Positions 1 to 64,000 of a stretch of DNA of 64,000 nucleotides are shown one piece after another; the first letter of the stretch is position 1, and every line of letters starts with the position of its first letter. Location: positions 1 through 64,000 of the forward strand of contig JAUNBA010000009.1 of the NCBI GenBank assembly GCA_030527325.1, in the 5' to 3' direction. A model generated the notes under the pieces. It ran no database searches, was not told the DNA's origin, and worked only from the letters and a program-made list of their open reading frames with translations. Source of the stretch: Slackia sp. GTDB taxonomy: Bacteria > Actinomycetota > Coriobacteriia > Coriobacteriales > Eggerthellaceae. The translations under genes and the position numbers were made by a program.

Positions 1-54
1 ACCCGCGACCCCAACCTTGGCAAGGTTGTGCTCTACCAACTGAGCCATGTCCGC
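1..54 (-). tRNA. tRNA-Gly (GCC), 3' part outside the window
   Basis: Read on the minus strand, the sequence begins with an acceptor strand GCGGACA at 54-48, then a D-arm GCTC-AGTTGGTA-GAGC and an anticodon arm CAACC-TTGCCAA-GGTTG. The anticodon is GCC, so the tRNA decodes GGC/GGT glycine codons. The T-arm begins (GCGGGT) and the gene then leaves the window at base 1. A TATAAT -10 box lies at 72-77 on the minus strand, about 18 bases upstream of the tRNA. Confidence 0.95.
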
Positions 55-71
55 GCAATGAAGCAGACGGT

Positions 72-77
72 ATTATA
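72..77 (-). promoter_or_regulatory. -10 box (TATAAT) for tRNA-Gly
   Basis: The minus strand reads CGGCTATAATACCG here, 18-23 bases before the tRNA 5' end. No good -35 hexamer is visible 17 bases upstream. The same GGCTATAATNCC context occurs before nfo and similar GGCTATAATCC before the M16 peptidase gene. Confidence 0.6.
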
Positions 78-91
78 GCCGAACCGACGTC

Positions 92-760
92 TTATGCGCA
101 CGATTTCTTTTTCTTGCGCGCGATAAGAGCGGCACGCGCCGCGCCGATGATGGCGGGCGCCACGGAGACCGCCACGATGCCCAGCACGATAACCTCGAAA
201 TGCTCCTGCACGGCAGGAATGCCGCCGAAGAAATAGCCCACGAGCACGAACGAGGTGACCCATGCGACGCCGCCGATGGCATTGAACAGCGTGAACTTGC
301 CGAAATTCATATGGCCGGTGCCCGCGATAAACGGGGCGAAGGTGCGGAAGAACGGCATGAAACGCGTAATGACGATGGTCAGCCCGCCGTATTTCGCAAA
401 GAAATGATCGAGCTTCGCCATACGCTCGGGCGTCAAGGCCTTCACCTTGCCCGAATCGATGATGCGCGCGCCGAAGAAACGGGCGATCCAGTAATTCGAG
501 GTGTTGCCCAGGATGGCCGCCGCGTAGAACACGAACAACGTGGCCCATACATTCAGCCCGCCGCCGTCGGCGGAAAAGACGCCTGCGGCGAACAGCAGGG
601 AATCGCCAGGGAGGAACGGGAAGAACACCAGACCCGTTTCGACGAACACGATGAGGAACAAGGGGCTGTATACCCACAAAGGACCGAGCGCCACGATCCA
701 TCCCGCGATGGCGGCGCGGGGATCGGAAAGCAGGTCGAGGAAGAATTGAACGATTTCCAC
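92..760 (-). CDS. DedA family integral membrane protein
   Basis: Predicted 222-residue membrane protein of the DedA/SNARE-associated family, whose members act as undecaprenyl-phosphate or phospholipid flippases and help keep the proton motive force. The family hallmarks are visible: a FPFLPGDSLLFAAG segment near residue 45, a GNTSNYWIARFFG segment near residue 85, and the conserved ITRFMPFFRTFAPFIAG block. The tail is Lys-rich and likely cytoplasmic. I chose a GTG start at 760 because AAAGG stands 6 bases before it and the family usually starts just ahead of the first hydrophobic helix. An ATG at 841 would add 27 basic residues but has no good ribosome site. It lies alone, upstream of tRNA-Gly. 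Which lipid it moves cannot be read from sequence. Confidence 0.9.
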   Translation of the reverse strand: MEIVQFFLDLLSDPRAAIAGWIVALGPLWVYSPLFLIVFVETGLVFFPFLPGDSLLFAAGVFSADGGGLNVWATLFVFYAAAILGNTSNYWIARFFGARIIDSGKVKALTPERMAKLDHFFAKYGGLTIVITRFMPFFRTFAPFIAGTGHMNFGKFTLFNAIGGVAWVTSFVLVGYFFGGIPAVQEHFEVIVLGIVAVSVAPAIIGAARAALIARKKKKSCA

Positions 761-930
761 TCTGAGCCTTTCGAACAGGCGGCGAAAGCCGCGGCGTATC
801 TGAAACGATGCAGACGACCGCATGAAAACGGCCTGGGGCATTCCGATTCGCGCAACATAGCGTATGCGCGAAACACGATGCCTCAGGCCGTGCAGTCGAT
901 ACCCGCTAATGCGGTTCAGTGCGGCGGACA

Positions 931-1042
931 GGCATGGGCGCTCGTCAGCGGGCCCTTATGGCTGCTTCCTCCCAGACCTGACCAGGTTCGAACCATGGCG
1001 CCGCCCAGGCCCGTCCGCGGCACTGGAGCTATCGACATTGCC
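931..1042 (-). ncRNA. ffs: Small signal recognition particle RNA (4.5S)
   Basis: The minus strand carries the conserved SRP helix-8 core: CTGGTCAGGTC, a GGGA (GNRA) tetraloop, then AGGAAGCAGC, at about 960-985. Flanking arms (GGCAATG near 1042 and CCCATGCC near 931) close a long hairpin, so this is the short bacterial form. A TATACT -10 box at 1045-1050 places the transcription start close to 1040. The RNA binds Ffh and targets membrane proteins to the translocon. The exact 3' end is uncertain by some bases. Confidence 0.9.
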
Positions 1043-1044
1043 GC

Positions 1045-1050
1045 AGTATA
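1045..1050 (-). promoter_or_regulatory. -10 box (TATACT) for the SRP RNA
   Basis: TATACT on the minus strand, directly before the inferred 5' end of the SRP RNA. The -35 position 17 bases upstream reads TCAACC, a poor match. Confidence 0.5.
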
Positions 1051-1118
1051 CCCGAAAAGGACGCAAGGGTTGATTACGTCACGAAACCGCCACGAGAAAG
1101 CCGCGGCGTACAACGAAC

Positions 1119-1163
1119 GAGGCGCTTTTGCATACGGTCATGCGCCGCGTGCAAAAGCGCCTC
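1119..1163. terminator. Inverted repeat, probable terminator of the NSS transporter
   Basis: Perfect 14-bp arms (1119-1132 and 1150-1163, GAGGCGCTTTTGCA and its complement) around a 17-base loop, 28 bases past the transporter stop codon. It separates the transporter from the SRP RNA. No long T-run follows, so termination efficiency is uncertain. Confidence 0.5.
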
Positions 1164-1190
1164 TGAGGCCGCGCCCTTCGGCCGCCTCGA

Positions 1191-2528
1191 TTATCCGATG
1201 CCGCCGTAGAAGATGCCCAGGACGATGACAAGCGCGGTAATGCCGACGAACAAATACTTGGTCATAGGCTCGAACCATGCGCCGATCTTCTTATCGCGAC
1301 CGGTCTGCGCCTGCTCTTTGGCGAAATGCTTCGGGCAAACCCAGAAGAACATGATCGCGGCCAAAAGCGCACCCAAGGGAATAGCATAGATAGACACGGC
1401 ATCCATCCACGTGCTGACCGCATCGCCGCTCTCGATGAACACGCCCACGCCGAATGCGACGGCGGCCACGATGGCGACGGCGGCCCAACGCGGAAGGCGC
1501 AGCTGCTCCTGCAAAGCCTCGATAGGCGTTTCGAACAGGTTCACCAGGCTGGTGATAGCGGCGCATGCGACGGCCAGGAAAAACACGAAGCAGAAGATGC
1601 CGCCGGCGGGCATCGCCTGGAACACCTGGGGCAACGCGATGAACATCAGCGGCGGGCCGGACTGCGTGTCGAGGCCGAACGCGAACACGGCAGGCACCAC
1701 GATCATGGCCGAAAGCACCGCGGCGAGCGTCGAGAAGACGACGACGTTTTTAGCAGACGAAACGACGTCGACGTCCTTTTTCAGATAGCTGCCGTAGACC
1801 AGCGTGCCGCTTCCCGCCAACGAGAGGCCGAAAAACGCCTGGCCGAGAGCGAAAACCCAAGTCTGGGGGTTCGCCAGAGCGCTCCAGTCGGGAACGAACA
1901 GGTACTTATACCCCTCGAGAGCTCCCGGCAGCATGGCGACGCGAATGAGCATGATGACGAACAAGACGAAAAACAGCGGCATCATGATCTTGTTCAGGCG
2001 CTCGATGCCGCGCGAAATGCCCAGCAGCATGACGGCGAAGGTGATGATAAGCGCCGCCGCGTGGAACCCGACGCTGCCGAAATCGCTTGCCAGCCCGCCG
2101 AAATACGCGCCCATATCGGGCACCTGCAGCAACGTGCCGGTGCCGGCGGCCACAAGGTATTTCAAAAACCAGCCGAGCACCACCGAATAGCCGATGGCGA
2201 TGCCGAGCGATCCGAGCGTGGGAATGGCGCCGACGATCTTGCCGATAGGGCCCGCATGCTTGACGCCGCGAAGCTCGAGGGCCTTGGAAAACGCCCCCAT
2301 CGGACCTGTGCCCATAGCGCGGCCGAACGCCATCTCGCCGATGACGCCCGTCAGGCCGAGCAACACGACGAAGATCAAATACGGGATGAGAAACGCCGCG
2401 CCGCCCAATTCGGCGACACGATAGGGAAACAGCCAGATGGCGCTCATGCCCACGGCCGAGCCGATGCAGGCGATGATGAACGCCGTGCGCGAGGTGAACG
2501 AATCGCGCGAAGTGGTTGACGATGCCAT
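1191..2528 (-). CDS. NSS-family sodium-dependent transporter, probable tryptophan importer
   Basis: 445-residue membrane protein of the neurotransmitter:sodium symporter (NSS/SNF) family with about 11-12 hydrophobic helices. Helix 1 carries GSAVGMSAIWLFPY, the family signature, followed by GGAAFLIPYLIF. NSS proteins import amino acids with sodium. The substrate is inferred from regulation: the 5' leader encodes a peptide with three consecutive Trp codons followed by a terminator (see 2670-2735 and 2592-2619), so Trp starvation should raise expression. This fits the bacterial Trp-transporting NSS member TnaT. The ATG at 2528 is preceded by GGAAGG; an upstream in-frame ATG at 2630 lies beyond the terminator and is rejected. 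Oddity: the Asn that in LeuT (Asn27) helps bind Na1 is Ala in helix 1 here. Confidence 0.9.
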   Translation of the reverse strand: MASSTTSRDSFTSRTAFIIACIGSAVGMSAIWLFPYRVAELGGAAFLIPYLIFVVLLGLTGVIGEMAFGRAMGTGPMGAFSKALELRGVKHAGPIGKIVGAIPTLGSLGIAIGYSVVLGWFLKYLVAAGTGTLLQVPDMGAYFGGLASDFGSVGFHAAALIITFAVMLLGISRGIERLNKIMMPLFFVLFVIMLIRVAMLPGALEGYKYLFVPDWSALANPQTWVFALGQAFFGLSLAGSGTLVYGSYLKKDVDVVSSAKNVVVFSTLAAVLSAMIVVPAVFAFGLDTQSGPPLMFIALPQVFQAMPAGGIFCFVFFLAVACAAITSLVNLFETPIEALQEQLRLPRWAAVAIVAAVAFGVGVFIESGDAVSTWMDAVSIYAIPLGALLAAIMFFWVCPKHFAKEQAQTGRDKKIGAWFEPMTKYLFVGITALVIVLGIFYGGIG

Positions 2529-2591
2529 GCGTTGATTTCCTTCCATACCGCCCCGCTCCCGCAGGGCATGCCCGTCCTTGCGGACCCATGC

Positions 2592-2619
2592 AAAAGGGCC
2601 CCGGTCGCCCGGAGCCCTT
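2592..2619 (-). terminator. Attenuator terminator in the transporter leader
   Basis: The minus-strand RNA reads AAGGGCUCCGG, a GCGA tetraloop, then CCGGGGCCCUU followed by UU. This is an 11-bp stem (one G-U pair) with a short U-run, 64-91 bases upstream of the transporter start codon and downstream of the Trp-rich leader peptide. An alternative pairing is possible: GAGCUUU at 2653-2647 can pair with the 5' arm AAGGGCUC and would prevent terminator formation. This is the layout of ribosome-mediated transcription attenuation. Confidence 0.8.
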
Positions 2620-2669
2620 CGTTCATTCAATGTTTGAAACGTGACGAAAGCTCGCGATCGACCGATCGG

Positions 2670-2735
2670 CTAGAAGCTGCGCCACCACCATGCCCGAGAG
2701 GAAACGGTCGATGCGAACACGGATGTCTGGTTCAT
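2670..2735 (-). CDS. Tryptophan leader peptide (21 aa) for the NSS transporter
   Basis: A short ORF starting at ATG 2735 with a strong ribosome site (AAAGGAG, 6 bases before the start) and ending in TAG at 2670. Codons 16-18 are TGG TGG TGG, that is Trp-Trp-Trp, three codons before Phe and stop. Only the 3' flank counts as regulation: the stem-forming segments 2647-2690 and the terminator 2592-2619 follow at once. By analogy with trpL, ribosome stalling at the Trp codons when charged tRNA-Trp is scarce should let GAGCUUU pair with the terminator's 5' arm and allow read-through into the transporter. The peptide itself probably has no function. Confidence 0.85.
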   Translation of the reverse strand: MNQTSVFASTVSSRAWWWRSF

Positions 2736-3015
2736 TGCGACTCCTTTCGAGCGAACATGCGGCGCGCGGCCGCCACGACGGAAAACCGCGGCCTATGGAA
2801 GGAAGCCGCCGTTTCTTATGAGCGCCACTCTACCATAAGAAAGTGCTTTCTCCATCGTAAATCGCCATTATCGGCGGACGGTCCCGCATCATGCCGATTC
2901 CGCGCGGCGCGTCCCGACGAAAACGCTCGGACGCCCCGCCGCATCGAAGGACTTCGCAAGGCACGACGGGCGAAAGCATTGCGTGATGTGACGAAAGTAA
3001 CAAGACGGTTCCGTA

Positions 3016-3042
3016 TTAGCACTCTCGCTTGAAGAGTGCTAA
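3016..3042 (+). promoter_or_regulatory. CIRCE operator (HrcA site) of hsp20
   Basis: Perfect TTAGCACTC-N9-GAGTGCTAA inverted repeat, the canonical CIRCE element bound by the heat-shock repressor HrcA. It covers the -35 box of the hsp20 promoter, so repression by exclusion of polymerase is expected. HrcA itself is not in the window. Confidence 0.95.
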
Positions 3043-3057
3043 AAGCGAGACTATAGT
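3029..3057 (+). promoter_or_regulatory. Promoter of hsp20
   Basis: -35 TTGAAG (3029-3034), 17-base spacer, -10 TATAGT (3052-3057). The -35 box lies inside the CIRCE operator. Transcription would start near 3064, giving a leader of about 88 bases. Confidence 0.8.
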
Positions 3058-3151
3058 GCGAAGCGTAATCAGAAAAGAGAGCGGATGCAGAGCATATCCC
3101 GCAACGAAGATCCCTACGAGATGGCATCCGCCCCGCAGACAGGAGATGACC

Positions 3152-3595
3152 ATGATGCTGGTTCCCGCACGTAAAAACGATTTCTTCGCCGATTTCCTGA
3201 GCGACCCCTTCGACGTCTTCGGCAGCAGACCGCAGAGCAAGCAGGCTATGCCGTCCATGATGAAAACCGACATCAAGGAAACCGATCAGGCCTATGAATT
3301 CGACATCGACCTTCCTGGATTCAAGAAGGAAAACGTCCACGCCGAACTGCAGGACGGCTATCTGACCATCCAGGCAAGCACCGAAAACGAAACCGAGCAG
3401 AAGGACGAAAACGGCACCTACCTGCGTAAAGAACGCTTTACCGGCAGCTGCCGCCGCAGCTTCTACGTCGGCGACGACATCTCGGAAGACGACATCCGCG
3501 CCAAATTCGAAGACGGCATCCTGCGCATCGTCGTGCCGAAAAAGCAGCTGCCCGCCCCCGAAGAAGCGAAAAAGCTCATCTCTATCGAAGGCTAA
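3152..3595 (+). CDS. Hsp20/alpha-crystallin small heat-shock protein
   Basis: 147-residue cytoplasmic small heat-shock protein, an ATP-independent holdase that binds unfolding proteins under stress. The alpha-crystallin domain runs from about residue 35 to 135: it begins with the TDIKETDQAYEFDIDLPG segment, contains GTYLRKERFTGSCRRSFYV, and closes with the FEDGILRIVVPKK strand. A C-terminal I-S-I motif (IxI) for oligomer assembly is present. I chose the ATG at 3152 because AGGAG lies 6 bases before it; an ATG at 3146 abuts the Shine-Dalgarno. It is a single-gene unit with its own CIRCE-controlled promoter and a strong terminator, so regulation by HrcA rather than by a heat-shock sigma factor is likely. 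Confidence 0.95.
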   Translation: MMLVPARKNDFFADFLSDPFDVFGSRPQSKQAMPSMMKTDIKETDQAYEFDIDLPGFKKENVHAELQDGYLTIQASTENETEQKDENGTYLRKERFTGSCRRSFYVGDDISEDDIRAKFEDGILRIVVPKKQLPAPEEAKKLISIEG

Positions 3596-3613
3596 CGCCG
3601 ACATATCATCGCC

Positions 3614-3657
3614 GCATACAGGAGAAGGGACCCCGAGGGGCCCCTTCTCCTGTATGC
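3614..3657. terminator. Bidirectional terminator between hsp20 and the Ppx/GppA gene
   Basis: 16-bp perfect arms (3614-3629 GCATACAGGAGAAGGG and 3642-3657) with an inner CCCC/GGGG stem. It sits between convergent genes and can serve both strands. Confidence 0.75.
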
Positions 3658-3694
3658 GGGCTTGCACGTTACTTTGCCGGATCGTGCGCGCCGA

Positions 3695-4606
3695 CTATGC
3701 GTGCGCGGACAACATCCGCTCCACCAGATAGCCCTCGCGCACGCCGTTCGCGCACACATGGATGCTATCCGCATCGAAGTCGTCGAACAACTCGATTAGG
3801 ATGGCCAGGCCGCACGCGATGGTGTGCACACGCTCGGGCGCCACGTGCAATACCGCATCCAAAAACGCACGACGGCGCTCGAAGACGTCGTTCGCCAAAC
3901 CGCGCACATCGAGGCGCGTCAGATCTTTGTCGGACGAACCCGGCGCCATATGCGCATGCACCTCGGCCAAAGCGCGGATGCTTCCGCCCACGCCGAACAG
4001 GCGCCTTACGCGATGCTCGGCCATGCCGTGCGCATCGGCTTCGAGCAAGGCGCGCGTCGCGTTTCTCATGGCCTCGAACTCTTCCGATGTCGGAAGAATG
4101 TCGGACACATACGCGCGATACGAGGAAAGCGAGCCGATCGGCAAGCTGGCCCGCATCGCATCGCGGCCGTCGGCGATGAGCGTGGTCTCCGACGACCCGC
4201 CGCCGATATCGATCAATACGCCGTTGACCAGCTCGTCGCGCAACGACGCCCCCACGAAACCGAGGTGCGCCTCCTCTTCTTCGGAAAGCAGCGTTATCGA
4301 ACAATCGGCCGCCTGTTCGATGGCCGCAACTGCTTCGGCGCTATTGGCGATGGTGCGCAGCACCGCAGTCGCGAACACCTCGACGCGCGCGGGCTTGAGA
4401 TATGCGGCGCGCTTAAGGCATTTGCGCACGGCGTCGGCAGCGACGGCGATGCCCTCGTCGGAAAGGACCCCGTCGCACACGTACGCCGCCAATCCGGCCA
4501 TGGTTTTGCGATTCACCACCGTTTTGAATTTCCTGCCATCGGCCGAAACATCGTATATGCACAGGCGAACCGTATTCGATCCCACATCGACGACGCCGTA
4601 ATTCAT
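3695..4606 (-). CDS. Ppx/GppA family exopolyphosphatase / pppGpp phosphatase
   Basis: 303-residue cytoplasmic phosphatase of the actin-like ATPase superfamily, acting on polyphosphate ends or on pppGpp. Visible motifs are the N-terminal phosphate-1 loop (VDVGSNTVRLCIYD, residues 6-19), the phosphate-2 loop IDIGGGSSE near residue 140, and GVGGSIRALAEV near 205. The length matches the short two-domain form, which lacks the C-terminal HD extension of the E. coli Ppx. The ATG at 4606 follows GGGG by 7 bases. It lies downstream of nfo with a small hairpin between. Which of the two substrates is used cannot be told from sequence; a role beside the spoT gene of this window is possible but unproven. 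Confidence 0.88.
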   Translation of the reverse strand: MNYGVVDVGSNTVRLCIYDVSADGRKFKTVVNRKTMAGLAAYVCDGVLSDEGIAVAADAVRKCLKRAAYLKPARVEVFATAVLRTIANSAEAVAAIEQAADCSITLLSEEEEAHLGFVGASLRDELVNGVLIDIGGGSSETTLIADGRDAMRASLPIGSLSSYRAYVSDILPTSEEFEAMRNATRALLEADAHGMAEHRVRRLFGVGGSIRALAEVHAHMAPGSSDKDLTRLDVRGLANDVFERRRAFLDAVLHVAPERVHTIACGLAILIELFDDFDADSIHVCANGVREGYLVERMLSAHA

Positions 4607-4633
4607 AACCAGACCCCGCTATCGCATGAGAAA

Positions 4634-4652
4634 GCCCGTATAGGAGGCGGGC
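4634..4652 (-). terminator. Small hairpin between nfo and the Ppx/GppA gene
   Basis: On the minus strand GCCCG, a 9-base loop, CGGGC, then TTT, 28-46 bases before the phosphatase start. The 5-bp stem is weak; it may be a terminator for nfo or an attenuator. Confidence 0.35.
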
Positions 4653-4892
4653 CTGTTGTATTCGTGATACCCGTCAGTATAGCCATACGTGAGATGTGGG
4701 CGAGGCGGCAATGTAAAACCCAGGTCAAATCAACGAATCGAGGCGAATGACGCCGCCGTCGCGCAGGCGGCGGACCGACCGCACGCAATGAAGCGATCGG
4801 CGCTCATGGCCTCGACCACGCGCGGCGGATCCCCGCAGTATCGAAGCGGACCGACATGCCCGGCATGGCTGATCGAAACGATGCGCGACGCG

Positions 4893-5726
4893 TCAGCACG
4901 ACGCCGCTTCGCGCAGCAATTCGATCTCGCGCCCATACCCCGCAAGATCGTTCGGCGTCTCGAGTATGAACGGCAGATCGCGCAAGGCAGGATGGCTCAC
5001 GATGCGCCCGAACGCTTCGATGCCGATGAATCCAGCGCCGATCGTCTCATGACGGTCTTTCCGAGCGCCGCAGGGATTCTTGCTATCGTTGATGTGGACC
5101 GCTTTGAGCCGATCGAGGCCCACCACGCGATCGAATTCCTCCAGCACGCCGTCGAGATCGTTCACGATATCGTAGCCCGCATCGTGAACATGGCACGTAT
5201 CGAAGCATACGCCCATACGGTCGGACAGTTCGACCCGCTCTATGATGGACGCCAACTCTTCGAAGCTGCGCCCCACCTCGGTTCCCTTGCCTGCCATGGT
5301 CTCGAGCAGGACCGTCGTGGTCTGGTCGGGCGCGAGTACGTCGTTGAGCACATCGGCGATCATGGCAACGCCCGCTTCGACGCCCTGCTTCACATGGCTT
5401 CCGGGATGGAAGTTGTAGTAGCTGTGCGGTGTGAATTCCATGCGTCGCAGGTCGTCCGCCATCGCCTCGCGCGCGAAACTGCGCGCGTGCTGCTTATCGG
5501 AGCAGCAGTTCAACGTGTACGGAGCATGGGCGACCAGCGTACCGAACGCATGGCTTTCCATCCAGGCCTGCAGATTCGCCGCGTCTTCGGGGTCGATAGC
5601 CTTCGCCGCCCCGCCGCGCGGATTGCGCGTGAAAAACGCGAACGTGTCGGCACCGATCGACGAAGCAGTCTTCCCCATGGCGAGAAAGCCCTTCGACGAA
5701 GAAAGATGACATCCTATGGTCAGCAC
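4893..5726 (-). CDS. nfo: Endonuclease IV (AP endonuclease)
   Basis: 277-residue TIM-barrel enzyme that cuts DNA 5' of abasic sites in base-excision repair, using three zinc ions. The metal-binding blocks are all present: GCHLSSSKG at the N-terminus, NFHPGSHV near residue 105, [13 protein letters not shown] near 174-186, and VHINDSK followed by [11 protein letters not shown]. The length matches the bacterial family. The start is GTG at 5726 with AAAGGGGGG 8 bases before; the first residues after it (LTIGCHLS) align with the family N-terminus. A TATAAT -10 box lies at 5768-5773. It is transcribed alone. Confidence 0.95.
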
Positions 5727-5767
5727 GAACAGCGCCCCCCTTTCGGTCGATAACGGATCACCGCGGC

Positions 5768-5773
5768 ATTATA
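5768..5773 (-). promoter_or_regulatory. -10 box (TATAAT) for nfo
   Basis: Minus strand TTGGCTATAATGCCG, 42-47 bases upstream of the GTG start of nfo. No clear -35 box is visible. Confidence 0.55.
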
Positions 5774-5899
5774 GCCAACGCGGCGCGCGGATCTGACATC
5801 TCGGTGACGAATGAGCCACGCGCCTGCAACGTATCGCGCACGCGAGCGATCGCGACGCAAGGACGTGCCATAGTGGAGCCGTCGACGAAAGGAACGCTC

Positions 5900-6208
5900 A
5901 TGAAAACGACGGATTCAACGGTGCTCGAAGCGTATGTCATCGAAGACGACGGCACGAAAACAGCCGTGCCTGCCGGATTCGCCGACAGAATGCCCCGTTC
6001 GCGCGATGCGCGGCAAACGCGGGAGGCGAGGGCATACGACGCGCGCAACCCGTACGCCACGCGCGAGGCCCGCGCGCGCCGCCCGTTGCATCTCGGCCGT
6101 CGCATGGCAGGCGTGGCCATCGCGTTGATCGGCGTGCCGCTGCTCATCCTGCCCGGCCCGGGCCTTGCCCTCGTGGGGCTCGGCCTGCTCATGGCCGTCA
6201 TGCCGTAG
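5900..6208 (+). CDS. Small membrane protein with a PGPGW-like C-terminal helix
   Basis: 102-residue protein of unknown function. The N-terminal two thirds is polar and Arg-rich, with repeated Ala-Arg pairs around residues 35-65. The last 30 residues form one hydrophobic helix pair containing LLILPGPGLALVGLGLL. That pattern resembles the PGPGW putative transmembrane family seen in actinobacteria. The start is ATG 5900 with GAAAGGA 7 bases before; an in-frame ATG at 5804 lacks such a site. It is transcribed divergently from nfo and ends ahead of a strong terminator. No function should be assigned. Confidence 0.75.
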   Translation: MKTTDSTVLEAYVIEDDGTKTAVPAGFADRMPRSRDARQTREARAYDARNPYATREARARRPLHLGRRMAGVAIALIGVPLLILPGPGLALVGLGLLMAVMP

Positions 6209-6253
6209 CATCGATCGATACGCCGCGCGGCAACGCGCACCCGTCATGGACGC

Positions 6254-6290
6254 AAAACGCCGCCTCCGAACCATAGGAGGCGGCGTTTTT
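6254..6290. terminator. Bidirectional terminator between the PGPGW-like gene and aspS
   Basis: 14-bp arms AACGCCGCCTCC with flanking A/T (6254-6267, 6276-6290) around an 8-base loop, ending in TTTTT on the plus strand and in TTTT on the minus strand. It serves both convergent genes. Confidence 0.9.
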
Positions 6291-6310
6291 CAGCGCATGA
6301 AAACTCCAGG

Positions 6311-8089
<1,779 letters not shown>

Positions 8090-8097
8090 TTGCTCTC

Positions 8098-9492
8098 TTA
8101 CTCCTTATCGTCATTCTCGAACGAGAACACCGTATCTATGTTCAAAGGCGCCGAAGCGTTGCCGACCAATTGACCGCCGAACTGCGAAAGCAAGCGTTTG
8201 GCCGCATCGATGTCGACCAGCTTCTCGGTATGCTTCTGCATGCTGCGGATGCGGGCCTTGCCCTGGGCGAGCTCGTCGGGGCCGAGGATGACCACCACGC
8301 GCGCGCCGATCTTATCGGCCATTTTGAACTGGCTTTTCAGGCTTTTGCCCTGATGATCCATCTCGACGGAGAGACCTGCGTCGCGCGCCGCGCACACCAA
8401 CTCGAACGCGTCGGCGCGCACGGAGGCGTCGACGCATGCCACATATCCATCGACACGCTTGCCGCTTTCGCTCAGCGCGCCCGCCGCCTCCAGCGCGAGC
8501 ACCATGCGCTCGAAACCGAGCGCGAAGCCCAGCCCTGGCGTAGGACGGCCGCCCACCGTTTCGGCGAGCTTGTCGTAGCGGCCGCCGCCGCCGATAGCGC
8601 TTTGCGAACCCATGCCCTCGGTGACCTGCACCTCGAACACCGTGCGCGTATAGTAGTCGAGGCCGCGCACCAGCGTGGGGTCTTCCACGTAGGAAACGCC
8701 CGCCGCGTCGAGCAGCGTCTTCACCGTTTCGTAATGGGAGCGGCAATCGTCGCACAGGTGATCGACGATCTTCGGCGCATCCTGCATGACATGCGCGCAT
8801 GCATCGTTTTTGCAGTCGAACGCGCGCAGCGGATTCGTCTGGGCCCGGCGACGGCACTCCTCGCACATCTCGTCTTCGTGAGCGAGAATGAAATCACGCA
8901 CGCGTTCGCGATAGGCGGGACGGCATGCCTCGTCGCCCATGGAATTGATCAGCAGGCGCATGTTCTTCGCAGGAACGCCCATGATCTCGAAAAAGCGCAT
9001 GAGCATGATGATCATTTCGGCATCGGCCGTAGGCTCGGTGGCGCCCAGGCACTCGACGCCGATCTGATGGAATTGACGCAAGCGGCCTTTCTGCGGGCGC
9101 TCGGCGCGAAACATCGGCCCTGCGTAGAACAGCTTCGCCGGCGCGGCGCCTTGCTCGACCAGATTATGCTGGACGACGGCGCGCACGACGCCGGCGGTTC
9201 CCTCGGGACGTAGTGAAAGCTTCTGCTTCGCCTTCAGCCCCTCGTCGTTGCCGGCAGCCAGAGCGCGCTTGTAATTCTCGCCGCTGCGCACGACGAACAT
9301 TTCCTTGCCCACCACATCGGTGGCCTCGCCGATGCCGCGCGTGAACACTTCGGTCAGCTCGAACAGGGGCGTATCGATGGGCTCGTAGCCGTACGTGGAG
9401 AACAGCTTGGAAGCGGTCTCGGTCGTCGAACGCCAAAGGCGCGCGACGGCGGGGAGCATATCGGCGGTTCCCTCGGGTGCGTTGTAAGGCAT
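8098..9492 (-). CDS. hisS: Histidyl-tRNA synthetase
   Basis: 464-residue class IIa synthetase that charges tRNA-His. Motif 1 (RQFHQIGVE region), motif 2 (the [13 protein letters not shown] stretch near 90), the histidine-specific [15 protein letters not shown] block near 280, and the C-terminal anticodon-binding domain ([10 protein letters not shown] onward) are visible. The middle insert contains Cys pairs ([19 protein letters not shown]) that look like a zinc-binding knuckle. The ATG at 9492 follows AAAGG by about 7 bases; the next ATG upstream at 9498 abuts that site. First gene of the hisS-aspS operon. Confidence 0.96.
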
Positions 9493-9530
9493 GGTCATCC
9501 TTTGCGACGTGGCGTTATTCGTAACGCAGC

Positions 9531-9536
9531 ATTGTA
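9531..9536 (-). promoter_or_regulatory. Probable promoter of hisS-aspS
   Basis: Minus-strand -10 TACAAT at 9531-9536 with a weak -35 TTCGCT 17 bases upstream (9554-9559). Transcription would begin about 32 bases before the hisS start, leaving no room for a T-box. Confidence 0.45.
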
Positions 9537-9609
9537 CCACCACCGCGGTTGGGAGCGAAGCGGCGGAAACGCCGCCGCGAAAGCTGCAAAACGAATCAGG
9601 CGAAGCCTG

Positions 9610-9643
9610 CCGCCCGCACGCTCCCGGCTCGGGATGCGGGCGG
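9610..9643 (-). terminator. Hairpin after the M16 peptidase gene
   Basis: 9-bp arms CCGCCCGCA (9610-9618) and complement (9635-9643) with an inner TCCCG/CGGGA stem, about 60 bases past the peptidase stop. It lacks a T-run. Confidence 0.4.
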
Positions 9644-9700
9644 GCGGCGCGCTGCGGCGCACGCACCCCTTCGACAAGGAAGCATGCGCGCGGATCGCGG

Positions 9701-12652
9701 CTACAGCAGCTCGACGAAGTTCCAATCGCGCTTCGAAGCGCGCAGGACCTCTTCGCCGCCGAAGGCGCACAGCGATCCCGAGCGCGCGATGAGGTCGAGC
9801 GTCTCGGCGTATGCGCGCAGCGCCTCGGGCGTGGCCGAAAGCTTCTGGGCGCGCAGGACCTCGCGATGGTCGAGGCTTTTCCCGCAGAAAAACGCCGCAT
9901 CCTGTCGGCGGGCTATCTGGCGGGGCTTGACCGGCGCGTCATGGGCGGCCGCGGTGCTGACGATATAGCCCTCCATCTCCTCTTCGCTCGGCGAGAACGA
10001 CGAAAGCCACGCTCCCGCGGCGTCGTAGCGCTCGATGGTCGCATCGACGCCCGGATCGCGAAACGAGTAGAAGCGCCCGAAGCCCTCGACCGTGCGGCGG
10101 AACCCGACGCCGTACGCCCCGCCCTTCACGCGCACCTCGTTCCACAGATAATCGAACGAGAGCGCATTGGCGAGCACCGACCATGCGCCGTCGAACGGCG
10201 AGGCGGCGCGCACATCGGCCCCCTTGACCACGTAGCACACGTCGCCCGGGACGATGAAGGCCTCGTTGCGCGCCACGGGATCGGGAATCGCATGGCCCAA
10301 CGAGAACGTGCGGGCGCAAGCGAGCGCGTCGCCTGCGCCCGGCAGGCCGCAATCGCCCGCAAGCTCCCAGAAACGACGCAGGTCGTCAGGCGACCCGGTG
10401 AAGCTCGCCACCGCATTGCCCTTCGCGAAGATACAATCGCACAGGCGGCGCAAACGCGCGCGCAGCTCGTCGAAGCGCTCGTCGAAATGCTCGACAAGGT
10501 CGCACAGGAAGCGATAGAAATCGACGCCCGCCATCTGCTCTTTGAGCACGCCCGTCTTGAAAACGTACGACGAAAGGCGGCTCATGGCGCGCACATGCCC
10601 CTCGCCCACGAACGACTGCTCCATGGCGATGCGACGCTGCACCAGGATGTCGCGGATCTTGCGCGCATCGTCGAAGCGCGTCTCGGACCAGACCTCGCGC
10701 GGGACGGATGCCAGATACGCGAGCTCTTCGGAAAGCGCGCTCGCCGCGACGACCATCTTGAGCGAAACCTTCGAAGGATCGGCGTCATCCGTATAGACAT
10801 CGGAGAAAAAGCGCAGCGATCCGAGATGCGTGCGCATGAGAACATCGAGATCGGCCGCCGACCTGCGCTCGGTATCGAGGCGGGTCAGCAGCATGCCGAG
10901 CAGCGTCACGTACGGCAGATCGCCCCATGCCAGGCCGTCCGCCGTGAAATACAGGTAGAGGTAGTCGATGCGACGCGTGGGAAGTTCGTGATACAGGCAC
11001 GGAAGCGGCGCATCCTCCAGGATGCAATACGCCGGATCGGGCACGGCAGGGCCGATGTCGCTCACGCGAAGCCGCGGCAACGTCGCCTTCTGCTCGGGCG
11101 TATCGACCGCCTCCTGCAAAGCGCGCAGTTCGGCGGCTTCGTCGCGCACCGCCCTTTGCTCCCCCTCGTCCATCAGGCGGAACTTCGCCTCGAGCTCGTC
11201 TTGCTCGTCGCGGCTTTTCCCGTCGTCGCCCGGCACCAAGTCGACGAGCGCCGTATGAACGCTCGCGCACACCAATTCGGAAAGGATCTCTTCGAAGTAG
11301 CGGCCGTCGAGGCCCGCGCGCATGCGCGCCAGCGCGTCCTCATAGCGCAGATAGGTCGTGGCCATATCGTCGGCGTACAGCCAACCGGCCAGCGCATTCA
11401 TGGCCAAAGGCACGCCGTCCGCCATGCCGCGGTCGCGCTCGCGCAGATCGAACGCGAGCTGGGCCAGCGAAGCCTCCAACACATCGCGGGGAATGCCGTC
11501 GCGCACCAAGCGGGCCGCCTCGCGCTCGACCGCTTCCATGAACGCCTGCGCGCAACCAGGACGGGCGTTTTTCAGCTGGAACAACGCGACGGGCTGGGCC
11601 TGCGAATCCATCAGATAGGCGGTGACGTCGCCGCCGAGCCCCTCGTCGAGCAAGGCGCGCTTCATGGGCGACTCGTTGCCGCCCATCAGGGCGTCGAGCA
11701 GAACATCGCACGCGAGCACGCGCTCGAAGTCGCGCGCCGCGCCTACCACATAGCCCAGTCCGACGCAGGCGTTCTCGGGAGCGGTGTCCATCGACACCGT
11801 GACGTCGAGGGCCCGGCGCGGCGCCTGGAAGCCTATTTCATTGGCCGGTCGATCGGTACGCGGCTCGCACGCGGAAAGATAACGCTCGTCCAAAAACGTC
11901 AGCATGCGATCGGCGTCCATATGCCCATACAGCACGATATAGGCATTGTCCAAACGATAATGACGCTCGTGCGCGTCGATGAACTGCTCGTAGGTGAGAC
12001 GAGGAATGGCGCGGGGATGCCCACCCGATTCGAACGCGTAGCATGTATCCGGGAACAACGTCTTGTTCACCGCGTGGTACAACACGCTATCGGGATCGGA
12101 AAGCGCGCCTTTCATCTCATTGAAGACCACGCCGTTGTAGCGCAGGGGGCATGCGACGCCGTCGGCGGAAGCGTCGTCTTCCCCATCGAGCTCGTAGTGC
12201 CACCCCTCCTGCAGGAAAATAGCGCGCTTGGCATAGATAGCCGGATTCAGCACGGCGTCCATATAGACGTCGACCAGGTTCATCAGATCCTGTTCGTTCG
12301 TGCTTGCCACCGGATACATCGTTTTATCGGGAAACGTCAGGGCGTTCAGAAACGTCTGCATCGACGTTTTCAGCAGATCGACGAACGGTTCTTTGACCGG
12401 AAACTTCCGAGAACCGCACAGCACCGAATGCTCCAGGATATGGAACACGCCGGTATCGTCTGCCGGCGGCGTTTTGAACGCGATGGAAAACGCCTTGTTT
12501 TCGTCGTCGTTTTGCAGGAACAACACGCGCGCGCCGCTTTTCACGTGGCGCATCACATGCGCGAATCCGTCTATTTCGGAAAGAGGATCGGACGATTCCA
12601 CGGCAAACCCGTGCACGCGCGATCCGGGTACGAAATCTTGTGATGAGAGCAT
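9701..12652 (-). CDS. M16C family zinc peptidase (insulinase / presequence-protease type)
   Basis: 983-residue cytoplasmic metallopeptidase. The inverted zinc motif HxxEH is HILEH (near residue 66) in the context TGVFHILEHSVLCGS, typical of the M16C branch, which folds as two linked homologous halves enclosing a chamber that degrades peptides. Length agrees with this group (about 970-1000). The ATG at 12652 has AAGGAG 5 bases before. The reading frame is open for 89 more codons upstream, but that part has a different character and no ribosome site. A TATAAT box lies at 12683-12688. It is a single gene, divergent from the trigger-factor-like gene. Natural substrates are unknown. Confidence 0.92.
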   Translation of the reverse strand: MLSSQDFVPGSRVHGFAVESSDPLSEIDGFAHVMRHVKSGARVLFLQNDDENKAFSIAFKTPPADDTGVFHILEHSVLCGSRKFPVKEPFVDLLKTSMQTFLNALTFPDKTMYPVASTNEQDLMNLVDVYMDAVLNPAIYAKRAIFLQEGWHYELDGEDDASADGVACPLRYNGVVFNEMKGALSDPDSVLYHAVNKTLFPDTCYAFESGGHPRAIPRLTYEQFIDAHERHYRLDNAYIVLYGHMDADRMLTFLDERYLSACEPRTDRPANEIGFQAPRRALDVTVSMDTAPENACVGLGYVVGAARDFERVLACDVLLDALMGGNESPMKRALLDEGLGGDVTAYLMDSQAQPVALFQLKNARPGCAQAFMEAVEREAARLVRDGIPRDVLEASLAQLAFDLRERDRGMADGVPLAMNALAGWLYADDMATTYLRYEDALARMRAGLDGRYFEEILSELVCASVHTALVDLVPGDDGKSRDEQDELEAKFRLMDEGEQRAVRDEAAELRALQEAVDTPEQKATLPRLRVSDIGPAVPDPAYCILEDAPLPCLYHELPTRRIDYLYLYFTADGLAWGDLPYVTLLGMLLTRLDTERRSAADLDVLMRTHLGSLRFFSDVYTDDADPSKVSLKMVVAASALSEELAYLASVPREVWSETRFDDARKIRDILVQRRIAMEQSFVGEGHVRAMSRLSSYVFKTGVLKEQMAGVDFYRFLCDLVEHFDERFDELRARLRRLCDCIFAKGNAVASFTGSPDDLRRFWELAGDCGLPGAGDALACARTFSLGHAIPDPVARNEAFIVPGDVCYVVKGADVRAASPFDGAWSVLANALSFDYLWNEVRVKGGAYGVGFRRTVEGFGRFYSFRDPGVDATIERYDAAGAWLSSFSPSEEEMEGYIVSTAAAHDAPVKPRQIARRQDAAFFCGKSLDHREVLRAQKLSATPEALRAYAETLDLIARSGSLCAFGGEEVLRASKRDWNFVELL

Positions 12653-12682
12653 GGGGACTCCTTCGAACAAAGGTACGCTCGG

Positions 12683-12688
12683 ATTATA
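12683..12688 (-). promoter_or_regulatory. -10 box (TATAAT) of the M16 peptidase gene
   Basis: Minus strand ATGGGCTATAATCCGAG, about 31-36 bases upstream of the start codon. No -35 match. Same GGCTATAATNC context as the tRNA-Gly and nfo boxes. Confidence 0.5.
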
Positions 12689-12825
12689 GCCCATGGCGCG
12701 AACGGGTCCCGCCGCATGCATTTCGGATGCGACGGGCGCGCCCTTCGCGCAAGTCCGCTGCGCGCAGACGTACAATAGCCGCATCGAACGCCCGTGAAAC
12801 AGACGGCACGAACCGGAGGAAGACC

Positions 12826-13701
12826 ATGGATATATCCGTTTTCGACGAAGATGCCGCGCCGCTCGAAGCCCGGCTGCACCTCGAGTCGCACGAAACCGAA
12901 GCGCTGGTCGAACGGGCATGCGAGCGCCTCGGATCCGTGTTCGGTTGCGAAGCCTCCGTCGCGCGCGCGCATGCGGCGCGCTTTCTCACCGAACGGGAGC
13001 TGCAGCGGTTCATCGAGGAAAACGTCGCGGCCCGTGCCGCCGACGCGGGCCTGGCGCGCCTCGGCATCGCGTTCGCGGGCACGCCCGACGTGCGTCTCGA
13101 AGGGCCCTTCGCGTCATCGAAGCCCCTCGTCGTGAGCATCATCGTACAGCCGATTCCCCCGATGACGCTCGACGTGCGCACGCCCGTATCGAAAGACGCC
13201 GCGCGCGCGTCGCTGCTGCGTCGCAGGGAAAACGAAAGCCTCGGCACACGGGGCAACACGACACATGCGCCGATCGACAACATCGACCTGGCCGCCGAAG
13301 CCTTGCGCGCCCGCCTCGGCGGCGACATCCCCTCCTCCTTGGTCGAGGAGGCCTTCGCGGAAAAAAAGCGGGAGTTCCTCGGCGAACTCGCCGCAGACGG
13401 TTTGACCTACCGCGAATACCGCATCGCGCACCGCGTCAAACCGGCGGATGTCGACGCCGTATTGCGCGACGAAGCCTTCGACGATCTGGCGTGCTCGATA
13501 GCCGTCGAAACCGCCTTCGCCTCGCTGGGGCTGTCCTGCGAAGAAGAAGACGAGCAGGCCGTCCTTCGCGCTTCGGCGCCCGGCCGCGAAAGTTCCCTGC
13601 GTGCCGAATTCGCCGCGACGGGCAAGCTGTGGCTGCTCGCACGGCAGACGCGGCGCGCCGTGACGCTGCGCTGGGTCGCCGAGCATCTTCTGACGACGTA
13701 A
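12826..13701 (+). CDS. Trigger-factor-like protein without the ribosome-binding domain
   Basis: 291-residue cytoplasmic protein. Residues from about 160 on (ALRARLGGDIPSSLVEEAF, then YREYRIAHRVKPADVDAVLRDEA and LACSIAVETAFASLGLS) follow the pattern of the trigger factor C-terminal chaperone domain: an IP-x-x-LVEE helix, an EY helix, then an A-E-x-x-I/L-A helix. The middle contains GTPDVRLEGP, like the start of the trigger factor PPIase region, but the PPIase core is shortened. The ribosome-docking GFRxGxxP signature is not seen. The ATG at 12826 is preceded by GGAGGAAGACC. I infer a stand-alone holdase; homology is remote and the assignment tentative. Divergent from the M16 peptidase. Confidence 0.7.
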   Translation: MDISVFDEDAAPLEARLHLESHETEALVERACERLGSVFGCEASVARAHAARFLTERELQRFIEENVAARAADAGLARLGIAFAGTPDVRLEGPFASSKPLVVSIIVQPIPPMTLDVRTPVSKDAARASLLRRRENESLGTRGNTTHAPIDNIDLAAEALRARLGGDIPSSLVEEAFAEKKREFLGELAADGLTYREYRIAHRVKPADVDAVLRDEAFDDLACSIAVETAFASLGLSCEEEDEQAVLRASAPGRESSLRAEFAATGKLWLLARQTRRAVTLRWVAEHLLTT

Positions 13702-13731
13702 CCCCATGCCAGGCAAAGCCCCGCGCATACG

Positions 13732-13774
13732 ACGACGCCCCGCATACGCTTGCGCGCATGCGGGGCGTCGTTTC
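13732..13774. terminator. Terminator between the trigger-factor-like gene and the DUF47 gene
   Basis: 14-bp perfect arms ACGACGCCCCGCAT (13732-13745) and complement (13758-13771), 12-base loop, TTT on the plus strand. It separates convergent genes. Confidence 0.8.
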
Positions 13775-13801
13775 GGGAGCGCTTTGTGAACGCCTGGAAT
13801 C

Positions 13802-14470
13802 CTAAGCGTACTTCATGACGATCGAGCGCATGATGTCGGACGCACGCTCGCACGTATCGGCCGTATTCTCCATGCGCTGGAACAGCTTGTCCCAAATGAA
13901 CACGTCGACGGCAGCCGAGCGCACATCGCCCGAGCCCGATGCCGCGCCTGCGTTTTTGCGCGCACCCGTATACAGATCGTGCATCACGTCGAAGAACAGC
14001 GTATCGGCCTCTTCTTCCACATCGCCCACTTCGACGATGAGGGGCTTGAGCTTCTTGCCGTTTTTGAAGTTCTTGAACTCGACGGCGGCGGCTTTCAGCG
14101 CCTCGCAGCTTTTCAGCAGCAGATGCGCGAATTCGGCCGCACGCGGATGCATATGCTGCACGTCGAACATATAGAACCGCTGGATGGTGCCCTCCATGTA
14201 GTCGAGGATATCGTCCATGCTCTGCGTCAGCGAGATGATGTCCTCGCGATCGATCGGCGTGATGAAATCGACGCTTACGGCATCGAAGATATCATGGCAT
14301 ACCATATCGGCCGCATGCTCGATATCATGCGCTCGCGCGATATCGTCGCGCAGCGCCTCGGAAGTCGTAAAGTTCTCGATGATGTCGATCAGCAGCTCGG
14401 CCTCCTGGCATGCGAGGTCGGCCTGCTTTTCGAACGCATCGAAGTAGTTGAATTTCTGCTTGAGAGCCAT
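13802..14470 (-). CDS. DUF47 / PhoU-like phosphate transport regulator
   Basis: 222-residue all-helical protein of the DUF47 (PhoU-like, TIGR00153) family. Such proteins pair with Pit phosphate transporters and are thought to gate them. Visible are the heptad-like acidic helices and an E-H-x-x-D signature (AHDIEHAADMVCHDIF near residue 47) with a second half-repeat near residue 150-200 (DVEEEADTLFFDVMHDLY, RMENTADTCERASD), consistent with two three-helix bundles that bind metal. ATG 14470 follows AAAGGGCGACG. It is the second gene of a pit-DUF47 operon, 62 bases downstream of pit. Confidence 0.9.
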   Translation of the reverse strand: MALKQKFNYFDAFEKQADLACQEAELLIDIIENFTTSEALRDDIARAHDIEHAADMVCHDIFDAVSVDFITPIDREDIISLTQSMDDILDYMEGTIQRFYMFDVQHMHPRAAEFAHLLLKSCEALKAAAVEFKNFKNGKKLKPLIVEVGDVEEEADTLFFDVMHDLYTGARKNAGAASGSGDVRSAAVDVFIWDKLFQRMENTADTCERASDIMRSIVMKYA

Positions 14471-14532
14471 CGTCGCCCTTTCTCACCCGGCAAACGGCGC
14501 CCGCGCAGCACGCGCGCACGCGCCGCGCATAC

Positions 14533-15585
14533 TTATACGAACAGAAGGAACAGTTCGGCCATCAAAAAGCCGATCAGGCCGCATCCCGGGAACGTGAGCA
14601 CCCAGGTTTTCACCATGTCGATAGCCACCTGCCATTTCACGGCGCTTTTGCGCTTGGCCGCGCCGACGCCCATGATGGCGGTGGTCTTCACGTGCGTCGT
14701 GGAAACGGGCATGCCCGTGAAGGTGGCGACGATCAGGCACAGCGTGGCCGACATGCTGGCCGCGAAGCCCTGATACACCTCGAGCTTCACCATGTTCATG
14801 GCGACGTTCTTGATGATGCGCTCGCCTCCGATAGCCGTGCCGAGGCCCATGTTGACCGCGCACAGCACCATCAGCCATACAGGGAGCGCCAGCTGGGCGG
14901 GCTGACCGAGCCCCGCAGCAAGCGAAATGCCCAGCATGAAGACGCTCATGAACTTCTGGCCGTCCTGGGCTCCATGCATGAAGGCCACGCCCGCGCCCGC
15001 GGCGATCTGACCCCAATGAAAGACCGCATTGGCCTTCGAACGCTGCACGTTGCGGCAGAGCCGCGCTATGATGCGCGCGCTCAGCCATCCGAGGCCGAAG
15101 CCCAAAAACGTCGACAGAAGAATGCCGTAGATGACCTTCATCCATTCGCCCCAGTTGATGGCGTCGAAGCTGCCGACGGCGGCGATGGCGGCACCTGTCA
15201 ATCCGGCGATCAGCGAATGGCTTTGCGAGGTGGGAATGCCGAAGAACCAGGCGGCAGCGCCCCAGACGATGATGGCGACCATGGCCGCGGCGAGAGCCGC
15301 CAGGGCGGCTTGGTTATCACCGCCGAAATCGACCATCTTGAAAATGGTATTGGCGACGGCGCTGGTGAATATGGACACCACCAGCAGGCCTAAGAAGTTG
15401 CACGTCGCCGCCATGATGATGGCGGGGCGCGGCTTCATCGAACGCGTCGACACGACCGTGGCGATGGCGTTGGGCGCATCGGTGGCTCCGTTGACCACGA
15501 TGACGCCGATGTTAAGCAGCGTGACGGCAAGCATGAGGGGGTCGGACATGACTCCCGCCATGAAGGTTCCGAATTCGACGCTCAC
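14533..15585 (-). CDS. pit: Low-affinity inorganic phosphate transporter (PiT family)
   Basis: 350-residue integral membrane protein that imports phosphate, probably as a metal-phosphate complex with protons. Two PiT signature repeats are present: NGATDAPNAIATVVSTRSM in the first helices and MHGAQDGQKFMSVFML in the second half, with GIPTSQSHSLIAGLTGA and GMPVSTTHVKTTAIMGVG as the paired re-entrant segments. The length fits the short bacterial form. The start is GTG at 15585 with GGAGG 5 bases before. It lies 31 bases after the MBL hydrolase gene on the same strand, so it may be cotranscribed with it. Confidence 0.94.
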   Translation of the reverse strand: MSVEFGTFMAGVMSDPLMLAVTLLNIGVIVVNGATDAPNAIATVVSTRSMKPRPAIIMAATCNFLGLLVVSIFTSAVANTIFKMVDFGGDNQAALAALAAAMVAIIVWGAAAWFFGIPTSQSHSLIAGLTGAAIAAVGSFDAINWGEWMKVIYGILLSTFLGFGLGWLSARIIARLCRNVQRSKANAVFHWGQIAAGAGVAFMHGAQDGQKFMSVFMLGISLAAGLGQPAQLALPVWLMVLCAVNMGLGTAIGGERIIKNVAMNMVKLEVYQGFAASMSATLCLIVATFTGMPVSTTHVKTTAIMGVGAAKRKSAVKWQVAIDMVKTWVLTFPGCGLIGFLMAELFLLFV

Positions 15586-15616
15586 AAGATCCTCCGATCG
15601 ATGAAACGTTTATGCG

Positions 15617-16297
15617 CTAGAACGCTTCGATGACGCGGCGGCGCTCGGCGCCGATCGTCGTCAGGCCCTCATGGCCGGGGTAAACGATAGTCGCATCGGG
15701 AAGGGGCTTGAGCTTGGTGCGCAGGCTTTCGCGCATCTCTCGCGCGCTGCCGCCCTCGAAATCGACGCGGCCCGTGGCGCCGCGGAAGAGGGTATCGCCC
15801 GAGAACAGGATGCCGGGCTTGCCGTCGAAGCCGGGCAGATACAGGCAGATGCCGCCTTTGGTGTGGCCGGGCGTATGCAGCACCTCGAACTTCAGCGATC
15901 CCAGCTTCACCGTATCGCCGTGCTTGACCTTGCGATCGACGTGCACGGCGGATACCCCGTCCCAATCGCCGAAGTAGCCGGGCTGGCCCGATTCGATGAT
16001 CTTCGAATCGGCCGCATGGGCGATGACCTTCGCGCCGGTCGCCTTCTGCAGCGCAGGCAAAGCGACCAGATGGTCGTTGTGGTCGTGCGTGCACACGATA
16101 TACTCGAGCTTCAGCCAGCCGAGCGCCTTCAAGATGGCATCGGCGTCGCCTGCGGGATCGACCACCAACGCAGGAGCTCCCTGCTCGCGGCCGGCCGACA
16201 CGATGAAGCAGTTGTTATCCATCATGCCGATGGCCAGAATAGTGACCGGGACGCACCCGTTCGAATCGGTGACGACGCGTTTACAATCCGCACGCAT
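15617..16297 (-). CDS. MBL-fold metallo-hydrolase (glyoxalase II-like)
   Basis: 226-residue cytoplasmic metallo-beta-lactamase-fold enzyme with the zinc motif THDHNDH (near residue 70), then HTPGHTKGG (near 145), SGDTLFRGATGRVDFEGGS (near 170) and a final YPGHEG. The SGDTLF/GR-D signature is shared by glyoxalase II-like thioesterases. I place the start at ATG 16297, 7 bases after AAAGGA; an upstream TTG at 16303 is too close to that site. It follows spoT by 111 bases. Substrate is unknown; a hydroxyacyl-thiol is a reasonable guess. Confidence 0.88.
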   Translation of the reverse strand: MRADCKRVVTDSNGCVPVTILAIGMMDNNCFIVSAGREQGAPALVVDPAGDADAILKALGWLKLEYIVCTHDHNDHLVALPALQKATGAKVIAHAADSKIIESGQPGYFGDWDGVSAVHVDRKVKHGDTVKLGSLKFEVLHTPGHTKGGICLYLPGFDGKPGILFSGDTLFRGATGRVDFEGGSAREMRESLRTKLKPLPDATIVYPGHEGLTTIGAERRRVIEAF

Positions 16298-16408
16298 CTG
16301 CAATTCCTTTCAATCCCGCGACGCGCGCGCCGCGGAACGCCCCCTCGCAAGCGGCATGCCGCACGGCACGCCGCGCCCCCTTGCCCCGCCGAATACGGAG
16401 CCTTATGT

Positions 16409-18784
16409 CTATTTCCTCCGATGCACCGCATCGCCCGGAAGCATGCGTCGCGCATCGAACACGCCGTCGATGCGGCGCAACGATTCAAGGATGTTCTCGA
16501 TGTTGGAAACCTGCGACACCTGGAACAGATACCTCATTTCCACGATGCCGTCTGAATGGCTTGCCGTATTCGAGGTGAGCACGTTGACGCCCGTATCGGA
16601 TAGCGTGTTGATGATATCACGCAATAAGTTCATGCGGTCCAGCGCTTCGATGAAGACCTCCACCTGATACGAAGTTGTTGTCTCGGCCGTATCCTCCCAG
16701 GCGACGCTGATAAGGCGGCCCGGATCGCGCATCAGGTCTTTGGCGTTAGGGCAATCGGCCCTGTGCACCGATACGCCGCGGCCGCGCGTGACGAACCCTA
16801 TAATCTTGTCGCCCGGCACCGGATTGCAGCAACGCGACAGGCGCACGGGAGCATTGTCGAGTCCCGCCACGATGACCCCGCTCGACGAATGGGCGCGCCG
16901 CGGAAGCGGACGCTTCACCGACGTGATCATAGGCGGCATGACGCCGCTGCTCATCATGGGAATGGCGGGTTTGTCGTCGACGGGTTCGGGCTGCAAGATC
17001 TTCAGCAGACGGTTGGCCACGTGCATCACGGTTTCCTTGCCCGCTCCGATGGCTACAATCATGTCCTCGACGTCTTTGTAGCCCATGTGCTCGGCGACGG
17101 TCTTCTGCGCGCGCACCGACGACGTCGACCCTATGCCCAAGCCGTGCTTCTTCATTTCGCGAGCCAGCTTGTCGCGGCCGAGCGCCAAGTCGTCGCTGCG
17201 GCTGACCTTGGAGAAATAGCTGCGTATCTTGCTGCGCGCCGAAGCCGTCTTGACCATCTTGATCCAGTCGCGCGAAGGCGTGGCGCTTTTCTGCGTGAGG
17301 ATCTCGACGCGATCGCCCATCTGGAGTTCGTAAGACAACGGCACGATGGCGCCGTTCACCTTGGCACCGACGCAATGATTGCCCACTTCGGAATGCACGT
17401 TGTACGCGAAATCGACCGGCGTGGAGCCGCTGCGCAGGCTCATGACCTCGCCCGCCGGCGTGAACACGAAGACCTCGGTGGGGGCGAGATCGACTTTCAG
17501 CTCGCTGAGGAACTCGCGGGAATCCTTGGTCTCCTCCTGCCAGTCGACCATCTGGCGCAGCCAGGCTATCTGGCGGTCGAAGGCGGCGTCGGCCTTGCTG
17601 CCTTTCTCCTTGTAGCGCCAATGGGCCGCGACGCCGTATTCGCTCATGCGATGCATTTCCTCGGTGCGGATCTGCACTTCGAGCGGACGGGCATACGGGC
17701 CGATCACCGTGGTGTGCAGGCTCTGATACATATTGAGCTTCGGCATGGCGATATAATCTTTGAAGCGGCCCGGCATCGGATGCCACAGCGCATGCACCGC
17801 GCCGAGCACCGAATAGCAGTCGCGCACGGTCTTCACGATAACGCGCACGGCGATCAGGTCGTATATCTCGGAAAAGCCCTTGCCGCGCTTGGTCATCTTC
17901 TGATAGATGGAATACAGATGTTTGGGGCGCCCGGCGATATGGCTTTTGACGCCGACTTTATCCAATTCTTCGGAAAGCTTGTCGATCACATCGGCCAGAT
18001 AGCGCTCGCGCTCGGTACGGCTCTCCGCCACCATGCGGCTGATCTGCCCGAACTTGACGGGATCGAGATAGTAAAACGACAGGTCCTCGAGCTCCCATTT
18101 GATCGATCCGATGCCCAAGCGGTGCGCGATGGGGGCGTAGATTTCCATGGTTTCGCGGGCTTTGAAAATACGCCTATCCTCTTTAAGGGCCGAAAGGGTG
18201 CGCATGTTGTGCAGACGGTCGGCCAGCTTGATGACGATGACACGTATGTCCTTGCTCATGGCCACGAACATCTTGCGGATCGTGGCGGCCTGCTCGTCGG
18301 TCAGGCTGCCCACTTCGATGCGCGTGATTTTGGTAACGCCCTGGACCAGCTGGGCTACCTGGGGATTGAACAGGTCGGACACCTGCTCGACCGTCGTGGG
18401 CGTATCCTCGACCGTATCGTGGAGCAGCGCGGCGCACAGCGTGTCGGCGTCCATGCGCAGATCGGCCAAGATCAACGCCACCTCGATGGGATGCGCGATG
18501 AACGGCTCGCCGCTTTTACGCTTCTGGCCGGCATGCACCTCGGCCGCGAAGCGATAAGCCTTCTCGAGCAGCGCGCACTCGTCTTCGCCCAAATAGGCCG
18601 ACGCGAGGCGCTGCAGGCGGGCGAAACGGACTTCGGGCGCTTTGGCTTCGGACGGATTGGCCGAAGGGGCTATGCCTCCGTCGAAGAACTCGTCGATCGG
18701 CTCTCCGACGGCATCGGCCAGCATAGGCTCGGGGCGATCGGCGCACGGCGCGTCATCGCGCGTTTCCAAAGACTGCTCAGGCAT
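16409..18784 (-). CDS. Bifunctional (p)ppGpp synthetase/hydrolase (Rel/SpoT)
   Basis: 791-residue stringent-response enzyme. In order: HD hydrolase domain (HDTVEDT near residue 123, intact), synthetase domain with the RFKDYIAMPK motif characteristic of bifunctional long RSH proteins, TGS domain (TPAGEVMSLRSGSTPVDFAY near 455), conserved Cys/zinc-finger region, and a C-terminal ACT domain (YQVEVFIEALDRMNLLRDI). It makes (p)ppGpp in starvation and destroys it otherwise. ATG 18784 has GGGGAG 5 bases before. Its first 8 bases overlap the end of the recJ-recQ gene (ATGCCTGA), which implies translational coupling. The open frame continues upstream within recJ and is not used. Confidence 0.96.
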   Translation of the reverse strand: MPEQSLETRDDAPCADRPEPMLADAVGEPIDEFFDGGIAPSANPSEAKAPEVRFARLQRLASAYLGEDECALLEKAYRFAAEVHAGQKRKSGEPFIAHPIEVALILADLRMDADTLCAALLHDTVEDTPTTVEQVSDLFNPQVAQLVQGVTKITRIEVGSLTDEQAATIRKMFVAMSKDIRVIVIKLADRLHNMRTLSALKEDRRIFKARETMEIYAPIAHRLGIGSIKWELEDLSFYYLDPVKFGQISRMVAESRTERERYLADVIDKLSEELDKVGVKSHIAGRPKHLYSIYQKMTKRGKGFSEIYDLIAVRVIVKTVRDCYSVLGAVHALWHPMPGRFKDYIAMPKLNMYQSLHTTVIGPYARPLEVQIRTEEMHRMSEYGVAAHWRYKEKGSKADAAFDRQIAWLRQMVDWQEETKDSREFLSELKVDLAPTEVFVFTPAGEVMSLRSGSTPVDFAYNVHSEVGNHCVGAKVNGAIVPLSYELQMGDRVEILTQKSATPSRDWIKMVKTASARSKIRSYFSKVSRSDDLALGRDKLAREMKKHGLGIGSTSSVRAQKTVAEHMGYKDVEDMIVAIGAGKETVMHVANRLLKILQPEPVDDKPAIPMMSSGVMPPMITSVKRPLPRRAHSSSGVIVAGLDNAPVRLSRCCNPVPGDKIIGFVTRGRGVSVHRADCPNAKDLMRDPGRLISVAWEDTAETTTSYQVEVFIEALDRMNLLRDIINTLSDTGVNVLTSNTASHSDGIVEMRYLFQVSQVSNIENILESLRRIDGVFDARRMLPGDAVHRRK

Positions 18785-21700
18785 GGCACTCCCCTTCCTC
18801 GCATGCGTCGAAACACGCAATGGGCCTGATGATGCGCTCGCGCAGCACGTCGGCGGGCGTGCGCATCGCCCATTCGGCGAAGCGGCCGAACGCCTCGGTC
18901 TCCCCGAGGCCCTCGCGATAGCGCACGCTGTCCGAAAGCTCGACTTTGCCATCGAAAGCGCACACGTGCACTTCGCGACGGCTCGCATCGCCGCACGGGC
19001 ACGGACGGATGCGCACCAGGCCCAACTCCTCGAACACAGCCAAGCCGCACGCGCATAAAGCAGGCGTCGCCTGTCTGCGCGGGTCGCGACGGACGCACGC
19101 ATCCGCCAAATCGTCATCGGACATTGTAAAGAAAACAAGCCCGTCGTGCATCGCTGCATCGGGCGCGGCGCCTTGTGCAAGACGCGCCTCGGCATCGCGC
19201 TGAAGGCAGCGCAGCTCGCGGTACACCCTGCCGAGCGCGTCATGATCGGGAGACGCCTGGCTCAAGATATCCTGGTTGAACGCGACGTCGCGGCCGCCGA
19301 ACAGCAGATGGACGCACGCGGGGGCGCCGTCGCGGCCCGCACGGCCGCTCATCTGGTTGAATTCGATTTCGGAAAACGGCATGCCGTACAGCGCGACATG
19401 GCGCACGTCGGGAATGTTCACGCCCTCGCCGAATGCCGACGTGCACACCAGCACGCGCAAAACGTCGCTGCGGAACAAGCGCTCGATGCGCGCGCGTTCG
19501 TCGCGCGAAAGACCCGCGTTGTAAAAGCCGATCTGCATAGCCACTTGAGGCACCATGCGACGCAGGGTGCGCGTGAGGTCGATCGCCCCCATGCGCGAAT
19601 TCACGTAGACGATGGTCTTTTCGCCCGAAGCGACGATACCCGCCAGATAGCTGTCCTTATCGCGCAGGCCGCGCCGATCGTCGAGCGACAGGTTCTGCCT
19701 GTCGAAGCCGTCGTACACCGTCTCCGTGATGCCCAGCCCCTCGATGATGCGGCGCGCCGTGTCGTCGGGCGCCGTGGCCGTGGTCGCGAGCACCGTCGGG
19801 CGACCCATGGCCGTCAACGCATCGGCAAGCGCGTCGTAGGCCTCGCGCTTGGCCGCGCCCGCCTGGGCCATGTGATGGGCCTCGTCGACCACGAGAAAGC
19901 CGACGCGCCCGCACGCCGCGATGTCGCGCACGTGGCATGCCAGGTATTCGGGCGTGGTCAAAAGCACGTCGATCGAGCCGTCCGCAAGGCCCGCATATAC
20001 GGCGACGCGGTCGTCGAACGAGGTCTCGCCCGTCAGGCAAGCTGCCGCAAGCCCGAAGCGCGAGAACAGCGAACCCATCGAAAAAGCCTGGTCGGATATG
20101 AGGGCGCGCAGCGGATACACCAAGACGCTCACCGCGCCGTCGGCCAAGGCGAGCCGCGCCGCATGCACCTGGAACACCAGCGATTTTCCGCGGCCCGTGC
20201 CCATGACGGCAAGCGTTCCGGCGCCGCGCTCGAGGCATGCCAAGGCGCGCTTCTGCGCATCATGCAGCCGGCCGTCGCCGATCGCCGCGCGCACCAATTC
20301 GCGCGTCAGCTCCTCGGGCCGCTCGCGGGCAATCGCCTCCCAGCTCCGACGCAGTTCGAGGCGTTCTTCGACGCACGCGCATGGCGCATCGGCATGCGGC
20401 ACGCGGCCCTCTTCGCAGCACAGGTCGTCGACGAATTCCATATCCTCGACGGGAAGGCAGGCCCGCAACGCGGGACACGGGCTTGCGGGCTCGATCGCAT
20501 CGAGCATGCATTTCACCGTGCGGCGGCCACGCCATTCGTCGATCTGCACCTGGAAGGCCGCGTCGACCACGCTGCCGCACGCCATGAGCCCTTCGATGCC
20601 GTCGCAGTGGAACATGATGGCGTCGACCGACGAGACCCCGTCGGTCAGCGTGCATGCCAGATGGTTCTTGCCCGCGCCCACCGCGCGGCAATTCGTCAGG
20701 CGCACGTTGCGCGCAAGATACCGGGGCGTGAGGTTTTCCTGGCCGAACGGCGCAAGACGGGAAAGCGCGTCCACGCTTTCGAGGGTGAGCTCGTCAAGAT
20801 CGACGAGCGCATCGATCTCGACGAGCGGATGGAAGCTGTCTTCGGGAAGGTTTTCCATGTACGCGCACAAGCGCTCGGAAAACTCGGGGAGCTTGTTCGC
20901 GGGAAGCGTCACGCCGACGGCGGCTTCGTGCCCGCCGAAACGCGTCAGGATGTCGGAGACCGACTCCACCGCCTTGAACAGGTTCACGCGCCCGACGCTG
21001 CGTCCCGACCCGCGGGCCTCGTCGCCTTCGATGGTGAACAGAAGCGACGGCACGCCATAAGCGTTGACCAGGCGCGATGCGACGATGCCCTTCACGCCCT
21101 CGTGCCAGCCCTCGCCCGCAACCACCAAAGCGCGCTGGTCCGCATAGATCGCGTCGGCCTCCGCTTTGGCCTCTTCGGCCAGATCCGCCTCGATCGCGCG
21201 GCGCGCATCGTTGACCAGGTCGAGCTCGCCCGCTTTCACCTGCGCCTGCTCGAAATCGTCGGCCATGAGCAACTCGAGGGCCAAGTCGGCGTTGCCCATG
21301 CGGCCCGCCGCGTTGAGGCGCGGAATGAGGGAGAAAGACAGATTCGTGGAAGACAGCGGCTTGTCGGCCATGTTGCATACGCCGACAAGCGCCGCTATGC
21401 ACGGGCGAGGATTCTCGTTCATGCGGGCGATGCCGTCCGCCACCAGGGCGCGATTCTCCCCGCGCAGCGGCATGAGGTCGGCCACCGTTCCCAGCGTCGC
21501 GAAATCGGTGTATTCACGCCATAGGTGAGGCATACCCAAGCGGCCGCCCAGCACCTGCACCATCTTCAACGCCACGCCGACGCCGGCCAACACGGCGCTC
21601 GGACACGAGGCGTCGCACTTGGGGTCGACGACGGGAACGCCTTCGGGAACGCAGGAGCCCGGTTCATGATGGTCGGTGACCACCACGTCGATGCCTGCAG

Positions 21701-22169
21701 CGAGAATCTCCGCCACCTCGTCGCGGCAGGATATGCCGCAGTCGACCGTCACGATCAGCGCAGGATCGAACGTCTTCGCGCGGGCGATGGACGCGGCGGT
21801 CAGACCGTAGCCTTCTTCGAAGCGCTTCGGAATAATGGGCACGGCATCGGCCCCCAAAGCCCGCAGGCCGCGCGTGAGCACCGTGGTGGCGGAAATGCCA
21901 TCGAGGTCGAAATCGCCGAAGACCACGATGCGCTTGCGGGCGCGCACGGCGGCTTCGATGACGTCGGCGCCTTGCTGCATGGCGGGAATTTCGTAAGGGT
22001 TGCGCCAGTCGCGATCGAGATCGGGTGCGAGGAAATCGCGCGCCTGCTCGACATCGACGATGCCGTGGGCGACCATCGTGTGCGCCACGAAGCGCGGAAG
22101 GCCGAATTCTTGTTGGATGGAGGAAACGAGCGCCGCATCGGCGGACGCTATGTGGAATTGCGCTGCCAT
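18777..22169 (-). CDS. RecJ exonuclease fused to a RecQ-like helicase
   Basis: 1130-residue fusion. The first half (to about residue 560) is a RecJ single-strand 5' exonuclease: FGDFDLDGISAT (residues 84-95), VTVDCGIS, VTDHHEPG (DHH motif III), then DHHA1 with GSGRSVGRVNLF. The second half is a superfamily 2 helicase: Walker A GTGRGKS near 656, DEAH-box DEAHH near 760, TTATAP motif III, and QMSGRAGRDG motif VI near 940, all RecQ-like. In most bacteria RecJ and RecQ are separate partners in recombination and replication-fork repair; here helicase and nuclease are one chain. No RQC/HRDC domain is obvious after the helicase; the tail has Cys pairs (CACG, CPCG). Start ATG 22169, weak AAGG site. 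Overlaps spoT/rel by 8 bases. Confidence 0.92.
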   Translation of the reverse strand: MAAQFHIASADAALVSSIQQEFGLPRFVAHTMVAHGIVDVEQARDFLAPDLDRDWRNPYEIPAMQQGADVIEAAVRARKRIVVFGDFDLDGISATTVLTRGLRALGADAVPIIPKRFEEGYGLTAASIARAKTFDPALIVTVDCGISCRDEVAEILAAGIDVVVTDHHEPGSCVPEGVPVVDPKCDASCPSAVLAGVGVALKMVQVLGGRLGMPHLWREYTDFATLGTVADLMPLRGENRALVADGIARMNENPRPCIAALVGVCNMADKPLSSTNLSFSLIPRLNAAGRMGNADLALELLMADDFEQAQVKAGELDLVNDARRAIEADLAEEAKAEADAIYADQRALVVAGEGWHEGVKGIVASRLVNAYGVPSLLFTIEGDEARGSGRSVGRVNLFKAVESVSDILTRFGGHEAAVGVTLPANKLPEFSERLCAYMENLPEDSFHPLVEIDALVDLDELTLESVDALSRLAPFGQENLTPRYLARNVRLTNCRAVGAGKNHLACTLTDGVSSVDAIMFHCDGIEGLMACGSVVDAAFQVQIDEWRGRRTVKCMLDAIEPASPCPALRACLPVEDMEFVDDLCCEEGRVPHADAPCACVEERLELRRSWEAIARERPEELTRELVRAAIGDGRLHDAQKRALACLERGAGTLAVMGTGRGKSLVFQVHAARLALADGAVSVLVYPLRALISDQAFSMGSLFSRFGLAAACLTGETSFDDRVAVYAGLADGSIDVLLTTPEYLACHVRDIAACGRVGFLVVDEAHHMAQAGAAKREAYDALADALTAMGRPTVLATTATAPDDTARRIIEGLGITETVYDGFDRQNLSLDDRRGLRDKDSYLAGIVASGEKTIVYVNSRMGAIDLTRTLRRMVPQVAMQIGFYNAGLSRDERARIERLFRSDVLRVLVCTSAFGEGVNIPDVRHVALYGMPFSEIEFNQMSGRAGRDGAPACVHLLFGGRDVAFNQDILSQASPDHDALGRVYRELRCLQRDAEARLAQGAAPDAAMHDGLVFFTMSDDDLADACVRRDPRRQATPALCACGLAVFEELGLVRIRPCPCGDASRREVHVCAFDGKVELSDSVRYREGLGETEAFGRFAEWAMRTPADVLRERIIRPIACFDACEEGECHA

Positions 22170-22276
22170 AATGTCACATGCCTTACTCAATCGTCTTGTC
22201 TCGCGTGCCATTGTCGCACATTCGAGCCCCTTTCGACGCAAGGCCGCGCGCAAGCCGCAATGCCCACGAAAGCAAC

Positions 22277-22314
22277 GAAAAGCCTCGGCCTCGCAGGAGG
22301 CTCCCGCGAGGCCG
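22277..22314 (-). terminator. Terminator of pth
   Basis: Minus-strand stem CGGCCTCGC / GCGAGGCCG with an 11-base loop, followed by AGGCTTTTC; about 10 bases past the pth stop. Confidence 0.75.
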
Positions 22315-22323
22315 ATGCCCGCT

Positions 22324-22884
22324 CTACGAGTTGAAACGCTGCTGCGTTTTCTCCAAACCGTTATCCAGGAAGAACAGCACCGCTTCGGCAGCGCGATGCG
22401 TCGCCTGGTCGAAATCGTCGCGCGCCTCCTTTTTCGGCGCGCTCAGCACCCAGTCGGCCGCGGGCATGCGTCCCGGAGGACGGCCGATGCCGACGCGGAC
22501 GCGCGTCCAATCCTTCGTCTGCAGCTTGTCGGCGATCGACTTCAGGCCGTTATGCCCCGCCAGCCCGCCGCCGAATTTGACGCGCACGGATCCCGGAGCG
22601 ATGTCCAATTCATCGTGGATGACCACGATGTCGGCAGGCGCCGCTTTATACAGCGCGCACAACTGCTTCACCGGACCGCCCGAAACGTTCATATAGCTTT
22701 GGGGCTTGGCCAGCACCAGATCCTCGCCGCGGTATTTCACCTTCGCCGTCAACGCGCCGCACTCGGTCTTCCAATACGCCGCGCGCAGCTCGGACGCCAC
22801 ATCGTCGATGGCGTCGAAGCCCGCGTTGTGACGGGTGTGGGCGTATTCGTCGCCCGGATTGCCCAGGCCCACGATCAAACGCAT
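22324..22884 (-). CDS. pth: Peptidyl-tRNA hydrolase
   Basis: 186-residue cytoplasmic enzyme that frees tRNA from peptidyl-tRNA dropped by stalled ribosomes. Family blocks are intact: GLGNPGDEYAHTRHNAGF (with the catalytic His), KPQSYMNVSG, VIHDELDIAPG and GGGLAGHNGLKSI. Standard length. ATG 22884 is preceded by GGAGGAATC. The gene follows the Mbeg1-like hydrolase gene by 91 bases and is followed by a terminator. Confidence 0.96.
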   Translation of the reverse strand: MRLIVGLGNPGDEYAHTRHNAGFDAIDDVASELRAAYWKTECGALTAKVKYRGEDLVLAKPQSYMNVSGGPVKQLCALYKAAPADIVVIHDELDIAPGSVRVKFGGGLAGHNGLKSIADKLQTKDWTRVRVGIGRPPGRMPAADWVLSAPKKEARDDFDQATHRAAEAVLFFLDNGLEKTQQRFNS

Positions 22885-22975
22885 GATTCCTCCTTGCATG
22901 GTCGAACGACGATTGTCCCACGGACGCGGCAGCGTACGGCCGAAAAGCATAAAACCCGCAGGCGGCCCGGCGCGA

Positions 22976-24175
22976 TCATGCGCGATCGCGCCGGGGGCGA
23001 TCGCGCCGCGCATCGTCATGCCCGGGGCCGCTCTCGTCGCGCCCGGGACCGCGCCAGGCGCGATGCGCCGCCTCTTCCGCCAGATCCCCCACGGCGGCCA
23101 TCAAAGTGGCGCGCGTGGATTCGTCGGCGTTTTTCGCGGCGTCGCGCAGCAGCGCAAGCGTCTTGGGGCCGAACTGGAGCACGTCGGAGAAATCGCGGGC
23201 GCCGCCCGCTTTCACCGCGTCGAACAACGCATCGACGATGCAGCGGGCGTCCTGCTCATCGTAGCTGGCAAGCCAAGACGCCACGACGTCGTGCGCGAAC
23301 TGCGAAGAAGGGGCTATGCCCGCACACCGCGCGAAATCGAAGCCTTCGACGCCCCAGGAAAACGGATCGTGCTGCCATATGCCCGACGCGTTCGATCGCA
23401 CCGCCGCGTATGGCACCGGATGATGCATCAGCATGCCTATCAGCGATTCCCTCGGCACATAACGCTCCACCAGCGGTGCTACGACCTGCTGCGCGGCCTG
23501 CGAAAGCGCCCCTTCCTTGAATCCCGGCGCATCGAGCGCGTAAACGCGTGCGATGCGCGCTCGCACGCTTCGGGAGCATGCGGCCGCGGCGTAGACGGCG
23601 AGGTTTCCTCCCTTGGAATGGCCGCCCACGTACAGCGTGCGCGGCAAGCGGGCGCTCACGGTCTCCAGGTAGCGCGCGGCACGCAGCTGCGCGGGCACGC
23701 GCTCCATGTAAGCCATGTCGAAATCCTCGCGCCATCCGGTAAACGAGCAGTCGGTGCCGCGATAGGCCACGAACGCGAACGAACGCTTATACGTAAACGA
23801 GAGCGCTGCGAACTGCGTGCCTTCCTGTTCGTCGAGAACGCTCGCGCATTCCGTCATTTCCATATCGCGAAAACGCGGGCTGGCCGCCAGCGCGAGCAAG
23901 AGCTCCTTCACTTTGTCGGGCATAAGTCCGACGAACATCTCGCGATAACGCTCCGCAAGCAGGATATCCCTGAAGCGGACCCTGCGGCGCGGCACGAGCG
24001 AGCGGAGACGCGCGGCGGCGCGACCGCCGAGCGTCGCCTCGTCGCGCATCGCGGGAAGCACCGCTTCGGTGCGCGTCATGCAGAATTCGGAAAGTACCAG
24101 CGCGTCGACGGCGCAAAACGGCACCTCTTCGAACGAGGCGAACTCCGTCGCCAGATAATCCATGATCGTGCGCAT
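22976..24175 (-). CDS. Mbeg1-like alpha/beta-hydrolase (DUF2974)
   Basis: 399-residue cytoplasmic protein of the Mbeg1-like/DUF2974 group of lipase-related hydrolases. The nucleophile elbow is GHSKGGN (near residue 205), preceded by FVAYRGTDCSFTGWREDF, which corresponds to the lipase oxyanion strand, and followed by YALDAPGF with a candidate acid. A later His near MLMHHPVPYA is a plausible third catalytic residue. ATG 24175 follows AAGGGG by 7-8 bases. The last 40 residues are Arg/Asp/Gly-rich and low complexity. Natural substrate is unknown. Confidence 0.85.
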   Translation of the reverse strand: MRTIMDYLATEFASFEEVPFCAVDALVLSEFCMTRTEAVLPAMRDEATLGGRAAARLRSLVPRRRVRFRDILLAERYREMFVGLMPDKVKELLLALAASPRFRDMEMTECASVLDEQEGTQFAALSFTYKRSFAFVAYRGTDCSFTGWREDFDMAYMERVPAQLRAARYLETVSARLPRTLYVGGHSKGGNLAVYAAAACSRSVRARIARVYALDAPGFKEGALSQAAQQVVAPLVERYVPRESLIGMLMHHPVPYAAVRSNASGIWQHDPFSWGVEGFDFARCAGIAPSSQFAHDVVASWLASYDEQDARCIVDALFDAVKAGGARDFSDVLQFGPKTLALLRDAAKNADESTRATLMAAVGDLAEEAAHRAWRGPGRDESGPGHDDARRDRPRRDRA

Positions 24176-24525
24176 CCGAGCGCCCCTTCCCTCTGCAGCG
24201 AACCAGACGCTTCGCCTGCGCGTCTTTGCCGGCGAAACGCTTCTTTCTGCGAAATCATACCCCCGCAAGCAAGCGGCGAATGGCGCCGCGTCCGCCATGC
24301 AGCGACCAAAAAGCCATCGACAGCTGCGCGAATCAACCGGCGACGGCGAATGGCGCCATCAACGACATTGCCGGTTCGCCGCGAAACGCCCCCCCCCTTT
24401 TTTTCAACCATGACCGCCGCACGCAGGAGCGCGCTGGCCACCATCATGAGGGGCGAGTAGCGTGGCGGCCATCCCGTGCGTCGTGCATCGAATCCGACCG
24501 AAAGCGCCCTCCAAAATGCCATTGT

Positions 24526-24687
24526 GGGAAGTTTTTTGCGGGTATGGCACACAAACCGCAACATCAAGGCCGCGAGAAAAGAGGGGTCCTTGCGTTTTCC
24601 CAGTTCGCAATCGACCATGAATGCACAATGAGGCGATAAGTCGCGTGCAGGGGAGAAAATTTGTGCCATACCCGCAAAAAACGTCCC
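24526..24687. repeat. MITE-like element with 26-bp inverted terminal repeats
   Basis: Left arm 24526-24551 and right arm 24662-24687 are inverted copies: GGGAMG followed by TTTTTTGCGGGTATGGCACA, 25 of 26 positions identical, with the inner 20 perfect. They enclose 110 bases without a gene. The size and layout resemble a miniature inverted-repeat element; no target duplication could be recognised by eye. An alternative is a pair of oppositely oriented regulatory sites. Confidence 0.55.
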
Positions 24688-25143
24688 CGAAAGCCCGGTG
24701 AACCCGATAAGCAGCAAAGAGCACGAAGAGCGAGAGGCCGAAAACGACCGCGATACCGAGAAAGAGGCTTCGCAGAATCGTCGTCGGCATTCGCGCTTAC
24801 GCAAAGCGGCGCAAAAGGGTCCGAACCGAATCCGCACCCTCGAATCGGCAAGCCATCGGCCCATCAGGCCAGCGAACACCTTAGGCGCAAAGCGGCGCGA
24901 GCGGGCTTCCGCATGGAAATCCCCCGACCGCACGGCAATTGCCACCGCGCCGTCAACCGACCAGAACTCAAACGACATAGTTCGAACTCACGCGCAATTG
25001 CCCCCAAGATCCTACAAACAATCTGGGGCAAAACACTCCGTTCGAGATCGCGCATAGAGCAGCCTTACGAACCCCGAAAAGCCCTGGAACGAAGAAGCGA
25101 CCGTCGAAAGAAGTCGGGAATCCAGCGCCGGCACATCCGCGAA

Positions 25144-25184
25144 AACGTGAAGGCCCGCCGCATCAAGCGGCGGGCCTTCACGTT
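25144..25184 (-). terminator. 18-bp hairpin, probable terminator of prs
   Basis: Perfect arms AACGTGAAGGCCCGCCGC (25144-25161) and complement (25167-25184), 5-base loop; on the minus strand the second arm ends in GTTTTC. It lies about 190 bases past the prs stop. Confidence 0.55.
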
Positions 25185-25228
25185 CAATCGCAACACCAGC
25201 GAGAACAATCGCAGCGGATGCATCATGC

Positions 25229-25262
25229 AAAAAAAACGGCGAGCGCAGCTGCCGCAAGCTCC
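25229..25262 (-). terminator. Candidate terminator with T8, 3' of prs
   Basis: Minus strand has GAGC...GCTC around a GCAGCTGC palindrome followed by eight T residues (complement of A8 at 25229-25236). The stem is imperfect; it could act before the 25144-25184 hairpin. Confidence 0.35.
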
Positions 25263-25375
25263 CATGCCTGTCGCCTGCAATCGCAGACACATGAGGCCGT
25301 AGACGGCCACAGCTCAAGCCGCAATGCCAGCAGAGGCTCAGGCCGCACCGCTCTCAATGCGGTCCAACCGAAAGC

Positions 25376-26332
25376 TTACTCGAACAAAGAAGCGACGGAA
25401 CCGTTCTCGTAGACGTTACGGATGGTCTTGGCGAACAGCGGAGCCACGGACAGCACCTTGATCTTGCCGACCTGGCGCTCGGCAGGCACGGGAATAACGT
25501 TGGTCACCACGACCTCCTCGATGCAGGAATTCGCGATGCGCTCGTACGCAGGGCCGCTGAAGATGCCGTGCGTCGCGCAGGCGAACACCTGGGCGGCGCC
25601 TTTCGCCTTCAGCGTTTCGGCGGCGGCCACAAGAGAGCCCGCCGTATCGATCATGTCGTCATTGAGGATGCAGATCTTGCCGGTGACGTCGCCGATCAGC
25701 GCCGTGATCTCGGCCTGGTTGTGACGCGGACGATCCTTATGCATGATGGCGATGTCGCTCTCGAGCATGGTCTGGAATTTCTTAGCGGCCTTCGCGCGAC
25801 CCACATCGGGAGATACCACGCACAGCTTCTCGGGATCGAAGCCCTTCTTCTTGAAGTAATCGACGAAGATAGGCATGGCCGTCATATGGTTCACCGGACG
25901 GTCGAAAAAGCCCTGGATGGCGTCCTGGTGCAAATCGATGGTGATGACGTTGTTCACGCCTGCGGTTTCAAGCAGGTCGGCGACGAGTTTGGCCGTGATG
26001 GGCTCGCGCGGCGCGGCCTTGCGGTCCTGGCGGGCGTAGCCGAAATGCGTGATGACGGCAGAAATGCTACGGGCGGATGCGCGCTTGGCGGCATCGACCA
26101 TGATGAGAAGCTCCATCAGCGCGTCATTGATATGAGCGCCTGCGACGGACTGGACCAAGAACACGTCGGCGCCGCGCACGCTCTGGAGATAGCGCGCGTA
26201 GATTTCACCGTTGGCGAACTTCTCGAGCTTCACGTTGCCCAAGGACACACCCAACTCGTCGGCGATCTGCTCGGCCAACTCGGGGTTCACCGAACCGCTG
26301 AAAACGGCCATGCTCTTCTTCATCTCGGTCAT
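25376..26332 (-). CDS. prs: Ribose-phosphate pyrophosphokinase (PRPP synthetase)
   Basis: 318-residue cytoplasmic enzyme that makes PRPP from ribose 5-phosphate and ATP, feeding purine, pyrimidine, His, Trp and NAD synthesis. Visible: the flexible-loop THFGYARQDRKAAPREPITAK segment near residue 100-120 (written in pieces: FGYARQDRK and EPITAKL), the metal site DLHQDAIQGFFDRPV, and the PRPP-binding loop DDMIDTAGS near 220. Standard class I length. ATG 26332 has AGGAG 9 bases before. Downstream of glmU with a hairpin between; glmU and prs are neighbours in many Gram-positive genomes. Confidence 0.97.
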   Translation of the reverse strand: MTEMKKSMAVFSGSVNPELAEQIADELGVSLGNVKLEKFANGEIYARYLQSVRGADVFLVQSVAGAHINDALMELLIMVDAAKRASARSISAVITHFGYARQDRKAAPREPITAKLVADLLETAGVNNVITIDLHQDAIQGFFDRPVNHMTAMPIFVDYFKKKGFDPEKLCVVSPDVGRAKAAKKFQTMLESDIAIMHKDRPRHNQAEITALIGDVTGKICILNDDMIDTAGSLVAAAETLKAKGAAQVFACATHGIFSGPAYERIANSCIEEVVVTNVIPVPAERQVGKIKVLSVAPLFAKTIRNVYENGSVASLFE

Positions 26333-26373
26333 GGATATTCGCTCCTCTTCATCAAGACCTTAACTGCAAGAAA

Positions 26374-26409
26374 CGTCTGACGGGCACGCATGCGCGCACC
26401 CGTCAGACG
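26374..26409 (-). terminator. Hairpin between glmU and prs
   Basis: 11-bp arms CGTCTGACGGG (26374-26384) and complement (26399-26409), with TTTCTT following on the minus strand. It may partly terminate glmU transcripts ahead of prs. Confidence 0.55.
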
Positions 26410-26447
26410 CCCAGGCTTCGTATGTCATTATGCCGTATTGCGCGGTT

Positions 26448-27866
26448 TTATTCAGCCTTCGATTGCGCTTCGGCCTTGCGGGCACGCAGCTTCGCCATAT
26501 GTTTAGACGCCCAGCCGGCGATTTCACGCTGGTCGGAGCGCTCCAGGGCCAACGCATCGGCGGCCACGTCGCGCGTGATGCACGATGCCGCGCCGACGAT
26601 GGCGCCGCGGCCGATCTTCACGGGAGCCACCAACATGGAATCGCTGCCGACGAACACATCGTCTTCGATCACCGTGGCGTTCTTATTCACGCCGTCGTAG
26701 TTGCACGTGATCGAGCCGGCGCCGATATTGACGCCCGACCCCATCGTGGTGTCTCCGATATAAGACAGGTGCGGAACCTTGCTGCCGACGCCGATCGTGG
26801 ACTTCTTGATCTCCACATGCGTGCCCGCCTTGGCCCCTTCGCACAGATGGGTGCCGGTGCGCAGATACGCGCGCGGACCCGCCGTGGCGGCATCGTCGAT
26901 ACGCGCGTTTTCGGCCACGGTCTCATCGATGCGGCAGCCGCGGCCGACCAGCGTGTCGGTCAGACGGGTGTTCGGACCGATCACGCTGCCCTTGCCGACC
27001 TTGGTCTCGCCCAGAAGAAACGTGGCGGGCAGAAGCTCGACATCGTTTTCGATTTCGACATCGGGGCCGATCCAGACGGTATCGGGATCCCACATGGTGA
27101 CGCCTGCAGCCATATGGCGCTCGTTGATGCGATGCTGCATGGCCTTGGTGGCCTGAGCCAGCTGAATGCGGGAATTGACGCCCATGGCCTCTTCGGCGTC
27201 GTCAGTGGTCAGGGCCAGCACTTCGCGGCCGTCGGCGCGGCAGATTTCGAGCACGTCGGTGAGGTAGTACTCGCCCTGCGCGTTATCGTTGGACACGCGG
27301 GAAAGCGCGTCGAAGAGCGCCGGCGCATCGAAGCAATAGAAACCGGCGTTGCACTCGGTGATCGCAGCTTCTTCGGGCGTAGCATCCTTCTGCTCGACGA
27401 TGCGCACCACCGCTTCGCCTTCGCGCACGATTCGGCCGTAGCCGAAGGGGTTTTCCATCTGCATGGTGAGCACCACCATGGCGGCATCCGTCTCCTCGCG
27501 CTTGGCGACGAGGGCGGCGATCGTCTCGGGAGTGATCAGGGGGCAATCGCCCGAAAGCACGACGAGCGATCCTTCGGCGATCGAACCGTCGGCGCAGGTC
27601 ATAGCCTCGCGAGCGGCGTTGACCGCATCGCCTGTACCCAGCTGCTGCGTCTGGATGACGATTCGCGTGTCATCCTGCACGAGCGGCGCGACGCGCTCGC
27701 TCATGTGGCCCAGAACGGAAATGACGTCGGAAATGCCCGCCTTGCGGGCGGCGTCCACCACCCAGCGCACGAGCGGCTTGCCCAGCACTTCGTGGGCCAC
27801 TTTGGGTTTATCGGATTTCATACGGGTGCCGGCACCCGCTGCAAGAATCAAAGCTTTGGCGTTCAT
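26448..27866 (-). CDS. glmU: Bifunctional GlmU: GlcN-1-P acetyltransferase / UDP-GlcNAc pyrophosphorylase
   Basis: 472-residue cytoplasmic enzyme for the last two steps of UDP-GlcNAc synthesis for peptidoglycan. The N-terminal nucleotidyltransferase begins with LILAAGAGTRMKSDKPK, and QQLGTGDAV and GDCPLI follow. The C-terminal half is a left-handed beta-helix of hexapeptide repeats (GRGCRIDETVAENARIDD, SYIGDTTMGSGVNIGAG, TCNYDGVNK with the acetyltransfer site). ATG 27866 has GAAGG 8 bases before, and a TATACT box lies at 27905-27910. GlmM for the preceding step is at 41952-43322. Confidence 0.97.
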   Translation of the reverse strand: MNAKALILAAGAGTRMKSDKPKVAHEVLGKPLVRWVVDAARKAGISDVISVLGHMSERVAPLVQDDTRIVIQTQQLGTGDAVNAAREAMTCADGSIAEGSLVVLSGDCPLITPETIAALVAKREETDAAMVVLTMQMENPFGYGRIVREGEAVVRIVEQKDATPEEAAITECNAGFYCFDAPALFDALSRVSNDNAQGEYYLTDVLEICRADGREVLALTTDDAEEAMGVNSRIQLAQATKAMQHRINERHMAAGVTMWDPDTVWIGPDVEIENDVELLPATFLLGETKVGKGSVIGPNTRLTDTLVGRGCRIDETVAENARIDDAATAGPRAYLRTGTHLCEGAKAGTHVEIKKSTIGVGSKVPHLSYIGDTTMGSGVNIGAGSITCNYDGVNKNATVIEDDVFVGSDSMLVAPVKIGRGAIVGAASCITRDVAADALALERSDQREIAGWASKHMAKLRARKAEAQSKAE

Positions 27867-27904
27867 GCGAGAACCTTCTTCGCATCGGCAATAAAAACAC
27901 GCGC

Positions 27905-27910
27905 AGTATA
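27905..27910 (-). promoter_or_regulatory. -10 box (TATACT) for glmU
   Basis: Minus strand GCGCTATACTGCG about 40 bases before the glmU start. No -35 box recognised. Confidence 0.45.
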
Positions 27911-27995
27911 GCGCAGGGCGCCCTGAAAGCCCCATCGGCGCCCGTAAACCCATGTAATCGGCAGGAAACGAAGCTATAACGCCCGGAATCTCCCG

Positions 27996-28862
27996 TCAGA
28001 TGATCGGCCTCGTCCATTCGGGCAGGCCCTTGGCGCGACGGTTCGCACGGCGGCCGCGCATGTTCTCCACGCAGCCCTGCATGCCGTGCGGCACATAGTC
28101 GAGATGCTCGATGTCTTCGGGCAAATAGCTCACCAGGCTCAAGGGCGCCGTCTGCACGATGGACGCCGGATCGGGGCCGGGCGTGCGCGGCACGGCTTCG
28201 AAGCCGTACACCGTGGCGCCCTGGGCCACCAGCTTGTTCTCGTAGCCGCTCCACGGCTCGTCGGGAAACATCGCGCGCACGTCGTCGGTGCTCCAGCGCA
28301 CGTCGTAGCCCGCCAGCTCGAGCTGCGTGAGCGAGAAATCGCGCAACGGCTGGCTATCGGTACGCAGGCGCACCATGCCGCCTTCGACCAAAACCGCACG
28401 GTAGGCCATGAGCCTGTCGACATAGGTCAGACGCAGCGGAGCCTTTTTCTTTTTCGGAAACGGCGTGGAGAAGTTGAGCAGGATGGCGTCGAGTTCGCCC
28501 GGCGCGAACAGCGCGGACAAATCGAGATCGGGGTCTTCATCGAAGACGAACACCGCGTTGGAGACCCCTTCGGCCAGCGCGCGCTCTGCTCCGCGCATCA
28601 CGCAGACCCCCTCGATATCGAGTCCGACGAACAGCACGTCGGGATTCGTCTGCGCGCACGCCACCGTGTATTCGCCCTTGCCGCATCCCAGATCGAGACA
28701 TACGCGATCGTACGGAATGGCGCGGCGCGCCGATCCGCCGGGCGCCCAAAAGCGCCACGAACCCGACCACGACGCGGGGTTCGACTCCACGACGTCGGCG
28801 CATGCCGCCAAGCGGTCTTCGAGCGAGAAATCTTTCGGCATACGGGAACGCGCGGTGCGCAT
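27996..28862 (-). CDS. trmB: tRNA (guanine-N7)-methyltransferase-like protein (TrmB)
   Basis: 288-residue SAM-dependent methyltransferase. The SAM loop is LDLGCGKGEYTVACA near residue 55, followed by GLDIEG; TrmB methylates G46 of tRNA. The region that in typical TrmB reads DPWPKKRHHKRR is here NFSTPFPKKKKAPLRLTY, a recognisable but diverged form, and the C-terminus carries an extra 40 residues. ATG 28862 has AAAGGAG 9 bases before. It precedes glmU on the same strand with 129 bases between. The divergence leaves room for another tRNA or rRNA substrate. Confidence 0.78.
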   Translation of the reverse strand: MRTARSRMPKDFSLEDRLAACADVVESNPASWSGSWRFWAPGGSARRAIPYDRVCLDLGCGKGEYTVACAQTNPDVLFVGLDIEGVCVMRGAERALAEGVSNAVFVFDEDPDLDLSALFAPGELDAILLNFSTPFPKKKKAPLRLTYVDRLMAYRAVLVEGGMVRLRTDSQPLRDFSLTQLELAGYDVRWSTDDVRAMFPDEPWSGYENKLVAQGATVYGFEAVPRTPGPDPASIVQTAPLSLVSYLPEDIEHLDYVPHGMQGCVENMRGRRANRRAKGLPEWTRPII

Positions 28863-29019
28863 AAGGACGGCTCCTTTCACTGCGGCGGACGAAAAAACGC
28901 AAGCGTCCATCCTAACGCGTCGCGGCGTCCTTGGCGAGGGCGGAGCGCGCGGCGCGGATGCGGCCGAGGGCGCATCGCACGGCGCCCCGTCGCATGATGC
29001 GGGCCGAGCACGCCGCTCG

Positions 29020-29616
29020 CTACAACTCGACGACGCGCGTCGCGATGCGCTCGCGCAACATAGGCGAATGGGTCACCGCCACGATCCCCGCGCCCGCCTC
29101 GTCGGCCCAACGCAGCAAACGCTTCCACAAGTCGGCCTGCGTAAGCGCGTCGAGCATGGTGGAAATCTCGTCGCAAACGAGATAGCGCGGCTCGCAGGCA
29201 AGCGCCCGCACGATGCAGACGCGCTGCAGCTCGCCGCCCGACAGCTCATGCGGGCGGCGCGTCAGCCACTCATCGCGCACGCCGACCATCTCGCGCAAGG
29301 AGCCGAGCCGTTCGGGGCCGCACGGGCATTCCGCCAGGCTTTTCCCCATGGTCATCAGCGGATCGAGCATGCGCTCGGGATGCTGCCAGACCATCTGGAC
29401 GGGCGCGGGTCCCTTGCGCGCAAGCGGCGCTCCGTCCAGCGTCACCGCACCCTTCTGCGGTGCGACATAGCCCGCCAGAATGCGGCAGAACGTGGTTTTC
29501 CCCCGGCCCGACGGCGCGCTCAGCGCCACCCGTTCGCCGGGCGAAACGGACATGCTCACGCCTTCGAGAACGGGCGTTTTTCCGTACGAGAATTCGATAT
29601 CGCATGCCTGCAGCAT
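29020..29616 (-). CDS. ABC importer ATPase (NikE/OppF-like), second ATPase of the Nik-type transporter
   Basis: 198-residue ATP-binding subunit. Walker A is SAPSGRGKTTF near residue 36 (the usual second Gly is Arg: GRGKT), signature LSGGELQR near 122, Walker B YLVCDEIST, switch His in VAVTHSP. It is shorter than the usual 250-320 residues and lacks the OppF C-terminal extension. ATG 29616 with AAAGGGG 7 bases before; it starts 46 bases past the... upstream ATPase gene's end overlaps none, so the gap is short and the two are cotranscribed. As the last gene of the operon it pairs with the ATPase at 29663-30604 to drive the permeases. Confidence 0.88.
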   Translation of the reverse strand: MLQACDIEFSYGKTPVLEGVSMSVSPGERVALSAPSGRGKTTFCRILAGYVAPQKGAVTLDGAPLARKGPAPVQMVWQHPERMLDPLMTMGKSLAECPCGPERLGSLREMVGVRDEWLTRRPHELSGGELQRVCIVRALACEPRYLVCDEISTMLDALTQADLWKRLLRWADEAGAGIVAVTHSPMLRERIATRVVEL

Positions 29617-29662
29617 GCCGCACCCCTTTCGACGCGAAACCGCGATCGCGCTATCGACCGCC

Positions 29663-30604
29663 CTAAGCGTCCGATCCCTCGAAACCGTGCTCGGGCAGCG
29701 CATGCCACAACGCGCGGCTGAACGGATGGCGCAAAAGCTCGGGCGACGCGAAATTCGCCACGGCCGTCTCTTCGACCACCGTTCCGTCTTTGAACACCGC
29801 GACGCGATCGGCCACGCGCAACACCAGCTCGATATCGTGCGTGATCAGCAGCACGCCGCCGCCGTCATCGGCGAACGAGCGGAAATCGTCCATCGCGCGC
29901 ACGGCCAAATCGAGATCGAGCCCGGGCGTCGGCTCGTCGGCGACGATAAGGCGGGGACTGTTCACGAGTGCGCAGGCCAAAAGCACGCGACGCGCCATGC
30001 CGCCCGACAGCTCGAACGGATACAGATTCGCCGCACGCTCGTCCAGCCCATAGCGCTCGAACACCTCGCGCCTGCGGCGGCGCGCCTGCTCGGGCGTCGC
30101 ATCATGCACGAACAGCTCGACCTGCCTGCCCACCTTCATCAACGGATCGAGCGCTTCGACGCTTTGGGGAACGAACGCGATCTCGCGGCCGCGCAGGGCA
30201 GCGAGCCTTTCCTCGTCGCACTGCCGTCCGTCGAACCATATCGTTCCCTCCACCAGGGAGTTTTCGGCCGAAAGACCCAAAACGGCATCGGCGAGCAGCG
30301 TCTTGCCCGACCCCGACGCCCCCACGACGGCCACGATTTCGCCCGCATGCACGCCGATGTCGAGCCCATGGATGACCTCGACAGTGCGCCGCGGGGCCGC
30401 AAGCCACGAAAGCAATCCTGCACCGGGGGCATCGTCGTACAGGGAAAACGAGACCGAGAGGCCCTCGACCTGCAACAGATGATGCCCGCCCTCGTGGCGC
30501 GATCGCGCCGCATGGGTGTGATGGTGGTGCACGCCGCCGTCCGCATGGACCACGTCATGTACAGCGTCCGTTGCGGCATCCGCATGCCGTTCGGTATGCA
30601 GCAT
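29663..30604 (-). CDS. ABC importer ATPase (NikD/OppD-like) with a histidine-rich N-terminus
   Basis: 313-residue ATP-binding subunit of an Opp/Nik-type importer. Walker A is GASGSGKTLL near residue 95, signature LSGGMARRV near 198, Walker B RLIVADEPTPGLD, switch His in ITHD. The first 45 residues are unusual: 11 or so histidines, including HHHH and HHLL segments, before the ABC domain proper (VEGLSVSF). Such His tracts are known in nickel-handling proteins (HypB, SlyD), so metal binding is a reasonable inference. ATG 30604 has GGAGGGGG before it. It follows the permease gene by 9 bases. Confidence 0.9.
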   Translation of the reverse strand: MLHTERHADAATDAVHDVVHADGGVHHHHTHAARSRHEGGHHLLQVEGLSVSFSLYDDAPGAGLLSWLAAPRRTVEVIHGLDIGVHAGEIVAVVGASGSGKTLLADAVLGLSAENSLVEGTIWFDGRQCDEERLAALRGREIAFVPQSVEALDPLMKVGRQVELFVHDATPEQARRRRREVFERYGLDERAANLYPFELSGGMARRVLLACALVNSPRLIVADEPTPGLDLDLAVRAMDDFRSFADDGGGVLLITHDIELVLRVADRVAVFKDGTVVEETAVANFASPELLRHPFSRALWHALPEHGFEGSDA

Positions 30605-30613
30605 GACCCCCTC

Positions 30614-31531
30614 CTATTCCTGCGCGCGCGTCGGGTCGGTCAAACGACGCAGGCCCTGCCCCACCGCGTCGAACAGCATGACGACGGCTATGAGGGCCAG
30701 GCCGGGAAACACCGCGAGCCACCACATGCCGGCAGACAAATAGCTCATCGATTCCGACAGAATGATGCCGATGGCCGCCGATTCGGGAGAAAGCCCGAAT
30801 CCGAGAAACGTCACCGACGCCTCATGCAGCACCGCATGAGGGAACAGCAGGATGGTGCCCACGATGAACTGAGGCATGGCATGGGGCAGGATATGCCGCA
30901 TCGCGACCGACAAGCGCGACTGCCCCAGCTTGCGGGAAAGCGCCACGTACGGCGCGTTTTTAGCCTGCAGCACCTCGGCGCGCACCACGCGCGCGAGGCT
31001 CGGCCAATGCGTCAGCGCAATGCCCACGACCACGCCGAAAAAACCCTTGCCCACAGCATACGAGATGAGGATGAGCAGCACGATATGGGGAATGCCCAGC
31101 ATAAGATCGATAAGCCAGGTGACCGCGGCATCGACCTTGCGCCCGCCGAGCGCCGCCGCAGTGCCGAGCGCCAGGGCGATCAGCGCGCTGACCCCCGCCG
31201 CCAAAAGCCCGATCAAAACGCTTTGCGCCAGCCCCGCCGCCGTGCGCACCAGCATATCGTGACCGAGACGGTCTGTGCCGAACGGATGCGCGAGCGACGG
31301 AGCGAGCGAACGGGCGCCCATGTCGGTCTGCACGGCCTGCGGCATAAGCGCCACGCCTACCACCGCCACCGCGAGCAAGATGAGCGCGGCGGCGACCGAC
31401 GTGGCGAACAGGCGACGGCGCGAAGGAACGCGGCGAAGCGTAGGGCAATGAATGATCGGGCGTTTCATGGCGTCGGTCGACGCCGAAACGCCGCCCGCGC
31501 CCACGATATCGGACATGGCGCTAGACGGCAT
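30614..31531 (-). CDS. ABC importer permease (NikC/OppC-like)
   Basis: 305-residue membrane permease with a soluble N-terminus, a first helix near residue 40-60 and five more helices. The segment AHPFGTDRLGHDMLVRTAAG near 85 is the OppC/DppC/NikC hallmark, and the EAA loop (VRAEVLQAKNAPYVALSRKLG) that contacts the ATPase is present near 200. ATG 31531 follows AAGGGGG by 8 bases and overlaps the end of the upstream permease gene by 11 bases, so translation is coupled. Confidence 0.92.
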   Translation of the reverse strand: MPSSAMSDIVGAGGVSASTDAMKRPIIHCPTLRRVPSRRRLFATSVAAALILLAVAVVGVALMPQAVQTDMGARSLAPSLAHPFGTDRLGHDMLVRTAAGLAQSVLIGLLAAGVSALIALALGTAAALGGRKVDAAVTWLIDLMLGIPHIVLLILISYAVGKGFFGVVVGIALTHWPSLARVVRAEVLQAKNAPYVALSRKLGQSRLSVAMRHILPHAMPQFIVGTILLFPHAVLHEASVTFLGFGLSPESAAIGIILSESMSYLSAGMWWLAVFPGLALIAVVMLFDAVGQGLRRLTDPTRAQE

Positions 31532-32507
31532 GCGCAGCCCCCTTCCTGATTCGGGGGTCGATAACGCCGTATAACACATTCGCCGCGAGATTCCCCCCGA
31601 ACACGACAGCCGCCGACGCCAGCGCTATGCCCACGAGCAAGGGCGCATCGCCGCCAAGGCCCGCCGTGACGGCCGCTTGGCCCAGTCCCGGATACGAAAA
31701 CACCTGTTCGACCAGGACGGACCCGCCGAAAATCTCCGAAATGGAGGCGAATTGCAGCGTGATAGCCGGCAGCGCGACATTGCGCAGGCCGTGCAGGCGA
31801 AACGCCTTCCAGGCAGACTGGCCCTGCGCGCGCGCGAAACGCATATACGGGCTCCCCATCACATCGATCGTCTTCTCGCGCGTATGCAGCGCGATGTTCG
31901 CCACGCCCAGAAACGAAAGCACGATGGCAGGCAGGGCCATATGATGCAGAATGTCGCCCAGACCCACGTCTTCGGCGGCCATGCCGATCGGCACTGAGAA
32001 CCCGATCGGAAACCATCCCAAAGCCACGCCGAACACGATGAGCGCAAGCAATCCGAGCCAAAACGTCGGCGTGGAAACGAGCACATAGCAATACACGCGC
32101 ACGATGCGGTCGAGCACGCCGTCGCGACGCAAGCCCGCCGCGACGCCCAACGCGAATCCGAGCACGCCCGAACACGCCCATGCGCAGCCCATCAGCAACA
32201 ACGAATTGCCCGCTCGCCATGCGATGACATCGACCACCGGAGCATTGAAACGCAAGCTTTGACCCATATCGCCTTGCAGGGCGGCGGCGGCCCATTCGAC
32301 GTAGCGCTCCCACAGCGGAGCGTCGGTACCCCAATAAGCCGCAAGCTGAGCCTTCTTCTCGACGCTCATAGACACAAGCGACGCTTGGCCCATGTTCGCC
32401 TGCACGGGATCGATCGGAGACACCGCCACCAGCACGAATGCCACGATGCTCACGGCAACCATGAGCAGCGCGAATTTCAGGATATTTCGTACGACGAATT
32501 TGACCAT
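31521..32507 (-). CDS. ABC importer permease (NikB/OppB-like)
   Basis: 328-residue membrane permease with six predicted helices. The N-terminus (MVKFVVRNILKFALLMVAVS) and the long periplasm-side loop before GDMGQSLRF are typical of OppB/DppB/NikB. The EAA loop (ALHTREKTIDVMGSPYMRFARAQG) lies near residue 205. ATG 32507 has a weak ribosome site. It forms the channel with the OppC-like partner downstream, with which it overlaps by 11 bases. 209 bases separate it from the binding-protein gene; they contain a GC-rich hairpin-prone segment that could lower downstream expression. Confidence 0.93.
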   Translation of the reverse strand: MVKFVVRNILKFALLMVAVSIVAFVLVAVSPIDPVQANMGQASLVSMSVEKKAQLAAYWGTDAPLWERYVEWAAAALQGDMGQSLRFNAPVVDVIAWRAGNSLLLMGCAWACSGVLGFALGVAAGLRRDGVLDRIVRVYCYVLVSTPTFWLGLLALIVFGVALGWFPIGFSVPIGMAAEDVGLGDILHHMALPAIVLSFLGVANIALHTREKTIDVMGSPYMRFARAQGQSAWKAFRLHGLRNVALPAITLQFASISEIFGGSVLVEQVFSYPGLGQAAVTAGLGGDAPLLVGIALASAAVVFGGNLAANVLYGVIDPRIRKGAAHAV

Positions 32508-32716
32508 GGATCGATAGTTCGGTCTCTCTCTTCGGATTCACGACCAGGCCGATCGAAGCGCACGAACGCGCCCGACAAGCAAAAACGCCTCAAGGATACA
32601 CGAGGGCATCGCGCCCCGCCGCCGCGGCGCGCGAACTCGGACGAACGGACGCGCCGCCGCAAGAGCCGGACCGAACCCGGCCGCAAGCAGTGGCGCGCAA
32701 TGCGGTCCGAAAGGCC

Positions 32717-34369
32717 TTACGCCCATGCCCATTCGTCGACGTTGTTCACGATGGACCATCCGTGGCCGTGCGGATGCGGCTTTTGATCGGCCACTTCGAG
32801 GCCGTCGCGGGTGAAGTACAGGTGATCGGCGTTGGCGAGCCACACCCACGGGGCATCGGTATCGGGCGTGACGCCCTCGGCCCCGTCGAACTGCGCCTTG
32901 CGGTACAGCTCATACGACGCCTCGATCGTCGGCGTGGAAACGGCCTGCTCGAGGTATTCGTTGGTGGTCTCGTTGTCGCGGCAGGCGAAATCGGACGTGC
33001 CTTCGGAGTAATTCAGGTTGTAGATTTCGATGGGCGAATTCGACCCCCAGCCCCACAGCTGCGCCTCGCTGTACGACAAAGGCTCGAGGTCGTCCCACGA
33101 CTTGCCCTCGACATTCACCTTGATGCCGAGCGGCGCCATCTGCTCGGCGAAATCGGCCGCCATGGCCTGGCGCATCATGTCGTTGGTCATGTAGTAGAGC
33201 GTGAACTCGGCGCGCACCCCGTCTTTGACCGCGACGCCGTCAGCGCCTACGGCCCAGCCGCCTTCGGCCAAAATGACCTTGGCCTTGTCCACGTCGGTGG
33301 ACACGCGCATGTCCTCGCACGCCCACGGCATGCCGTCGGAGGGGCTGAACGCGGGCGTCGCATGGCCGTTCAAGGCGCGCTCGACCAAAAGCTCGCGATC
33401 GACCGCATGATTCATGGCTCGACGCAAAGAGACGTCGCAGGTCACGTCGTTGCCCGCAGCGTATTCGACGTCGCCGACCGTGCGCTTCGCTCCCGCAGGC
33501 ACCATGGGAAGCGAGATACCGCGCGAGTCGACCGTTTTCACCGACAGCAGCTCGTAGCCGGCAGGCAGCGCATCGGCCATGGTCGCAGAGGTATACGCCA
33601 CGTCGACCTGGCCCGCCTGCGCGGCGGCAAGCGACGCATCCTCGTCCATGAAGACCACGACGACGCGCTGCATCGCAGGAGGCTCGCCGTAATAATCGGG
33701 ATTGGCCTCGAAAATGACCTGCTGGCCGCGATCCCACTGCGCCAGCTTGTAACGCCCCGAGCCCACGGGATTGCTGCCGTAATCGTCCCCATGCGCATGA
33801 GCGGGGCAGATACCGATCGTAGCAAGCGTGTACATGAGGATGTTGAACGGATGCGCCATGCGGATCTCGACCGTCTCGTCGTCGAGCGCCACGGCCTCGG
33901 AAACCATAGAAAGATCGGCCTCGGAAGCAGGCGCGTCTTTGATGCCGTTGATGGTGAAGGCCACGTCTTCGGCGGTCAGCGGCTCGCCGTCGGTGAACAC
34001 GGCGTCGGTGCGAATCTTGAACGTCCACACCATGCCGTCATCGCTGCATTCGTACGACGTGGCCAGATCGTTATGCAGGCCCATGTCGACATCGGTTTTG
34101 ACCAGGGTGGATTGGATCAGCGGCTCATGCACGTGCTCGCCGCAGCCCCACGCCACGAACGGATCGAAGCCCGCTTCGGGCTCGGCATTGGTCGGCATGG
34201 ACACGACGACCTGCGTAGGCTGTTGGGCAGAGCCTGCGGGCGCGTCGGGCTCGGGGGCCTGCTCCCCCGAGGAACACGAGCTCAAAACGCCGGCGAACGC
34301 TGCAGCGGCGCCGCCTGCGGCGAGAAGCTGCGAAAAACGGCGGCGCGACACCACGGTTGATTCTTGCAT
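32717..34369 (-). CDS. Nickel/peptide ABC transporter substrate-binding lipoprotein (NikA/OppA-like)
   Basis: 550-residue SBP family 5 protein, exported and lipid-anchored. The N-terminus has a twin-arginine motif (SRRRFSQLL) followed by a lipobox ending in Cys near residue 31 (VLSSC), so it looks like a Tat lipoprotein. Family 5 features include EPLIQSTLVKTD, LTAEDVAFTINGIKD and YGSNPVGSGRYKL. The C-terminal HPHGHGWSIVNN segment is His-rich. ATG 34369 with GGAGGGG 6 bases before. The operon promoter region carries two tandem NikR-like operators at 34452-34517, so nickel is the likeliest substrate; a peptide or nickel chelate is the alternative. Confidence 0.9.
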   Translation of the reverse strand: MQESTVVSRRRFSQLLAAGGAAAAFAGVLSSCSSGEQAPEPDAPAGSAQQPTQVVVSMPTNAEPEAGFDPFVAWGCGEHVHEPLIQSTLVKTDVDMGLHNDLATSYECSDDGMVWTFKIRTDAVFTDGEPLTAEDVAFTINGIKDAPASEADLSMVSEAVALDDETVEIRMAHPFNILMYTLATIGICPAHAHGDDYGSNPVGSGRYKLAQWDRGQQVIFEANPDYYGEPPAMQRVVVVFMDEDASLAAAQAGQVDVAYTSATMADALPAGYELLSVKTVDSRGISLPMVPAGAKRTVGDVEYAAGNDVTCDVSLRRAMNHAVDRELLVERALNGHATPAFSPSDGMPWACEDMRVSTDVDKAKVILAEGGWAVGADGVAVKDGVRAEFTLYYMTNDMMRQAMAADFAEQMAPLGIKVNVEGKSWDDLEPLSYSEAQLWGWGSNSPIEIYNLNYSEGTSDFACRDNETTNEYLEQAVSTPTIEASYELYRKAQFDGAEGVTPDTDAPWVWLANADHLYFTRDGLEVADQKPHPHGHGWSIVNNVDEWAWA

Positions 34370-34451
34370 GACAGACCCCTCCCTTGGTCGGACGAGAAGC
34401 GAAGCGCTTTGCCGCATGGCAGATCGTCGGCCGCGCTCCGTCGCATCCATA

Positions 34452-34478
34452 GTGTTACCTTTCCAAAACGCGTAACAC
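34452..34478. promoter_or_regulatory. NikR-like operator 1
   Basis: GTGTTAC-N13-GTAACAC, perfect 7-bp inverted repeat, 83-109 bases upstream of the binding-protein start. The consensus I recall for NikR sites in several bacterial lineages is the same, GTGTTAC-N13/14-GTAACAC. No nikR gene is in the window. Confidence 0.7.
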
Positions 34479-34490
34479 CATAATGCAATA

Positions 34491-34517
34491 GTGTTATCGT
34501 TTCAATATTCGTAACAC
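34491..34517. promoter_or_regulatory. NikR-like operator 2
   Basis: GTGTTAT-N13-GTAACAC, one mismatch from operator 1 and the same spacing. Its centre lies 39 bp from that of operator 1, nearly four helical turns, so two repressor tetramers could bind on one face of the DNA. Confidence 0.7.
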
Positions 34518-34617
34518 CAACGGCGCGAAACGGAACGTCTTCGGAAGAAGAAGACCGCCGCACGCCTCCAACGCACGACGGCCTCGCCATCGAAAACCTT
34601 TACGCGCAGCGCGGCGC

Positions 34618-35694
34618 CTACCGCTGCTCGACCGGCACATACGGCACGCCCGCATAGCCGAATGCCGCAGGACCCGCCACGGCAAGGCCCTCGGCCGTGC
34701 GCCATTGCGGCGCGCAGGGAATGCCTACGATCAAGGCGCGGCAGCCGTACTTGAGCGCCTCGCCCGTAATGGGCGTCAGCGTCTCCGCATCGAATGCGGC
34801 GATCAAGTCGGGCGCGGTGCATACCGGGACCCCGTCGCGACGCGCCATGAGGAATTCGTTTTGGAACTCCATCGCGAGCACGCTACCGCGATAGGCGTCG
34901 AGGCCTTCGAGCGTGGCTATGCCGCGCGCGAAACCGCCCTCGGTACGGCGCTCCACATCGCGCACCTTGCCGCAGAACAGCTCGACCGCACCGAGGCGCT
35001 CCATAATTCTGTCGTACGCATCGACCCTGTTCGTGCGGGCGTAGCGCAGCAGCGCCCCCACCTCTTCGCACAGCGTGTACGTGCCGGCCACGCTGTGCGT
35101 TCGCGCCTGGGCCCCCGTCATGCCATAGCACGCCAACGAGATATTGCCGCCCATCGCCACGGTGGCGCCGCGACACAGATCCTCGGCGCGCTTGTTGTCG
35201 CGCGTATCGATCAGCATCGTGTTGCCGCGCTCGTCGGCGACGCCGATAGGCGCGGCGCTCTGCCCGAACACCGACCACGTGACCATCTGCAACTCGGGAA
35301 ACGCACGCCCCATGCCGTCGCCGTCGAGCAACGGAAGGCCGCGGCGCGCGGCAGGAAGCATAGGATGCAACGAATTCCATCCGCCGGCTTCGGAGGGAAG
35401 CAGCGCGTCGAACCGGTAGCCGCACGCATTCTCGAGCACCTCCAGCGCGAATTCGGGCTCGGTGCCGCGCGGCACCTTCTCGACCAGCACCGTCGGCGCG
35501 CCGAGCCCCATCGACACCGCTACGCGCGCGCCATCGGGCACCTCGCCGAGTTCGAGCAGCTCGATGGGGCCGAACTCCTCCACCGTCTGGCGCGCGACGA
35601 CCATGCCCAGATACGGATCGCCGCCGCCTCCCGACGCCATGACCGCAGCGCCGCGCGCGATGTCCTCGACCGCCTGGACCCCCAGTTTCCTCAT
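34618..35694 (-). CDS. DUF917 family protein, copy 1
   Basis: 358-residue cytoplasmic protein of the DUF917 family, which usually sits beside hydantoinase/oxoprolinase subunits. Visible family features: the N-terminal VMASGGGGDPYLG stretch, VLVEKVPRG, LLPSEAGGWNSLHPM, DGDGMGRAFPELQM, and a C-terminal YGCRALIVGIPC. The fold is unrelated to a known catalytic family by eye. Starts at ATG 35694 after a moderate AAGGATGG site; the HyuA gene ends 35 bases before. It is about as long as copy 2 (37334-38407), with the same motif order, so the pair is paralogous. The role is unknown; it may act as partner of the HyuA protein. Confidence 0.85.
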   Translation of the reverse strand: MRKLGVQAVEDIARGAAVMASGGGGDPYLGMVVARQTVEEFGPIELLELGEVPDGARVAVSMGLGAPTVLVEKVPRGTEPEFALEVLENACGYRFDALLPSEAGGWNSLHPMLPAARRGLPLLDGDGMGRAFPELQMVTWSVFGQSAAPIGVADERGNTMLIDTRDNKRAEDLCRGATVAMGGNISLACYGMTGAQARTHSVAGTYTLCEEVGALLRYARTNRVDAYDRIMERLGAVELFCGKVRDVERRTEGGFARGIATLEGLDAYRGSVLAMEFQNEFLMARRDGVPVCTAPDLIAAFDAETLTPITGEALKYGCRALIVGIPCAPQWRTAEGLAVAGPAAFGYAGVPYVPVEQR

Positions 35695-35729
35695 GTCTAT
35701 CCAACCATCCTTCGCACAACCCGCAACGC

Positions 35730-37295
35730 CTACAGCCTCAAGCTGCCGACGGCCTTCGCCCGCACGCGCGTGGCGTTGCCAGGCAGATAGGCCAACGGCA
35801 CGTCTTCCACATCGACGATTTCGATCGTATCGGGGTCGGCCCCCGCCTTGACGGCCTCGTCCCTCGCAAGACCCTTCGCCGCTTCAAGCGCCTCGGCACG
35901 CCCCATCTCATCCAGCGAGAAAATGCGCTCGACCTGGCCCGATACCTGCGAAATCGCACTGCCGATCGCATTGGCGACGCCGAAGTTCGCAGGCCTGTGC
36001 ACGGCGCGCACGCCTTTGAGCGTATCAGGAACGAGGATCGATCCGCCGCCCACCAAGATGACGTCGACATCGCCCGCACTCGTCTTCATCGCATCGACGC
36101 GCTCTTCGACCATGCGCGCCATTTCCGCCGAGGCGGCGTCGACCAACGCGGAATCGAGCCCTGCGACCTTGGAAGGATCGCCCACGCCGCAAGCCGCGCC
36201 CGCCGCCACGGCGATGTCGGTCGCCGTCAACACGTCGCCGCCGAAGCACAGCGCGCGCGTCGTCACCTGATAGCCCACCGAATCGGGACCGACCGTGACG
36301 CGTCCGTCTTCATGCCTGCGCACGATGGAGCCGCCGCCGAGCCCGATCGAGATGACGTCCGGCATGCGGAAATTCGTGCGCACGCCGCCGATCTCGACCG
36401 CAAGCAGGCTCTCGCGCGGGAAACCGTGCGAGAGCGCGCCCAGGTCGGCCGTCGTGCCGCCGACGTCCACCACCACGGCATCGTCGAGGCCCGTCAGAAA
36501 CGACGCGCCACGAATGGAGTTGGTGGGGCCGCACGCGATGGTGAGGATCGGATAGCGCATGGCGTAAGCCGCGCTCATCAATGTGCCGTCGTTCTGGCAC
36601 AGATACACCTCGGCATCTTCGATGCCCTCGGCGGCCAAGGCGGCGACGAAGCTTTCGGACGTGGTCTTCGCCACCGACACCAGCGCCGCATTGAGAATGG
36701 TGGCGTTTTCGCGCTCGAGCAGGCTCACGCTACCGATCTCGCTGGAAATGGAAATCGGGAAATCGTCTCCGAGCCTGGCGCGCACGATGGCGGCGGCGCG
36801 CTTTTCGTGCGATGCGTCCACCGGCGAGAACACGCTGGAAATGGCCACGCTCTCGCACGTGCCGTCGATTTCGGCCGCGATGCGCTCGAGCTCGGCCGTA
36901 TCGAGCGGCGCGATCTCGCGGCCGTCGAATTCATGGCCGCCGCCCACCAGATACCAGCGGTCGCTGATGGCCTCGCGCAGGTCGGCGGGCCAATCCACCA
37001 TGGGCTTGATGGCCGCCGTCGCAGGCGCCCCCAGACGTATGACCGCCACGCGATCGAGCCTCTTGCGCTCCACGATCGCGTTCGTGCAATGCGTGGTTCC
37101 GAGCATCGCATACCCGATGCGCTCGCGTGCGGCGGGCGCCTGGGCGAGGGCGGACGCCATCGCATCGCGAATCCCGCCCATCACGTCTTCGGTGGTCGGA
37201 CGCTTCACAGCCGCCACCAGATTCAATTCGTCGTCGAGCACCACGACGTCGGTATTGGTTCCGCCGACGTCGATGCCTATTCTCCAATCGCGCAT
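35730..37295 (-). CDS. Hydantoinase/oxoprolinase A subunit (HyuA family)
   Basis: 521-residue ATP-dependent hydrolase subunit of the hydantoinase A / N-methylhydantoinase / acetone carboxylase family. The actin-like ATP motif IGIDVGGTNTDVVVLDD lies at residues 7-20. TTHCTNAIVERK near 70 and VVDVGGTTADLGAL near 275 are the two other phosphate loops. No HyuB (the usual second subunit) is adjacent; DUF917 proteins flank it on both sides. ATG 37295 has a strong GGAGGAG site. It probably cleaves a lactam, hydantoin or amide with ATP; the substrate is not visible. Confidence 0.9.
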   Translation of the reverse strand: MRDWRIGIDVGGTNTDVVVLDDELNLVAAVKRPTTEDVMGGIRDAMASALAQAPAARERIGYAMLGTTHCTNAIVERKRLDRVAVIRLGAPATAAIKPMVDWPADLREAISDRWYLVGGGHEFDGREIAPLDTAELERIAAEIDGTCESVAISSVFSPVDASHEKRAAAIVRARLGDDFPISISSEIGSVSLLERENATILNAALVSVAKTTSESFVAALAAEGIEDAEVYLCQNDGTLMSAAYAMRYPILTIACGPTNSIRGASFLTGLDDAVVVDVGGTTADLGALSHGFPRESLLAVEIGGVRTNFRMPDVISIGLGGGSIVRRHEDGRVTVGPDSVGYQVTTRALCFGGDVLTATDIAVAAGAACGVGDPSKVAGLDSALVDAASAEMARMVEERVDAMKTSAGDVDVILVGGGSILVPDTLKGVRAVHRPANFGVANAIGSAISQVSGQVERIFSLDEMGRAEALEAAKGLARDEAVKAGADPDTIEIVDVEDVPLAYLPGNATRVRAKAVGSLRL

Positions 37296-37333
37296 TTCAC
37301 TCCTCCTGACGGAAATCGAGGCGGGCGCCCCGC

Positions 37334-38407
37334 CTATCGCTTTTCCACGGGCACGTAATCGATTTCATAGCCGAACGAACGCGGACCGGCGATCCTCAAA
37401 CCGCGCGGACTGCGCCAATGCTCATGCACGGGAATGCCAGCAACCACGACGCGGGCGCCGTACTTCAACGCCTCGGTCGTGATGGGCAGCGCCGTTTCCG
37501 CATCGAGCACGGCAATCAGGTCGGGGGCGCTGCACAGCACCGCGCCGTCGGCGCGCGCGATCAGATGCTCGTTTTGGAACTCGATCTCGCAAGTGCGGCC
37601 GCTATAGCCGTCGATACCTTCGAAATGCGCATAGCCGCGCACGAATCCGCCCGCCGTGCGCCGCGATACATCGTCGAGCTTGCCGCGGAACAGCTCCTTG
37701 CCGCGAAGCATGGCGAGAATCGCGGGAAGCGGGTCGCCGCCCTCTTCGCGTGCCTCGCGAATCGCGCGACCCACCGCCTCGCAATACGTCGACGTGCCGG
37801 GAATGCTCGTCTTTTTGGCCTGCGCGCCCGTCATGGCGTAATCGGCCATGAACACGCTGCCGCCTGTAGTGACGGCCACGTTGCGCGCCAAACGCTCGGC
37901 CCATTCGTTGTCCGCCGCCTCGAGCACCACGGTGTCGCCCTTTTCGTCGCACACCGCCGCAGGGCACGCCGGCACGTCGAACAGCGTCCAAGTCACATGA
38001 CGCAGCTCGGGAAACGCACGGCCCATGCCGTCGGCGTCCACGATCGGCACGCCTTTGGCCGCCGCCACCTGAAACGGCAGAAGCGAATTCAACCCGCCTG
38101 CTTCAAGCGGCATGATGGCGTCGAACGCACGCCCGAAACGGGCTTCGAGCGCCTCGACGGCACCGACCCCTTCGCGGCCGTTGGGCACTTTTTCCACCAG
38201 CACCGTCGGCGCGCCGAGCATATGGGACGCGCAGACCCACGCGTCGTCGTCAAGCTCGTCGAGCGTCACCATCCGAAACGGCCCGTATTCGTCGATGGCC
38301 TGCAGCGCCATGAGCTTGCCGATATACGGATCGCCTCCGCCGCCTGAAGCAAGCACCGCCGCGCCGACGGCCATATCCTCCACTTCCTGTTTGCCGATAA
38401 TGCGCAC
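37334..38407 (-). CDS. DUF917 family protein, copy 2
   Basis: 357-residue paralogue of the protein at 34618-35694, with the same blocks: VLASGGGGDPYIG, VLVEKVPNG, IMPLEAGGLNSLLPF, DADGMGRAFPELRH and YGARVVVAGIPV. The start is GTG at 38407 with AAAGGAGG before it; upstream in-frame sequence to 39022 belongs to an antisense-like extension and is not used. HyuA follows 38 bases later. Two divergent copies around one HyuA suggest a hetero-complex, an inference only. Confidence 0.85.
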   Translation of the reverse strand: MRIIGKQEVEDMAVGAAVLASGGGGDPYIGKLMALQAIDEYGPFRMVTLDELDDDAWVCASHMLGAPTVLVEKVPNGREGVGAVEALEARFGRAFDAIMPLEAGGLNSLLPFQVAAAKGVPIVDADGMGRAFPELRHVTWTLFDVPACPAAVCDEKGDTVVLEAADNEWAERLARNVAVTTGGSVFMADYAMTGAQAKKTSIPGTSTYCEAVGRAIREAREEGGDPLPAILAMLRGKELFRGKLDDVSRRTAGGFVRGYAHFEGIDGYSGRTCEIEFQNEHLIARADGAVLCSAPDLIAVLDAETALPITTEALKYGARVVVAGIPVHEHWRSPRGLRIAGPRSFGYEIDYVPVEKR

Positions 38408-38550
38408 GGCATCCTCCTTTCCGAACGCGGGCGTCCCGAGCGCGACGTCCGCGCGATCGCATCGAGCGCCTTCGTCCTGCGAGACACGATGCCCGCGAAC
38501 GCTTCGTCCGTCTCGTGGCGAAACACCGTCCTGCAGGCATGCGGCACCGT

Positions 38551-39510
38551 TTACGCCAGCTCGTCGACCGGCGGCGTGGCGCCGAATCCCTGCAAACCGC
38601 CCATATCGCCGTAGCGATCGACGAACGCGCGATATTCGGCCTCGTCGCACAACGAGCAGGCGCCGGCGCCGAACGCCTTGGCGGCTTCGATCATGAACGT
38701 GCCCGCTTCGTCCAAATCGCCCAGACGCGTGGCGCCGGTGGCGCATCCCGCCACGGCGGTCTCGGTGGTGATGGCGACGCCGACGACGGGCGCATCGGTG
38801 CAGGTGCACGGCTGCAGGATGCTGTTGAGGTGGTACAGACCGTTGCCGTACGGCGTGATATCGGCCATCGACAGCGCGAACACGTGCGGCAGGCGCCCCG
38901 TGGCGGTCTGGGCAAGATCGAGCAGGTCTTCGCTGACGCGCATGATGACGCCGCGTTTGACCGTTGGGCTGATGGCGAATCCGCGCGCATTGATGATGCG
39001 ATTGCCCTTGGTGGTGTCGCACACCAGGATGGCGTCGAGCTCGTCGGTCACCTCTTCTTTATTGATAGCCGCCGTCGACGTGGGCGAGCCCATGAACGGC
39101 ACGGGGTCGTGCGGGAAGGTGGGCGCATGCGGGCACACGTGCGTGGAGACGAACACGTCGCCTGGCAGCACATCGCCCTTGCGGCGCATGTCGACAAGCT
39201 TCGCCGCGCAGGCGAGCGCGGTAAGCGCGCCGTCGCCGTCGGACACGAAACCGATGCGCTCGGGCCGCGCGCCCAGGCCGCCCAAGCGCCCCAGAAGGCC
39301 CATCGTGGGCGCGTCGCCCCCCGCCGTCTTGCCGTGCGCGCCGGGAATCCGGACACGCACCATATCGGTGCTGCCTTTAGGGCCTTCCAGCGCGTAGGTT
39401 TCGACGTCGCAATCAGGGTCGATGCCGCGCAAATACGCCGCCGCCGCAGCGCCGCTCGCCTGCGGGGAGTCCAAAACGTCGTACAGATCCATCAGATATC
39501 GCAGGAGCAT
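38551..39510 (-). CDS. DUF1177 family protein
   Basis: 319-residue cytoplasmic protein of the DUF1177 family, function unknown. It has many conserved charged and His residues: RVRIPGAHGKTAGGDAPTMG (in part), FVSTHVCPHAPTFPHDPVPF near residue 115, LVCDTTKGNRI near 155, and a Cys-rich stretch (QPCTCTDAPV). The His/Asp pattern would suit a metallohydrolase, but I do not see a known zinc motif. DUF1177 genes commonly cluster with DUF917 and HyuA genes, as here. ATG 39510 has AAAGGA 9 bases before. It is the first gene of the cluster; 143 bases separate it from DUF917 copy 2. Confidence 0.82.
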   Translation of the reverse strand: MLLRYLMDLYDVLDSPQASGAAAAAYLRGIDPDCDVETYALEGPKGSTDMVRVRIPGAHGKTAGGDAPTMGLLGRLGGLGARPERIGFVSDGDGALTALACAAKLVDMRRKGDVLPGDVFVSTHVCPHAPTFPHDPVPFMGSPTSTAAINKEEVTDELDAILVCDTTKGNRIINARGFAISPTVKRGVIMRVSEDLLDLAQTATGRLPHVFALSMADITPYGNGLYHLNSILQPCTCTDAPVVGVAITTETAVAGCATGATRLGDLDEAGTFMIEAAKAFGAGACSLCDEAEYRAFVDRYGDMGGLQGFGATPPVDELA

Positions 39511-39767
39511 GGAGCGGTCCTTTCGTCGTGCGCCGAAGAAGGCGCGGGGCTTGCGAGCGGCATTGCCGCCGAACATGAAAGAGCGCGCAGACGTCCGCAT
39601 AGCCCGAACATCTGCGCGCGCGAATCCATCCGCCCCATTGTAGCGCCCTGCCGCCGCTTCTGCAGCAAAGCAGCGTGCTAAAGCGCCACGACGGCGGCGA
39701 ACGAGCGGGGCGTCGACCGAGGCGCAGACGAACCGCGGCGATCCGACGCGCGGCGGCCTCGTGCCGC

Positions 39768-39773
39768 TACAAT
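39768..39773 (+). promoter_or_regulatory. Candidate -10 box of the amidase gene
   Basis: TACAAT at 39768-39773, 27-32 bases upstream of the start of the carbon-nitrogen hydrolase. A minus-strand TACAAT at 39637-39642 could serve the DUF1177 cluster. Neither has a clear -35 box. The 39511-39799 gap otherwise holds nothing I recognise. Confidence 0.35.
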
Positions 39774-39799
39774 AGGCGAAACGAACCGAAAGGACGCTT

Positions 39800-40618
39800 A
39801 TGAAGAATGCCTGGATCGCCCTCGTGCAATTCGAGGGTACGCTCGGCGACGTCGAGCAGAACGTGGAGCGCGCGTGCGATATCGTGAAAGAAGCCGCCGA
39901 ACACGGAGCCGACCTGGTGGTATTCCCCGAACTGTTCAGCACGGGCTACCATCTGGACACCATCGGACCGCGCATCGTCGAGCTGGCCGAGCCGATCGAC
40001 GGACCCACCGTACGCGCCATGCGGCAGGCGGCGCGCGAGGCGGGCTGCTACGTGGTGGCGCCGATCGCCCTCGTGCGCGAAGTCGGCGGCGTGCCGTTCA
40101 ACAGCGCCGTGCTCATCGACCGCCAAGGCAACGTGGCAGGCAGCTACGACAAAGTGCATCTGTGGGCGCTCGAGCGCTTCTATTTCCGCGCGGGCGCAAA
40201 CTATCCGGTGTTCGACACCGATTTCGGACGCCTGGGCATCATGATCTGTTACGACATGGGCTTCCCCGAGGCGGCTCGTTCGCTGACATTGCAGGGCGCC
40301 GACCTGATCGTCTGCCCGAGCGCCTGGTGCGCCGAGGATATGGACGTCTGGGAAATCAACGCGCCGGCGCGCGCCCTGGAAAACACCGTGTTTTTGGCAG
40401 CCTGCAACCGCTTCGGCCGCGAAGGCGACGATTTGTATATGCCCGGCAAATCCATGGTATGCAACCCGCGCGGCAAGAAAATCGCCCAGCTCGAAGACGA
40501 AGCGGCGGGCATCCTCTACGTCGATTTGAAAGCCGCCGACATCGACACGTATCGCGTGAAAAGCCCGTATATGCGCGACCGTCGCGCCGACACCTACGCC
40601 GACGTGGCCCGCTGGTAA
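39800..40618 (+). CDS. Carbon-nitrogen hydrolase (nitrilase superfamily amidase)
   Basis: 272-residue cytoplasmic amidase. The Glu-Lys-Cys triad is visible: Glu in VVFPELFSTGY near residue 45, Lys in SYDKVHLWALE near 117, Cys in IMICYDMGFPEAAR near 152. The family includes N-carbamoylputrescine amidase, omega-amidase and deaminated-glutathione amidase. ATG 39800 follows GAAAGGACGCTT. It is divergent from the DUF1177/DUF917/HyuA cluster, so one idea is that it removes ammonia or CO2 from a carbamoyl intermediate made by that cluster; no direct evidence. Confidence 0.9.
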   Translation: MKNAWIALVQFEGTLGDVEQNVERACDIVKEAAEHGADLVVFPELFSTGYHLDTIGPRIVELAEPIDGPTVRAMRQAAREAGCYVVAPIALVREVGGVPFNSAVLIDRQGNVAGSYDKVHLWALERFYFRAGANYPVFDTDFGRLGIMICYDMGFPEAARSLTLQGADLIVCPSAWCAEDMDVWEINAPARALENTVFLAACNRFGREGDDLYMPGKSMVCNPRGKKIAQLEDEAAGILYVDLKAADIDTYRVKSPYMRDRRADTYADVARW

Positions 40619-40662
40619 AACGGAAGCAACCGCGAAAGGAAGCTCCGTCCATCGCAACGATA

Positions 40663-40700
40663 CGCCCGCCTGCCCGACCGAAAGCCCGCGCAGGCGGGCG
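40663..40700. terminator. Hairpin after the amidase gene
   Basis: 10-bp arms CGCCCGCCTG (40663-40672) and complement (40691-40700), 18-base loop, no T-run. Lies 45 bases past the amidase stop. Confidence 0.4.
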
Positions 40701-40785
40701 GCGCGACACAATGGGGGCACTCGGTCTCCTGCAAAAACCGGCAGAAACATCAGGGCCGACGTCCCGGCGGAACAAGGAGCGTTTT

Positions 40786-41844
40786 ATGAACCGTGCTTTT
40801 CTCTCCCTCGTCGCTCCTGTGCTCATTGCGCTCGTCTCCATGCTTGCAAGCTGCTCGGCCCCCGAACCAGTCGATATCGAAAGCTCCGCCGTCGCCGTCA
40901 TGGAAACGCGGGGAACGGAAAAGACCAGCAGAATCGTCTTTTACGACGAAGACTTGAAAAAAACGGGGCATCTCGATCTGCCCTATGCGACGTTCGGCGG
41001 TATGTTCTACAACCCCCTCGTGTCGGAAGGCTTCCTCTACGCCATCCCGCAAGGAGAGCATGGCAAAAAAGACGGCAACATGGCCGTCAGGATAGACCTC
41101 GCCACCCTTTCCGTCGACGAATACCGAATCGAGCAACCCGCAATGAACGCGATCGCGACGAACGGCGAAACCGTCTGGACATGCAACACGTTCAATCGGG
41201 AATCGTTCATCAACCGATGCGCGATGGCAGACGGAAGCGTCTCCAGCATATCCGTGCCCAACGAATTCATCATGAACATCCTCTGGAAGAACGGCACGCT
41301 TTATGCGTTCAGCAAATCGATGAGCACGAACGATATCTCCGTCTACTGCTACGACGACCGGCTCAACCTCATAGAGCGCATCGAAATCGCCGACAAGAAC
41401 CTATCGGTATACCGCACCGCCGCCCACGAAGACCTCGTGTACTTCTGCGGCATAGGCGCAGACGAAGACGCCGGCCACGAAGGGACGATAGGGGTGCTCG
41501 ACACGCGGAGCAATACGATCGAATACATGGATTTAGACGGGCAATACCCGTCGAGCATCGCGTTTTTCCACGGAAAACTGTTCGTATCCCATTACGACCC
41601 CTTCCAGCAATCGGAAACCAACAGCCCCTTCAGCGTCGTCGACCTGGAAACGGAAAGCATCGAGCGCTTCGACCTCGGGCATCCCGTAGAGCAAATCGCC
41701 ATTCGGAACGACAGCCTGTTCATATTGGGCGGCACGACCGTATACCGCTACGACCCCGATACCATGCAATGCATCGAGAGCGCCGAGGTGCCCATGATGC
41801 CCGGCGATTTCAGCTATATATCAGGCATGTTCGCCATGCCGTAG
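40786..41844 (+). CDS. Predicted lipoprotein with beta-propeller-like repeats
   Basis: 352-residue exported protein with a Sec signal (MNRAFLSLVAPVLIALVS) and lipobox ending at Cys23 (MLASC). The mature part is a run of short beta-strand units with a recurrent pattern of Phe/Tyr-Tyr-Asp-Asp or 'YCYDD', 'YRYDPD', typical of seven-bladed beta-propellers that read as DUF5050/WD-like domains; no Walker or catalytic motif is seen. It probably sits on the outer face of the membrane and binds a ligand or another protein. ATG 40786 has AAGGAG 8 bases before. Not otherwise recognised. Confidence 0.75.
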   Translation: MNRAFLSLVAPVLIALVSMLASCSAPEPVDIESSAVAVMETRGTEKTSRIVFYDEDLKKTGHLDLPYATFGGMFYNPLVSEGFLYAIPQGEHGKKDGNMAVRIDLATLSVDEYRIEQPAMNAIATNGETVWTCNTFNRESFINRCAMADGSVSSISVPNEFIMNILWKNGTLYAFSKSMSTNDISVYCYDDRLNLIERIEIADKNLSVYRTAAHEDLVYFCGIGADEDAGHEGTIGVLDTRSNTIEYMDLDGQYPSSIAFFHGKLFVSHYDPFQQSETNSPFSVVDLETESIERFDLGHPVEQIAIRNDSLFILGGTTVYRYDPDTMQCIESAEVPMMPGDFSYISGMFAMP

Positions 41845-41890
41845 CGCGTCACCGAACACGCCCAGGCAGGCGGGCGATCCGTGCCGAAAC

Positions 41891-41926
41891 GAAGAGAGGA
41901 GGGACCCGCGGGCCCCTCCTCTCTTC
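41891..41926. terminator. Bidirectional terminator between the lipoprotein gene and glmM
   Basis: 13-bp arms GAAGAGAGGAGGG (41891-41903) and complement (41914-41926), GC-rich loop. Convergent genes on either side. Confidence 0.75.
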
Positions 41927-41951
41927 ATGTGCGCGATTCCGTCGAAAGCGC

Positions 41952-43322
41952 CTACGCCAGCTCGGCTTCCACCACCGCGGCAATAGCGCGGGCATGGGAA
42001 TCGGCCACGTCTTGCGTTTCGGCCTCCACCATCACGCGGACCAAAGGCTCAGTGCCGCTCGTGCGCACCAGCACGCGGCCGGCATCGCCCATGGCCTCTT
42101 CGGCGACGCGGACGGCGTCCCATACGGCCTCGTTGCCCTCAAGCGCATGCTTGTCCTGCACGCGCACGTTGATCAACGTCTGAGGGAAGCGCGTCATCAC
42201 CTTGACGGCCTCCTCGACCGGCTTGCCGCTGCGACGCACCGCTGCCAAGAACTGGCACGCGGTCATCAGCCCATCGCCCGTGGAATTGTGGTCGAGCAGA
42301 ATCATATGCCCCGACTGTTCGCCGCCCAAGGCGTATCCGCCGGCACGCATGGCTTCGAGCACATAGCGATCGCCCACCTTGGTCTGCACCACGTCGATAC
42401 CCGCATCGCGCATGGCATGGACGAATCCCAGATTGGTCATCACCGTCGACACGGCCACATTGCCGGGAAGGCATCCGCGGTTTTTCAGATCGACCGCCAA
42501 AACGGCCTCCATCATATCGCCGTCTATCTCGGTGCCGTCGGCGGCAAGCATCATCACGCGGTCGGCATCGCCGTCGTGCGCGATGCCCACGTCGGCGCCG
42601 CTTTCCTCCATCAGCGCACGCAGAGGACCGAGATGGGTCGAACCGCACTGCACATTGATGTCGTTGCCGTCGAAATCATCGTTGATCACGGTGACTTCGG
42701 CGCCGAGACGACGCAGAGCCTCGGCGCTCGTCAACGACGAGGCGCCGTGGCCGGTATCCAGCGCCACATGCAGGCCCGAGAAATCGATGTCCTGCTCCTG
42801 GATCGATTTCACCACATGGTCGATGTACATCTCGCATGCGTCTTCGATCTCCACCGCGACGCCCACCATGGATCCCGCAGGCATGCAGGCCTCTTCGCCT
42901 GCCGCGACGGCACGGGCCGCAACCCCTTCGAGGCCGCCGTCCGCGATGAAACGCTCGATATCGTCCTCGACCGCATCGGGGAGTTTGAAGCCCTGGCCGT
43001 CGAAGAATTTGATGCCGTTATACTCGGGCGGATTATGCGATGCCGAAATGACGATGCCGCCATCGGCATGCAACTCGCGCGTGAGCAGCGCGACCGCAGG
43101 CGTGGGGATAACGCCTGCGAGCAACGCATCGCCGCCGGCGCTCGTGATGCCCGCCACGACGGCCGCTTCCAGCATGTCTCCGCTTTTACGCGTATCCTTG
43201 CCCACGACCACGGCGGCGCCCATGAACGCCACCGCCGCCTGACCCATGCGATACGCCAGCTCGCACGTAAGATCGATATTAGCGACGCCGCGCACGCCGT
43301 CGGTTCCGAAAAGTCGAGCCAT
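41952..43322 (-). CDS. glmM: Phosphoglucosamine mutase
   Basis: 456-residue enzyme converting GlcN-6-P to GlcN-1-P, upstream of GlmU in UDP-GlcNAc synthesis. The N-terminus MARLFGTDGVRGVANIDLT and the phosphoserine loop SASHNPPEYNGIKFFDGQG near 98-115 are diagnostic of GlmM. The metal loop GIAHDGDADRVMMLAADG (near 240) and the sugar-binding GGEQSGHMI (near 325) are intact. ATG 43322 with AAAGGGG 5 bases before. The zinc alcohol dehydrogenase lies 121 bases upstream on the same strand; a shared transcript is possible. Confidence 0.97.
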   Translation of the reverse strand: MARLFGTDGVRGVANIDLTCELAYRMGQAAVAFMGAAVVVGKDTRKSGDMLEAAVVAGITSAGGDALLAGVIPTPAVALLTRELHADGGIVISASHNPPEYNGIKFFDGQGFKLPDAVEDDIERFIADGGLEGVAARAVAAGEEACMPAGSMVGVAVEIEDACEMYIDHVVKSIQEQDIDFSGLHVALDTGHGASSLTSAEALRRLGAEVTVINDDFDGNDINVQCGSTHLGPLRALMEESGADVGIAHDGDADRVMMLAADGTEIDGDMMEAVLAVDLKNRGCLPGNVAVSTVMTNLGFVHAMRDAGIDVVQTKVGDRYVLEAMRAGGYALGGEQSGHMILLDHNSTGDGLMTACQFLAAVRRSGKPVEEAVKVMTRFPQTLINVRVQDKHALEGNEAVWDAVRVAEEAMGDAGRVLVRTSGTEPLVRVMVEAETQDVADSHARAIAAVVEAELA

Positions 43323-43443
43323 AAACGCCCCTTTCACTGAATGAACCCTCGTATTCTACCACTGGCCGCGAAAAGCCCGTTCAACCGCGCGCGAGCGGCG
43401 GCCCGAACCCGATCGGGCGCGCCGCGCGCAAAAAGGACGCCGC

Positions 43444-44487
43444 CTATCGCTCGTAAGGCGTGATGGCCACCTTCAGGCACCCGTCTTCGCGGGCCTCGAA
43501 GATCCGATACGCCTCGAGAATATCGTTCAGAGGCAGGCTGCGCGAGATCAGGCATCCGGTGTCGATGCGTCCCGCAGCGATAAGATCCATCACATGGCCG
43601 AGGTCGGAAGCATCGACGCCGCCCGTCTTGAACACGAGGTTCTTCCCGTACATGGAAGGCAGCGGAAGCACCTGGTCGTCTTCGTAGAGCGCCGCGACCG
43701 ACACCACCGCGTTGGGGCGGGCAATGCGCCACGCCGTCTCGAACGTCGTCGGAGCACCGGCCGCCTCTATGACCGCGTCGGCGCCGCGGCCCTCCGTCAA
43801 CGCGCGCACGGCCTCGGCCGCGTCCACACGCGTCGGATCGAGCACGACGTCCGCCAGGCCGTTATCGCGCGCCACGGCGAGTCGCCCTTCGTCGATATCG
43901 AGGGCGATAATGCACGCGGGATCGTGCAGGCGCGCGCACATCATCGCGGTCAATCCCACGGGGCCCGCGCCGATGACCGCCACCGTCGAACCCGGTTCGA
44001 TTTCCGCGATATCGGCGCTCCAGTAGCCCGTCGCCAACACATCGCCCAGAAAGAGCGCCGCCTCGTCGCTCACCTCGTCGGGGATGGGCGTGCATCCGTT
44101 GTCGGCGAACGGAACGCGCACGTATTCCGCCTGACAGCCGTCGATGCGGCACCCCAGCTCCCAGCCGCCATGCTCGCAATTGTTCACATAGCCGCGCTCG
44201 CAGAAAAAGCAGGAGCCGCAAAACGTCTCCACGTTCACCGCCACGCGGTCGCCGGGCTTCACCGTGCGTACATCGGAGCCCGTCTGCTCGACGACGCCCA
44301 CGAACTCATGCCCCAACACGGTATCGGGCAAGGCGCGCGGCACGCACCCGTGCATGATGTGCAGATCGCTCGTGCAGATGGTGGAAAGCGTGACGCGAAT
44401 CACCGCATCGGTCGATTCCTGCACATGCGGACGGGGCCTGTCCTGCAGCGCGATGCCACCGTTTCCGTCGTGAACCAAAGCCTTCAT
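43444..44487 (-). CDS. Zinc-dependent medium-chain alcohol dehydrogenase
   Basis: 347-residue cytoplasmic MDR oxidoreductase. Catalytic zinc ligand Cys in TICTSDLHIMHG near residue 38, GHEFVG near 62, structural zinc Cys4 cluster (CGSCFFCERGYVNNC near 88-102), and NAD(P) fold AVIGAGPVGLTAMMCARL near 168. The family ranges over secondary alcohols, sorbitol and threonine. ATG 44487 has GGAGG 5 bases before. It is divergent from luxS; no substrate can be named. Confidence 0.9.
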   Translation of the reverse strand: MKALVHDGNGGIALQDRPRPHVQESTDAVIRVTLSTICTSDLHIMHGCVPRALPDTVLGHEFVGVVEQTGSDVRTVKPGDRVAVNVETFCGSCFFCERGYVNNCEHGGWELGCRIDGCQAEYVRVPFADNGCTPIPDEVSDEAALFLGDVLATGYWSADIAEIEPGSTVAVIGAGPVGLTAMMCARLHDPACIIALDIDEGRLAVARDNGLADVVLDPTRVDAAEAVRALTEGRGADAVIEAAGAPTTFETAWRIARPNAVVSVAALYEDDQVLPLPSMYGKNLVFKTGGVDASDLGHVMDLIAAGRIDTGCLISRSLPLNDILEAYRIFEAREDGCLKVAITPYER

Positions 44488-44635
44488 GCAAACCTCCTGC
44501 CCGCACGCCCGCGACCGTCGCATGAACGGAAATCCGCGGTATGCTGTTTCGATAACGCTTGCGCGCCGAAGCGCGCACGTTGCCATTATCCGATGCCTAC
44601 GACGCGGCTTCAAGAAAGCCGGAAACGAGGATCCC

Positions 44636-45094
44636 ATGGAACTTAAGAAGATCGCCAGCTTTCAGGTGGACCACACCAAACTGGTCCCCGGCATGTACAC
44701 CTCGCGCGTGGACGGCGACATCACCACGTACGACATCCGCATGGTCAAACCCAACTGCGGCACCTACCTTCCCGTACCCGCCATCCATACCTTCGAGCAT
44801 CTGTTCGCCACCTATGCGCGCAGCGTCGATGCGTCCGACCAGGTAATCTACGTGGGGCCGATGGGGTGCCGCACCGGCTTTTATTTCCTCGTGCGCGATA
44901 TGGAGCCCGCTGCAGCCATCAAGCTGGTCAACGACATGCTGGTTTTCGTCGCGAACTTCGAAGGAGCCGTTCCCGGCGCCACCGAGGTCGAATGCGGCAA
45001 CTATCGCGAACAGGATCTGGAAGGCGCCAAGGACATCGCGCGCACGATGATCCCCGTACTGGCGGATTGGACGCCCGAAAACCTCGCCTACTGA
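44636..45094 (+). CDS. luxS: S-ribosylhomocysteine lyase
   Basis: 152-residue cytoplasmic Fe2+/Zn2+ enzyme that splits S-ribosylhomocysteine to homocysteine and DPD, precursor of AI-2. The metal motif HTFEHLFATY (HxxEH-type) near residue 55 and the catalytic Cys loop GPMGCRTGFY near 84 are intact; the third ligand sits in ECGNYREQDL near 127. Standard length. ATG 44636 with GAGG 5 bases before. It is transcribed alone, divergent from the alcohol dehydrogenase, and followed by a GAAGCCG/CGGCTTC hairpin at 45101-45124. Confidence 0.97.
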   Translation: MELKKIASFQVDHTKLVPGMYTSRVDGDITTYDIRMVKPNCGTYLPVPAIHTFEHLFATYARSVDASDQVIYVGPMGCRTGFYFLVRDMEPAAAIKLVNDMLVFVANFEGAVPGATEVECGNYREQDLEGAKDIARTMIPVLADWTPENLAY

Positions 45095-45100
45095 TTTTCA

Positions 45101-45124
45101 GAAGCCGAGCCGTCGCGCGGCTTC
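45101..45124 (+). terminator. Hairpin after luxS
   Basis: 7-bp arms GAAGCCG (45101-45107) and CGGCTTC (45118-45124), followed by GTT; 7 bases past the luxS stop. Confidence 0.45.
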
Positions 45125-45276
45125 GTTCCGTACGGCCCGAAACGCCTCGAAACCCGGGCCGTACGGCGCCGCACGCGGCGCGACCGGAAACAACAGCGCC
45201 GCGAAAGGCGCGAAGCTTCGAGCCCGGACATCGCGAAAGCGGCGTTGGAGGCGGCGCGCCGCGTGCGGCAGACGAG

Positions 45277-46473
45277 TTATCGCTTGAATCGAATGGAGAA
45301 ATTCACGGGAAGCAGGTATTCCCCGTCGCTTTTCTCGATATAGCTCCATCCGTACTTTTTCGCGCTCACGTATTCGAACACCGTAGTGTGGAAAAGATAC
45401 GAACGGAATTCCTCGCGATCGTTGGCGTGGTAGCACAATACGTCCCCATCGGGCTTCACCACGATATAGCCGCCGTTGACCTGTTCGACGCCATCCCACG
45501 GCTTGGTCATCGACATGCCCGAAAACGCCGCGTAAAGAAAATCCTTCATCGCCTTTTCGTACACCGCCGCGGCGACTGCGGGCGGGTATCTCATGGGGTT
45601 TTGCTCCGCCACCGACGCGACGATGCCCGCCACGTCCGATACGGCCGCGCCCCTGATAAAGCGCTCGCGCACACAAGCCGCGATGATTTCCAGCATGCCT
45701 TCGCGCACGAACAAGAGATTGCGCTCGAACGAGCCCGCGTGACGGGCGCGGGCGAAACTGACGCGCAGGCCGTGCTCGTCGAAAAACGGCTGACAGCATC
45801 GGAACCATCCCCGGTTGCCGCGCGCATCGCGCAGCCCGTTGAACTCCGCCATCAACGCATCGTCGCAATGCGCGACCCAATAAAGAAGCGGAGCCGTCGG
45901 GCTTGCGTTGAAGAGCGTCGCCGCACTTCCGAACTGCGATTTCACCGAAAACCCCGTGCTGTTGGTCATCCCGTTGCGCGCGTCGCGCGTCTCGATGACG
46001 ATATCCGCCTTGCCGCCGAATGCATCGCCCGCGTGCGGCACGCTTTGCGCCTTCGGATTCGCCACGCCGATCCGCTCCGCGAAGTCGCATACCTCGATGG
46101 GCGCGCGCATCGTTTTCGCACCGCTTTCATGCGACACGAGATACGCGAACAGCGCCTGCGCGGCGCGGCGGCATTCCTCCATGGACACGACCGCGAACGA
46201 ATCGCCCGCAAGCGCGCCGCCCGTATCGTTCGCGCCGGCAGCGCACGGCCGCACCTCGACTGCGGCCGAAGCGGGCCGCACGACGTATTCCATCAGCCCC
46301 GCGCCGTCGGCGGCGCGGCGAACGACCTTCGCCACCTCGAGAAACGAATCTTCCTTACGATTCAAATCGCCGTCGGCGGCATACAGCACGCCCGTGCCTA
46401 ACAGCTGCAAAAGCACGTACAGCTCGGCCCATTCGCCCTTGTTGTACTCGCGATCGTGAATGCGCTTTTCCAT
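45277..46473 (-). CDS. Type II restriction endonuclease, HpaII family
   Basis: 398-residue protein of the HpaII restriction endonuclease family. The N-terminal motif NKGEWAELYVLLQLLGTGVLYAADGDLN (residues about 11-38, cited in part) is the family start. HpaII itself cuts C^CGG and has 358 residues, so the target here is likely CCGG, though not proven. Active-site candidates are the Asp/Lys in GGKADIVIETRDARNGM and SVKSQFGS near residues 155-185 (D-x-n-E-x-K pattern). Start ATG 46473 with AAGGGA before it. The partner methyltransferase lies 137 bases upstream on the same strand. Confidence 0.85.
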   Translation of the reverse strand: MEKRIHDREYNKGEWAELYVLLQLLGTGVLYAADGDLNRKEDSFLEVAKVVRRAADGAGLMEYVVRPASAAVEVRPCAAGANDTGGALAGDSFAVVSMEECRRAAQALFAYLVSHESGAKTMRAPIEVCDFAERIGVANPKAQSVPHAGDAFGGKADIVIETRDARNGMTNSTGFSVKSQFGSAATLFNASPTAPLLYWVAHCDDALMAEFNGLRDARGNRGWFRCCQPFFDEHGLRVSFARARHAGSFERNLLFVREGMLEIIAACVRERFIRGAAVSDVAGIVASVAEQNPMRYPPAVAAAVYEKAMKDFLYAAFSGMSMTKPWDGVEQVNGGYIVVKPDGDVLCYHANDREEFRSYLFHTTVFEYVSAKKYGWSYIEKSDGEYLLPVNFSIRFKR

Positions 46474-46610
46474 GCGATCCCTTCCCTGTGCGACACCGTG
46501 CCGGCCGAGCGCGAACGCTGCGTTGCATACGGCCGTTTCGGCGAGGGAGGCCGCCCCTGCGTGCACCTGCGCACCTGCGCCAATCCGCGCGGAATCGGCC
46601 CTCGGCGACG

Positions 46611-47663
46611 CTACGCCTGCGCTTCAAGCACCGCGCGGATTTCGCGCGCAATAGCGGCGATCACCGGCACGGTGACGCTGTTGCCGAGCTGCTTGTACAG
46701 ATGCGTATCGGAAAGCGGCAGCTTATAGGAATCGGGGAACCCCTGCAGCCTCGCCCATTCGCGCGGCGTGAGCTTGCGAATATCGGCATCGTTGATTTTG
46801 CCTTTGATGGCCGTCGTGGGCACCATGCTGTGTTCGCGATGGTCGACGATCAGATTGCGCTCGCGGCCCATACCGCCGCACACGATGGCGCCCGACGTAC
46901 CGTCGAGCGATCGCACCTGGTAGCCGAAACCGTTGCCTCGCGATTCGTGGCGACGCTTGTGGCGCTCGAGCGTCGCGAGGTAGGTATCGGAAAGATAGTA
47001 ACGCGACGGTATGGGCGCATCCTCCAAGATATCGCGCAGAACGACGCCCGCCTGAGCAGGCTCGGGGAAACGAAATGCGCTCGCGTCTATATCACCGCGA
47101 AACGCCACGATGTAGATGCGCTCGCGATTCTGCGCCACGCCGTAATCCTTGCTGTTGAGCACCGCGTCGTACACCGTGTATCCGATCTGGCGCAAAGCGC
47201 CGCGGATCACCTCCAGCGTACGCCCCTTATCGTGCATGACCAGGCCTTTGACGTTTTCGCAGAAAATAACCGACGGCTTATGACGCTCGCAGATGCGCAG
47301 CACGTCGAAAAACAGCGTGCCACGGCTGCGGCCCTTGAAGTTGTCGTCGAATCCCTTCTTCGCGCCGGCGATCGAAAACGCCTGGCAGGGAAAGCCCGCC
47401 AGACAGATGTCGAACGCGGGGATGTCATCGGCGGATATGCCCGTGATATCGCCGTACACATACGGATCGGAGCTCATAGGCTCGGCGGATCCGGACGGAT
47501 GCGACGGAGTGGAGAAATTCGCGCCGTACGTCTTCACCGCGTGCTCGTCGAATTCGCTCGCGAACACCGTTTCGATGCCGTCGCCGAACGCAAGCTCGAA
47601 CCCCATGCGAATACCGCCGATGCCGGCGAACAGATCGATCGTTTTCAGAGCTTGAGGCTTCAA
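46611..47663 (-). CDS. C5-cytosine DNA methyltransferase of the HpaII-like system
   Basis: 350-residue cytosine-5 methyltransferase. Motif I DLFAGIGGIRMGFE, motif IV GFPCQAFSIAG with the catalytic Cys, motif VI ENVKGLV, motif VIII QNRERIYIVAF and motif X QLGNSVTVPVI are all intact. It protects host DNA at the site cut by its neighbour. The start is TTG at 47663, with AGAGGAG 5 bases before; no ATG or GTG lies nearby in frame. An 8-bp palindrome at 47728-47747 and a hairpin at 47694-47716 lie in the leader and may control expression. Confidence 0.92.
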   Translation of the reverse strand: MKPQALKTIDLFAGIGGIRMGFELAFGDGIETVFASEFDEHAVKTYGANFSTPSHPSGSAEPMSSDPYVYGDITGISADDIPAFDICLAGFPCQAFSIAGAKKGFDDNFKGRSRGTLFFDVLRICERHKPSVIFCENVKGLVMHDKGRTLEVIRGALRQIGYTVYDAVLNSKDYGVAQNRERIYIVAFRGDIDASAFRFPEPAQAGVVLRDILEDAPIPSRYYLSDTYLATLERHKRRHESRGNGFGYQVRSLDGTSGAIVCGGMGRERNLIVDHREHSMVPTTAIKGKINDADIRKLTPREWARLQGFPDSYKLPLSDTHLYKQLGNSVTVPVIAAIAREIRAVLEAQA

Positions 47664-47693
47664 AGTGCTCCTCTCGTTCGGCAATGGATACGG

Positions 47694-47716
47694 CGCGAAG
47701 GCGCGCGGCCTTCGCG
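47694..47716 (-). promoter_or_regulatory. Leader hairpin of the methyltransferase gene
   Basis: CGCGAAGG / CCTTCGCG, 8-bp perfect arms with a 7-base loop, about 30-53 bases upstream of the TTG start. It may reduce translation or slow transcription. Confidence 0.35.
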
Positions 47717-47727
47717 GAATGCCGCCA

Positions 47728-47747
47728 GTCGATCCATACGGATCGAC
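47728..47747. promoter_or_regulatory. Operator-like palindrome before the methyltransferase gene
   Basis: GTCGATCC-ATAC-GGATCGAC, perfect 8-bp arms, 65-84 bases upstream of the start codon and 35-59 bases downstream of a TACAAT -10 box at 47782-47787. It looks like a repressor site for self-control of the R-M system. No separate controller gene is seen. Confidence 0.45.
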
Positions 47748-47918
47748 GATGGAGGCGCTCCGCGAAAAACGCGGGCTTCGTATTGTAATGCGCGGGATCG
47801 GCGGCGGCGGGACAAAGGGCGCCGCTTCGACAAAACATCCCAGCGAAAGACGAATCGGACGGCCCGCCGGCATCCGCAGAACGCACGGCCCGACGACGCG
47901 CGGCGCGCACCGATCGAA

Positions 47919-47953
47919 GCAAAAGAAAGCCCGCCTCCAAAGAAGCGGGCTTT
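47919..47953 (-). terminator. Terminator of rplM-rpsI
   Basis: Minus-strand arms AAAGCCCGC / GCGGGCTTT with a 10-base loop followed by CTTTTGC; about 29 bases after the rpsI stop codon. Confidence 0.8.
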
Positions 47954-47981
47954 CCGAAACCGACGTGAAAACGCGGTAAGC

Positions 47982-48374
<393 letters not shown>

Positions 48375-48376
48375 TG

Positions 48377-48814
48377 TTAGTTCTCCTCCATCTTGATCTC
48401 ACGGGGGTTCTGAGCAGCATGCGGATGCTCGGAACCGACGTACACCTTAAGCTTCTTGCCCTGGGCGCGACCAAGCGTGTTCTTGGGCAGCATACCCTTG
48501 ACCGCGTGCTCGATGACGCGCTCGGGGTGCTTCTGCATGGCCTCGGTGAAGGTCTCCATCTTCAGGCCGCCGGGGAAACCGGAGTGACGGTAGTATTCCT
48601 TGCTGGTGGCCTTGGTGCCCGTCATGCGGATCTTGTCAGCATTCACGATGATGACGAAGTCGCCGGTGTCGACATGGGGGGTGTACTGCGGCTTGTGCTT
48701 GCCCTTCAAGATGTGGGCGGCCTTAGCGGCAACGCGGCCCAGCACCTGGTCGGTGGCGTCGATGACGACCCACTCGCGCTCAACCTCATGCGGCTTTGCG
48801 TAATACGTCTTCAC
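48377..48814 (-). CDS. rplM: 50S ribosomal protein L13
   Basis: 145-residue large-subunit protein. Family pattern: [36 protein letters not shown], and [12 protein letters not shown]. The start is GTG at 48814, preceded by GGAGG 5 bases before; upstream in-frame TTG at 48826 would add four residues not in the family. First gene of the rplM-rpsI operon with its own strong promoter and a leader of about 150 bases containing a small hairpin (48868-48888). Confidence 0.98.
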
Positions 48815-48867
48815 TGTATCCTCCAATAGAATCTTTTGTTCTGTTCAAAAGTGCTGGCAACAAGACC

Positions 48868-48888
48868 GTTCGGGTTCCTACGCCGAAC
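48868..48888 (-). promoter_or_regulatory. Leader hairpin of rplM-rpsI
   Basis: GTTCGG / CCGAAC arms in the 150-base leader of the ribosomal operon. Autoregulatory L13 leaders are known in Firmicutes; I do not see enough structure to call this one. Confidence 0.3.
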
Positions 48889-48973
48889 CGACGCTTCAGG
48901 ATCTGGACTTCCCTCGACGCCGTGTCCCGTTTTCGCGCAGCAAAATACGGGGCTTTTGAAAGCGAACTTTTAC

Positions 48974-49002
48974 AGTATAGGAACGGCACGGCCCCGCGTC
49001 AA
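48974..49002 (-). promoter_or_regulatory. Sigma-70 type promoter of rplM-rpsI
   Basis: -35 TTGACG (49002-48997), 17-base spacer, -10 TATACT (48979-48974). Best-matching housekeeping promoter in the window. Transcription begins near 48967. Confidence 0.85.
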
Positions 49003-49030
49003 TAACGCTCCACGAAAAAACGGCCGTATT

Positions 49031-49062
49031 TACGCCCATGACGTGCGGTTCCCTTGGCGCTC
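49031..49062 (+). repeat. 32-bp direct repeat, copy 1
   Basis: Identical over 32 bases to 52760-52791 (begins TACGCCCATGACG, ends TTGGCGCTC). The two copies bracket the LuxR regulator and FAD-reductase pair and lie on the same strand. Function unknown: an attachment or recombination site, or a regulator binding site. Confidence 0.75.
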
Positions 49063-49109
49063 AAGCATCGCACGCGAGCCCGGCGGCGAAGCTCGAAACG
49101 CGGCGGCTT

Positions 49110-50693
49110 CTACGAATGCGCTTCGACCAGGTCGATGAGCTCCTGCTGAGAATGAACGTCGAGCTTCTGATAAATGTGCTTCACGTGGGTTTTGATGGTA
49201 TTGCGCGATATGATCAATTCCTCCTCGATAAAAGGCACATTGCGCCCGCGCGCAAGAAGAGACATGATTTCAGCCTCACGCTCGGTGAGGCCGAAATCGC
49301 GTGCAACACGGCCGTAAGCCGCATCGACACGAGCGGCGACGAGAGAGTCCCCACCCCCGCGCGGCGAGCATGCGTGATCAGATACAGGACAGGGCGCACA
49401 AAGACGTCGATCGCCCACAGGCGCGGCAGCGCTTGGAGACGGCCGATCGGACGCAGAGAACGACTCGGACCCATCCCCTTCTCCCGGAGAAGAAGACTCT
49501 CGCCCGCCGACGCGGACACCTGGCGAAACATAAGGCGACACGCCGTCGATCACCGCTTCAAACGAAAACATACGCAACGCAGTCGCATTGAAAGCAACGA
49601 ATACGAACAGCACGAATGCCATCAGCAAAAACACCGCATCGGGCGCAGCCGTCGACAGAAACGCAACCCCGTTGCCTATCGACGTTCCCAGCAAAACGCC
49701 GCCCGACAACGCGCATTGCCCCCACGCCAAAACGGCCAACGCATTAAGCGGGTTACGTGCACCGACAACGCAAAGCGTATACAGCGCCATCACGTTGAAA
49801 CAATCGGAACCTGCCGCAAGCAGGGCATTCGGCAAAGAGGACGAATCCGACCCTGGAGCGAAAGTCCCGATGAGCCCGGCGACAACCAGAAGAAACGCGA
49901 CCTGATACAAGATGTCCGAGGAGGGACGCACACGCGCGCACGAAGCATAAAGCGCGGCGGCGGCAAGCGGCAGCAAAGGAAACATGACAGGGAGCGGCAT
50001 GCCGTCGCTCGCATTCAAAGTAAGCGAGCATCCGTGCGCAGCCCTGAAAACAAAAAACGACACGAACAACACGTGCGAAAACGGCAGGAACGAACGCGGC
50101 TCGAGAAAAGAAACCTCTAACGCCAACGGAGCACTCGTCATCGCCGAGCAATAGCGCGCAACATGAGTTCGGGAAATCAGCGCCAGAGCGAACGGCGCGC
50201 ACGCAAAAAGAGCCACCGAAACTTCCATGCCGACCCCGAGAAGCACGGGTCGCAACGCATACGAGGCCGCGATGCCGCAAGCAATGCACGACGCCGCAGC
50301 ACGCTTGCCGAGGTCAGCCACGACCAGCATCGCCATGCACGAAACGACCGCTCGCCCCGCATTCATGACGAAAGAGCTCGCGCTGAGTAAGAATCCCGAC
50401 GACGAATCGAGGCTGGCGGCCATTCCCAAAAACCCGCACGCATGAGCCATCAGAGCGAGCGCGGTGCACCGCCCGTAGAGAAACACGCGCGGCCTGCGCA
50501 TCGCCGATACAGCAACGAACGCATAACCGCATACGGATCCCACGCTGGCTGCTTCGCGCGCCAGTGAAAGCACCGACAGAAACGACGGGAAGATATATCG
50601 ATTCAGCAGCCAAGTCGCCGCGAATATACATGCGACAACGGTGCAACCGAGCAGCCATGAACGGCCAATGCCCACTTCCGGCGAATTATCCAT
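49110..50693 (-). CDS. Membrane-anchored LuxR-family regulator
   Basis: 527-residue protein. The first ~400 residues form about 12 hydrophobic helices; the last 65 are a LuxR DNA-binding domain (LTEREAEIMSLLARGRN near residue 460 and SRNTIKTHVKHIYQKL). A low-complexity Ser/Pro/Gly linker lies between. This membrane-plus-LuxR architecture is widespread in Eggerthellaceae next to exported redox enzymes and is thought to sense a substrate and switch the neighbour on. ATG 50693 has GGAGG before it. Divergent from the FAD-dependent reductase, the probable target. Confidence 0.88.
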   Translation of the reverse strand: MDNSPEVGIGRSWLLGCTVVACIFAATWLLNRYIFPSFLSVLSLAREAASVGSVCGYAFVAVSAMRRPRVFLYGRCTALALMAHACGFLGMAASLDSSSGFLLSASSFVMNAGRAVVSCMAMLVVADLGKRAAASCIACGIAASYALRPVLLGVGMEVSVALFACAPFALALISRTHVARYCSAMTSAPLALEVSFLEPRSFLPFSHVLFVSFFVFRAAHGCSLTLNASDGMPLPVMFPLLPLAAAALYASCARVRPSSDILYQVAFLLVVAGLIGTFAPGSDSSSLPNALLAAGSDCFNVMALYTLCVVGARNPLNALAVLAWGQCALSGGVLLGTSIGNGVAFLSTAAPDAVFLLMAFVLFVFVAFNATALRMFSFEAVIDGVSPYVSPGVRVGGRESSSPGEGDGSESFSASDRPSPSAAAPVGDRRLCAPCPVSDHACSPRGGGDSLVAARVDAAYGRVARDFGLTEREAEIMSLLARGRNVPFIEEELIISRNTIKTHVKHIYQKLDVHSQQELIDLVEAHS

Positions 50694-50775
50694 CGCCCCT
50701 CCCCTCTCCACCAAAACCGCAGTATATCAGGCTGTCACCTGCGCATACGAAATCTCACCTAGCCTGGGTGATGGC

Positions 50776-50828
50776 CGATGCGCACGCGCGCCCATAATAA
50801 AAAGAGCAGGAGACGTCTGTGCGCATCG
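50776..50828. promoter_or_regulatory. Inverted repeat in the LuxR / FAD-reductase divergent promoter
   Basis: CGATGCGCAC (50776-50785) and GTGCGCATCG (50819-50828), perfect 10-bp arms 33 bases apart, with an A/T-rich CATAATAAAAA stretch between. Candidate operator of the neighbouring LuxR regulator. Confidence 0.45.
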
Positions 50829-50868
50829 TCATATCGAGACGCACACATATCCAAGGAGGAGGAACACC

Positions 50869-52593
50869 ATGACGTTCGAATCGCAGCGCGGAGTATCGCG
50901 TAGGGGATTTCTGGGCCTCGCAGGCATCACAGGCGCCGCAGCGGCTATGGGCCTGGCGGGCTGCGCGCCGAAACCCGCCACGAACGACGACAAACCGTCC
51001 GCATCGTCCACAAATAATGCGCAGGAAGACTGGCTGGGAGAAGCGCCGGCAATAGATGAGGCTTCCATCATAGAAACCAGGCAGACCGACTTGCTGATCG
51101 TCGGCGCGGGCGCAGGCGGCATCATGGCCGCCGCAACGGCGGCCGACGAGGGCGTCGATTTCATCATCTGCGAAAAAAACTCGCAGGTTCAACGCACCCG
51201 TCACTGGATAGGCGCCGTCGATACCGCCCAACAGAAAGCCGCTGGCGTCAAGATCGACCACAATACGCTCATAAACGAACTCGCCCGCTATGCGTCGTAC
51301 AAATGCGATATGGACGTCTGGCGCGTCTGGGTGGAAGAATCGGGAGAAATGCTGGGCTTCCTCGACGGCATCATGAAGGCCGATCCCGGCGTCGGCATCG
51401 AGGCTGTAGTCGACACGGTCGATTTCGATAAGCAGACTCATTACACCCCTTGCACCCAGCACATGTATCTCACCGACCCCGAGCTCGGCATCCAGGCTGA
51501 AAAAGAGCGCAACGTCGTATTGGAGGATTACATCATCTCCAAGGGCCATCAGGTATCCTACGGGCATAAGCTGGTAAAACTCGAGCGCGGCGATAACGGC
51601 GCGGGGCGCGTGACGGGTGCGATTTTCGAAGTCGACGGCGGCTACGTACGAATCAATGCCGCAAAGGGCGTCTTGCTCGCCACGGGCGGCTACGCAGGCA
51701 ATCCAGTCATGACTAAGGCGCTCGCGCCCATCGTGCCGCAATGCACCACTACCGCGGACAACACGCCATCCTGTGACGGATCGGGCATCAAGGCGGCCAT
51801 GTGGATCGGAGCGAAACGCGACCAGCAAGCAGCCCCCATGTTGTTCGCCCGCGGCGCCGTCACGCCTGGCGTAAATGCAGGTTATGAAGGCGAAGGTATG
51901 GAGGCGACACTCCCCGGCACCGTCTTCCAATCCAACATAGGCACCCAGCCGTTCATGAAAGTCAACCGCAAGGGCGTGCGTTTCATCAATGAATCGACTC
52001 CCTACGAAGCCGTCTGCTTCGCCGCCGCAGGCCAACCGGGCGGCGTATGGTGCGAAACGTGGGACTCCCATGCCGCCGAAGACATCAAGCAATTCGCCAC
52101 GGTGGGCTGCTCCAAGATGATCGCCCAACAAATCGCGCGCGGCGAAACAATCGACCAAATCTTCGCCAAGCAAATCGAGGGCGGCACCGTCTTCAAAGCC
52201 GACACCATCGAAGAACTCGCCGACAAGCTAGGCTTCGAGGGCGATGCCAAGCAAGCCTACCTCGCGCAAGTCGAACGCTACAACGAACTATTCGACAAAC
52301 AAATCGACGAGGATTACGGAAAAGAACCCTTCCGCCTGTCCGCACTGCGTACTCCGCCGTTTTACGGCGGCTGGTTCGGAGCCTGCTACCTGACAACGGT
52401 CGACGGCGTAAAGATCGACGCCGACATGCACGTTCTCGACACGGAAAACGAGGTCATCGAAGGCCTGTACGCAACAGGTGACTGCTCCGGCAGCCTGTTC
52501 GCAGACAACTACCCCGAATACGTCATCGGATGCGCATGCGGCCGCACGCTCACCTTTGCACGTCACGTCGCCAAGGCGATCGCAGCTCAATAA
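50869..52593 (+). CDS. Tat-exported FAD-dependent reductase (fumarate reductase / flavocytochrome c family)
   Basis: 574-residue exported flavoprotein. The N-terminus has a Tat motif (SRRGFLGLAG) and a lipobox-like Cys (GLAGC near residue 34), so it may be lipid-anchored outside. FAD-binding GxGxxG is LLIVGAGAGGIMAAATAADEG near 77-97. The C-terminal ATGDCSGSLF loop closes FAD binding. Family members reduce fumarate, urocanate, or drug-like enoates; in this lineage related enzymes reduce cardiac glycosides and many plant compounds. There is no heme domain, so electrons must come from another protein. ATG 50869 with GGAGGAGG. Transcribed divergently from a membrane LuxR regulator. Confidence 0.9.
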   Translation: MTFESQRGVSRRGFLGLAGITGAAAAMGLAGCAPKPATNDDKPSASSTNNAQEDWLGEAPAIDEASIIETRQTDLLIVGAGAGGIMAAATAADEGVDFIICEKNSQVQRTRHWIGAVDTAQQKAAGVKIDHNTLINELARYASYKCDMDVWRVWVEESGEMLGFLDGIMKADPGVGIEAVVDTVDFDKQTHYTPCTQHMYLTDPELGIQAEKERNVVLEDYIISKGHQVSYGHKLVKLERGDNGAGRVTGAIFEVDGGYVRINAAKGVLLATGGYAGNPVMTKALAPIVPQCTTTADNTPSCDGSGIKAAMWIGAKRDQQAAPMLFARGAVTPGVNAGYEGEGMEATLPGTVFQSNIGTQPFMKVNRKGVRFINESTPYEAVCFAAAGQPGGVWCETWDSHAAEDIKQFATVGCSKMIAQQIARGETIDQIFAKQIEGGTVFKADTIEELADKLGFEGDAKQAYLAQVERYNELFDKQIDEDYGKEPFRLSALRTPPFYGGWFGACYLTTVDGVKIDADMHVLDTENEVIEGLYATGDCSGSLFADNYPEYVIGCACGRTLTFARHVAKAIAAQ

Positions 52594-52659
52594 GCTGCGG
52601 ACATCACGACAGGCGGGCGGATCCCCCTTCATCCGACCGCCTGTTCGAAGCGCAAAACT

Positions 52660-52707
52660 CCAGCAAACAGAGGGCCCGGCGGCTTCGCCGGGCCCTCTGT
52701 TTGCTGG
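52660..52707. terminator. 22-bp perfect hairpin
   Basis: Arms CCAGCAAACAGAGGGCCCGGCG (52660-52681, 22 bp, key core GAGGGCCCGGCG) and complement (52686-52707) with a 4-base loop GCTT. Likely a bidirectional terminator of the convergent genes, though unusually long. Confidence 0.6.
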
Positions 52708-52759
52708 CGAACGAAGTCGGCTTTCCCCGTCGCGTCCGCGTTCGCATCGCGAAAAAGGC

Positions 52760-52791
52760 TACGCCCATGACGTGCGGTTCCCTTGGCGCTC
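52760..52791 (+). repeat. 32-bp direct repeat, copy 2
   Basis: Same 32 bases as 49031-49062, in the same orientation. Flanks differ. See copy 1. Confidence 0.75.
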
Positions 52792-52821
52792 CGCCCACCC
52801 CTCCGATCGCCCGCAACGCAA

Positions 52822-52854
52822 AGCGGCCCCTCTCCGACAAGGAGAAGGGCCGCT
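52822..52854 (-). terminator. Terminator-like stem after the molybdopterin-domain gene
   Basis: Near-perfect 14-bp stem AGCGGCCC/TCTCC and GGAGA/GGGCCGCT with one mismatch; on the minus strand the last arm is followed by TTT. Second stem of 14 bp at 52885-52898/52915-52928 stands between it and the gene. Confidence 0.6.
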
Positions 52855-52939
52855 GCCGTCGAACGACGGAGGAGGGACTCATGCGCCGCCGCGGCCGGCC
52901 AGGATGGGAAGGAACCGGCCGCGGCGGCATGAAAACACG

Positions 52940-54016
52940 CTAGATGATCTCGAAGGTCAGGCTCGCCTCCAGCGGAGAGACCACGCCGTCGGCGGTCTTC
53001 GCGCGCACCTTGAGCTGGTATTCGCCCGCCTCTTCGAAGGAGGTCTCGAACTGCCAGTTGACCCACCTGTCCGCGGTGGCGCCTTCGGTCGCGCACGTCG
53101 TCCAGGTCTCGCCGCCGTCGAAGGAGAACTCGATGGCTTCGATGGCGCTGCCCAGATCGTCGGCAACGCCCTCGAAGGTGATGGAGCTGCCCGCGAAGAA
53201 GACGCAGCCGTCGGCGCTGTTCATGATCTCGATCTTGTTGCGATACGAAGGATCGACGCCCTGCACATCGGGGATCTGCTCCTCGGCGGTCAGCTTGATG
53301 TCGACCACGTTGCGCGTGAAGTAACGGGCCACGGTCTCGGGCATCCACAGCTGAGCGGACGGGCCGTTCTCGTTCTGCAGCTTCTCTCCGTTGACCTCGT
53401 AGACGAGCAAGGCGTCGCGATCGAGGCAATACTGCAGCGGCAGCGCCTGGCCGAAGCCGTCGGCGCCGTAGGCCGTCACCGTGTTCACGCCCTCTTCCAG
53501 GTCGGCCATGTCGACCACGGCCGCCAGAGGAACGCCCACGACGGCCGCCTGGCCGAAGGGAGCGCCGGTCGCGCACGAGCACACCATGGTCTGCTCTTCG
53601 GACTGCTCTTCCATGTCCTCCAGGTTCACCGAGAAGCTCTCTTTGATGTTGCCGCCCACATTGATGTAGTAGGTGGCGACGCCTTCGGCGGGCTCGCCGG
53701 CGACAAGCTCGTTGGCGGGCTTGGAGCACATCGAGGTGATGGCGGTGCCGAACACGTTGAACAGCTCGTCGTTGGGGGTCACGCCGTCCTGGTTGAAGTA
53801 GAACGAACCCTCCTGATCGGCAGCCTTCACGTACTCGGGCTCTTCGATCTGCAGCGTGTGCGAGTCGATGGTGTAGCCGTTGTTCTCATGCGTGGCGCCC
53901 TCGGCGGCTTCGTCGCCCAGGATCGAAGGCGCGTTGGCCGCAACCGCAACGCCGGTCATTCCCAGCAGAAGGGCGCTTCCGGCCGCGCCCGCGGCCACTG
54001 CTTTCTTCTTGTTCAT
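52940..54016 (-). CDS. Exported molybdopterin-binding domain protein (sulfite oxidase fold)
   Basis: 358-residue exported protein. A signal peptide (MNKKKAVAAGAAGSALLLGMTGVAVA) precedes an oxidoreductase molybdopterin-binding domain (PF00174 type). Evidence is the block TMVCSCATGAPFGQAAVVGVPLAAVV near residue 135-160, where one of the cysteines is the likely molybdenum ligand, and YEVNGEKLQNENGPSAQLWMPE with the conserved NG. An Ig-like C-terminal domain follows (IEFSFDGGETWTTC, VRAKTADGVVS), like the Mo-co dimerisation domain of sulfite oxidase. The signal is Sec-like, without RR. The gene is 18 bases after the cytochrome-molybdopterin fusion gene and forms an operon with it. Substrate unknown. 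Confidence 0.82.
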   Translation of the reverse strand: MNKKKAVAAGAAGSALLLGMTGVAVAANAPSILGDEAAEGATHENNGYTIDSHTLQIEEPEYVKAADQEGSFYFNQDGVTPNDELFNVFGTAITSMCSKPANELVAGEPAEGVATYYINVGGNIKESFSVNLEDMEEQSEEQTMVCSCATGAPFGQAAVVGVPLAAVVDMADLEEGVNTVTAYGADGFGQALPLQYCLDRDALLVYEVNGEKLQNENGPSAQLWMPETVARYFTRNVVDIKLTAEEQIPDVQGVDPSYRNKIEIMNSADGCVFFAGSSITFEGVADDLGSAIEAIEFSFDGGETWTTCATEGATADRWVNWQFETSFEEAGEYQLKVRAKTADGVVSPLEASLTFEII

Positions 54017-54034
54017 ACGAAACGCTCCTTCAGG

Positions 54035-55720
54035 CTATTCGTTATTCTCGAGACCGGTCGAGAACATCAGGGGCATATCGGAATCGGAGCTGCCCGGCTT
54101 GATGACCCGGTCTTCGGCGGGAAGCTCGTCCATGGCGTTGACCATGACCTCGTGGTTGCGATAGCTCACTTCGCCCTGGTCGGTGGTGGCGCGCACGCTC
54201 AGGCAGTAGGCACCGTGCTCAGGCGGAGTCCATTCGAAGGTCCACCAAATCCAGCGCTTGGTGTCGGTGTCGCCCAGATCGTACGTGGTCCAGGTCTCGC
54301 CGTGGTCCATGGAGAACTCGATGGTCTTGATCTTGTGGTCGAATGCATCGGCATAGCCCTGGAAGGTGTACGGCTTGCCGGTCTCGATGATCACGCCCTC
54401 AGGAGTGCCGCAGATCGTGGCATTGGGACGATTGACCAGCTTATCCTCGGGATTGACCTGACCGCACTCGCGCGGATCCATCTCGTCGGAAGAAACGATG
54501 TAGCCGGACAGCTGCTTGGAGAAGACCTGAGCGTCATAGGACTCGACCCAGTTGGTGCACGGATAACCGCGGCGGGCGTCGAGATACTCGCCGTTCATTT
54601 TATAGACGAGATACTCGTTCTCCAGCATGGAGACGTCGATGCCGTTTTTGGAAGAACCGTCGGCACGCACGCAGCGAATGGAGTTGGTGCCTTCGGTCAT
54701 GCCGCCGGCGCGCTCGATCAGCCAGCTGACGGGAATGCCCGTGATTTCGGTCTGGCCGATGCCGCCGCCGCCGATCGGGTTGAGATCGCAGACCATCTTG
54801 GACTGCTTGGTCACCACGGCGCCCGCAGCTTCGGCTTCAGCGATCAGGTCGACCAGCTTGGCCGTGTAGGGATTGGGCACGTTGCCCTCGATCGTGATCT
54901 CCCATTCGTCCATCATGCTCTGAGGAAGATCGAGATCGAGCGCCGCATCGCTGCAGGCATAGCGCATATGGTCGTAGTAGCCGTGCACGAAGTCGTAGCT
55001 GTACAGCTCGTCCATGCTCTGCGTCTTGTCCTGGGTGAACTCGAAGGTGCCCTCGACGTTCTCGACGGTGGTGATGCTATCGCCCAGGGCCTTGTACTTC
55101 ACGTTGTCCCACAGCTGCATGCCCTGGCCGTCGCCGGTGGCGCTATGGCAGGACTCGCAGGTGCCGTTGAAGCCCTCGGCGAACTTCTCGGTATTGCGGG
55201 AGTTGTAGTGGATGCCGTGCATCAGGCGGCCGAATTCGTCGCCGTTGTCGCGATGGCAGGAAATGCACTGGTTCACGTCGCTATAGGTTTCCAATGCGGG
55301 ATTGGGCAACACCGCATGGCGATACTCCATGCCCATCACGGTCTCGTTGAGATCGGCGTGGCAGGAATTGCAGCCTTTTTTGTCAGCGTCGAGATAGTAC
55401 GTGTTGTACGAAATGGTCCAGCTTTGCTGCATCCAGTGCGGGCACTCGTACTCGCTCGGCGTGCGCTGGACCAGCTTGCCGTTGGGCAGCTGACGAACCT
55501 CGGGCGCGTATTCCTCCGCGATCTGGTCCCACTTCTCGTAGTTCTCGATGATGTACTCTTTGCCCGGATACTGGACATCGCCGTCGGGCTCGCCGCCGCG
55601 GACGATATCCGCCGCAGTGGAAGCCGAATCGACGGCGAAGGCCGGCACCATGAGCGCGGACGTCGCCAATACGGCGGCGACGCCCGTCACCATGGCCGCG
55701 CGTTTCGTCACCTTCTTCAT
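54035..55720 (-). CDS. Exported triheme cytochrome c fused to a molybdopterin-binding domain
   Basis: 561-residue exported fusion. After a signal peptide (MKKVTKRAAMVTGVAAVL..., cleavage near AFA 29) come three c-type heme motifs: CNSCH at 117-121, CISCH at 152-156, CESCH at 188-192. From about residue 240 a sulfite-oxidase-type molybdopterin domain follows: SKMVCDLNPIGGGGIGQTEI, IPVSWLIERAGG, LVYKMNGEYLDARRGYP, then an Ig-like C-terminal domain (IEFSMDHGETWTTY). Length and architecture suggest an electron path from molybdenum to hemes. ATG 55720 with AGGGGG before it; frame continues upstream without a ribosome site. Divergent from a membrane LuxR regulator. The N-terminal signal has no twin arginine, which fits cytochrome maturation but is odd for a cofactor-loaded domain. 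Confidence 0.87.
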   Translation of the reverse strand: MKKVTKRAAMVTGVAAVLATSALMVPAFAVDSASTAADIVRGGEPDGDVQYPGKEYIIENYEKWDQIAEEYAPEVRQLPNGKLVQRTPSEYECPHWMQQSWTISYNTYYLDADKKGCNSCHADLNETVMGMEYRHAVLPNPALETYSDVNQCISCHRDNGDEFGRLMHGIHYNSRNTEKFAEGFNGTCESCHSATGDGQGMQLWDNVKYKALGDSITTVENVEGTFEFTQDKTQSMDELYSYDFVHGYYDHMRYACSDAALDLDLPQSMMDEWEITIEGNVPNPYTAKLVDLIAEAEAAGAVVTKQSKMVCDLNPIGGGGIGQTEITGIPVSWLIERAGGMTEGTNSIRCVRADGSSKNGIDVSMLENEYLVYKMNGEYLDARRGYPCTNWVESYDAQVFSKQLSGYIVSSDEMDPRECGQVNPEDKLVNRPNATICGTPEGVIIETGKPYTFQGYADAFDHKIKTIEFSMDHGETWTTYDLGDTDTKRWIWWTFEWTPPEHGAYCLSVRATTDQGEVSYRNHEVMVNAMDELPAEDRVIKPGSSDSDMPLMFSTGLENNE

Positions 55721-56028
55721 CGTTCCCCCTTCTTCGATTTCTCGGTGCGCGCCGCGCTCCCGCGCAGACCGCACCTCCCCTCCGAGACCGGCACAGGCCC
55801 CGTTCTTGCTTGCCGATCGTAGCGCGAGGATGCGAAACGCCCTATCGGCGCAATCGTGCTAAAAATATAAAACCGCAGGTGAAAGGCATAGCCCATTTTG
55901 GTTGATGCGCGAACCGGAGAGCCGCGAGCATAGACAGCGGCGATGTTTTCGGACACAATGCCACTAAAGGGGGACCTGTGCGCCGCACATGGAAAACGCG
56001 GCGCGCGCCATAAACAAAGGGGTACTTG
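55721..56028. promoter_or_regulatory. Divergent promoter region of the cytochrome operon and a LuxR regulator
   Basis: 308 bases between divergent starts. An A/T-rich core (AAAAATATAAAA near 55861-55872) probably contains the -10 boxes. No clear inverted repeat beyond CCGCAGG/short pieces was seen. Regulation of the cytochrome operon by the adjacent LuxR protein is inferred from position. Confidence 0.45.
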
Positions 56029-57600
56029 ATGACCGCATCGATCAAAGATGCCGGCCTTTGCGCGCTCTTCGCAGCCGTCGGCCTTACCGTTAATCTGACC
56101 TGGTGCACGCTCGCCGGACACACGCCCGGCTTCAACGGCACGCTCTCAAGCATCGGGGTGGCCGTCAATCCGCGCGCATTCTTCCTCGCGGGCATCCTCG
56201 TCACCGGCATCGCGTTCGTCGCGCTCCCGCGCAAAATGCGTGAATGGGACGCCTCCCTCTGGCCGGCCGTCGCGCTGCTTGCGTCGGTAGGCACGGGATG
56301 CTTCGCCATCGCGGCGAACCAAGACGCGTTTCCGCCTATCATGCTCGCCATCGGCGGGCTTATCGTGTTCGGCGTGGGATATTTCTGGCTGACGGCGCGT
56401 TTCATGCTGTTGCTGGCGCGCACCCAAAGCTTCGCCTGCACTGCGGCGTGCGTGAGCGCCTCGCTGATAGCCGAGCCCGTGTTGGTGGCCGCCATGGAAC
56501 GCCTCGGCAGCGCGACGCAGATAGGAGCCGTCATAGCGCTGCCGATCGTATCGGCAGCGCTGTTCCAATGCGCCCGATCGGCCGCGCTCAAGCAGCGCGC
56601 CTGCGAAGCGAGCGGCGGACGCACGGTATTCGGCGTCCCTTCCCTGCCCAACGAAGGCGCGCGCGTCAGCGACCCGGCCGAGATGCGCAACGCCTTCATT
56701 CTGGCGGCGGCGTCTTCGCTGCTGCTTGCCACGGTGCGCGGCCTGAGTTTCGTCGGACTGTGGGGCGAAGGCCATTTCGACACCTTCGAGCAGCCCTCCA
56801 TGACCTCGCACCCCGGACTCTGGGCCGTCTACGCCATCGCGCTGATCGGATTCGCCTATCTCGTTTTGTACCGCACGGCGAACTGGCCGTTGCGTTTGCG
56901 CTTCCAGCCGTCGTTTCTCACCATCATCCTGACGCTCGCCGCGTCGATGATCCTCGCGGGCGACGCGCATGCCGACCCCGCCCTGCTCGACACGCTCATG
57001 CGCCTGAACGACTCTTTCTCGCACCTCATGTTCTGGATGCTCGTCGTCATCATCGCCAACGCGGTGTCCATTCCGTCCTATCGCGTCATCGGCGCGGCAG
57101 GAAGCCTGTACGCAGGCGCCTCCATCGTCTGGGTGCTGTTCCTCGGCAAGGCGAGCGCCGTCGAAAATCTCATCGTCATCGTGGTCATCTACCTGCTGAC
57201 CATCGTTTCCATGCACTACGGCTGGGACAAGCGCGGAACGGAAAGGATCGAGCAGCACGATGCACACGACGCCGCAGCGGGCGCGAACGTCGCGAGCGAT
57301 ACGGAAACCACGGAACAAAACGAAGAAGGATTGGGCGCGTTGCTCATGACGCGCGCGATCGAGCGCAGGTGCGCCGAAGTGGCGCAGGCGTATCGCCTAT
57401 CGCCGCGCGAAAGCGAGATCCTCGTGCTGCTGGCGCAAGGCCGCACCCGCACGTATATTCAAGAAGAGCTCGTGCTCGCCGAAAACACCGTGAAGACTCA
57501 TGTGACGCACATCTACGGCAAGCTGGGCGTCCGCGATCGCCAGGATATGATCGATATCGTATTAGGCCTGGCAGACGAGAAAAACGAAGCTAAGGGATAG
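56029..57600 (+). CDS. Membrane-anchored LuxR-family regulator
   Basis: 523-residue protein, same design as that at 49110-50693: about 12 hydrophobic helices to residue ~410, a charged linker rich in Glu/Asp/His (DAHDAAAGANVASDTETTEQNEEG in part), and a LuxR domain (LSPRESEILVLLAQGRT, AENTVKTHVTHIYGKLGV). The ATG at 56029 has AAGGGG 6 bases before. It lies divergent from the cytochrome-molybdopterin operon, the probable target. The ligand is unknown. Confidence 0.88.
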   Translation: MTASIKDAGLCALFAAVGLTVNLTWCTLAGHTPGFNGTLSSIGVAVNPRAFFLAGILVTGIAFVALPRKMREWDASLWPAVALLASVGTGCFAIAANQDAFPPIMLAIGGLIVFGVGYFWLTARFMLLLARTQSFACTAACVSASLIAEPVLVAAMERLGSATQIGAVIALPIVSAALFQCARSAALKQRACEASGGRTVFGVPSLPNEGARVSDPAEMRNAFILAAASSLLLATVRGLSFVGLWGEGHFDTFEQPSMTSHPGLWAVYAIALIGFAYLVLYRTANWPLRLRFQPSFLTIILTLAASMILAGDAHADPALLDTLMRLNDSFSHLMFWMLVVIIANAVSIPSYRVIGAAGSLYAGASIVWVLFLGKASAVENLIVIVVIYLLTIVSMHYGWDKRGTERIEQHDAHDAAAGANVASDTETTEQNEEGLGALLMTRAIERRCAEVAQAYRLSPRESEILVLLAQGRTRTYIQEELVLAENTVKTHVTHIYGKLGVRDRQDMIDIVLGLADEKNEAKG

Positions 57601-57996
57601 GGTCTAAAACGCTTTTCGCTTCCTGTAAAATGCGCCATTCGTAAAGTATCCCGCCAATTTGTCCATCGGCAGAGGACTCGTCTCTTCTCGTCTGGCAACG
57701 AGAAACTCAACGGATATCCCCCAAGTACCAGGCAAAAGAGCCCATCAGACCCCGACAGGGAACAAGCAGCAGAAACGAGCGCTTTCAGGATAGCGGCAGA
57801 AAACGCTCGTCTATCTCACCTGGAGCAATTGCACCGCCCGCGATATCCGTTGGCCACGAATAGGCACGTTTCGCCCAAATTGAAAAAAGCCTTTGTTTCT
57901 ACCCCTAGGAACTTGGCTGGAGCAATTAATGTAATCCTAGCCGTTAACACTTACGTAAGCTAGCCGACGTCGGCGTGCATAAAGAAAGGCCTCATT
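57601..57996. other. Lower-GC gap with repeats
   Basis: About 400 bases without a gene. Contains a TTACGTAA palindrome near 57951-57958 and a repeated CTGGAGCAATT (about 57823 and 57915). No promoter or terminator stands out. GC is lower than in the neighbours. Confidence 0.4.
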
Positions 57997-58329
57997 TTGT
58001 TTTTAATTGCAGCCTTGCTCTTCTTTCTCGTCTTCTCTATCGTTTTTTTCGCAATCGGAAATAAACTCAAACAAGGAAAATGGCTTCATCTTATCGCAGG
58101 CAATACGGTCGTTTCGAAAAAAGAGCTCGAATCAATCGAACAGCGCATGCTTGGGAAGAAGGTGGCCAAAATAGCAAATGCAGGAGGAATTGTTTTCCTC
58201 GCCCATAGTGGCAACATCCTCTCGATCTTGGGGCAAAATCAAGAGTTGACGAGGGTTTCCAATATAGCCCTATGTCTCTCGTACGCAATCCTCGTTCTTT
58301 CATTTCTTCTGCTCTTCAGGAAACATTGA
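57997..58329 (+). CDS. Small membrane protein, DUF3784-like
   Basis: 110-residue protein with helices at both ends (FLIAALLFFLVFSIVFFAIG and IALCLSYAILVLSFLLLF) and a polar middle with KQGKWLHLIAGNTVVSKKELE. The GKxxxLIAGxNTxSKxE pattern is that of DUF3784 proteins. The start is TTG at 57997 with AAAGG 7 bases before. Codon use is less GC-rich than in the neighbours. Function unknown. Confidence 0.65.
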   Translation: MFLIAALLFFLVFSIVFFAIGNKLKQGKWLHLIAGNTVVSKKELESIEQRMLGKKVAKIANAGGIVFLAHSGNILSILGQNQELTRVSNIALCLSYAILVLSFLLLFRKH

Positions 58330-58375
58330 TTTGTAATCCCTTTTTGGCCATATGGAATTCAGCAGACACACCGCA

Positions 58376-58407
58376 CGAGAAGGGAAAGGATAGATTTTCC
58401 CTTCTCG
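58376..58407 (+). terminator. Hairpin after the DUF3784-like gene
   Basis: 12-bp arms CGAGAAGGGAAA (58376-58387) and complement (58396-58407), 8-base loop. Confidence 0.55.
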
Positions 58408-58548
58408 ATGCAAACGCGCAACAGTCCGTCAATCGCAGCTGCGGCCCTATACGGCGGCAATATCGGACGAAGGTCCCTTATGGCAACAAGTCCTGTGCCA
58501 AGGAACGAAGCTACCCGATCAGAAAAAACTGGCCCAACGGCAAATGAC

Positions 58549-58755
58549 TCAGCCCGCCGATATAAACACCGGTATGCAAGAGACCAGCACGAACGCCGCA
58601 ATGATAAACATAAATACACCCATTGCCCTGCATTCTGCACGTTTGTCATCTTCTTCTATTCTATTGAAAAACAGCGCAAGACCGCTCACGACAAAAGCCA
58701 AAACACCCATGAAGGCAATAGCAACGCCCAGAACGCTTTCAGACAACTTAACCAC
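58549..58755 (-). CDS. Small two-helix membrane protein
   Basis: Up to 68 residues, two hydrophobic helices (VLGVAIAFMGVLAFVVSGLALFF and MGVFMFIIAAFVLVSCIPVF) around a short charged loop (NRIEEDDKRAECR). Start uncertain: GTG at 58755 lies against the AAGGGG site, and TTG at 58746 has better spacing. Partner of the nearby DUF3784-like gene in position only. Function unknown, and it may not be a real gene. Confidence 0.5.
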   Translation of the reverse strand: MVKLSESVLGVAIAFMGVLAFVVSGLALFFNRIEEDDKRAECRAMGVFMFIIAAFVLVSCIPVFISAG

Positions 58756-59055
58756 CCCTTTTTTTCGACCATTATCGTCGGCGCCCTGGCAGAATCCATC
58801 AATTTTTAATCCGTACGTTCAAACATCCATTGCAATACGCAATTCTATTGTTTTCGTCAAAACGATTAACACGTCCTCGAAACGCTCCACAATCGCGTCG
58901 AACCGCCCCGGGTAACTTCACAACCATTCCCGACAGCGTCGCACACCTTCCACCCCGTTCCACGGCGGCAAAAAGAGGGCCCCGAAGGGCCCTCTCGGCT
59001 ATGCGAGGTATTCGATTAGCCGCGCATGCGGCAATGCGACACGCGTCGCGCCGAT
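58756..59055. other. Gap upstream of the small membrane gene, with the argS terminator
   Basis: 300 bases. Holds the argS terminator at 58971-58996. Otherwise nothing recognised; open frames there are shadows. Confidence 0.5.
58971..58996 (-). terminator. Terminator of argS
   Basis: Minus-strand arms GAGGGCCC / GGGCCCTC (8 bp) with a short loop, followed by TTTTT (complement of A5 at 58971-58975). About 60 bases past the argS stop. Confidence 0.85.
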
Positions 59056-60780
59056 CTACATGCGCTGTGGAGAAGAGATGCCCAGGATTCCCAGGGTGGT
59101 GGACATCACGATACGCGTTGCGTCGCACAGCGCCAAACGGGCCTGTTTGAGCGTTTCGTCCTCGACCTTGAGCACGGGGCAGTTCGTATAGAACTGATGG
59201 AACAGGCTCGCCAGATCCTGCGCGTAATGCGTCAGGCGGAACGGAGCGCGGTCGCGCGCCGCCAGTGCGACCAGGTCGCCGAATTCGCTCATCTTGCGCA
59301 TCAGGGCGAACTCGGACGGATCGGTCAGCACGCTCAGGTCGACATCGGCGGGAATGCACTCGGCTGCGATAGCGTCCATGTCGAGGTTGTCTTCGCCCGC
59401 ATGGCCGGATGCGTCGCGCAGCAGCTTGCAGATGCGCGCATGCGCGTACTGGTCGTAATACACGGGATTCGAAGAATCCTGCTTCTTGGCCACGTCGATA
59501 TCGAAATCGATGGGCTGCTCGGTGGAGCGGCTCAGCATGTAGTAACGCGTCGCGTCGATGCCGACCTCGTCGATAAGTTCCTCGAAGGTGATCATCTCGC
59601 CGGTACGCTTGGACATACGGACGGGCTTGCCGTCGCGGAACAGGTTAACCAGCTGGCCGAGCACCACTTCGAGCGCGCCTTCGTGACCCATCGCGGCCAA
59701 GACGGCGGCGACGCGGGCGATGTATCCGTGGTGGTCGGCGCCCCAGATGTCGATGAGGACGTCGAAGCCGCGCAGCTTCTTCCAGTAGTGATACGCCACG
59801 TCGGAAGCGAAGTAGGTGTAATCGCCGTCCGCCTTGCGCACGACGCGGTCTTTCTCATCGCCGTACTTGGAGGAGCGGAACCACACCGCGCCGTCCTTGT
59901 CGTAGATGTCGCCCTGCTCGCGCAGATTGCCCAGGCAGAAATCGAACGGGCTTTTGCCGTCGAACTCCTCGGAGGGCAGATACATCTCGCGCTCGGACTG
60001 CCAACGCTCGAAGTGGTTGCCGAAGCGGCCGGTGATATCGCGGAACATCTTCATGATGTACGCGTAGCCGTACTCGCGGAATTCGACCATGCGCTCGCGC
60101 TCGTCGGCGTTTTCCCACTTGTTGCCGTCGCGCTCGATCAGTTCGCGGGCGATATCGTTGACGTACAGGCCGTTGTAGCCGCCCTCGGGAACCTCGACGT
60201 CGTCATGGCCGAGCTGCTGCAGGTAGCGAGCCGCGATGGACAGGCCGAACTTGTCCATCTGGACGCCATGGTCGTTGATGTAGAACTCCTCGAACACGTC
60301 GTAGCCCGCATGGCGCATGAGATTGGCCATGGCCGATCCCAACGCGGCCCAGCGGCCGTGTCCCACGTGCATGGGGCCGGTGGGGTTGGCGGAAATGTAC
60401 TCGATATTGACCTTGCGCTTGTCCTCGGGAGCGACGCCGCGGCCGTAATCGCCCTTCTCGGAGCGGACCTTGACGATGACGTCCTGAAGCGCATCGTTGT
60501 TCAGATAGAAGTTGATGAAGCCGGGGCCTGCGATCTCGACCTTGTTGACCAGCGTGTTCTCGGGAAGCTCGTCGACGATGGTCTGGGCGATCTCGCGGGG
60601 GTTCTTCTTCGCCAGCTTGGCGCAGCGCATAGCGGCGGTGCAGGCCCAATCGCCGTGACCTTCATCTCGGGGTCGCTCGAGCGTGATTTCGGGAGCGTTT
60701 TCCATCTGAAGTTTGCCGGATGCGATGGCTGCGTCCAGCGCAGCCGCGATAAGCTGCGTCAGTTCCTCGCGAGGTTGCAT
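59056..60780 (-). CDS. argS: Arginyl-tRNA synthetase
   Basis: 574-residue class Ia synthetase that charges tRNA-Arg. The N-terminal Add-1 domain, the HIGH-type motif (NPTGPMHVGHGRWAALG near 130-146), the KMSKS equivalent VRMSKRTG near 375, and the anticodon domain (SEFALMRKMSEFGDLV, ALASLFHQFYTNCPV) are all visible. The length is normal. ATG 60780 follows a modest GGGTAGAG site. It is a single-gene unit with its own terminator. Confidence 0.97.
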   Translation of the reverse strand: MQPREELTQLIAAALDAAIASGKLQMENAPEITLERPRDEGHGDWACTAAMRCAKLAKKNPREIAQTIVDELPENTLVNKVEIAGPGFINFYLNNDALQDVIVKVRSEKGDYGRGVAPEDKRKVNIEYISANPTGPMHVGHGRWAALGSAMANLMRHAGYDVFEEFYINDHGVQMDKFGLSIAARYLQQLGHDDVEVPEGGYNGLYVNDIARELIERDGNKWENADERERMVEFREYGYAYIMKMFRDITGRFGNHFERWQSEREMYLPSEEFDGKSPFDFCLGNLREQGDIYDKDGAVWFRSSKYGDEKDRVVRKADGDYTYFASDVAYHYWKKLRGFDVLIDIWGADHHGYIARVAAVLAAMGHEGALEVVLGQLVNLFRDGKPVRMSKRTGEMITFEELIDEVGIDATRYYMLSRSTEQPIDFDIDVAKKQDSSNPVYYDQYAHARICKLLRDASGHAGEDNLDMDAIAAECIPADVDLSVLTDPSEFALMRKMSEFGDLVALAARDRAPFRLTHYAQDLASLFHQFYTNCPVLKVEDETLKQARLALCDATRIVMSTTLGILGISSPQRM

Positions 60781-61270
60781 AGATCTCTACCCTTTCGTTC
60801 GAGCGACGGCCGCGATGCGCACCTTCGATCGCGCGCCGAAAACACCGATAAGTCGTTCGATTGTACCATGCGCAACGCAGGCCACATCGCGCGCGGGCGA
60901 TAATCGCCGCAGCGGCGGGCAGGCGCGGACGGCCTATCCCGAAACGCGCGGCAGGCAACGCTTCGATATTCAGTTGAAAATGTTTTTGCTCTGCTTTATG
61001 CGTCTTGACGCATATCTTGGCAACGCGGCCGAAGCCGCGGCCGCTCCTGCATAAAGCAGCGAATCACACGAACTTCACATTTACCAGCATGCATAAGACG
61101 CGCCCTTTATTCAGGTGCTTCGACGCTGCTGCGAAAGCGGCCTTTTCCGCAGACCGCACGGGCGCGATCAAGGGCGAAAACCAACGGCCGAAAAGACGCC
61201 GCCAAGCTTCACGAGCGCGTTCTGCGCGGCGCGCGTTATCATGTTCGAGAATAATAGAAAGAGGGGAGCC
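60781..61270. other. 490-base gap with nested inverted repeats
   Basis: Between argS and the methyltransferase gene. It holds the palindromic block at 60991-61059, and otherwise no gene, tRNA or terminator I can name. Confidence 0.5.
60991..61059. repeat. Nested inverted repeats upstream of the molybdenum-cofactor group
   Basis: Outer arms CTGCTTTATGC (60991-61001) and GCATAAAGCAG (61049-61059), 11 bp perfect, enclosing TATGCGTC-TT-GACGCATA (60997-61014), an 8-bp operator-like palindrome sharing the left arm, and a GCGGCC-rich segment. The two structures are mutually exclusive in RNA, so a switch is possible. Confidence 0.5.
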
Positions 61271-62149
61271 ATGATCGATTTCGAACACGAATGGGAATGC
61301 ATCCAGGCGACGCGCCCGAAGCCGAACGACGCCTGCGGATGGAACAAACGCTCGGCACGCTACGACAACAAGGACGCGAAAAACGCCTACGCGGAGGATT
61401 TCGTTCGCCTCGCCGGCATCATGCCGGGCGAGTCGGTCTTCGACATGGGGTGCGGAACCGGCACGCTCGACATCCTGCTCGCCCGGCAAGGCTGCCGCGT
61501 GACGGCCGCCGACTTCAGCGACGGCATGCTGGGCAAACTCGCGGAAAACGTCGCCATGCACCGCGCACAAGGAATCGAAGCCATGAAGATGAGCTGGGAA
61601 GACGACTGGTCGTCGTTCGGAATCGAAGACGACATGGCAGATGTGGCCATCGCGTCGCGCTCGATGGCGGTCGCGCGGCTCGACGAGGCGATCGACAAGC
61701 TCACCCGCGTCGCCCGCCGCAAGTGCTGCATCACCATGACCACGGGAACGGCCCCCTATGTGGACAGCCGCATCCTTTCCGCGGTCGGCGTGCCCGCCGC
61801 CTCCACGAAAGACTACCTCTACGCATTCGGCATCCTCGCCCAGCGCGGCTTCGAGCCCACGGTCGACTACATCCATTCCACCCGTAAAGACACCTTCGAC
61901 TCGCACGCCGAGGCGCTCGAGGACTTCTCCCGCATGATCGACCGCTGCGGCGTCGCGCTCGACGAAGCCGAACGCCAGGCCGCCTACGAGCGGCTTTCTC
62001 TATGGCTCGAAGACCACATCGTCGCCAATCCCGACGCGGGAAAGCCCGACAAGAAAGGCATCCCCGAAAAGGCGCTGTGCCTCGACGTCCTTCGCGTGGT
62101 TTCCTGGGCATTCATCTCGTGGGACACACGTCCCGAACGCCTCTACTGA
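61271..62149 (+). CDS. SAM-dependent methyltransferase
   Basis: 292-residue class I methyltransferase. Motif I is VFDMGCGTGTLDILLARQG near residue 57, followed by the acidic post-I loop ADFSDGMLGKL. The N-terminus (WNKRSARYDNKDAKNAYAEDFVRL) and C-terminal LCLDVLRVVSWAFISWDTRP are distinctive but not a family I can name. ATG 61271 with GAGGGGAG 3 to 5 bases before. It precedes moeA by 53 bases in the same direction, so it may be cotranscribed. Similar methyltransferases occur beside molybdate or corrinoid genes in related bacteria (recollection, unchecked). Confidence 0.8.
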   Translation: MIDFEHEWECIQATRPKPNDACGWNKRSARYDNKDAKNAYAEDFVRLAGIMPGESVFDMGCGTGTLDILLARQGCRVTAADFSDGMLGKLAENVAMHRAQGIEAMKMSWEDDWSSFGIEDDMADVAIASRSMAVARLDEAIDKLTRVARRKCCITMTTGTAPYVDSRILSAVGVPAASTKDYLYAFGILAQRGFEPTVDYIHSTRKDTFDSHAEALEDFSRMIDRCGVALDEAERQAAYERLSLWLEDHIVANPDAGKPDKKGIPEKALCLDVLRVVSWAFISWDTRPERLY

Positions 62150-62202
62150 TATCCGCGCGCCGCGCGCTCGAACGTACGGCGCCTTATGAAGAAAGGACAG
62201 CC

Positions 62203-63471
62203 ATGTCTGACATTCCATCCATGATATCGCTCGAAGAGGCGCGCGCGCTCGTGCTCTCCCATATCGAGCCTTTGCCCACCGAGGACGTGGACCTGCTCGA
62301 ATCGACCGGCAGGGTCGCCGCCGCCGACATGGCAAGCGATATGGACGTAAGCCCCTTCGCCCACGCGGCGATGGACGGATTCGCGCTGTGCGCCGCCGAG
62401 CTGGCGGACGCATCGCACGACCGCCCCGTCGAACTCGACGTCATCGCGGAGGTTCCCGCAGGCGGCACCTTCGAAGGACTCGTCGGCCCGGGGCAATGCG
62501 TGCGCATCATGACGGGCGCCGCCCTCCCCGATCAGCTCGACTCCGTCGTCAAATACGAAATCGTGGAAACCGTGCGCGGAGACGGCAAAACGGGCAGCCG
62601 CGTGCGTTTCGCGCGCCCTTGCGAGCTCGGATCCAACGTACGCCCCGCAGGCGATGAGGCCCGCGAAGGCGAAACGGTGCTGCACGCAGGCGAAATCATC
62701 CATCCCGCAGGCGTGGGATTCCTCGCGGGCTGCGGCGTCATGCGCGTGCCCGTGCATCGCCGTCCGCGCGTCGCCGTCATTCCGATCGGCAGCGAGCTGG
62801 TGGAGCCGCCCGCAAAGCCCGAAGCAGGCCACATCCGCAACTCGAACGGATACGCCATGGCCGCATGCGTGCGCGACGCAGGCGGTCTGTGCGATATCAT
62901 GCCCATCGTCATCGACGACGAAGAGCTGCTCGCGCAGGCGGTGCGCGCCGCCGCGGCCGACCACGATTTCGTCATCACGACAGGTGGCGCCTCGAACGGG
63001 GATTTCGACTTCATCAAGCCCGTCGTCGAACGCCTGGGAACCCTCTATATGACCACGGTGAACATGCGCCCCGGCAAAGCCCAGACCTTCGGCATGGTCG
63101 ACGGCACGCCGGTATTCGGCCTGCCGGGCAATCCCGCCGCGGCCTACATGGGATTCTCCCTGCTCATCCGACCTGCGCTGCGCACCATGCAAGGCTACGC
63201 CGCGCTCGAACATCCCCATGTCATGGCGCGCATAACCGTCTCGAAGACCAAGAAAGACCCGCGCCGCATCTTCTCCCGCGCCACGATCGCGCGCGGCGCC
63301 GACGGAACGCTCGAGGTGACGCCCGCGAAAAACCAAAGCTCGGGCCTGTTCGGCGTCATACAGCGTAGCAACTGCGTCGCCATCATGCCCGAGGGGCTCG
63401 ACCCGGTGCATGCGGGCGATATGGTGGAATGCATTCTGCTGGACGCCCCTGAAGAAATCGCCCTCCGATAG
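62203..63471 (+). CDS. moeA: Molybdopterin molybdenumtransferase
   Basis: 422-residue cytoplasmic enzyme that inserts molybdenum into adenylylated molybdopterin. Four-domain MoeA pattern: SPFAHAAMDGFAL near residue 53 (the S-x-x-DG block), VRIMTGAALPDQLDSVV near 110, the MoCF-binding RPRVAVIPIGSELVEP near 195, TTGGASNGDFDF and GLPGNPAAAYMGF. ATG 62203 with AAAGGA 7 bases before. Followed by the moaB/mog gene with 129 bases between. Confidence 0.95.
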   Translation: MSDIPSMISLEEARALVLSHIEPLPTEDVDLLESTGRVAAADMASDMDVSPFAHAAMDGFALCAAELADASHDRPVELDVIAEVPAGGTFEGLVGPGQCVRIMTGAALPDQLDSVVKYEIVETVRGDGKTGSRVRFARPCELGSNVRPAGDEAREGETVLHAGEIIHPAGVGFLAGCGVMRVPVHRRPRVAVIPIGSELVEPPAKPEAGHIRNSNGYAMAACVRDAGGLCDIMPIVIDDEELLAQAVRAAAADHDFVITTGGASNGDFDFIKPVVERLGTLYMTTVNMRPGKAQTFGMVDGTPVFGLPGNPAAAYMGFSLLIRPALRTMQGYAALEHPHVMARITVSKTKKDPRRIFSRATIARGADGTLEVTPAKNQSSGLFGVIQRSNCVAIMPEGLDPVHAGDMVECILLDAPEEIALR

Positions 63472-63600
63472 CGCCGAGCGGGCGCAAACGCTCGGAAACG
63501 AAACGGCCGCGCGCAAAACGCACACGCGCGCGGTGCGCTACCCTGGCATGCGGCATGTCCGCATCGCGCGCCCGCCGGCGCGCACAACGAAAGGAACACC

Positions 63601-64000
63601 ATGACCGACGCCTACTGCGAACCCTCTCCCACCTTCGCCATCATCACCTGCTCCGACACCCGCACCATCGAAACCGACACGGCCGGCGCGGCGCTCGAAG
63701 CCCTCATCGCCGAACGCGGCTGGACCTGCCTGGAACGCGTAGTGGTGGAAGACGAGCGCCCCTTCATATCGGGCGCGCTTTTGAACGCCATCCAGAATCT
63801 GCACGCCGATATCGTGCTGACCTGCGGAGGCAGCGGACTTTCGCCGCGCGACGTGACTCCCGAGGCCACGCGCGACGTTTGCACGCGCGACGTGCCGGGC
63901 ATCGCCGAAGCCATGCGCGCCCACAGCATGGCCATCACGCCGCGCGCCATGCTCTCGCGCGCCGTCTGCATGCAGCGCGACGGCAGCATCGTCATCAACC
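63601..64000 (+). CDS. Molybdopterin adenylyltransferase (MogA/MoaB), partial at the right edge
   Basis: First 133 residues of a MoCF-type protein that adenylates molybdopterin before MoeA acts. ATG 63601 with AAAGGA 7 bases before. The phosphate loop LTCGGSGLSPRDVTPEAT near residue 78-95 and the N-terminal FAIITCSDTRTIETDTAG are diagnostic. The gene runs off the window at base 64000, so its C-terminus and whether it is MogA or MoaB are unseen. Confidence 0.93.
   Translation, partial: MTDAYCEPSPTFAIITCSDTRTIETDTAGAALEALIAERGWTCLERVVVEDERPFISGALLNAIQNLHADIVLTCGGSGLSPRDVTPEATRDVCTRDVPGIAEAMRAHSMAITPRAMLSRAVCMQRDGSIVIN

Follow-up and report, generated by a model that had tools for sequence, protein, structure and literature searches.

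Transcription attenuation of the trpL type is a classical and already known mechanism. In the enterobacterial trpL (Rfam Trp_leader), a ribosome stalled on tandem Trp codons acts through alternative hairpins, and actinobacterial tryptophan attenuators precede trp operons and trpS, as in Corynebacterium and Streptomyces (Seliverstov et al., 2005; PMC1262725). According to a survey of the amino-acid attenuators listed in Rfam, their targets are mostly biosynthetic enzymes (PMC3766115). Transporter genes are found behind other types of leader: in the Firmicutes, a Trp T-box lies upstream of one NSS gene of the Bacillus cereus group (Wels et al., 2008; PMC2494555), and the trpB motif (SRC-39-1; PMC11109978), a riboswitch candidate of Firmicutes and Fusobacteria for which a classic attenuator was mooted only as a possibility, precedes trpB or amino-acid transporter genes. 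Among the NSS proteins, MhsT of Bacillus halodurans and TnaT of Symbiobacterium have tryptophan as a substrate, the former being broad and the latter selective.

Here we describe a leader upstream of an NSS gene of Slackia that is very probably a trpL-type ribosome-mediated transcription attenuator, tying the expression of an NSS tryptophan importer to the charging of tRNA-Trp. It shares with the actinobacterial trpL the two or three UGG codons, the competition of an antiterminator with a GC-rich terminator followed by poly-U, and the shared complementary segments; however, the actinobacterial targets are biosynthetic operons or trpS, whereas the Coriobacteriales family to which the Slackia element belongs targets importers (NSS, TrpP) and trpB2, and its conserved segment is GGUC...GACC instead of gGCC-rGCy-GGCC (PMC1262725). 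Like the enterobacterial leader it has tandem Trp codons and alternative hairpins, but it gives no match at the Rfam gathering score, its target is a transport gene, and its protector hairpin is not conserved. The T-box also places an NSS transporter under tRNA-Trp charging, but it reads the tRNA directly and has no leader peptide, whereas in Slackia the sensor would be the translating ribosome. The trpB motif, similar in being a 5' leader with a terminator, is set apart, and TnaT is likened, by their published descriptions alone. The novelty lies in the RNA family, in the clade that carries it and in its dedication to import; no description of the family was found in the open-licence papers searched.

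Results and discussion

Organization of the locus

The source genome (GCA_030527325.1; 27 contigs, 1.67 Mb, ~85% complete) belongs to the genus Slackia, family Eggerthellaceae, and the nearest named species is S. faecicanis, with 95% identity of the NSS protein. The window, i.e. the whole stretch of 64,000 nucleotides analysed (contig JAUNBA010000009.1, positions 1 to 64,000), carries the features listed in Table 1. The candidate -10-like box is followed ~90 nt downstream by the Shine-Dalgarno sequence, which is separated from the ATG by a spacer of 5 nt, and 63 nt lie between the end of the terminator (2592) and the start of the NSS gene. Judging from the Shine-Dalgarno sequence and from conservation, the leader ORF is probably translated. 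The initial annotation had described a 21-codon leader with three consecutive Trp codons near its end, followed by a terminator and then by an NSS gene, and all these elements were recovered; its ribosome site is good, although the term 'perfect' was generous.

Table 1. Features of the probable attenuator locus in the window (all on the minus strand).
Feature	Positions	Strand	Evidence
Candidate extended -10, promoter-like, TATGGTAGAGTG (consensus of relatives TATGGTAAAGTG)	2826..2837	-	Similar core at about the same upstream distance in 7 of 8 Slackia loci
Shine-Dalgarno AAAGGAG of the leader ORF	2741..2747	-	Sequence; CGAAAGGAG kept in six Slackia loci
Leader peptide ORF, 21 codons, MNQTSVFASTVSSRAWWWRSF and stop	2670..2735	-	AWWWR/GWWWR kept in 8 of 8 Slackia leaders
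UGG UGG UGG, Trp codons 16-18	2682..2690	-	Invariant in 54-row family alignment
Region 2, antiterminator 5' side: CGGUCG (2664-2659) and GAGCUUUCGU (2653-2644)	2644..2664	-	Fixed position in 8 of 8 Slackia NSS leaders
Intrinsic terminator hairpin GAAGGGCUCCGG-GCGA-CCGGGGCCCUUU	2593..2620	-	Folding; hairpin kept across the family
Terminator U-tract	2592..2595	-	Sequence
NSS transporter gene, 445 aa, MhsT-like, downstream target	1191..2528	-	Pfam SNF and MhsT 4us3 match

Apparent small hairpins lie 5' of the leader, after the promoter-like box (2825-2751); their sequences vary among Slackia species while their arms look complementary. On the 3' side of the NSS gene, the gene for the bacterial small SRP RNA and part of a tRNA are located at 923-1016 and 1-54 of the minus strand, respectively.

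Conservation of the leader in Slackia

In eight Slackia genomes, the leader precedes the orthologous NSS gene (79-96% NSS identity), and all eight leaders keep WWW, CGGUCGAUCG, GAGC, GACCG, the terminator and the antiterminator. The trpL design on a transporter gene, as originally proposed, is thus upheld, and loss of the Trp codons or of the pairing in homologues, named beforehand as the observation that would speak against it, was not found within Slackia. Every one of the eight leaders has CGGUCG exactly 26 nt beyond the first Trp codon, whether its stop codon is at +18 or at +36, and the region-2 block, present in 8 of 138 family genomes, always occurs at this position. In the S. faecicanis group, with the stop at +18, region 2 is noncoding and yet identical to region 2 of those leaders in which it is coding, which argues that the RNA pairing, and not the peptide, is under selection.

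No such leader was detected in S. isoflavoniconvertens or before most NSS orthologues outside Slackia; for the orthologues of Adlercreutzia, Lachnospiraceae and others, neither sequence, model nor Rfam searches revealed a comparable leader, and no T-box was found. The leader before the NSS gene is therefore a lineage-specific acquisition. A search motif of 11 bases around the Trp codons was dropped, as it occurred too often to help. In a Dorea MAG, a group II intron domain match is located just 3' of the NSS orthologue (L025:4475-4687; labels of this kind denote loci, and G numbers genomes, of our set).

Folding of the terminator and antiterminator

The terminator has a stem of 12 bp and a loop of 4 nt, and the 47-nt stretch containing it folds with -24.3 kcal/mol (z -4.0), none of 200 shuffled sequences being equally stable. 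The antiterminator consists of two helices. In the first, CGGUCG (2664-2659) is matched by CGACCG (2607-2602), which belongs to the terminator loop and 3' arm. The second is GAGC:GCUC, in which GAGC..CGU faces ACG..GCUC of the terminator 5' arm. The competing pairing initially noted, GAGCUUU at 2653-2647, is real, but the CGGUCG:CGACCG half had been missed and the true antiterminator is twice as large.

A transcript ending halfway through the terminator folds into the long antiterminator. The ribosome was modelled as a simple footprint masking the mRNA 15 nt ahead, with its A-site on Trp codon 1, 2 or 3. When it occupied a Trp codon, the pairing of region 2 with the terminator was dominant in partial transcripts of each of the eight Slackia leaders (about 17-19 pairs), in agreement with the effect of a stalled ribosome that the initial annotation had proposed to examine by folding; when it was moved to the stop codon, the CGGUCG helix was lost and the terminator won once its 3' arm emerged. 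In the S. equolifaciens-type leaders (L011 and L012), the stop codon is shifted 18 nt farther, into region 2, which is then wholly masked. Across the family, folding gave 17.1 antiterminator pairs for a ribosome positioned at a Trp codon against 1.5 for one at the stop codon (51 of 52 sequences). In these models, the antiterminator would thus be mutually exclusive with the terminator, free while the ribosome occupies the Trp codons and masked when it reaches the stop. In the full-length RNA, the terminator is at least as stable as the antiterminator in most species, so that the outcome must be settled kinetically, as it is in classical attenuation. The protector hairpin 1:2, involving the leader ORF, is strong in the window and in L010, whereas most other Slackia leaders form it weakly or not at all; it appears to be a variable accessory, inessential to the mechanism.

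A leader family in the Coriobacteriales

A model built from the eight Slackia leaders was searched in 397 Coriobacteriales genomes and gave matches in about 120 of them at the threshold of E ≤ 0.001. Inspection of 60 matches identified 47 genuine leaders, each having three Trp codons and a region 2, together with a terminator carrying complementary segments, a count that, as all family counts here, includes many close relatives and hence non-independent events. The other 13 matches (L167-L174, L176-L179 and L201; E > ~1.5e-3) were discarded as chance, having no matching leader, terminator and tryptophan gene. All but one of the 47 leaders precede a gene for a membrane protein of ~190 aa, often duplicated, and 19 of the 21 such proteins scanned matched Pfam TrpP (PF17099, 'tryptophan transporter') at E 0.01 or better, with the L162 protein above the curated cut-off (6e-8) and that of L146 just below it. 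An ABC ATPase gene follows the TrpP-like gene in the loci that were read further (L162, L161, L158 and L146), each of the two ATPases scanned contains two ABC domains, and beyond the ATPase gene of L161 lies a CbiQ/EcfT-like fragment scoring below the Pfam cut-off. This gene order suggests the layout of a dedicated ECF importer. The Slackia element is accordingly one member of a Coriobacteriales-wide leader family residing mostly on TrpP-type ECF importers and, in some Eggerthellaceae, on trpB2.

The trpB2 sub-class, which occurs in some other Eggerthellaceae, comprises the 47th leader (L165; 2818-2916, minus strand), whose target was assigned by protein scan, and a further locus (L219; contig G126:C93:943-845), whose target was assigned by sequence likeness. 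Here CGGGUUAUCG stands in place of region 2, and the terminator loop is CGGUAAUCCG or CGGUGAUCCG, with the switch retained in silico; this swapped but complementary pair is the strongest comparative support for the predicted antiterminator. In the main class, formal covariation of CGGUCG:CGACCG was not significant (799 of 5,000 shuffles were equally good) because the helix is nearly invariant. Of the two signals expected from an alignment of homologues, the conserved Trp codons were found, and significant covariation of this helix within the main class was not. The terminator arms are far more variable, with 49 distinct pairs among 55 family members, all of which form the hairpin.

Beyond the order, 396 sampled Actinomycetota genomes yielded three weak matches (E ~5e-4) and no convincing member. 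In Rfam 15, no family reached the gathering score for the Slackia leaders, and the TrpP-type leaders gave, in E-value mode, matches below gathering only; these scans, which covered the window, 40 NSS-orthologue loci and 15 TrpP loci, found no element family.

TrpP, NSS and probable tryptophan auxotrophy in Slackia

TrpP homologues were found in four of the 12 Slackia genomes (G102, G103, G104 and G108). In G104, NSS leader, NSS, TrpP leader and TrpP follow each other in tandem, each gene with its own leader, and the same pieces are present in G108, divided between two contigs (L162 and L163 are the loci of G104 and G108, respectively). The source genome as well as G099, G101, G106, G107 and G109 possess the NSS leader and lack TrpP. 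It is plausible that the TrpP leader was copied before the neighbouring NSS gene and that TrpP was later lost.

Searches for trpA and trpC (IGPS) were negative in all 12 Slackia genomes and positive in all 14 controls. Canonical trpB was detected in one of the 12, G100, which has neither the NSS orthologue nor the leader, while the trpB match of G102 (1e-40) has the strength typical of TrpB2. To judge from these three genes, Slackia species are probably tryptophan auxotrophs, for which an importer under a tryptophan-starvation switch makes sense; and with trpA and trpC absent and trpB nearly so, the NSS transporter is probably an essential source of tryptophan. Taken together, we consider it probable that a hitherto unrecognised Coriobacteriales family of tryptophan attenuators serves mainly tryptophan import, across two unrelated transporter types (ECF TrpP and NSS) and trpB2, and that in Slackia it was copied through a tandem rearrangement by which NSS replaced TrpP as the regulated tryptophan supply of an auxotroph.

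The NSS protein and its substrate

The deduced NSS protein matches Pfam SNF (PF00209) with 6.9e-47 and 160.8 bits (cut-off 27), and its nearest solved relative is MhsT (4us3; 5.8e-58), which carries Trp, Tyr, Phe, Leu, Ile and Val (PMC9350835). The position of MhsT M236 (LeuT F259), described as a volumetric sensor (PMC9599917), is occupied by Gly in all 79 aligned orthologues, and the wider pocket this would create is consistent with a larger cargo. On the strength of the predicted regulation, the homology to MhsT, the pocket residues, the pattern of tryptophan auxotrophy and the co-regulation with TrpP, tryptophan is likely an important NSS cargo. TrpP of Corynebacterium glutamicum, reportedly not a tryptophan transporter (PMC11995493), is a name-alike and was excluded as evidence.

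A possible, although less favoured, reading retains the tryptophan attenuator and takes the NSS protein for a broad importer of hydrophobic and aromatic amino acids, with tryptophan as one substrate among several. The six substrates of MhsT (PMC9350835) point in this direction, as do the NSS paralogues of B. cereus, which are under Leu, Phe and Trp T-boxes (PMC2494555). In Slackia, however, regulation by tryptophan only, combined with the missing tryptophan synthesis genes, argues for tryptophan as the limiting cargo, and the Gly conserved in every orthologue speaks for a pocket wider than that of MhsT.

Several further features of these proteins were recorded. Ligands of the Na1 site are lost in the NSS proteins of Slackia, Senegalimassilia and UBA5906 (LeuT N27 -> A/G, T254 -> G, N286/D263 -> S; window 2528-1191, L009-L015 and L022), another difference from MhsT, whereas the Na2 ligands are retained; most other orthologues retain N, S and D at the Na1 site. 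The gate Arg30 is replaced by Leu or Met in 79 of 79 orthologues. The ion coupling of these proteins may thus differ. The source genome also encodes three more NSS paralogues (G000:C27, C6 and C1; L001, L002 and L004), ~30-33% identical and devoid of Trp-rich leaders.

Mechanism and alternative readings

From anatomy and folding, we infer the following course of events, in which stalling in the cell, tryptophan as the signal and as the main substrate, and the kinetics are the deduced components. When tryptophan is ample, the ribosome would pass the three UGG codons, halt at the stop codon and cover region 2 (CGGUCG...GAGC), upon which the terminator would form and the transporter would remain untranscribed. 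When charged tRNA-Trp is scarce, the ribosome would stall on codons 16-18 and leave region 2 free to pair with the 5' arm, the loop and the start of the 3' arm of the terminator, allowing the polymerase to read through.

The opposite response would be expected from a TnaC-like leader, in which free tryptophan stops the ribosome at the peptide's end and would thereby induce the transporter. A Trp-rich leader upstream of a tryptophan-related gene suits such a design, and tnaC itself governs an operon with a Trp permease among its genes. Nevertheless, this reading is very unlikely for a peptide with three tandem Trp codons and no terminal Pro, whose sequence past WWW varies (RSF, RGL, RCSHAVGRS, NGTQ) and which is accompanied by an intrinsic terminator and an antiterminator; a ribosome that has reached the stop codon would hide region 2 and promote termination. 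We give just as little credence to a ligand-binding riboswitch or protein-binding leader in which the Trp-rich ORF is incidental. The strong sequence conservation of region 2 (GGUCGAUCGUGAG) could be taken in its favour, but pairing with the terminator accounts for this, and in the trpB2 sub-class the sequence is different yet complementary; moreover, the UGG codons are invariant in an otherwise variable leader peptide, and no Rfam riboswitch matched at gathering score. Finally, the chance coincidence of an ordinary terminator with a short Trp-rich ORF, for which the unremarkable single-sequence folding of the whole leader (z -1.2) might be invoked, is already refuted by the conservation in front of tryptophan-transport or tryptophan-synthesis genes at eight loci of Slackia and at dozens across the Coriobacteriales, and is practically negligible also given that not one of the 1,086 ORFs of 10-40 codons with a Shine-Dalgarno sequence in 30 Markov-simulated windows contained WWW, as compared with one of 17 in the real window.

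Significance for gut Actinomycetota

The probable trpL-type attenuator provides a sequence-readable marker of tryptophan import for a clade of gut Actinomycetota, and it assigns a probable substrate both to an NSS carrier and to the family of TrpP/ECF systems. It would represent attenuation serving uptake in bacteria that are probably unable to make tryptophan. The tryptophan economy of the gut, of host and microbes alike, is of wide interest, and the switch makes the dependence of each species on external tryptophan testable.

Follow-up and report, generated by a model that had tools for sequence, protein, structure and literature searches.

The signal of NikR in delta-proteobacteria has been derived as the inverted repeat GTGTTAC-N13/14-GTAACAC (PMC545781), and in Proteus mirabilis the Ynt system is reported to be the main nickel importer, which serves mainly urease (PMC11026637). 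In this study, a stretch of 64,000 nucleotides from a Slackia sp. genome (hereafter, the window) was analysed, in which two palindromes of this kind lie upstream of an ABC transporter operon. We consider it highly probable, judging from the sequence, that these palindromes are NikR operators overlapping the only promoter predicted for the five genes of a YntABCDE-like nickel importer, which would be repressed by nickel. The features concerned are as follows.

34452 to 34478, no strand: proximal NikR operator (putative), GTGTTAC-N13-GTAACAC, over the -10 and the predicted transcription start; conserved in orthologous promoters
34491 to 34517, no strand: distal NikR operator (putative), GTGTTAT-N13-GTAACAC, over the -35; a second site is present in 37 of 42 orthologous promoters
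34500 to 34505, minus strand: predicted -35 hexamer TTGAAA, inside the distal operator
34477 to 34482, minus strand: predicted -10 hexamer TATGGT, overlapping the proximal operator; a -10-like stretch is found here in most orthologues
34376 to 34385, minus strand: likely ribosome-binding site, AAGGGAGGGG
32717 to 34369, minus strand: YntA-like solute-binding protein (SBP_bac_5), predicted to bind nickel
31521 to 32507, minus strand: permease of the NikB/OppB type
30614 to 31516, minus strand: permease of the NikC/OppC type
29663 to 30604, minus strand: ABC ATPase of the NikD type
29020 to 29703, minus strand: ABC ATPase of the NikE type, overlapping the preceding ATPase gene

The plus strand reads GTGTTACCTTTCCAAAACGCGTAACAC at the proximal operator and GTGTTATCGTTTCAATATTCGTAACAC at the distal operator. 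As the preliminary description had indicated, the two palindromes are placed 39 bp apart from start to start, with a gap of 12 bp between them; the distal one departs once from perfect symmetry. Both show the inverted repeat GTGTTAC-N13/14-GTAACAC by which GTGTTAC-type NikR operators are recognized (PMC545781). The consensus given in the preliminary description for NikR of other bacteria is the one published for delta-proteobacterial NikR. The exact pattern gave three strand matches in the window against 0.00 expected from 100 dinucleotide-preserving shuffles, and when the genome (1.67 Mb, 85% complete) was scanned, these two were the sole exact sites. With N13 or N14 spacers and up to two mismatches, further matches in the genome were at chance level only; the single other place with two mismatches is counted as chance because the reversed-pattern control yielded six.

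A promoter scan of positions 34300-34700 detected only one promoter-like site, which is predicted from a consensus match at 9 of 12 positions. If this promoter is right, transcription would start near 34470 and the proximal operator would span roughly -8 to +19. The predicted -10 overlaps the proximal operator and the predicted -35 falls within the distal one, so the simplest model is steric exclusion of RNA polymerase. When nickel is plentiful, nickel-bound NikR would occupy the proximal site, covering the -10 and the transcription start, as well as the distal site, covering the -35, and RNA polymerase would be kept off; when nickel is scarce, NikR would be released and the importer would be made. 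The imported nickel would then feed at least the [NiFe] hydrogenase.

In the orientation of the gene, the distal operator is followed by the proximal operator, about 82 bp and the start codon. Translation of the binding protein probably begins at ATG 34369, which has the likely ribosome-binding site just upstream. A start at 34450, which would give a longer open reading frame abutting the operator, was rejected, having no such ribosome-binding site. Hence the operators do precede the gene as described earlier, although not as closely, the nearer one ending 82 bp before the likely start. The N-terminus of the binding protein (window 34270-34369) contains a twin-arginine-like stretch, SRRRFSQLL, and a lipobox-like SSC, and the protein may accordingly be a Tat-exported lipoprotein. 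The order of the five genes is kept across Coriobacteriia. Upstream of the operon, at 34618-39942 of the window, are two S-Me-THD (DUF917) genes, a hydantoinase A-like gene and DUF1177. A tie between the operon and this hydantoinase/S-Me-THD cluster was considered and rejected because the two are neighbours in just the four closest Slackia loci, and the operon is conserved elsewhere without the cluster.

A search for nikR, proposed as a check in the preliminary description, gave a positive result. The genome encodes one NikR_C protein, on a contig different from that of the operon, and its score of 163.5 bits passes the curated cut-off of 105 bits of the NCBIfam NikR equivalog. In alignments with the NikR structures from Pyrococcus, Helicobacter and E. 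coli, it keeps all of the H, H-x-H and C positions that serve as nickel ligands in NikR. Its gene (L001:1330-1872) specifies a histidine-rich C-terminal tail, HGHSHSHAHDCDHTHDHEARDHE; elsewhere in the genus such tails vary in length and histidine content, and they are absent in most other family members compared. The DNA-binding strand RFSVAMP was observed in nearly all NikR proteins compared in the family, with RFSIAMP or RFSVTMP in a few.

Regarding the transporter, the closest solved protein to the binding protein is Yersinia pestis YntA (4ofl), with 334 bits over residues 60-549, compared with 83-86 bits for E. coli NikA and 61 bits for OppA. For the binding protein and the permeases, the NCBIfam scores were far under the cut-offs of the E. 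coli-type NikABCDE equivalogs (NikA, 138.5 against 393 bits; NikB, 182.1 against 447 bits); therefore, the assignment of the substrate rests on the relatedness to YntA and on the regulation. The operon had been described as Opp/Nik-type, which holds for the importer family, whereas the binding protein is Ynt-like and not E. coli Nik-like. The prediction that the transporter is a nickel importer is supported by this closest solved relative and by the replacement of the operon with NikM/CbiM within the genus, described below. As to nickel users, a [NiFe] hydrogenase is encoded in the genome, and the urease, LarA and Prismane/CODH families were not found in the 85% complete sequence. The preliminary description had also suggested a scan for the motif near other nickel genes, although a NikR regulon does not require such sites: only the two sites of the window were above chance, and no site with up to two mismatches was found near the hydrogenase in the same 85% complete genome.

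Homologous loci were then compared across Eggerthellaceae. The exact motif was found in 65 of 138 family genomes, against one for the reversed-pattern control, and NikR was found in 132. All 65 belong to the genomes with NikR (65/132), compared with 0/6 among those without it (Fisher p 0.03). The transporter is absent in five of these six NikR-negative genomes; the sixth, G042, has the transporter and keeps degenerate sites, and its missing NikR is perhaps due to incompleteness of the genome. As the preliminary description had anticipated, orthologous loci share the motif: it precedes an orthologue of the binding protein in 26 of the 30 motif loci retrieved, the other four having no such orthologue. 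In one of these four (L035), the motif lies between unrelated genes and may be a chance occurrence. Orthologues in genomes without the exact motif mostly carry versions with one or two mismatches. The binding protein is 90% identical to its Slackia faecicanis counterpart, which puts the genome within Slackia or close to it.

Furthermore, the second site was examined in 42 orthologous promoters chosen for a near-perfect proximal site. A second site with at most three mismatches, within 100 bp upstream of the proximal site, was present in 37 of them, whereas more distant control windows gave 1/41, 0/40 and 0/39. An extended -10 resembling TGCTATAGT abuts the proximal operator in most loci having 52-54 bp spacing. 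In Collinsella orthologues (L098, L101 and L103), the variant GTGATAC-N14-GTAACAC, with a 14-bp spacer, precedes the binding-protein gene, which may point to a shifted site for NikR there. In Candidatus Aphodovivens (L070 and L072), same-direction GTGTTAC half-sites replace the distal site upstream of this gene, repeated every 20 bp before the proximal palindrome.

Within Slackia, the binding-protein orthologue and the exact motif are found together in nine of 12 genomes, and the other three have neither operon nor motif (co-occurrence p 0.005); the genomes being related and small in number, these counts cannot be treated as independent. Two of the three have NikR together with a CbiM/NikM gene, which is found nowhere else in the genus, and the third lacks NikR too. 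In one of the two NikM genomes, sites with three and one mismatches lie just before nikM (L215 1416 and 1459; ATG 1498), and in the other a two-mismatch site lies about 130 bp from nikM, on its upstream side. Because NikM/CbiM with nearby sites is found in Slackia lacking the operon, the operator goes with the nickel transporter rather than with one gene family.

The preliminary description proposed that two NikR tetramers bind cooperatively at sites four helical turns apart; tetramers touching each other on the same face of the DNA would give a steeper response to nickel. Conservation of the second site in most promoters is in line with this, as is the clustering of spacings near 39-46 and 51-54 bp. 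However, 39 bp corresponds to 3.7 turns at 10.5 bp per turn, and the spacing among orthologues varies from 38 to 63 bp with 46 included, so that no strict phase is kept. When each distinct spacing was counted once, the spacings were not significantly periodic (Rayleigh p ~0.17 at 10.5 bp). Strict helical phasing had looked good on the first 37 promoters and was dropped when further orthologues gave 46 and 51 bp and no significant periodicity. Moreover, separate cover of the -35 and the -10 also explains the positions of the sites, and some orthologues show one clear site only. We therefore regard cooperative binding as unlikely. Thus the earlier reading as NikR operators on a nickel importer is retained as the preferred one, and its four helical turns and cooperative pair of tetramers are not.

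It is less probable still that the proximal palindrome alone is functional and that the distal copy is a weaker relic or an auxiliary site. In many orthologues the distal copy is indeed more degenerate, with two to three mismatches, but its presence in 37/42 promoters against 1/41 in a control window, together with the single departure from symmetry here, speaks against this reading. Finally, it is very improbable that the palindromes bind another regulator sharing the consensus and that the substrate of the transporter is a peptide or a metal other than nickel, for example cobalt. In favour of this, the importer belongs to the broad Opp/Nik family, its binding and transport of nickel are predictions, and G042 has degenerate sites with no NikR found. 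Against it, the consensus is identical to the published NikR signal (PMC545781), every genome with the exact motif has NikR, the motif also precedes nikM in one Slackia genome without the operon, and among solved proteins YntA matches the binding protein far better than any other.

NikR control may extend further. In G026 (L045:1501-1527), the exact motif immediately precedes an ABC permease and ATPase of the BtuC/FecCD type (1585-3025), a candidate for a different type of importer that would take up nickel or a metallophore. At L038:1501-1527, it lies upstream of a methyltransferase-like open reading frame followed by an Opp/Nik-type permease-like one (identified by eye); this may be a further operon for the uptake of nickel. 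We see about even chances that NikR controls different nickel transporters throughout Eggerthellaceae, namely Ynt-like ABC, NikM and perhaps BtuC/FecCD-type systems, through a conserved two-operator promoter with one site over the -10 and the start and the other over the -35 or further upstream. If true, the promoter would serve as a portable two-site switch for nickel.

This kind of nickel switch is in itself already known; an earlier description of it in Eggerthellaceae, or of the conserved double-operator layout, was not found in the searchable literature. The present reading would add a family of gut Actinomycetota to the range of the NikR switch that uses the delta-proteobacterial operator, and would assign nickel as the likely substrate of an importer for which the family models are divided between transport of peptides and of nickel. 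In such bacteria, [NiFe] hydrogenase is limited by the supply of nickel.

Compared with known systems, the operon resembles YntABCDE of Yersinia and Proteus in having a binding protein, two permeases and two ATPases. The Proteus system mainly serves urease (PMC11026637), whereas here a [NiFe] hydrogenase is present and no urease was found. E. coli likewise combines a NikR-family repressor with an Opp/Nik-family nickel ABC importer, NikABCDE; however, its site, GTATGA-N16-TCATAC (PMC7055735), differs from that of Slackia, and its nikR adjoins the operon, whereas the Slackia nikR is on another contig. The closest likeness in the operator is to the delta-proteobacteria Geobacter and Desulfovibrio (PMC545781), where the same inverted repeat, GTGTTAC-N13/14-GTAACAC, precedes a nickel transporter operon in genomes that encode nikR. 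There the repeat is mostly found before nikMNQO-type operons, whereas here it precedes a Ynt-like ABC operon in Coriobacteriia, and the placement of two operators over one predicted promoter distinguishes the Slackia locus from the delta-proteobacterial NikR operators.
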